Shown in pieces: positions 1 through 25,083 of a stretch of DNA of 25,083 nucleotides (within the stretch, counting starts at the first letter, position 1; the number at the start of each line of letters is the position of its first letter). Source of the DNA: a virus; the IMG/VR virus record IMGVR_UViG_3300020438_000258, positions 1-25,083 of that record; one strand, written 5' to 3'. The translations under genes were made by a program, and so were the position numbers. The notes beneath the pieces are model-generated. The model was not told where the DNA came from. It worked only from the letters and a program-made list of their open reading frames with translations, and ran no database searches.

Positions 1-1400
1 AAGCTTTTGCTAAAAAAGTAGCTGAGGAAACTGCTGCTAAAATTGCAATGAAGCAAGCCGAGCAAAAAGCAGCCGAAGAGGCTGTACAAAAAGAAGTTGC
101 TGAGAAAGCCGCTGTAGAAGCAGAAGCTAAAGCAGAGCAGGATAAGCAAGTTCAATCAGCAATCGTAACTGGCATTGAGTCAGGTGCAGAACGTCTCATG
201 GCTGACGTCGAATCTAAAATGTCCGAAAAGGACGCGCAGATCGCCGAAATCATGAAGCAACACGAGTCTGACCTCAAAGAGAAGTCTGACGAAATCTCTA
301 AGATGCGTGATTCCAAGCGAGTTTTTGAAAATCGTGGCGGAAGCGACATAACTAAGTGGGGCAAAGACTTCCTTGGTGCACACATCCTTGGTAAAGTTAC
401 CAAGAAAGGCTGGAACACAGACTATGCGCAAGATCTTTTGCAAAAAGCTGGCGTAACTTATGATGCTACTAGCGCAGCTGGTATCGACGTAAGTGTTTCA
501 GGTGCTTTCGAAGAAGAAGTACGACTTGAGCAGAAAATTGCTCCTCTCTTCCGAGAAATCGCTGTAGCCTCAGGCGCAACTGTATTACCAGTAGCTCCTG
601 ATACCGAAAATGCAAACTGGAATGGTACTGGTCTTGAGACCACTGCTAACCTTTTGGAAGAGTCAGGTGCTTCGGATAACAACTATAATGTTAACCGAGT
701 ATTGCTCCAGGCTTACAGACTCGTTTCTGGTACATTCATTGCGAATGACACAGATGAGCAGGTAGTAATTAGTGTGCTTCCTATCATCACTTCAGCAATC
801 GCACGAGCACACGCAAAAGCAATTGATTCTGCTATTATGATCGGAAACGCTTCTTTTGTAGGTCTTGTAGGTGGAGCTGGCACTGACGGCGCAGGTTCAT
901 TCCTTGCTGCTGATACAGCTCTTGTAACTGACCCTGATGCATCTGGTACTTCTGATGCGATCACAGGTGCTAACCTGTTGTCAATCCGCTCTGAAATGGG
1001 CAAGTACGGTATTAATCCTACTGATGTTGCATACATCGTTGGTATTGACCAGTACTACAACCTCATCGCTGATGCAGCTTTCTCTGATGTATCAGAAGTT
1101 GGCTCCGATACAGCAATGAAACTTGTTGGTCAAGTTGGAAGCATATACGGTTCACCTGTAATTGCTACTGACGTACTGGCTCAAGGTACTAAAGAAACTG
1201 GTGCCTTTACTGGTACAGCCGCTGTTGCAGTTAATATGCGCAACTATGTTATGCCCCGATTGAAGGGTGTTAGCATCGAGACTGACTACGAAGTAGCTGG
1301 TCAGCGCACGGCTATCGTTGCCGCTCAATCACTCGGATTTAACGAGTTGGTTGCTGGCGTAACAAACAACGAGCCTGCTGTACGAATCGAGTATCAGTAA
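1..1400 (+). CDS. HK97-fold major capsid protein (5' end outside window)
   Basis: This is the shell-forming protein of the phage head. The reading frame is already open at base 3, so the gene begins upstream; the Met at base 48 is probably internal. Residues up to about 90 (counted from base 48) are rich in Ala, Glu, Lys and Gln and look like a coiled coil, as in the scaffold-like delta domain of HK97-type capsid proteins, which is usually removed by the prohead protease. From about residue 95 (FENRGG) onward the sequence fits the Phage_capsid family: a GIDVSVSGAFEEEV strand region, a long E-loop-like segment, and an A-domain ending in GVTNNEPAVRIEYQ. Cleavage near residue 90-100 is inferred. 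Of 14 Arg codons from base 48, 13 are CGN and one is AGA, unlike most neighbours and suggestive of high expression. A terminator follows. Confidence 0.9.
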   Translation, partial: AFAKKVAEETAAKIAMKQAEQKAAEEAVQKEVAEKAAVEAEAKAEQDKQVQSAIVTGIESGAERLMADVESKMSEKDAQIAEIMKQHESDLKEKSDEISKMRDSKRVFENRGGSDITKWGKDFLGAHILGKVTKKGWNTDYAQDLLQKAGVTYDATSAAGIDVSVSGAFEEEVRLEQKIAPLFREIAVASGATVLPVAPDTENANWNGTGLETTANLLEESGASDNNYNVNRVLLQAYRLVSGTFIANDTDEQVVISVLPIITSAIARAHAKAIDSAIMIGNASFVGLVGGAGTDGAGSFLAADTALVTDPDASGTSDAITGANLLSIRSEMGKYGINPTDVAYIVGIDQYYNLIADAAFSDVSEVGSDTAMKLVGQVGSIYGSPVIATDVLAQGTKETGAFTGTAAVAVNMRNYVMPRLKGVSIETDYEVAGQRTAIVAAQSLGFNELVAGVTNNEPAVRIEYQ

Positions 1401-1410
1401 TCGATACTTC

Positions 1411-1428
1411 TGATTACCTCGGTAATCA
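1411..1428. repeat. Perfect palindrome after the capsid gene
   Basis: TGATTACC-TC-GGTAATCA is an 8-bp inverted repeat just downstream of the capsid stop. In RNA it would fold as a 7-bp stem with a CTCG loop. A further GTAATC at 1397-1402, overlapping the stop codon, could compete for the GATTAC arm (1412-1417). It could be an RNase processing or protein-binding site, or chance. Confidence 0.5.
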
Positions 1429-1437
1429 TGGGAACTG

Positions 1438-1464
1438 GGGGAGGTTATCCTCCCCTAAGTTTTT
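1438..1464 (+). terminator. Rho-independent terminator after the capsid gene
   Basis: GGGGAGG (1438-1444), loop TTAT, and CCTCCCC (1449-1455) form a perfect 7-bp GC-rich stem, followed after TAAG by TTTTT (1460-1464). The short gap between stem and T-tract makes it weaker than ideal, so partial read-through into the adaptor gene is likely. No promoter fits in the 12 nt between it and the next start codon. Confidence 0.75.
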
Positions 1465-1476
1465 ACTAATTAACTT

Positions 1477-2064
1477 ATGGCAGATTTAATAACATTACAG
1501 CAGTATAAAACGGCAGAGGGTATAACTCAGCCTAAAGATGACGCTCGCCTGAACGTTTTAATACCTTCAGTAAGTCAATTAGTAAAATCTTATTGCGGAA
1601 ATAGTTTTGTAGACTATTACTCTAGCAACAAAACCGAACTTTTCACAATTGATTGGGGAACCTACATAGTTCAACTAACAGAAGGCCCTGTCAATAGTAT
1701 AGTAAGCGTTCAAGAGACTGAAAACTATGGAGGCGTTTTAAAAACTCTTACTACTACAGCTCAAGAATACGCTTTAAATGCTTCAACAGATTGTATTTAC
1801 AGAACAACTAATGCAGGCTATAAAAACTGGCCTGTAGGCGTGGAGACAGTAAAAATAGTATACACAGCAGGATATGATGTAATACCAGGAGACTTAAAAC
1901 TTGCGGTACTCGATCTTGTTACATACTACTTAAAAGATGAGCATAAAGCTCGACAGAGTATAGCAGGAGCTAGCATACAGAATCAGAGCAGCTCCACACA
2001 AAGAGATAATGTTTCTTTTCCAGATCACATTAAGAGAGTCTTAGACTTGTATAAAAACTTTTAA
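1477..2064 (+). CDS. Head-tail connector (HK97 gp6-like adaptor)
   Basis: This 195-aa protein probably forms the adaptor ring that sits under the portal and joins the head to the neck. The N-terminal region (residues 5-45: ITLQQYKTAEGI, then DDARLNVLIPSVSQLVKSYCG) matches the helical start of gp6/YqbG-like adaptors. It is followed by a beta-rich middle (TIDWGTYIVQLTEGPV) and a helical C-terminus (GDLKLAVLDLVTYYLKDEHKAR), the usual family plan. Position directly after the capsid gene is canonical. There is no clear Shine-Dalgarno before the ATG; the nearest GAGG (1441-1444) is tied up in the terminator stem 33 nt upstream. Weak translation would suit a ring protein needed in about a dozen copies. 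Confidence 0.75.
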   Translation: MADLITLQQYKTAEGITQPKDDARLNVLIPSVSQLVKSYCGNSFVDYYSSNKTELFTIDWGTYIVQLTEGPVNSIVSVQETENYGGVLKTLTTTAQEYALNASTDCIYRTTNAGYKNWPVGVETVKIVYTAGYDVIPGDLKLAVLDLVTYYLKDEHKARQSIAGASIQNQSSSTQRDNVSFPDHIKRVLDLYKNF

Positions 2065-3474
2065 ATGAGTTCTTCAGCTTTCAGGCAAAAAATCGTAGAT
2101 GCGATATTAAAAACCTACAATGGTAGTACACAGGGAAAGAAGCTCGGAGAGGCAGCCCGTAGCATATTACAATCAGCTAAAGTACAGCAATGTGTAGTAC
2201 TAACTCCTTCGGTTCTAGAACAAATAAAAGTAGGATATAATGCTGCAGCTAATAATACTTTAAAAGGCGGACAAGTAGCGCAGTATAAAAACGGTTTAAT
2301 AGCTTTTATATCGTCTAAGGCTTCTAAGTTTCCCGGTAACACAACTGGAGGAGAACAATTTCAAAAATTGGTTAAGCAAAATGGGCTTACTTTTGGTCTT
2401 AATATTTTTTATGTGCCTAAGTCTTTTGATACTATTATAAAGTACTTTAGAACGTATAATGAAACTTTTGCAGCATCAAAAGGACATACTTATGATCATA
2501 CAGCTTATGGACAAACTGTACATATAGATCACGGGGGAGAGGGTGTACCTTCTGGCTTGATGGGAGCTGTACTAGGCTTAGAGACAATGAGAGGTAGAAG
2601 AGCTCCGGAAGAGCTTACTAAAAAAGGCGGACTTTTTGATCAAAATTTAACAGCAGCTTTAGATGCTGGGTTAAATAAGCTAACTGTCGGGCAAAAGGGC
2701 AAGACAAAAGCATTAATTATGGAGATGGTAGCAAATGCCCATCAATTTGTAGATAGAAATGGAGAGTTGAGAGCAGGATTTAGTATGTTACTTTCTCCAG
2801 TGCTTCAAAAACAGAATTCTTTACAATCTAGCGAAGAAAAACAAACAATGGACGCTTTAGTTGATGCATACCGTGCTACTATGAAGAAAGTAGAGTATGA
2901 GAAGATGGAAGGCTCCAGCACCCTTCTTGAGAAAGTAGAAAAAGTTATAGTTATAGACAAGATTGTAGGTAATTTAAAAAGCAAGAAAAACCTTAAAGTA
3001 AAATTAGGGGCTAAAAAAGTTGAAACCAAAACAAGGAGTAAGGGAAAAGGAAAAACAAAAGGCGGAAAAGGAGTAACTCCCAATAAGATAAGCAGAGGAG
3101 GGGTATTAGCGAAAGCAGCAAGTTCTCCACAAGTAAAAAAACCTAAAGCTAATAGATCTTTATTCAATACTATGGCAATGATTAACCAGAAATTACCAGA
3201 CACAGTAAGAAAAAATATGAGAGCTCCTCGTTTAGTAAACCAATCCGGTGCTTTTGCTAGTAGTGTAAAAATTACAGATGTTATGACAACTAAAAAAGGC
3301 TACCCTAGTTTTGGTTATACATACGACAAAAATCCTTACCAGGTGTATGAAGTGGGTACAGGAGCTCCGCCCTGGGCAACTCCTCAGAGAGACCCTAGAA
3401 CGTTAATTGATGCTTCTATAAGAGAGATAGCCGCTAACTTAGCACTAGGAAGATTTTATACTAGGAGAATGTAG
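2065..3474 (+). CDS. Neck/tail-completion protein with gp10-like C-terminus
   Basis: A 469-aa protein in the slot where HK97-like phages carry head-closure and tail-completion genes, so a neck role is inferred. It has three parts. Residues 1-300 are mostly helical and unrecognised, with a His/Asp cluster (HTYDH at 141-145, HIDHG at 153-157). Residues 305-340 are a Lys/Gly-rich basic linker (KGKGKTKGGKG). Residues 370-469 resemble gp10-type completion proteins: RLVNQSGAFASSVKI, then NPYQVYEVGTGAPPWATP, close to the family pattern TG-x-LRxS...YAxYVExGT. The ATG abuts the preceding stop and lacks a clear Shine-Dalgarno, so translation may be coupled. At 469 aa it is several times longer than normal gp10 proteins. 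The N-terminal function is unknown. Confidence 0.5.
   Translation: MSSSAFRQKIVDAILKTYNGSTQGKKLGEAARSILQSAKVQQCVVLTPSVLEQIKVGYNAAANNTLKGGQVAQYKNGLIAFISSKASKFPGNTTGGEQFQKLVKQNGLTFGLNIFYVPKSFDTIIKYFRTYNETFAASKGHTYDHTAYGQTVHIDHGGEGVPSGLMGAVLGLETMRGRRAPEELTKKGGLFDQNLTAALDAGLNKLTVGQKGKTKALIMEMVANAHQFVDRNGELRAGFSMLLSPVLQKQNSLQSSEEKQTMDALVDAYRATMKKVEYEKMEGSSTLLEKVEKVIVIDKIVGNLKSKKNLKVKLGAKKVETKTRSKGKGKTKGGKGVTPNKISRGGVLAKAASSPQVKKPKANRSLFNTMAMINQKLPDTVRKNMRAPRLVNQSGAFASSVKITDVMTTKKGYPSFGYTYDKNPYQVYEVGTGAPPWATPQRDPRTLIDASIREIAANLALGRFYTRRM
3463..3467 (+). promoter_or_regulatory. RBS that fixes a GTG start
   Basis: AGGAG lies 6 nt before the GTG at 3474, whose first base is the last base of the upstream TAG stop (3472-3474). 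The spacing supports GTG as the true start of the next gene. Confidence 0.7.
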
Positions 3475-3926
3475 TGGCTAATGAAAGATTATATACGTCC
3501 AGAAGAGGCGGAATAACAGCAGGACTAGCAGATGCTATAAGCAAGATAGATGGTCGAGGCCTCTATCATCAGTCCGTAGCAGAAACCAGTCCAAGACTAA
3601 AATTTTGGGATGAGATAGAACAGTTTCCCGCTGTGCACTTAAATGCAGGAAGTGAAAGCAGACAGTATCAGGCAGGGGGCTATAAAGACAGATTCCTAAA
3701 TATAACAGTAAGATGTTACGTAAACCAAGAAGATTCAGTAAAAGCTTTAGACGAGCTACTAGAAGATGTAGAAACTCTTTTAGAGGAAAATAGTAAGTTA
3801 AAATACCATGATAGAAATGGTTTAGAGCAGTTTACTCAACAAATCACAATTATTAGTATAGATACTGATGAAGGTGTATTAGATCCTTTAGGAGTCGGAG
3901 AGATTCTTATAGAGGTTCGTTATTAG
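3474..3926 (+). CDS. Probable tail terminator protein
   Basis: A 150-aa protein, starting at GTG, with the plan of siphovirus tail terminator or completion proteins (lambda gpU-like role), which cap the tail tube and join it to the neck. The sequence runs through an N-terminal helix (GGITAGLADAISKI), a central FPAVHLNAGSESRQY followed by LNITVRCYV, an acidic helix (ALDELLEDVETLLEEN), and a final strand with DPLGVGEILIEVRY. This 'fPa..l..gse..y' block followed by a beta strand and a dimerising helix is typical of the family. It sits between the neck gene and the tail tube gene, as expected. Assignment rests on context and pattern, not on a catalytic motif; a generic minor tail protein is the alternative. 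Confidence 0.6.
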   Translation: MANERLYTSRRGGITAGLADAISKIDGRGLYHQSVAETSPRLKFWDEIEQFPAVHLNAGSESRQYQAGGYKDRFLNITVRCYVNQEDSVKALDELLEDVETLLEENSKLKYHDRNGLEQFTQQITIISIDTDEGVLDPLGVGEILIEVRY

Positions 3927-3987
3927 AAAATGCGGGCAAGAACAAACGTTCACGACCATGCCTTTTCAAGTTCATAGGAGATAATCT

Positions 3988-5643
3988 ATGGCACAACAAC
4001 TATATTTCAGTCGTGATACGAGAATGTTTATTCAGTTTCGTAACCCTGCTGATAATACTGAAGCAGCTGCAAAGCTGGGAGCGGGTGCTCTCTGGGAGGT
4101 TCCTGTATTAGACGGATATAGCTTCTCTCAAACCACCAATACCTCCGAAATAACACTTGCGGAAATGGAAAGTACCGTAGGTATAAGTAGACGTGGTCGT
4201 CGTATGTTTACAGACTCCTTAGCACCTGCTGAGTGGTCTTTCTCTACATATATTCGTCCTTTCGTATCTAAAGCAGGGAGTGTTACTCCTGCAGGGTCTG
4301 TTGCGGCTTCTGATGCAACAGAAGTACACGCGGTAGAGGAAGCCTTATGGGCAGGCATGTTTGGTGCAGATACCTACACTACAGGAAGTGGTTTTACACG
4401 AGCTACCAATCCTGCAGTAAGTGGAGGACCTGTTATTACTCCCGCAAGCACTAGTTCAGTTATTAGTATAGCAGAATCTAACAGATCAGCAATGACTGGT
4501 TTTGTTATATTCTTTATGATTGATACTGCAACCTCAAATCCTCTTGTATACAGACTACCAGAAGCAGTTGTTAATGAAGTAAGTGTAGACTTTGATGTCG
4601 ATGGTATTGCTACGTTAAATTGGTCTGGAATGGCAAAAGAAATTCAAGACGTATCTGGTGGAGTACTTACAGGAACTTCGGCTCCTGCGTATAATGCTAC
4701 GAGTAAAGACGGTTCTACTGTTGTACTTGGTGATATTTTTATCGATACCGACAATGCACTAGGCCGACAGTTTAACATTGTTAAGACTGTTCCTGGAAGT
4801 GGAAATGTATCTTTAACCGCAGCAATTGATGAAGGTACAACTAGTACTAAGAACTTTATTCGAAATCGATTGACTTCTGTAAGTATTGAAGCTGCAGATG
4901 CTACGGATAAGATTCCTACTATTTTCCCTGGTTCTAATGTTCCTATTACAGGACTTACTAAAGCTGACCCTGCTGTTGCAACAGCTGCAGCACACGGCTT
5001 TGCCGTGGGGGATAAAGTTTTTGTTTCAGGAACCTGTGCAATAACAACTTCCAGTGTTGATGTTCTTCAGAATATTGAGCATACAATTACAGCCGTTACC
5101 ACAAATACCTTTACTATAGGAGCTCTGGATACCTCCAGTTCTTCTGGTACTTTTAGTGCCTCCAGTTTGGTAGCTGCAAACGGAAAGTATAGTCTAGTAC
5201 TAACAGGTGGAAACTTTACTTTAGGTAATAATATTACGTACCTTGTACCAGAAGAATTAGGTGCAATTAACCAGCCGCTTGAGCACGTAACAGGCAACCG
5301 AGCTGCTACAGGTAATGCAACCTGTTATCTTACATTGGATGACGCAGATATTACGTCAGGTACATCAAGACAGTTCTTTAATGATCTTGTTAGTACAGGC
5401 GCAATGTCTAAAGTTGTAAACAAGTTTGAGGTAACAATGCATATTGGTGGTGCTACAGCAACAGGTAACACTACTGACCCTGCATTAAAGATTGTTTTTC
5501 CTACTGCTCACATTGAGGTTCCTACTCACTCAATTGAGGATGTTATATCAATGGAAACAAACTTTACCGCACTTCCAACAGACTTTGGAACAGCAGACGA
5601 AGTTAGCTCAATCACCTACTTCCCAGTAGACGATTACGCTTAA
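3988..5643 (+). CDS. Major tail tube protein with FCCH-like insert
   Basis: A 551-aa tube subunit. It is long for a siphovirus tube protein and more like the double-domain T5 pb6 type. The N-terminal half (LYFSRDTRMFIQF, WEVPVLDGYSFSQTTNTSEI, GRRMFTDSLAPAEWSFSTYI) has the usual tube pattern of strands around a 'SEI' turn. Residues about 315-380 (PITGLTKADPAVATAAAHGF, then GDKVFVSGT and NTFTIGALD) match the FCCH domain of ubiquitin E1 enzymes, known as a stray module in phage structural proteins. Residues about 390-551 look like a second tube domain. AGGAG (3976-3980) lies 7 nt before the ATG. Of 16 Arg codons, 11 are CGN, consistent with a highly expressed gene. It is followed by a terminator and a new promoter. 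Confidence 0.8.
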   Translation: MAQQLYFSRDTRMFIQFRNPADNTEAAAKLGAGALWEVPVLDGYSFSQTTNTSEITLAEMESTVGISRRGRRMFTDSLAPAEWSFSTYIRPFVSKAGSVTPAGSVAASDATEVHAVEEALWAGMFGADTYTTGSGFTRATNPAVSGGPVITPASTSSVISIAESNRSAMTGFVIFFMIDTATSNPLVYRLPEAVVNEVSVDFDVDGIATLNWSGMAKEIQDVSGGVLTGTSAPAYNATSKDGSTVVLGDIFIDTDNALGRQFNIVKTVPGSGNVSLTAAIDEGTTSTKNFIRNRLTSVSIEAADATDKIPTIFPGSNVPITGLTKADPAVATAAAHGFAVGDKVFVSGTCAITTSSVDVLQNIEHTITAVTTNTFTIGALDTSSSSGTFSASSLVAANGKYSLVLTGGNFTLGNNITYLVPEELGAINQPLEHVTGNRAATGNATCYLTLDDADITSGTSRQFFNDLVSTGAMSKVVNKFEVTMHIGGATATGNTTDPALKIVFPTAHIEVPTHSIEDVISMETNFTALPTDFGTADEVSSITYFPVDDYA

Positions 5644-5648
5644 TACCT

Positions 5649-5672
5649 AAAAGGGGCTTCGGCCCCTTTTTT
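5649..5672 (+). terminator. Strong UUCG-loop terminator after the tail tube gene
   Basis: GGGGC (5653-5657), loop TTCG, GCCCC (5662-5666), then six T's. The upstream AAAA pairs with part of the T-run to lengthen the stem. This is a textbook intrinsic terminator placed directly after the tube stop codon. Confidence 0.95.
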
Positions 5673-5695
5673 CACTCACCACACAAAAATACTTC

Positions 5696-5724
5696 TTGAC
5701 ATTTATTGTCTTATATCGTATAAT
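5696..5724 (+). promoter_or_regulatory. Consensus sigma70-type promoter P1
   Basis: TTGACA (5696-5701) and TATAAT (5719-5724), with both hexamers exact and a 17-nt spacer. It lies between the tube terminator and the chaperone gene, whose ATG (5754) is preceded by TAAGGA (5738-5743). The spacer holds TGTC (5707-5710), which pairs as an inverted repeat with GACA of the -35 box and might be an operator half-site. Confidence 0.88.
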
Positions 5725-5753
5725 TTAGTTTCAAAAATAAGGATTTAATAACA

Positions 5754-6197
5754 ATGGCTGATGCTGCTACAACAACAAAGAAAGAACCTGTTTCACTAAA
5801 AAGTCTTATGACTTCTAGCAAGACTGTAAAAATACCCTTCCCAGGATACGAAGGATTTAATATAGATATATGTTACTTAGCTAGAGAAGAGCTTATAAAA
5901 ATACGCAAAAAATGTATTACAAATAAGTGGAACAAGAAAACTCATCAACCAGAAGAAGAACTTGACGATGATAAGTTCTTAGTAGAATATACAAAAGCAA
6001 TAATAAAGGGATGGGAAGGCTTTAAATACTCTTACCTAGAAGAGCTTCTTTTGGTGGATATAAGAGACTTTGATCCTGAGGATTGTTTGCCCTACACTGC
6101 GGAAAACGCAGAGTTATTAATGAGAAATGCAACCGATTTCGATACATGGATAACCGAAACAGTAGGTGACTTGGAAAATTTTACCAAGAACAAGTAG
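5754..6197 (+). CDS. Tail assembly chaperone (lambda gpG analogue)
   Basis: A 147-aa protein in the position of lambda G, the chaperone that coats the tape measure and recruits tube subunits; it is normally absent from the finished virion. After a disordered N-terminus it has a small beta region (KTVKIPFPGYEGFNIDICYL) and helices (AREELIKIRKKC, DDKFLVEYTKAIIKGWEGF), with an acidic C-terminal half, as is common for tail chaperones. It is the first gene after promoter P1. Its last codons carry the frameshift heptamer A AAT TTT (6176-6182), so most ribosomes would end at TAG 6195-6197 and a minority would make the longer form. The sequence is diverged; position plus the frameshift signal carry the assignment. 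Confidence 0.75.
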   Translation: MADAATTTKKEPVSLKSLMTSSKTVKIPFPGYEGFNIDICYLAREELIKIRKKCITNKWNKKTHQPEEELDDDKFLVEYTKAIIKGWEGFKYSYLEELLLVDIRDFDPEDCLPYTAENAELLMRNATDFDTWITETVGDLENFTKNK

Positions 6198-6610
6198 TAG
6201 AAATACTTAAGCTACTTGAAAGATATGTAAATGAGAGAAACTCTAGCTTTGATTTAGAGAAGTATTTACTTATCTGTGAACAATTAGGCGAAGAGCCCGA
6301 CCCTAAAAGAATGCCACTTGAAGCCTCTGTATTTCCTGAGGAAGTTCAACTGGCATTTTTTGTATTCCAAAGGCTAACAGATAGATGGGATACTAATACT
6401 GGTACATATTTTGGAAAAGACTGGAGCGATATAAAGTATTTATTTGAACTGTACGAAATAGAAGACGAAAGAGAAGTGTATTTTTTTGCAAGATCATACG
6501 AAAGTTACGTTGTAAAAGCGGCCGCAGAGGATCAAAAGCGGAGACAAAAAAGAGAAGAACAAAAAGCGGGTAATAGCGGTAAAACCTATACCCATAATGT
6601 GCGAGGATAA
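5754..6610 (+). CDS. Chaperone fusion made by -1 frameshift (lambda gpGT analogue)
   Basis: Predicted product of slippage at 6176-6182, equivalent to join(5754..6182, 6182..6610), about 285 aa. The -1 frame is open from the slip site to TAA at 6608-6610, reading ...ENF-YQEQVVEILKLLERYV and on through MPLEASVFPEEVQLAFFVF to a basic, charged tail (QKRRQKREEQK). The downstream frame has no start codon until ATG 6311, well inside the conserved-looking domain and with no good Shine-Dalgarno, so frameshifting explains it better than a separate gene. In lambda-like phages the T domain binds tube subunits while G binds the tape measure. The stop overlaps the tape measure ATG by one base (TAATG). Confidence 0.8.
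6176..6182 (+). other. Slippery heptamer for -1 frameshift
   Basis: A AAT TTT in the gpG frame fits X XXY YYZ exactly. After slippage the ribosome reads TAC (6182-6184) in the frame that stays open to 6610. It lies 12 nt before the zero-frame stop. Confidence 0.85.
6191..6267 (+). promoter_or_regulatory. Candidate frameshift-stimulating hairpin/pseudoknot
   Basis: CAAGTAG (6191-6197) pairs perfectly with CTACTTG (6212-6218), starting 8 nt after the slip site. The 14-nt loop contains AAATACTT (6201-6208), perfectly complementary to AAGTATTT (6260-6267). Together they allow an H-type pseudoknot with a 7-bp and an 8-bp stem. The pairs are AU-rich, so stability is uncertain. An alternative short hairpin, AAGTA with TACTT (6204-6208), would compete. 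Confidence 0.5.
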
Positions 6611-9600
6611 TGGCTAAGAATACGATATTTATTGATGTAGTAGTAGATGATAAAGGCACAACAAAAAGAGTTGCTGTTGATTCTGCGAAGTTAAATGCTC
6701 AATTAAAAGGCCAAAGCGAGTCGGCACAGACAGCAGACCGTAGAATAAAAGGTCTTGCTCAAACTTCTTCAAATGCTACTAAGAATAATGCAAAAATGAT
6801 GCAAGGCATATCAGGAGGTTTAGTTCCTGCATATGCTACTTTAGCCGCTCAAGTATTTGCTATAACGGCTGCTTACAATTTTCTAAAATCTGCGGCAGAC
6901 TTTGAAGTACTCGCAGCAGGTCAAGTAGCTTATTCTAAAGCTACTGGTGTAGCTATGAAGTCATTAACTAATGATATTGTAGCTAATACAAATGCTCAAA
7001 TTAACTTTAAAGATGCAAGCCAAGCGGCAGCTATTGGTATGGCATCGGGTCTTAGTCCCGACCAATTAAAAGACTTAGGAACAGCCGCCAGAGATGTATC
7101 TGCTGTACTCGGGAGAGATGTAACAGACTCTTTTAATCGTTTAATAAGAGGTGTTACAAAAGCAGAACCAGAATTACTCGATGAATTAGGTATTATTTTA
7201 AGATTAGAAACAGCCTCACAAAAATATGCTGATGCTATAGGTGCAGATGTTAAAGAGCTTACTGCCTTTCAGAGAAGTCAAGCAGTAGCTAATGATGTTC
7301 TTGAACAAACTGAAGAAAAATACTCCAAAAATTTAAGTGCTACTGATAAGTTAGGTAACTCAGTAGCAAAGCTTGGTATAGCATTTCAAAATAATCTTTT
7401 AAAGCCGTTTCAAGAAGGCTTGGCAAAGGTTATTACTCCTGTATTTGATTTTTTAACTGAAAATACCACAGCTCTTGCTCTTTCAATGGGGTTACTTGCA
7501 GTTCCTATAATTAAACAAATTATTCCTTCTTTTGGTAACATGGGAAAAGCTGCACAAGATGCAGCAGATGCTGCTAAGAGCGCTGTAAATGATGAAATGA
7601 AAAGCCTAGCAGGTAAAAGCCGCGCTTTAAAAAAGATGGAAAAAGAGAGAGTAAAAAGTGCAAACCAAGCAAGAAAAGATGCCAAAGACCAGGTTAAAGG
7701 GCTAAAGTCAAAGGAAGGATCTGGTTTAGCTGTTTTACAAGGAGGAGGTACTCCTACTCCTGCCCAGACTCGTGGAATGTTACGTGCCGCAAAGAAAAGT
7801 CAGGGTGAATACGCAAAAATGTCAAACCAGACTAGAGCGCAATTTATTCGTAACTTAGAGATGATGCAAGCCAAGAATAAAATAACTTGGAAAAGTATCA
7901 CAGGAACAGTTAGTGTAGCTACAACAAAAGCAAAGATTGCTTTTAAAAAGATGGAACTAGCCTATAAAACTACTATGGCTAAAATGAAAGCGGCTACTGC
8001 AAGTTTTGCTAAATTTACCGATAAAGTTATGGGCAAAGCAGGTGCTGTTGGTGTAATTTTACTGCTTGCTGAAGTAGCAACAATGGCTTTTGATAAAATA
8101 AAAAAATTAACGGAGAGTGCAGAAGAGACAAAATTACGCTTAGCTGAGGAAGCAGAACAAAAAAAATTAGAAGAGCTGAAGGGCAAACTAGAAGGAATAA
8201 ATGACGAGCTTTCTAAGATGGAAGATGGAGTTTCCAACAAAGCTGGCGCAGCAGCTGCAGCTTATATGGGAAATGTAGTTTCTAATATAGGATCTGATGC
8301 GCTTACAAGGGCTTTTAAATCTGGTAATAAAGACCTAATAGGAGAAGCTCAAAGAACTGTATCTAACTTTGTTGCTAGAATGAAAGAAGTCAAGGGATCT
8401 ACTATAGAAGGTAGAGAGGAGTTTATAAGACTTGGAGAAGCTATAGCTAGCGGTACTCCTACGGAGACGGATTTAGCAGCTTTTATGGGCTTGAAAGACT
8501 CAATACAAGAAGGAGGAATGGCGGGTAAAGACTTTGGAAAAGCTATGAAAGACTTACAAGCGTCTCAGCTAGGTCTTATGAATTCTCTAAAGAAGACATC
8601 TAAGTTTAGTGCCATAATTAATAATATAGACAGCCTTGTAAAGTCTTCAAAAGAATACGAAAAACGAAATACTCTTACTACAAAGGAAAACATACTACTA
8701 GTTGAACAGCTTAGAATTAGAAAAATCATGCAAATTTTAAGGGATAATGAAACCAAGGCAGCCATGGCAAAAGTCCAACTAGAAAGTGACTACTTACAAC
8801 GAATACAAAACGCTACCCCACTACAAAAAGAAAGTTTAGCACAACAAAAAGCTATTAATACAATAACTGCTGAGATTCTTGCAAAAAGTGAAGCCTTAGC
8901 GGGTATTAAAGCAAGTATGGATGAGAAAGACCCCCTAAGAACTGCAGAGCAAGTGAAAGCTAATGACCTTGAAGAGGCAAAAATCGGTGCTCTAATTATA
9001 CAGAGAGATTTGTTAATTGAACAAAGTACTTTAATGCATGAAATAAAACAAGGAGCAAAAGGTGCATTTGAAGGAGCTGTCACTACCGGTTTGAAAGACC
9101 TTATAACTGGCAATAATAGTAGTTTCAAAGAGGCAGTAGCGGGAATAGCTATGGCAACCCTAGATAATGTAGCGGGTACATTAGCAAAAAATATGTCTGA
9201 AAAACTTTCAGATATGCTATTTGGTAAACTTTTGGGAGGCCCAGAAGAGACTAAAGAAGCAACACAAATGAGAAATGCTTTAAAGGAAGGTGCTGATTAT
9301 CATGCAAAAGTTTTTAAAGCGATGATAGAAAACCTACCTCCAATACCTATTGGGGGCGGTGTTACAGGACCTACATCTCACAGATTACCAGGTATGGGAA
9401 TAGATCTTAATCAGGCTAGTCGCAATGTACTAATGCCAGATGCTAACGGAGTCATAACTAATGCGCACGGAGGAAAAAGCATGAGAACCGATACGAGCTT
9501 TGTACCAGACTTCGAGGGGGCTGGAGATAAACTTGCAGAAGGTGTTGACGAAGTTTTAAAGAAGAATACTGATGGGGGTTTCGTTGGCAAACTTGGAAAG

Positions 9601-10014
9601 ACCTTAGGAGGTTTGTTCGATAACACTGCAGGGGGGAATCCCATTTTTTCTGCCTTTTCAAGTATATTTGGATTCGCAAAAGGTGGTATACTTCAGAAAG
9701 GAATAACAGGTTATGCTAGTGGAGGAGTTGTAAAAAGACCTACGCTTGGTCTTGTTGGAGAAGGAAGGCAGAATGAAGCTGTAGTACCTTTACCTGATGG
9801 AAAAGCTATACCTGTAAGTATGCCAGGAGGAGGCACAAACACAAATAATGTTTCTATTAGTGTAACTATGGATAATAGTGGTAATAGCTCACAATCTTCC
9901 TCAGACAGTAAAGTAGGGGAAAACTTGGGACTAGCAATATCTCAAGCAGTGCAAGAAGAGTTACAGTATCAAAAAAGATCGGGCGGAATACTAAATCCGT
10001 ATGGAGTAGCGTAA
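6610..10014 (+). CDS. Tape measure protein
   Basis: A 1134-aa tail length ruler. By the usual 0.15 nm per residue it predicts a tail of about 170 nm. It has long Ala/Lys/Glu-rich helical and coiled-coil stretches, and hydrophobic segments near residues 70-97, 285-303 (ALALSMGLLAVPIIK) and 477-493 (GAVGVILLLAEVATMAF), of the kind thought to enter the host membrane during DNA ejection. Residues 110-250 form a helical block (INFKDASQAAAIGM, ELLDELGIILRLE) typical of phage tape measures. The C-terminus (1021-1075) has the conserved Gly-rich ending: GFAKGGI, then YASGGVV, then LGLVGEGRQNEAVVPLPDG. It overlaps the chaperone stop and the next ATG by one base each. Confidence 0.95.
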   Translation: MAKNTIFIDVVVDDKGTTKRVAVDSAKLNAQLKGQSESAQTADRRIKGLAQTSSNATKNNAKMMQGISGGLVPAYATLAAQVFAITAAYNFLKSAADFEVLAAGQVAYSKATGVAMKSLTNDIVANTNAQINFKDASQAAAIGMASGLSPDQLKDLGTAARDVSAVLGRDVTDSFNRLIRGVTKAEPELLDELGIILRLETASQKYADAIGADVKELTAFQRSQAVANDVLEQTEEKYSKNLSATDKLGNSVAKLGIAFQNNLLKPFQEGLAKVITPVFDFLTENTTALALSMGLLAVPIIKQIIPSFGNMGKAAQDAADAAKSAVNDEMKSLAGKSRALKKMEKERVKSANQARKDAKDQVKGLKSKEGSGLAVLQGGGTPTPAQTRGMLRAAKKSQGEYAKMSNQTRAQFIRNLEMMQAKNKITWKSITGTVSVATTKAKIAFKKMELAYKTTMAKMKAATASFAKFTDKVMGKAGAVGVILLLAEVATMAFDKIKKLTESAEETKLRLAEEAEQKKLEELKGKLEGINDELSKMEDGVSNKAGAAAAAYMGNVVSNIGSDALTRAFKSGNKDLIGEAQRTVSNFVARMKEVKGSTIEGREEFIRLGEAIASGTPTETDLAAFMGLKDSIQEGGMAGKDFGKAMKDLQASQLGLMNSLKKTSKFSAIINNIDSLVKSSKEYEKRNTLTTKENILLVEQLRIRKIMQILRDNETKAAMAKVQLESDYLQRIQNATPLQKESLAQQKAINTITAEILAKSEALAGIKASMDEKDPLRTAEQVKANDLEEAKIGALIIQRDLLIEQSTLMHEIKQGAKGAFEGAVTTGLKDLITGNNSSFKEAVAGIAMATLDNVAGTLAKNMSEKLSDMLFGKLLGGPEETKEATQMRNALKEGADYHAKVFKAMIENLPPIPIGGGVTGPTSHRLPGMGIDLNQASRNVLMPDANGVITNAHGGKSMRTDTSFVPDFEGAGDKLAEGVDEVLKKNTDGGFVGKLGKTLGGLFDNTAGGNPIFSAFSSIFGFAKGGILQKGITGYASGGVVKRPTLGLVGEGRQNEAVVPLPDGKAIPVSMPGGGTNTNNVSISVTMDNSGNSSQSSSDSKVGENLGLAISQAVQEELQYQKRSGGILNPYGVA

Positions 10015-10604
10015 TGGCGATAGGATTTATAGTAACAAATATTGATGCTAAAGTTTTGCCGGATAAAACTTTAAGCCTCTCTTCTAAACCTAAAGTTCGG
10101 GTAGCAAAGTTTGGAGACGGGTATCAACAAAGAATAGCAGATGGCTTAAACTCTATAGATGAAAATTTTACTGTATCATTTAAAAATCGCCCGAAGATAG
10201 AGGCTGATGATATTGAAGCTTTTTTTACCGATAAGAAAGGTGTAACATCTTTTGCTTTTACATACCCAGATACTAACTCTACTACTACTGCTACAGCAAC
10301 AGTAAATGGAGCTGTAAGTAGTTCAACTTCTGTTACTATAGATGCTTCCGCAACTAATGTTAATATCTCTCCTAACGCTACAGTGACTGGTACAGGAATA
10401 AGTGGTACTGTCACTGTCTCAAGTAGCTCTGGTACAGCGGTGGTATTAAGTAGTGCACAAAGTATAAATGATGGTGTTACGTTAACTTTTACTAATCCAA
10501 ACGAACGAGAAGTAAAAGTTATATGTGGAGACTGGAATATAAGCTACTCTAACTCTAATCATTATGATATAAATGCAAAATTTGAGAGAGTATACGAGCC
10601 GTGA
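10014..10604 (+). CDS. M: Minor tail protein M (lambda gpM-like) with inserted domain
   Basis: A tail tip protein of the lambda gpM family (Phage_min_tail), which helps form the base of the tail at the tape measure end. The signature FGDGYQQR (33-40) followed by ADGLN is clear, and the C-terminus (residues 165-196, REVKVICGDWNISYS then YDINAKFERVYEP) ends as in the family. Between them, after SFAFTYPD (about residue 86), about 75 residues are extra: Ser/Thr-rich strands with GTGISGTVTVSSSSGTAVVL and DGVTLTFTNP, resembling an Ig-like or small beta-sandwich module. At 196 aa it is longer than lambda gpM for that reason. GGAG (10003-10006) lies 7 nt before the ATG, and the start overlaps the tape measure stop (TAATG). 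Confidence 0.85.
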   Translation: MAIGFIVTNIDAKVLPDKTLSLSSKPKVRVAKFGDGYQQRIADGLNSIDENFTVSFKNRPKIEADDIEAFFTDKKGVTSFAFTYPDTNSTTTATATVNGAVSSSTSVTIDASATNVNISPNATVTGTGISGTVTVSSSSGTAVVLSSAQSINDGVTLTFTNPNEREVKVICGDWNISYSNSNHYDINAKFERVYEP

Positions 10605-11872
10605 GTAATTTAATTGTAACAGATGCCCAAGACCTAGAGATAGCAAGCGGTATAGTAGAGCTGTATGAAATTAAAATAGGTACAGGAAGCAACAATACTT
10701 TGTACTTTCATGCAGGCAAAGACCTTGATAATGGTACTGCGGGCAACGACTTACTCTTTGGTACAGGAACAGAAGGAGGACAACAGACTTATATAGCAAT
10801 GCCTATATTTTTAGAAGGTTTAGAAAAATCAGCGGAAGGCGCACAGAATCGCCCTACATTAACTTTTGCAAATGTAGAATCAATTATTAAAAACAGTTCA
10901 GTATTTAAAACTAAAATGGATGAAGTGGATGGAAGTAATAATCTTACTTGGGACGCTAAAATTGATGGAATACCTGTACCCTCTTCTACCTTCAATATGG
11001 ATAACTTAATAGGAGCAAGAGTAACCCGAAGAAAAACACTAGAAAAATACACGGGGGATGGGGTTACTGGTTACGAGTTTCAAAAAGAGTTGTTCCTCAT
11101 TGATAGAATATCTAACAAAAACAATCTTTTTATAGAAGTAGAACTGGCCTCTCCTGTTGACTTAGGAGGAGTTAGGCTACCCAGACGTCAGGTTGTCGGA
11201 AAATATTGCTCTTGGATATATCAAGGAGGGGCAACAGATCCCTCTAAAAGTGCTTGTATATGGAAAACACAGCAGCAATTTGAAGATTCTAATGGGGATA
11301 TTTTTAGTTTTTATTTTACAGGAAACGACGAACCCCTAGTACTTGCTAGTTATTTAACCGGTAGCAGTACTACTTTTTGGAAAGGTACATATAGTTCTGG
11401 AACCGCATATGCTTTAGGTAATTTTGTTCTACATGGAGGAGAGTACTGGAGATGTGAAAAAGCCCTCCCTCTTGTTAGTGGAGACAATGGTGTAGTACCG
11501 ACAGAAACCGCAGTACAGTGGCAGCTAGTGAGAACGTATACCGTTTGGTCTAACAGTACTAATTACACGGTTAATGCAACAGATACAAGAAAAAACTCAT
11601 ATGTTAAGTATGACGATAGTGCGGGCACAGTTACAGTTTGGAGAGCAGTAAGAGCAAACTCTGGAATAACTCCAGGAACCGATGAAACTGTATGGACAAG
11701 AGGAGATACTTGTGGTAAGTTACTTAAATCTTGTAAGATTAGATACCAAGGGATGCCCATTATAAATGAGTCAAGTGGTTCTTATAGTACAGATGCAATA
11801 CCTTCATCTGTAGTAGACACTAATATTCCTTTGCCTTTTGGAGCGTTCCCTGGCACAAGGAAGTTTAGATAA
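10601..11872 (+). CDS. L: Minor tail protein L (lambda gpL-like) with two inserted modules
   Basis: A tail tip protein of the lambda gpL family, starting at GTG within a GTGA overlap. Lambda gpL is known to bind an iron-sulphur cluster through four cysteines. Here C203 (KYCSWIY), C219 (SACIW), C371 and C378 (CGKLLKSC) fit that set, and the ending LPFGAFPG is the family hallmark. Between the cysteine pairs, residues about 258-309 and 313-368 form two tandem modules not present in lambda: 'FWKGTYSSGTAYALGN..V.HGGEYWRC...P..W' and 'YTVWSNSTNYTV..YVKYD..VTVWRAV..TPGTDETVW'. Their W/Y-rich pattern resembles CBM5/12 carbohydrate-binding domains. At 423 aa it is much longer than lambda gpL because of the insert. 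Confidence 0.88.
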   Translation: MSNLIVTDAQDLEIASGIVELYEIKIGTGSNNTLYFHAGKDLDNGTAGNDLLFGTGTEGGQQTYIAMPIFLEGLEKSAEGAQNRPTLTFANVESIIKNSSVFKTKMDEVDGSNNLTWDAKIDGIPVPSSTFNMDNLIGARVTRRKTLEKYTGDGVTGYEFQKELFLIDRISNKNNLFIEVELASPVDLGGVRLPRRQVVGKYCSWIYQGGATDPSKSACIWKTQQQFEDSNGDIFSFYFTGNDEPLVLASYLTGSSTTFWKGTYSSGTAYALGNFVLHGGEYWRCEKALPLVSGDNGVVPTETAVQWQLVRTYTVWSNSTNYTVNATDTRKNSYVKYDDSAGTVTVWRAVRANSGITPGTDETVWTRGDTCGKLLKSCKIRYQGMPIINESSGSYSTDAIPSSVVDTNIPLPFGAFPGTRKFR

Positions 11873-12570
11873 TGGATTATATTGACGATATTAAAAAACA
11901 TTTTGAAGAAGAATATCCTCGAGAAGGCTGTGGTATACTATCTGTTAAAAAAGGTAAAAAAGTTTGGACTCCCTGTAAAAATTTAGCTGAAGATGAGGAA
12001 GATTTCGTAATTGACTCAACAGAGTTTTTGAGGGTTAAAAGAACCTCAGATATAATAGCAATAGTACATAGTCACCCTGATGCTAGCCCAGAACCTAGCG
12101 AAGGGGATATAAAATATTGTAATACTTTAGGAATTCCTTATTATATTTTTAGTTATCCAGAAATGGACTTACACGTACTAGAGCCTAAAGTTAATACTAC
12201 AGAACTATATGGAAGAGAGTACGAGTTCGGAGTACGAGACTGTTTTGAGGCCAGTAGAGACTATCTTAAGACTAAAGGTATAAATATTCCCTTAAGGATG
12301 CCTTTTGAGGATGATTGGTGGGAAAAAGGGCTTGACTACTTTAATGACGAACTTATCTCAGAGTGGAACCATTTTCCCATACCTATACCAGAAATACAGG
12401 CAAATGATATTTTAATTTTTAGAGTTTTAGCAGAAAGAAATAATCACTGTGGTGTGTACATAGGAAATGACCACTTTTACCATCACGCGAATGAAAGACT
12501 GTCTTGTAGAGAGAGTCTATACCCTTTGTGGCATAAATACTTAGTAGGAGCTTACCGTTATGATGCGTAA
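11872..12570 (+). CDS. K: Tail tip peptidase K (JAMM + NlpC/P60)
   Basis: A 232-aa homologue of lambda gpK, with two hydrolase domains. Residues 1-105 are a JAMM/Mov34 metalloprotease domain with Glu18 (YPREGCG) and the full zinc motif H66-x-H68-x7-S76-x2-D79 (HSHPDASPEPSEGD). Residues 115-232 are an NlpC/P60 domain with nucleophile Cys124 (VRDCFEASRDY), general-base His192 (NHCGVYIGN) and a following His-rich segment (FYHHANE). All motif residues are present, so both activities may be live: probably peptidoglycan peptide cleavage for NlpC/P60, and a tail maturation or peptide cleavage role for JAMM. AAGGAAG (11857-11863) precedes the ATG, which overlaps the L stop (TAATG). Gene order L-K-I-J supports the call. 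Confidence 0.93.
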   Translation: MDYIDDIKKHFEEEYPREGCGILSVKKGKKVWTPCKNLAEDEEDFVIDSTEFLRVKRTSDIIAIVHSHPDASPEPSEGDIKYCNTLGIPYYIFSYPEMDLHVLEPKVNTTELYGREYEFGVRDCFEASRDYLKTKGINIPLRMPFEDDWWEKGLDYFNDELISEWNHFPIPIPEIQANDILIFRVLAERNNHCGVYIGNDHFYHHANERLSCRESLYPLWHKYLVGAYRYDA

Positions 12571-13264
12571 TATTTATTTAGAAGGAGAAATGGGAGAAAA
12601 GTTTGGAACGCATTTTTATTTTAATGCTCCTACAGTTCAAGATGCGCTAAAGTGCTTAGAAGCAAACTTTCCTGGGTTTAAAAAATATCTTATAGATTGT
12701 CACCAAGAGTCTGTAGGCTTTATAATAGATGTAGCAGATAATACAATTGAGTATATAGAAGAGTGTATAATGACTTTAAAAGAAGGAGATATTACAATTA
12801 CTCCAGTTCCTGCAGGCTCAAAATCAGGAGTAGGAAAAATACTTGCTGCTATCGCCATAGTAGTAGTAGCTATTTATGCTCCTCAGTTATTTGGAGCTGT
12901 AGGTCCGGGAGGTATGGGTCCCGCCACTCAGGGGCTTTTAGGTACTGGCGGTAGTGTATTTGGAGTGAGTACTACTGCAATACAGACAGGATTATATTCA
13001 ATGGCAGTAAATTTAGCTATGACCGGAATTAATCAGATGATGGCTCCAGACCCTGGAAGTGACCAAGACCAAGAACAATCTTACTTGTTTAATGGAGCAG
13101 AATCTAACACAGTACAGGGAGACCCTATGCCTATATTATACGGCTTATTGAGAGTTCCTGGACAGCCAATAAGTTTTGAGATCGCAGGAATAAATTCTAG
13201 TATTAGTACTCTAGGATTTGGGGCAAATGGAAATAGTTTTGGATCAACTGTAGTAGCGGGCTAA
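12560..13264 (+). CDS. I: Tail assembly protein I (lambda gpI-like)
   Basis: A 234-aa homologue of lambda gpI, needed to assemble the tail tip. Residues 1-85 look like the small beta-grasp domain seen in this family. Residues about 94-112 (LAAIAIVVVAIYAPQLFG) are a hydrophobic, membrane-like helix followed by a Gly-rich stretch. Residues 174-205 hold the family's conserved ending SYLFNGAESNTVQGDPMPIL-YG. The start overlaps K by 11 nt. Two ATGs stand in a row (12560 and 12563); the first is better spaced, 9 nt from AGGAG (12546-12550). The C-terminal tail after residue 210 is Gly/Ser/Asn-rich. Confidence 0.9.
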   Translation: MMRNIYLEGEMGEKFGTHFYFNAPTVQDALKCLEANFPGFKKYLIDCHQESVGFIIDVADNTIEYIEECIMTLKEGDITITPVPAGSKSGVGKILAAIAIVVVAIYAPQLFGAVGPGGMGPATQGLLGTGGSVFGVSTTAIQTGLYSMAVNLAMTGINQMMAPDPGSDQDQEQSYLFNGAESNTVQGDPMPILYGLLRVPGQPISFEIAGINSSISTLGFGANGNSFGSTVVAG

Positions 13265-13286
13265 AGCCCTATCAAGGAAAAATAAA

Positions 13287-16200
13287 ATGCCACAACAATC
13301 GATAAATTCGCTAGATAGAAGACGTTATGTATCGGAAAATGATTCTTTAGCGGATGCTATACTTTCGAGTACTGAGCAAACTATTTTAGTTTCTGACATA
13401 ATATCTGAAGGACCTATTCAAGGTCTTGTCGGAGGAGGCCAGGGTATATTTTTAAATAATGATGCTCTACAGTCTTCTGAACAAACTTCTTATATGCCAC
13501 AAAGTGGGATTACTGCAACATTTATTGCAGATAATACCTCTGTAACAGTTAATACTGGAGCAGGTACTTTTAATTCTACTTTAGGAAGTGAGGGTAAAAA
13601 ATACCTTATGGTGTATGGAGTATACAGCACATCTGTTACTATGTCAGATATTTCATTACCTACTAGTACTTATGTTTATAATGGTAATCCTTTTGATAAC
13701 ACGAGTGGACAACATAAAAGAATACCAATAGGAGGTAATGTTGTTCTTACTAGAACAGCCGGTTCTAATATGCTTTCAAGCTGGGCACACCCTACTAGGA
13801 ACCCGGGGGCTGCAATAGTTAGTCGTCCTCTTACTGATACTATCTTTGCAAATCTTAAACTAAGTAAAAGTGGTAAAGATATTAGAGGAGGCCTTTCTAA
13901 TGTCAATACTACTAATAATACCGCAACTTTTACTTGGGGAGGTCAGTTAGGGTGGAAACTAGTAATGACTGATGCGGATAAGGCAAACGGAGTAGTACAT
14001 ACTTTAGAGGCAGGAGTATTTTTAGAAATAGCTTCTATTAGTAATAATACTATTACTCTAGCTCAGGCTCCTGGATTTGCAGGAACATTTAGGTTCGGAA
14101 TAACTAAAGCAGTTTTAGAATCAGATGCCACAGGATCAGAAAAAGCAAAAATTGAAGAAAAATACAAAAACTCAGGATGGAGTTTTAATACTGGTACAAT
14201 AGACCAAGACCCCTTGCCTACAATAGAGGGTGTAGGCACTACTTCTGTTGCTCTTTCTATCTCTGATTCAGCACTAGATAAAAATGCTGCTAGAACAATT
14301 ACTTCTTCAGGAGCTCAAGCGTCAGAAATTGATGAAGTAAAGTTTTTAATCAACTATCCCTCTGGTCTATACTATGTGAGTGAGACTAGTGGTAGAGAGT
14401 ACCCAGGAGGAGTGGGATATAAACTAGAATTAAGTATTGATAGTGGATCAGGAGATAACTTTAATATACTAGAAAGTCCTGCGGGCACAATGTTTAATGG
14501 GTCGCCGGTGTGGGTTCATAGTGGTAAATATAAGAGTGGTGTTACTTTTGAAATGAGAATAAATCTCGAACAATATCAACCTTTTAATGGGTTTAAGATA
14601 AGAATAACACGAATGACTCAACACGATCCAAATGATGGAGGTGCAGTCTCTCCTGCTTTAGTAACGCAAAAAACTCGATATAAGAGCGTCTACCAAAGCG
14701 CCATTTCTAGTGTAATAGGTATAATAAAAGAAAAACTTTCTTATCCTCATACAGCTATGGCAAATGTTAGTTTTAGCTCTAAATCTTTTGATAATGTTCC
14801 TACTAGGACTTATTTAGCTCAAGGACTAAAAGTTAGAGTTCCTAGTAATTATGTAACAAGAGAACAAAATGATGGGCTAAATGCTAAGTATACTCGTACC
14901 AATGCATCCACTCCTAACCTTACGGGAGCTGTTCAACTATGGGACGGTAATTTTCTACAAGACAGCGAAGGAAATGAGATATTAGTATATACAGATAACC
15001 CTGCTTGGATTTTTTATGATGTACTAATAAATAATAGATACGGACTTGGAGACTTTCTAGAATCGACTGATATTGATAAGTATTCTTTATTTAAAATTTC
15101 AAAATACTGTGATGAATTAGTTCCTGACGGAAAAGGAGGTACAGAACCTCGTTTTCGCGCGAACATATATCTTACAAAAGCAACAGATTCTTATAAAGTA
15201 TTAAAAGATTTAGCAACAATATTTAGAGGAATATTATATTGGACAGATTCAACTTTTAGACCTGTAATAGACGAAAAAACAGAGCCAGTGTATAATTTTA
15301 GTAGAAGTAATGTAATAGATGGATCTTTCAACTATGAGACTACTGGAGCTAGAACTCGAATAAATCAAATGGTAATAGAGTGGTCTAACCCAGAAGCGGA
15401 GTATAAACTCGAGCCGATCATTGTAGAAGATCGAGAAGACCAAATTAGAACAGGCACAATAAAAAGTGAAAGAGCTATTGCTTACGGATGCACTTCGGAA
15501 GGGCAAGCCATAAGATATGGTAGATGGAAACTTTGGACTGCACTAAATCAGACAGAAATAATTAATTTTTCTAGTGCTGTTAATGCTTCTTTTCTTTCCC
15601 CCGGTGATGTTATTAATATACAAGATGAAGCAGACTTTGATTTAGCTTTTAGTGGGAGAGTTAATTCTTGTACTAGCTCTGCAATTACAATTGACCGTGC
15701 TATCTCTTCAGATTTTGCAAGCGGTTTTACTTATACTATAGCTGTGGTACTTCCTAAGAGAACGGTACTTTTAAACCAAAATAGTGCAGTTATTGATGAA
15801 AACGGAGGAGGCACCGCAACTTATAATAGAGGAGATGAAGTAACTCATGCTAAAGTAGGGGGATCTACTACTCAGTTACTTCATGCTACTAATGAGGATC
15901 TTACTCGTAGACAGATTGAAAGTGCTACAGATAGTTCAGGAAACCTATTAAATTTACAGTATATAAATGAAACTATTGTAGAGGAAAGAACTTTAACTAC
16001 AGGAAGTACAACTACTTCAGAAGGAAGAGATACTATTCCTATATCTTCTGCTTTTTCTGTGCTTCCTACTAACGGAGATATCTGGGCAATAAAACAAATT
16101 AGTACTGCAGGGTTGACAACTGCCGCTTCTTATAAACAATATAAAATACTTTCTATAGCAGAACAAGAAGGAGGCAAGTTTGATTTAGTAGCTGCTGAGT

Positions 16201-19094
16201 ATTCTACTGCCAAGTTTGATTCTGTAGATCAAGAATTTAGTTTAGCTGCGGTAGACCCTTTATTTCCTCCTGAGAATACAGTGGAAGTACCTCCTCCAAA
16301 AGGAATAAGAATATTAAAAGAGCCTAACCCAGATCAAAAAGGAGAAGAAGTAATAGTTGAATGGGACGCACCTGCTGCAGTGGGCTCTTCTGGAGTATCT
16401 ACAACATACGAACACTTAGCTGAATTTAAAATCTTTCACACTTTTGGAGAACAAATAAATGGTAGTGACCTTGTAAGTGGGGGTACTGTTCCAAGTTGGA
16501 GAAGCCATTTAAGATTTGATAATGTTACAAATGGCAGACATACGGTTGCCATACAAACTGTTAGCGGAAAAGGAAGAACTTCAAGAAAAGTATCTGCGAC
16601 TATAGATATAGATGATGTATTTGAAGGGGACTTCCCTCGACTTGGCGGGGTAACAAAAGGAGGTTTCTCTACAAGTGATGTAGCGGTAATCGATTCGGGG
16701 TCTCAAAAAGGCTCTGTTAAGTTTGGTACTACTTCCTATGCGATAGCTCCCTTCACGGATATAAATATAGCAAAAAGAAATACTAGTGCAGATGCAAACA
16801 GCTATGGTTTATCCTGCGCAGCCTTGGCTGATAGTAGTTGGGCATATCAGGAAGGAGGAGTTGATCTCGGGTATTTAATGCTAGACTATAGTGCTGTTGA
16901 TGCAAGTAATGGGTCTGCTAATGCTTTAAAACTTATAGCACGAAAGACAGATACTACTACGTATGGTAGAACTTTATCCTACTGGTATGATGGTATTAAA
17001 TATGTAGCGGATGTAGATAGTATTTGGACGAGCCTAGGAACTTGTACAATGACTAACGATTCTAGAAAGATTACAGGCTCGGGATTCTCTAACTTACAAG
17101 TAGGCACAGTAATAACTGTTGGAAGTAGTTACGCAGCAAAAATTGCATTAGTAGAAAGCAATACTGTAATGTATGTAGATTTTCCGTGGCCTAATGCAAC
17201 TGCAAGTAGCCAAGCAATTAAACGACAAGAATTAATTATTGATTTTGAAAACGATTTCTTAATTACTCCAGTTAGTTATAATGCTTCAGGAACTGACTCT
17301 GCCGGACAAAGTGGTAAGTACGCTCTAGGGGGAGAGAATAATACTATGTCTTTCCTTCAAATTACCCCCGAACTTGCAGGAACAGGTAAAAATGTATTAG
17401 CTACTTCTTCTATAAATGCTATATCGTATAATGCGGCAGGAACTCAGTTAACAACTCTTCCTTCTAGTGGTATTGTAATAACGGCTACAGGTCTTGGATT
17501 TACTAATCCAGAGTTTAAGGTTACGGGAACAAGTGCGTTCAGTATAGTTACTGGATCTGCAGACGGCGATTTTGTTGCAGGAACTAATGGAGTGAGAGAA
17601 ATTACCGTACATAATAACAGTGCAATATCATATAGTGCAACCCCTCTCGACTTTACAGTAACTGTTAGGGAGGCTTTAGATCCTGATAATGCTGCTACTA
17701 CCAAAGCAGCTGTAGTTTCTATTGGTAAATTAAAAGAAGGTTCTCAAGGGAATTCAGCAGCATTAGTATATTTATATAAAATGTCAGCAAATGCTCCTAC
17801 AAGTATAGATGATACTAGTACTTTTCCTGAACTCACAGTATCTATGGCCTCGGGACAAATTGTTGCGGCTTCAGGGTATAGTATTACCAGTAATCAAATT
17901 ATAAACGGAAGCGGAGCAGGAACAGGCTGGTATACTAAAGTAACGGATACTAGTGTAACAGATGGAGTACAATGGATAGCTGCAGCTAGTGCGAGTAGCA
18001 CTGGTACTACAGATACTATTGCTCGTTCGGAGTGGACAGATCCTATTCAGTTTAGTGGCTCTAAAGGGAACGATGGTGACCCTGGAGTTAGTAGTGCAGT
18101 AGCAGAATTGTATCAAAGAACAAACAGTGCTAGTGCTCCTGCAGACCCTTCTCAAACTCTTACTTATACTTTTGCAGATGGAAATTTAAAAAATAGTGGA
18201 GGGGCTACTTCAGGAACAGGATTTAATAGTTGGGTAAAAGATGCCACAAGTCCTGTTGCAGATTCAAAATACTTATGGAAGATAACTGCTCCTGCTATAT
18301 CTACCGGTAGCACGGATACTATTGAAACGGGAGACTGGGCAGATGCTATTTTAGCGGCTCAATTTGGGGCTGAAGGAGATGCAGGAGAGAAAGGAAGACA
18401 AAACTTTGTAGGTACACTGTTTTTTGGAACAGGAGCACCAGATACTTCTAGTCCTGAAAATGGTGAAGCAAACAATCCGCCAACTTTGCCGTCTGGAGGA
18501 GCTTTTACCTTTTCAAATAAAACCTTTACTACAACTGATATAGCGGATCTTGGAGAGGCCATAGCAAATAAATGGTCTTTTACAAGTCCTACTTTCACTG
18601 CGAGAAATGGAAGCAACCAAAAACTATTTTACTATGCATGCTCTGTTACTGCACTAGAAGATGTAAATGGCGATGATGTACCGCAGGGAATATCTTCCGG
18701 AAGCAATCTTGTATTTAGTAACTTACATGTTATACATAGCTTTTCTGGAGTAGTTGCTTTTACTGATTTAAGTGCGAATACAAGTACAGTAATTCATGGA
18801 AATAATATCACGACAGGAATTATACAAAGTGCTAGTAGTAACTATGGAACTGATGCCGTTGGTAACTTTGCAACTAGTGGAACACACTTGGACTTAGATA
18901 ATGGAAGGCTCCGTTCGCCTAAGTTTTACATAGATGGAAGCGGTCTCGGGTTTCAAGATGGGGCAATGGGAGGAACAAACTCCTTAGGGGGAACCATAAC
19001 TGTAGGTAGTAAAGTTACTATTGATGGAGGCAATGAGAAAATTGAAATCTCAGACGGTACAAATGTCAGGGTTAAAATAGGTAAGTTATCATAG
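13287..19094 (+). CDS. J: Central tail tip / host specificity protein J
   Basis: At 1935 aa this is far longer than lambda gpJ (1132 aa). It trimerises at the tail tip and in lambda binds the receptor. N-terminal gpJ landmarks are clear: LVSDIISEGPIQGLVGGG (about 35-52), YLAQGLKVRVPSNY (about 508-522), NPAWIFYDVLINNRYGLGDF and GGTEPRFRANIYL (about 570-635). A fibronectin III-like domain follows at about 1000-1112 (PPPKGIRILKEPN...VIVEWDAP). Residues about 1490-1820 hold three repeat modules of a 'LY.....AP......T..F..G......W' type, separated by short collagen-like strings (GSKGNDGDPG, GAEGDAGEKG). The C-terminus (SPKFYIDGSGLGFQDG, then KIEISDGTNVRVKIGKLS) resembles the trimeric end of gpJ-like fibres. 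AAGGA (13274-13278) precedes the ATG. The modules after residue 1112 probably determine receptor range. Confidence 0.92.
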   Translation: MPQQSINSLDRRRYVSENDSLADAILSSTEQTILVSDIISEGPIQGLVGGGQGIFLNNDALQSSEQTSYMPQSGITATFIADNTSVTVNTGAGTFNSTLGSEGKKYLMVYGVYSTSVTMSDISLPTSTYVYNGNPFDNTSGQHKRIPIGGNVVLTRTAGSNMLSSWAHPTRNPGAAIVSRPLTDTIFANLKLSKSGKDIRGGLSNVNTTNNTATFTWGGQLGWKLVMTDADKANGVVHTLEAGVFLEIASISNNTITLAQAPGFAGTFRFGITKAVLESDATGSEKAKIEEKYKNSGWSFNTGTIDQDPLPTIEGVGTTSVALSISDSALDKNAARTITSSGAQASEIDEVKFLINYPSGLYYVSETSGREYPGGVGYKLELSIDSGSGDNFNILESPAGTMFNGSPVWVHSGKYKSGVTFEMRINLEQYQPFNGFKIRITRMTQHDPNDGGAVSPALVTQKTRYKSVYQSAISSVIGIIKEKLSYPHTAMANVSFSSKSFDNVPTRTYLAQGLKVRVPSNYVTREQNDGLNAKYTRTNASTPNLTGAVQLWDGNFLQDSEGNEILVYTDNPAWIFYDVLINNRYGLGDFLESTDIDKYSLFKISKYCDELVPDGKGGTEPRFRANIYLTKATDSYKVLKDLATIFRGILYWTDSTFRPVIDEKTEPVYNFSRSNVIDGSFNYETTGARTRINQMVIEWSNPEAEYKLEPIIVEDREDQIRTGTIKSERAIAYGCTSEGQAIRYGRWKLWTALNQTEIINFSSAVNASFLSPGDVINIQDEADFDLAFSGRVNSCTSSAITIDRAISSDFASGFTYTIAVVLPKRTVLLNQNSAVIDENGGGTATYNRGDEVTHAKVGGSTTQLLHATNEDLTRRQIESATDSSGNLLNLQYINETIVEERTLTTGSTTTSEGRDTIPISSAFSVLPTNGDIWAIKQISTAGLTTAASYKQYKILSIAEQEGGKFDLVAAEYSTAKFDSVDQEFSLAAVDPLFPPENTVEVPPPKGIRILKEPNPDQKGEEVIVEWDAPAAVGSSGVSTTYEHLAEFKIFHTFGEQINGSDLVSGGTVPSWRSHLRFDNVTNGRHTVAIQTVSGKGRTSRKVSATIDIDDVFEGDFPRLGGVTKGGFSTSDVAVIDSGSQKGSVKFGTTSYAIAPFTDINIAKRNTSADANSYGLSCAALADSSWAYQEGGVDLGYLMLDYSAVDASNGSANALKLIARKTDTTTYGRTLSYWYDGIKYVADVDSIWTSLGTCTMTNDSRKITGSGFSNLQVGTVITVGSSYAAKIALVESNTVMYVDFPWPNATASSQAIKRQELIIDFENDFLITPVSYNASGTDSAGQSGKYALGGENNTMSFLQITPELAGTGKNVLATSSINAISYNAAGTQLTTLPSSGIVITATGLGFTNPEFKVTGTSAFSIVTGSADGDFVAGTNGVREITVHNNSAISYSATPLDFTVTVREALDPDNAATTKAAVVSIGKLKEGSQGNSAALVYLYKMSANAPTSIDDTSTFPELTVSMASGQIVAASGYSITSNQIINGSGAGTGWYTKVTDTSVTDGVQWIAAASASSTGTTDTIARSEWTDPIQFSGSKGNDGDPGVSSAVAELYQRTNSASAPADPSQTLTYTFADGNLKNSGGATSGTGFNSWVKDATSPVADSKYLWKITAPAISTGSTDTIETGDWADAILAAQFGAEGDAGEKGRQNFVGTLFFGTGAPDTSSPENGEANNPPTLPSGGAFTFSNKTFTTTDIADLGEAIANKWSFTSPTFTARNGSNQKLFYYACSVTALEDVNGDDVPQGISSGSNLVFSNLHVIHSFSGVVAFTDLSANTSTVIHGNNITTGIIQSASSNYGTDAVGNFATSGTHLDLDNGRLRSPKFYIDGSGLGFQDGAMGGTNSLGGTITVGSKVTIDGGNEKIEISDGTNVRVKIGKLS

Positions 19095-19117
19095 TAACAC
19101 CATCACAAAAATAAAAC

Positions 19118-19146
19118 TTGACTAAGTATGTCCTTTGGGATATAAT
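19118..19146 (+). promoter_or_regulatory. Near-consensus sigma70-type promoter P2
   Basis: TTGACT (19118-19123) and TATAAT (19141-19146) with a 17-nt spacer, in the 72-nt gap between gene J and the fibre cassette. Like P1 it has C before the -35 box, TGTC exactly 11 nt after the start of the -35 box (19129-19132), and a TTTCAAAA after the -10 box. GGAG (19155-19158) follows, 8 nt before the ATG at 19167. No hairpin terminator is seen between the J stop and P2. Confidence 0.85.
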
Positions 19147-19166
19147 TTCAAAATGGAGAAAAAGAC

Positions 19167-19505
19167 ATGAGCGCAGGTACATATAACTTAGTAATCGACC
19201 AAGGATCCAGCTTTGCTCTTGACTTAGCAATTAAGCAGTCAGGATCTGCTTTAAACTTGACCAATTATACGGGTCGAGCGCAGCTGCGTACATCTCATAC
19301 TGCTAGTTCTGTTGCCGCTACTTTTACTGTGACTAAAACAAGTGCTTCCAATGGCACATTAAAAATGGAACTGTCACCTACCGCCAGTGCGAACCTAGCA
19401 GCAGGACAATATGTATATGACCTAGAAATTTTCACTGCTAGTGACGCTATTGTTAAACGGTTATTGCAAGGAGATGTGACTATCACTCCAGAAGTGACGC
19501 GATGA
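19167..19505 (+). CDS. Small virion protein, first gene of fibre cassette
   Basis: A 112-aa protein I recognise only as a type common upstream of tail fibre genes in marine phages; the exact role is unknown. Its pattern is an all-beta domain: N-terminal YNLVIDQGSSFALDLAIK, LNLTNYTGRAQLRTS, then MELSPTASANLAAGQYVYDL and a last strand LLQGDVTITPEVTR. The 'DQG..F...L.......LT.Y..R.QIR' layout resembles small baseplate or fibre-adaptor domains. It is the first gene behind promoter P2 and has a good Shine-Dalgarno. Its stop overlaps the next start by 4 nt (ATGA), so translation is probably coupled. A role as an adaptor holding side fibres is inferred. Confidence 0.6.
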   Translation: MSAGTYNLVIDQGSSFALDLAIKQSGSALNLTNYTGRAQLRTSHTASSVAATFTVTKTSASNGTLKMELSPTASANLAAGQYVYDLEIFTASDAIVKRLLQGDVTITPEVTR

Positions 19506-19915
19506 GTACTCAGACTACTTTACAACTAACCGAAGAAGTTACAGATGTTGCCGTAACAGGAGATACTATTAGTATCAGTATAACTGATGATGTTACGGAA
19601 GTTCAAGCGTATACGTTAGCAATACCTATAAATTCTCCTGGTCAGCTTGACGCAGCAAATGTTACGGTAACTCCCTACAATACAATTACGGCGGATAATT
19701 TAGAGGATGCACTAAAAGAGTTAGCAGACCAAAACTTTAGAAGTGCTTCCGCGCCTTCAGGATCTACAGTATCTGAAGGCGATACATGGTACGATACAGA
19801 TGACGATCAACTAAAAGTCTATAGAGAAACAAGTTCTGGGAATTTTGCATGGGTTCCAATAATGGTTGGAAACATATCACCGGACTCAGACACAATAGAC
19901 GCAGGATCCTACTAG
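19502..19915 (+). CDS. Small fibre-associated protein (WYDTDDD motif)
   Basis: A 137-aa protein of unknown exact function. The N-terminal 60 residues are strands rich in Thr, Val and Asp. A middle segment, YNTITADNLEDALKELADQNF, is of the type found in phage fibre stalks. The C-terminal part has EGDTWYDTDDDQLKVYRE and FAWVPIM, a short beta module often repeated in aquatic phage tail fibre proteins, here in single copy. It overlaps the upstream gene by 4 nt. It probably forms a trimeric segment of a fibre or tip accessory; no enzymatic motif is seen. Confidence 0.6.
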   Translation: MSTQTTLQLTEEVTDVAVTGDTISISITDDVTEVQAYTLAIPINSPGQLDAANVTVTPYNTITADNLEDALKELADQNFRSASAPSGSTVSEGDTWYDTDDDQLKVYRETSSGNFAWVPIMVGNISPDSDTIDAGSY

Positions 19916-19935
19916 GATACATCGGAGTTTTATAA

Positions 19936-21048
19936 ATGGCTCAAACAATGAAGATTAAAAGAAGCACAGGCACGGGTAAGCCGTCTGCTGTTGCACAGGG
20001 TGAGCTATTTTATGCGTATGGTAGTGGGGGTACTTATGGAAAAAGACTCGCTATAGGAAATGTAAATGGAGGAGGAGATACTCCTGAAATTATAGGGGGA
20101 GCTTTCTTTACTGATATGCTCGACCATACAGCGGGTACTTTAACAGCTAGCAGTGCTTTACTTGTTGATGCTAACTCACAAATTGATACTTTAAAGATAA
20201 AAGCGCAGGGTGCTCTTGAGTTAGCAGAGGCATCGGCTAACGGAAGCAACTATGTTTCATTAAAAGCTCCTGCAAGTGTAAGTGCAAATATAGAGTATAC
20301 TCTTCCTGGTACTATAACTAACAATTATTTTCTTAAAACAGACTCAAATGGAGTATTAAGTTGGGGAGAAGTAGCAACTACAGTTATAATAGGTGCAGAT
20401 ACTGGATCAAATGATACCGTTACACTAGGTGAGACAATAAACTTCACTGGAACAAGTAATGAGATTACTACGGCTGTATCAAATAACGAAATAACAATAG
20501 GATTACCTGATGATGTTGTAATCGCAGGTAATTTAACAGTAAACGGTACAACAACTACTATTAATACCGCTACTTTAGATGTAGAAGACTCTCTTATTAA
20601 GTTAGCCAAGGCAAATACTGGGTCAGATAGTTTAGATATTGGTATTTATGGTGTATACGACACTTCTGGCACTGATAAGTACTCAGGTTTCTTCAGAGAT
20701 GCCTCTGATTCGGGAAAATGGAAGCTATTTAAGGATAATCAATCAGCTCCTGGCAATACTGTTGACCCTTCTGGCACTGGATACGCAGTAGCGACCTTAG
20801 TAGCTCATTTAGAGGACTCAAGTGTAGCAATTACTGGTGGATCTATAACAGGAATTACAGATTTAGCTGTTGCAGATGGTGGAACAGGTATTTCAACTAT
20901 AAACAAAGGTTCTGTGCTTGTAGCAAACTCAGCAAATACGCTTACTGCGGTTGATGGAGGAGGATCTACGGATAAATTCTTATTTTATACGGCTTCTTCT
21001 GACACAATTTCATGGACTAACACTATAGACGGAGGTACTTACTCCTAA
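19936..21048 (+). CDS. Tail fibre protein with beta-helical stalk pattern
   Basis: A 370-aa fibre protein. The N-terminus (MAQTMKIKRSTGTGKPSAVA, then QGELFYAYG) is the virion-anchoring segment common to many phage fibre proteins. The middle has repeated low-complexity strands of the fibre-shaft type (VIAGNLTVNGTTTTINTATL, then DVEDSLIKLAK), often seen in cyanophage and other marine phage fibres. The C-terminal part has AVADGGTGISTINKGSVLVA and ends SWTNTIDGGTYS, with no recognisable chaperone or receptor domain. GGAG (19924-19927) lies 8 nt before the ATG. Its stop overlaps the next start by one base. Receptor binding or display of the following proteins is inferred. Confidence 0.75.
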   Translation: MAQTMKIKRSTGTGKPSAVAQGELFYAYGSGGTYGKRLAIGNVNGGGDTPEIIGGAFFTDMLDHTAGTLTASSALLVDANSQIDTLKIKAQGALELAEASANGSNYVSLKAPASVSANIEYTLPGTITNNYFLKTDSNGVLSWGEVATTVIIGADTGSNDTVTLGETINFTGTSNEITTAVSNNEITIGLPDDVVIAGNLTVNGTTTTINTATLDVEDSLIKLAKANTGSDSLDIGIYGVYDTSGTDKYSGFFRDASDSGKWKLFKDNQSAPGNTVDPSGTGYAVATLVAHLEDSSVAITGGSITGITDLAVADGGTGISTINKGSVLVANSANTLTAVDGGGSTDKFLFYTASSDTISWTNTIDGGTYS

Positions 21049-21254
21049 TGGCTCAAACAATTAAACCAAAACGTAAATTTACAAGCGGAGCTCCGGATAC
21101 TGATGATTTGGTAGAGGGCGAGATTGCTATTAATACTGCCGACCAAAAAGTTTACATGAGGGACGGCTCGAATAACATTGTAGAAGTTGCAAATGTATCC
21201 GCAGCAGGAGCATCAGTTGACGATGCCACAGCATTAGCAATCGCATTAGGATAA
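21048..21254 (+). CDS. Short protein equal to a fibre N-terminal anchor domain
   Basis: A 68-aa protein resembling the first part of fibre proteins only: MAQTIKPKRKFTSGAPDTDD, then LVEGEIAINTADQKVYMRDG and a short Ala/Ser tail. The beginning is paralogous to the gene at 19936 (both start MAQT-[IM]-K-x-KR, with 14 identical bases from the ATG). GGAGG (21031-21035) lies 12 nt upstream, and the start overlaps the previous stop (TAATG). Translation signals and length look intact, so it may be a genuine small capping or adaptor protein; alternatively it is what remains of a fibre whose C-terminal domain was lost or moved into a separate gene. Confidence 0.65.
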   Translation: MAQTIKPKRKFTSGAPDTDDLVEGEIAINTADQKVYMRDGSNNIVEVANVSAAGASVDDATALAIALG

Positions 21255-21258
21255 AACT

Positions 21259-21594
21259 ATGGCAAATACATTTAAAAATGCTTTCGCAGCAAATGTAAAT
21301 CACTCAGCCTATGTTGATTTATATACTGTTGGCTCTAGTACAACTACTGTAATTCTTGGTATGGCAATCTGTAATAAGACTGCTAGTGCTGTAGATATTA
21401 CGGTTCAAATTCAAGATACTTCGGCATCAAATGCAGACTTTCAAGTATTAGATACAGTAAGCATTCCTGCACGTACTACATTAGAAATACTAGCGGGACA
21501 GAAATATATTCTGGAAACTACCGATGTGCTTCGTGTTAAATCAGGTACTGCGAACGCTATAGACGTAACGCTAGGAATTATGGAGATAACGTAA
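21259..21594 (+). CDS. Small all-beta virion protein
   Basis: A 111-aa protein of a type I recognise from phage structural regions but cannot name. The pattern is a compact beta sandwich: FKNAFAANVNHSAYVDLYTV, STTTVILGMAICNKTASAVD, ITVQIQDTSAS, IPARTTLEILAGQKYILET, DVLRVKSG, ending VTLGIMEIT. Proteins like this commonly sit among fibre genes and may be small decoration or fibre-associated subunits. AGGA (21248-21251) lies 7 nt before the ATG, and the stop overlaps the next start by one base (TAATG). No enzymatic motif. Confidence 0.65.
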   Translation: MANTFKNAFAANVNHSAYVDLYTVGSSTTTVILGMAICNKTASAVDITVQIQDTSASNADFQVLDTVSIPARTTLEILAGQKYILETTDVLRVKSGTANAIDVTLGIMEIT

Positions 21595-22985
21595 TGGCAT
21601 CATTTATTGGGGTACAGCCCTCTACTAGTATTGTTTCAATTGGCGGATCCACCATTACCGCAACAGCAGCAGAAGTAAATATCTTAGACGGGGTTACAAG
21701 CACTGCTGCTGAACTTAACATCTTAGATGGGGTTACAAGCACTGCTGCTGAACTGAATATACTTGATGGTGTAACTTCTACCGCCGCAGAACTAAATGCG
21801 CTAGATGGCATTACAGCCGTTGTAGGAGAGTTAAACGCGTTAGATATAGGCAGTACCGCTATAGGAACTGCCGTAGCTTCTAAAGCAGTAATTCTTGATG
21901 CAAATAAAGACTATACTGGAGTAAGAAATCTTACATTGACAGGCGACCTTACTATTGGTGGGGATGATCTTGTGATGGGGACTAATACAGCTGGAATGTT
22001 GCTCATTGCTGATGGTACAAATTTTAATCCTACGGCTGTCTCGTCCCTATCTGAAATTAGTACTATTGCTAGTGATGATGTGTTTTTAGCGATAGATACT
22101 TCAGGGGGAGGCCTTAAAAAAGTAGCAAGAAGCGTGGTAGTAGCTGGACTCGCAACTTCATCTGCCTTGTCTAATGTTTCGGAGGATTCCAGCCCGCAGC
22201 TGGGTGCTAACTTAGACCTTAACGGTAATGATATTGTTACAGCTTCTAATGCCACTTTAGACCTTGCCCCTAACGGAACAGGTACGGTAGTAGTTAGAGG
22301 TAATACAAACTCAGGTGCTATAGTTTTAAACTGTGAGAGTAATAGTCATGGTCAAAAGATTTACGCACAACCACATTCCGCAGCAGTTACTAATACATTA
22401 ATGCTTCCTGCCGGAGCTAATTCAACTTTAGTTTCTCTTGTATCTACAGACACCCTGACCAACAAGACTCTTACTTCACCTAAGATTAATGAAGATGTAG
22501 CAGTTACTTCAACAGCTACCGAAATTAATCTTCTCGATGGAGTTACCGCAACTACCGCAGAGCTTAACTACTTAGATATAGCTACTCTTGGCCTGACCGC
22601 AGCAAGTAAAGCAGTTACCGCAGATGCTAACGGAGTCATAACGCTTGACAACGGCTTTAGCGAAGAGTACGCAGCAGTTACTTCTAGTTCTGCCACAGTT
22701 TCGTTAGACCTAAGAACAGCCAGCAACTTCAGCCATGACTTGACTGAAAACACTACTATATCTTTTACTAACCCAGCAGCGTCTGGAAAAGTATCCGCAG
22801 CTACACTTAGGATCATACAAGGCTCAACTGCTAGAACAATAACATGGAACTCAAGCATCAAGTGGGCTTCAGACACGGCTCCTACACTTACGACTACTAA
22901 TGATGCTGTAGACATCTTTGTGTTCTACACCGTGGACGGGGGTACAACGTATTATGGGTTTACAGCAGGGCAGGTAATGAGCTAA
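21594..22985 (+). CDS. Tail fibre protein with TAAELNILDGV repeats
   Basis: A 463-aa fibre protein. Residues about 24-88 are tandem 13-residue repeats of the form TAAELNILDGVTS (three close copies, then two degenerate ones: TAAELNALDGITA and VVGELNALDIGST). Two more copies occur near residues 305-330 (TATEINLLDGVTA, TTAELNYLD). This repeat is known from phage fibre stalks, where it likely forms a trimeric shaft. The middle has TSPKINEDVAV and LTNKTLTSPK, another common fibre-stalk motif. The last 110 residues (SLDLRTASNFSHDLTENTTI, SFTNPAASGK, ITWNSSIKWASDTAP) form a beta domain frequent at fibre C-termini. GGAG (21582-21585) lies 8 nt before the ATG. Confidence 0.8.
   Translation: MASFIGVQPSTSIVSIGGSTITATAAEVNILDGVTSTAAELNILDGVTSTAAELNILDGVTSTAAELNALDGITAVVGELNALDIGSTAIGTAVASKAVILDANKDYTGVRNLTLTGDLTIGGDDLVMGTNTAGMLLIADGTNFNPTAVSSLSEISTIASDDVFLAIDTSGGGLKKVARSVVVAGLATSSALSNVSEDSSPQLGANLDLNGNDIVTASNATLDLAPNGTGTVVVRGNTNSGAIVLNCESNSHGQKIYAQPHSAAVTNTLMLPAGANSTLVSLVSTDTLTNKTLTSPKINEDVAVTSTATEINLLDGVTATTAELNYLDIATLGLTAASKAVTADANGVITLDNGFSEEYAAVTSSSATVSLDLRTASNFSHDLTENTTISFTNPAASGKVSAATLRIIQGSTARTITWNSSIKWASDTAPTLTTTNDAVDIFVFYTVDGGTTYYGFTAGQVMS
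21663..21857 (+). repeat. 39-bp tandem coding repeats
   Basis: Five 39-bp units (starting at 21663, 21702, 21741, 21780 and 21819) encode the 13-residue fibre repeat. GGGGTTACAAGC ends both the first and second units, and ACTGCTGCTGAACT begins both the second and third; later units keep the protein pattern but use different codons. The unit is in frame, so copy changes would alter fibre length without shifting the frame. Confidence 0.85.
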
Positions 22986-25083
22986 TGAGTACAGTTGCTA
23001 AGAAAGTAATTATGGGCAGTGGTGCTGTTGCTGAACCCTACGAGATAGATCAGTCTTTAATATTTGAGCAAGCATCAAATAGTCAACTAAGTCGCGTTGT
23101 TTCTTCAGCAGGAAATCGCAGAACTTATACTTTTAGCACATGGATTAAAAAAACTAGTCAAGACGATTGGCAAGCAGTTATGTCGGTAGATTCTCACATT
23201 GCGGCTGGAGGTAATGATAACTCTGGGTTGCATTTTTATGAAGATACTATTTATATAGTAGATTATGATTATAGTACCACAAACTGGCTTCTACGAACTA
23301 ATAGGGTATTTCGTGATAATTCTTCTTGGTATCACATTGTTTACGTTGTAGATACTACACAGGGGACAGCAGCTAATAGAGTTAAACTCTATATAAATGG
23401 AGTTCAAGAAACTTCTTTTTCAACTGCAACATACCCTAGCCAAAATGTAGAAGGTCTTTGGAATTCTACAATTACAGACAGATTAGGCGGTGCTTTAACG
23501 ACTCGCGTTGGCAACGGTAGTCAAATTGCAACAACTAACGGAATGGATGGTAATTTAGCAGAAACACATTTTATTGACGGCACTGCGCTTACTCCTAGCT
23601 CCTTTGGCGAAACTAGCTCAACAACAAACCAGTGGATACCCAAAGAATACAGCGGCAGCTACGGGACGAATGGCTTTTATCTACCGTTTAAAGAAGGGGG
23701 ACAATCTGTATTCTTTGGTACTAACCAAAGGCTTTATATAGGAGACAGCGCGGCGGGTGATGCTGCTATAGATGTAGGAACAGGAGACTACACTTACGAG
23801 TTTTGGTTTTATAACACAGGAAATGCTAATAATTATCCTTATATTATAGACTCAGGGGCTAGCGGAAACTCTGGGTCTGTGTATATAGATACAACGGATA
23901 ACAGCAAAATTTTATTTCATGGAGGTGTAGCGGGGGGACCAAGTAATGCAGTTTTTGCTACCAGTACCGCTTTAAATACTTGGTATCATGTAGCCATTTC
24001 ACGTAGTTCTGGAACAACTTCTTGTTATTTGAATGGCACAAGAGGGGCAGAAGTAACTGACAATGGAAACTATAATAATCAAACATATTTTATGGCTGGC
24101 GGCTACATACCGAACAACGATTATAATTTTACAGGTCTTATTAGTAATCTAAGAATTATAAAAGGCTCAGGAATTTACTCAGGTTCTTCTATTACAGTTC
24201 CTACAGCTAGGCTTACTAACGTAACCAATACTACTTTTTTAGGCTTGCAAGGTTTAGGAAGCTCGGCCACAGAGGTAACAGTTGGTCCTTCCTTAACAAA
24301 CTATGGTGGGGCTACAGTTGATGCTGCAAGACCCTCTTCCTTTACTTCATTGTTGGGAGTAGGGACGGATCATAGTGGTCAAGGCAATGATTATACTCCA
24401 GCTAACTTAGCTAACTCTGACGTAGTAACTGACACGCCTACGAATAACTTTTGTATATTTAATCCTAACAAGATAAGTACAAACCATGCCTTAACTCAGG
24501 GTGGTTTAACAACTACAATGCAAGATATTGGGTTGACTGTAGGAACTATGCTAATGACTTCCGGTAAGTGGTATTGGGAAGGAGTTTCAACAGGTAATAA
24601 TGCCCAAGGCTATGGAATATGTGGCCCTGACAATAACCACAGAGCTAATTTAGGTGTTTTCCAAGTCACGGCAGCTAATGGAGTGATTTTTAACGGGAAT
24701 GGAGGCCAAATAGCGGATCGTAGAGGGACTGCTATTGCGGCTAATAGCTCTGTTTGGTCGGTAGGGGATATTATTGGTGTAGCTATTGATATGGATAATG
24801 GAACTGCCAGATTTTTTAGAAATGGCTCTGAACCAATGGCTACATATACTTTTGGGGCATATCTTTCTACAGAAGGAGGCGGAAACAATAATACTTATCC
24901 TCTGGGAGCTTTGCCTTGCGTGTCATCTCATGGCACTACAGGAGCGGGAAAAGCCGCAGTTTTTAATTTTGGCCAAAATGGAAGTTTTTCAGGACTTAAA
25001 ACAGCGCAAGGAAACGCAGACGGTAACGGTATTGGAGACTTTTACTATGCTCCACCTTCTGGTTATTTAGCACTTTGCACATC
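22985..25083 (+). CDS. Large LamG/SPRY tail fibre protein (3' end outside window)
   Basis: An open frame of at least 699 codons that reaches the right edge without a stop. The start overlaps the previous stop (TAATG). Domains: a short N-terminal anchor (to about 35); a first LamG/concanavalin-like domain (about 45-210: TYTFSTWIKK, WYHIVYVVD, VKLYINGVQE); a second LamG domain (about 265-400: YTYEFWFYNTG, TWYHVAISR, FTGLISNLRIIKGS); a segment DHSGQGNDYTPANL then DTPTNNF; and a SPRY-like domain (about 525-615: SGKWYWEGVS, GDIIGVAIDMDNGTARFFRN). It ends with the family's conserved PPSGYLALC. Such proteins bind sugars on the host surface. The second LamG appears inserted into the usual single-LamG layout. 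The stop codon is likely soon after the edge, since GYLALC is normally near the C-terminus. Confidence 0.88.
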   Translation, partial: MSTVAKKVIMGSGAVAEPYEIDQSLIFEQASNSQLSRVVSSAGNRRTYTFSTWIKKTSQDDWQAVMSVDSHIAAGGNDNSGLHFYEDTIYIVDYDYSTTNWLLRTNRVFRDNSSWYHIVYVVDTTQGTAANRVKLYINGVQETSFSTATYPSQNVEGLWNSTITDRLGGALTTRVGNGSQIATTNGMDGNLAETHFIDGTALTPSSFGETSSTTNQWIPKEYSGSYGTNGFYLPFKEGGQSVFFGTNQRLYIGDSAAGDAAIDVGTGDYTYEFWFYNTGNANNYPYIIDSGASGNSGSVYIDTTDNSKILFHGGVAGGPSNAVFATSTALNTWYHVAISRSSGTTSCYLNGTRGAEVTDNGNYNNQTYFMAGGYIPNNDYNFTGLISNLRIIKGSGIYSGSSITVPTARLTNVTNTTFLGLQGLGSSATEVTVGPSLTNYGGATVDAARPSSFTSLLGVGTDHSGQGNDYTPANLANSDVVTDTPTNNFCIFNPNKISTNHALTQGGLTTTMQDIGLTVGTMLMTSGKWYWEGVSTGNNAQGYGICGPDNNHRANLGVFQVTAANGVIFNGNGGQIADRRGTAIAANSSVWSVGDIIGVAIDMDNGTARFFRNGSEPMATYTFGAYLSTEGGGNNNTYPLGALPCVSSHGTTGAGKAAVFNFGQNGSFSGLKTAQGNADGNGIGDFYYAPPSGYLALCT

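Follow-up and report, generated by a model that had tools for sequence, protein, structure and literature searches.

A probable -1 frameshift cassette in the tail chaperone genes of a marine phage lineage and a putative opposite shift at the same phenylalanine in the T5 family

How does a phage whose tail assembly chaperone is encoded in two overlapping reading frames produce the long form of this protein? The question is raised by the window, by which we mean the whole stretch of DNA analysed here (an IMG/VR virus record of 25,083 bases), where two chaperone frames, G and T, sit between the genes of the major tail protein and the tape measure. Tail chaperone genes are a classic example of recoding by conserved frameshifting, and within a phage family the mode is usually regarded as fixed. 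Gene G, the zero-frame ORF of 147 aa at 5754-6197 (this gene and the other genes and sequence elements of the locus lie on the plus strand), matched phrog_313 'Tail assembly chaperone' with an E value of 1.4e-11 and is homologous to G of the T5 family. The -1 frame, open over 6170-6610, codes for a conserved T domain from 6182 and matched phrog_3914 'tail assembly chaperone' (E 2.5e-20). Its stop codon is at 6608-6610, and the predicted G-T fusion would be of about 285 aa. The openness of this frame up to 6610, as given in the initial annotation, was confirmed by our reading-frame check.

The neighbouring genes place the pair in a T5-type context. The major tail protein gene (3988-5643; phrog_3575, E 5e-38) had 903 matching phage records, with the same top organisms as for G and T, and the tape measure gene (6610-10014; phrog_3779, E 1.6e-37) matched T5-family tape measures. 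In homology searches, the relatives of the capsid, tail tube, chaperone pair and tape measure were those of the T5 family, with low identity throughout, this kinship being judged protein by protein on a fragment of about 25 kb. The tail tip ORF of 1935 aa (13287-19094) matched N15-like and other lambda-type J proteins of siphophages outside the T5 family. Since it does not match T5-family proteins, this sequence suggests that the tail-tip module of the window has been exchanged. Further downstream, a fibre-like ORF at 21594-22985 carries tandem repeats of the type TAAELNILDGVTS. As to the hosts, two loci among the relatives come from genome bins (Gammaproteobacteria, Porticoccaceae) and could be viral contigs caught in the binning.

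Between the tail tube gene and G there are signals of transcription. A terminator-like hairpin, GGGGC-TTCG-GCCCC followed by six T residues, lies 3' of the major tail protein gene (5649-5672), and similar hairpins were found upstream of G in relatives. A perfect sigma-70 consensus promoter, TTGACA-17-TATAAT (5696-5724; 12/12 positions), lies upstream of G, where the strict promoter form is present in 53 of 184 relatives versus 0.6% of background windows. By their sequence, these elements indicate that the tail tube gene and the chaperone and tape-measure genes may be transcribed separately. Another terminator-like hairpin was observed directly 3' of the capsid gene, at 1436-1457.

The sequence A_AAT_TTT at 6176-6182 forms an X_XXY_YYZ heptamer that is in phase with G (5754-6197). 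We assessed its conservation in relatives collected by protein and not by motif, to which annotated phage records were added, and this gave 187 distinct G/T junctions. A separate sample found by DNA pattern was left out of the conservation counts because the heptamer and the 5' arm of the hairpin are fixed by its construction. T lies in the -1 frame in 144 of the 187 junctions and in the +1 frame in the remaining 43, and the heptamer is in frame in all 144 junctions of the first kind. These junctions include G homologues whose identity to the Vibrio query is only about 35%, and AAATTTT stays even in distant relatives where the preceding Glu codon became Gln. It was the sole in-frame X_XXY_YYZ of the overlap in 133 of 133 -1 junctions from an earlier subset of 150. 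Elsewhere in the same genes the alternative codons are in regular use (GAG 29%, AAC 33%, TTC 18%). The initial annotation had reported the heptamer at these coordinates and in this phase, and both were verified.

Downstream of the heptamer there is a hairpin whose 5' arm, CAAGTAG (6191-6197), holds the zero-frame TAG (6195-6197) and pairs with CTACTTG (6212-6218). It is a perfect stem of 7 bp which starts 8 nt past the heptamer, as was previously described, and not only do its coordinates hold but the stem also covaries. We compared the folding of the 42 nt after the shift site with that of synonymous-codon shuffles preserving the T protein: the mean energy was -11.0 kcal/mol versus -4.2 in the shuffles, with a mean z of -2.88 over 132 protein-selected relatives and a z of -2.6 for the window itself. 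Control windows in the same test gave z values from -0.8 to 0, and in about 5% of relatives the fold at the hairpin position was no better than z = -1. For pair counts we used 69 sequences, in which 96.3% of cells in the outer seven pairs are paired, a figure inflated because these sequences were chosen by predicted fold, and one whose cells tally related sequences and not independent events. That choice does not inflate the covariation of the inner pairs. Over the 11-pair stem, covariation in the 69 sequences was 0.238 versus 0.117 in shuffled alignments (sd 0.008), none of 500 shuffles being as high, and slid versions of the stem reached at most 0.094. One inner pair (columns 23/36) occurs as CG in 27 sequences, AU in 13, UA in 6 and GC in 5, so compensatory changes have taken place. 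Another group of relatives uses a second register of the hairpin, e.g., AAGAGCAAGTA/TACTTGCTCTT, in which the 5' CAAGTA is the same, the 3' arm lies some nine bases closer to the heptamer and the outer stem is longer; this register has compensatory changes of its own (GAGC/GCTC and GACC/GGTC). Parts of both registers are present in the window. In distant -1 relatives (loci L361-L371) the heptamer is kept and the hairpin is apparently located further downstream, e.g., GAAGAGCT/AGCTCTTC in L371.

A third element, missed in the initial annotation, precedes the heptamer. This is the Shine-Dalgarno (SD)-like AGGTGA at 6164-6169, 6 nt upstream of the slippery site. The mean duplex energy of the 17 nt before the heptamer with the 16S rRNA 3' end was -7.7 kcal/mol versus -2.1 for background in G, calculated for a generic proteobacterial anti-SD which may not be that of the hosts. 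A duplex at or below -6 was found in 77% of relatives versus 7% of the background. The SD-like duplex was stronger than that of the median synonymous shuffle in 109 of 132 relatives, and the signal thus goes beyond codon constraint. This element may stimulate the -1 shift.

The initial annotation had gone further and proposed an H-type pseudoknot as the stimulator, in which the loop segment AAATACTT (6201-6208) would pair with AAGTATTT (6260-6267). The match is real, as the two segments are exact complements over 8 nt. However, a loop-to-downstream match of this kind arises in 8% of the synonymous shuffles of the window, which is not beyond chance, and the relatives lend this second stem no support as a structure. 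In the 69 sequences 57.6% of its cells are paired versus 57.1% in shuffles (a level matched by 158 of 500 shuffles), the pair types are no different from those of shuffles, and pairing at the three distal positions is lost in 48-60 sequences. Its covariation is unconvincing, being marginal (23 of 500 shuffles) and lower than that of one slid control. Over 131 relatives, pairing of the loop with downstream sequence averaged -2.45 kcal/mol versus -2.47 in the synonymous-shuffle control. The loop TACTT can be accounted for in another way, since in the window it is the 3' arm of the second hairpin register. We therefore consider it very unlikely that a pseudoknot stimulates the shift. Of the cassette as first described, the conserved -1 heptamer and the first stem within the chaperone pair stand, and the pseudoknot does not. 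Conservation among relatives was the check which that annotation had set, and the cassette passed it, with the heptamer in 144 of 144 junctions and the first stem conserved.

Since the hairpin and the SD-like element are supported and the second pseudoknot stem is not, the arrangement points to a mechanism like that of E. coli dnaX, where an SD-like element, a slippery heptamer and a downstream simple stem-loop follow in the same order. The window differs from dnaX in its heptamer (A_AAT_TTT versus A_AAA_AAG), in that the fusion is the long product, in the stop codon inside the hairpin stem, and in that a minority product would be expected here and not the 50% of dnaX. It is very probable, judging from the sequences compared, that the locus encodes a siphophage tail assembly chaperone whose G and G-T forms arise through programmed -1 ribosomal frameshifting. 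Most ribosomes would read G and terminate at the TAG at 6195. A minority would pause on A_AAU_UUU, held back by pairing of 16S rRNA with the SD-like AGGUGA just passed and hindered by the simple hairpin in front. The Asn and Phe tRNAs would then re-pair one base back, and reading would continue as ...LEN-F-YQEQ... to 6610. By analogy with lambda gpG and gpGT, the resulting fusion of about 285 aa would bridge tape measure and tail tube protein. Xu, Hendrix and Duda reportedly described the phage lambda G/GT chaperone frameshift and its conserved relatives in 2004. As lambda is described in a review (PMC5009743), the two systems share overlapping chaperone ORFs between the major tail protein and the tape measure, with T in the -1 frame, a slippery sequence close to the 3' end of G and an expected minority fusion product. 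The window is unlike lambda in having A_AAT_TTT, a conserved hairpin, an SD-like element and chaperones of the T5-type and not the lambda-type protein family.

T might instead be translated separately, with no frameshift, from an internal ATG at 6311. The initial annotation had foreseen that a gene finder would call a 99-aa gene there, and a mechanical ORF call returned exactly that ORF (6311-6610). A Met at this position is common among relatives, and gene callers annotate T of the T5 family as an ORF of its own. However, T is conserved in relatives from its first residues, coding is kept right up to the shift site, and conservation in the -1 frame covers the 43 codons upstream of 6311. Among relatives the first ATG of T ranges from codon 23 to codon 72, and no SD is visible before 6311. 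We thus judged this ATG not to be the true start and rejected it as the sole source of T; separate translation, which would also leave the invariant heptamer and the hairpin unexplained, is highly improbable. Transcriptional slippage normally requires homopolymer runs longer than four. The A4T4 sequence at the site does offer a short run of A and of T on which slippage could produce the fusion, but runs of four are too short by that measure, and the exact X_XXY_YYZ phase, the hairpin and the SD-like element are ribosomal hallmarks, which makes this origin extremely improbable. A similar frame change within a conserved gene pair could result from an error in sequencing or from gene decay, yet the same frame relation recurs in 144 distinct relatives drawn from many metagenomes with a conserved intact protein in each frame, and the probability of such an artefact is negligible.

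The 43 junctions with T in the +1 frame belong to T5-family orthologues (Demerecviridae and T5-like marine contigs), and those with -1 T to a large uncultured marine lineage. The chaperone pairs of the two groups are homologous (about 25-40% identity) and have the same gene order, and a two-protein alignment of both groups is gapless across the shift site, with the frames meeting at one Phe. The T5-family orthologues have no such heptamer, and we saw neither a conserved hairpin nor an SD-like element near their site. What they do have in the G/T overlap, at the homologous Phe codon, is TTT_CGT or TTT_CGA (42 of 43 distinct +1 junctions). Such a site with T in the +1 frame occurs neither in the window nor in any of the 144 -1 junctions. 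The candidate +1 site is found at the end of G in L372 and in other T5-family loci (L056-L071, L398-L407), which are annotated as two ORFs. TTT_CGT is carried by both L372 and L400, which we take to be T5 and Sugarland, respectively; in T5 the peptide across the predicted junction would read HLDTF-VAQK. In the tree, a single branch splits the -1 and +1 modes (support 100/99; present in 100% of 200 bootstrap trees). Midpoint rooting, the only rooting used, nests the -1 group within the +1 group and does not by itself give the direction of change between them. We looked for intermediates with both motifs or with neither among the 187 distinct junctions, and one does not classify. This is probably L068, Aeromonas phage TS3. 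In L068 (near 1460-1560) TTT_CGA is present and the +1 frame closes after about eight codons, which would mean that the shift site differs or that the sequence contains an error.

With T in the +1 frame, no heptamer, TTT_CG[T/A] in the overlap and a single branch setting them apart, the T5-family orthologues probably arrive at their fusion through a +1 shift at UUU_CG[U/A], on the homologous Phe codon. The wider reading, that the same G-T fusion is reached by opposite shifts at the same Phe, one a hairpin- and SD-assisted -1 shift and the other a bare +1 shift, with one switch between them, seems likely to us on these comparisons. The initial annotation had not noticed this contrast. Alternatively, TTT_CG[T/A] would be no shift site at all, and T of the T5 family would arise by re-initiation or at another site in the overlap. 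T5 and Sugarland were indeed reported to be without a predicted frameshift signal (PMC6256483), and both the lack of a visible downstream hairpin or SD-like element and the one relative that does not fit, L068, agree with this. Against it, the motif is present in 42 of the 43 junctions despite a Phe codon usage in T5-family G and T genes of 107 TTT to 107 TTC, and in the T5-family phages inspected the +1 frame runs on past the G stop. Moreover, influenza A PA-X has UUU_CGU as its recorded motif for a +1 shift (PMC8310308), a comparison of motif only, with an unrelated gene and a eukaryotic ribosome. We regard this alternative as unlikely.

A_AAT_TTT is an uncommon heptamer, and the -1 cassette is otherwise of a familiar type. 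In the open-access literature, with subscription papers outside the scope, we found no report of AAATTTT in phage chaperones and none of a +1 shift in T5-family chaperones. AAATTTT is absent from the PRFect paper and from the part of the tail-chaperone review that was consulted (PMC5009743). The chaperone of Vandenendeviridae and Andersonviridae uses a -1 frameshift at a GTTTTT motif (PMC12846349), and the evidence there is of the same kind as ours, i.e., an invariant motif and a -1 frame open family-wide. Motif and protein family are different, and the mode is conserved in that case, whereas here the direction differs between sister groups. This contrast of direction between orthologues is the new aspect and the one worth testing.

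For annotation, the consequence is that records of phages in both groups, the -1 lineage and the T5 family, show two separate genes with a false gap instead of a fusion. Product and fusion point are shared by the two groups and the shift direction is not, which suggests that what is selected is the fusion and how much of it is made, and not the mechanism. If the opposite shifts are true, T5-like phages, thought to be without a frameshift signal, would use +1 frameshifting, and this offers a candidate and readily testable answer to how T5, a classic phage reported without such a signal, may make the long form of its chaperone.
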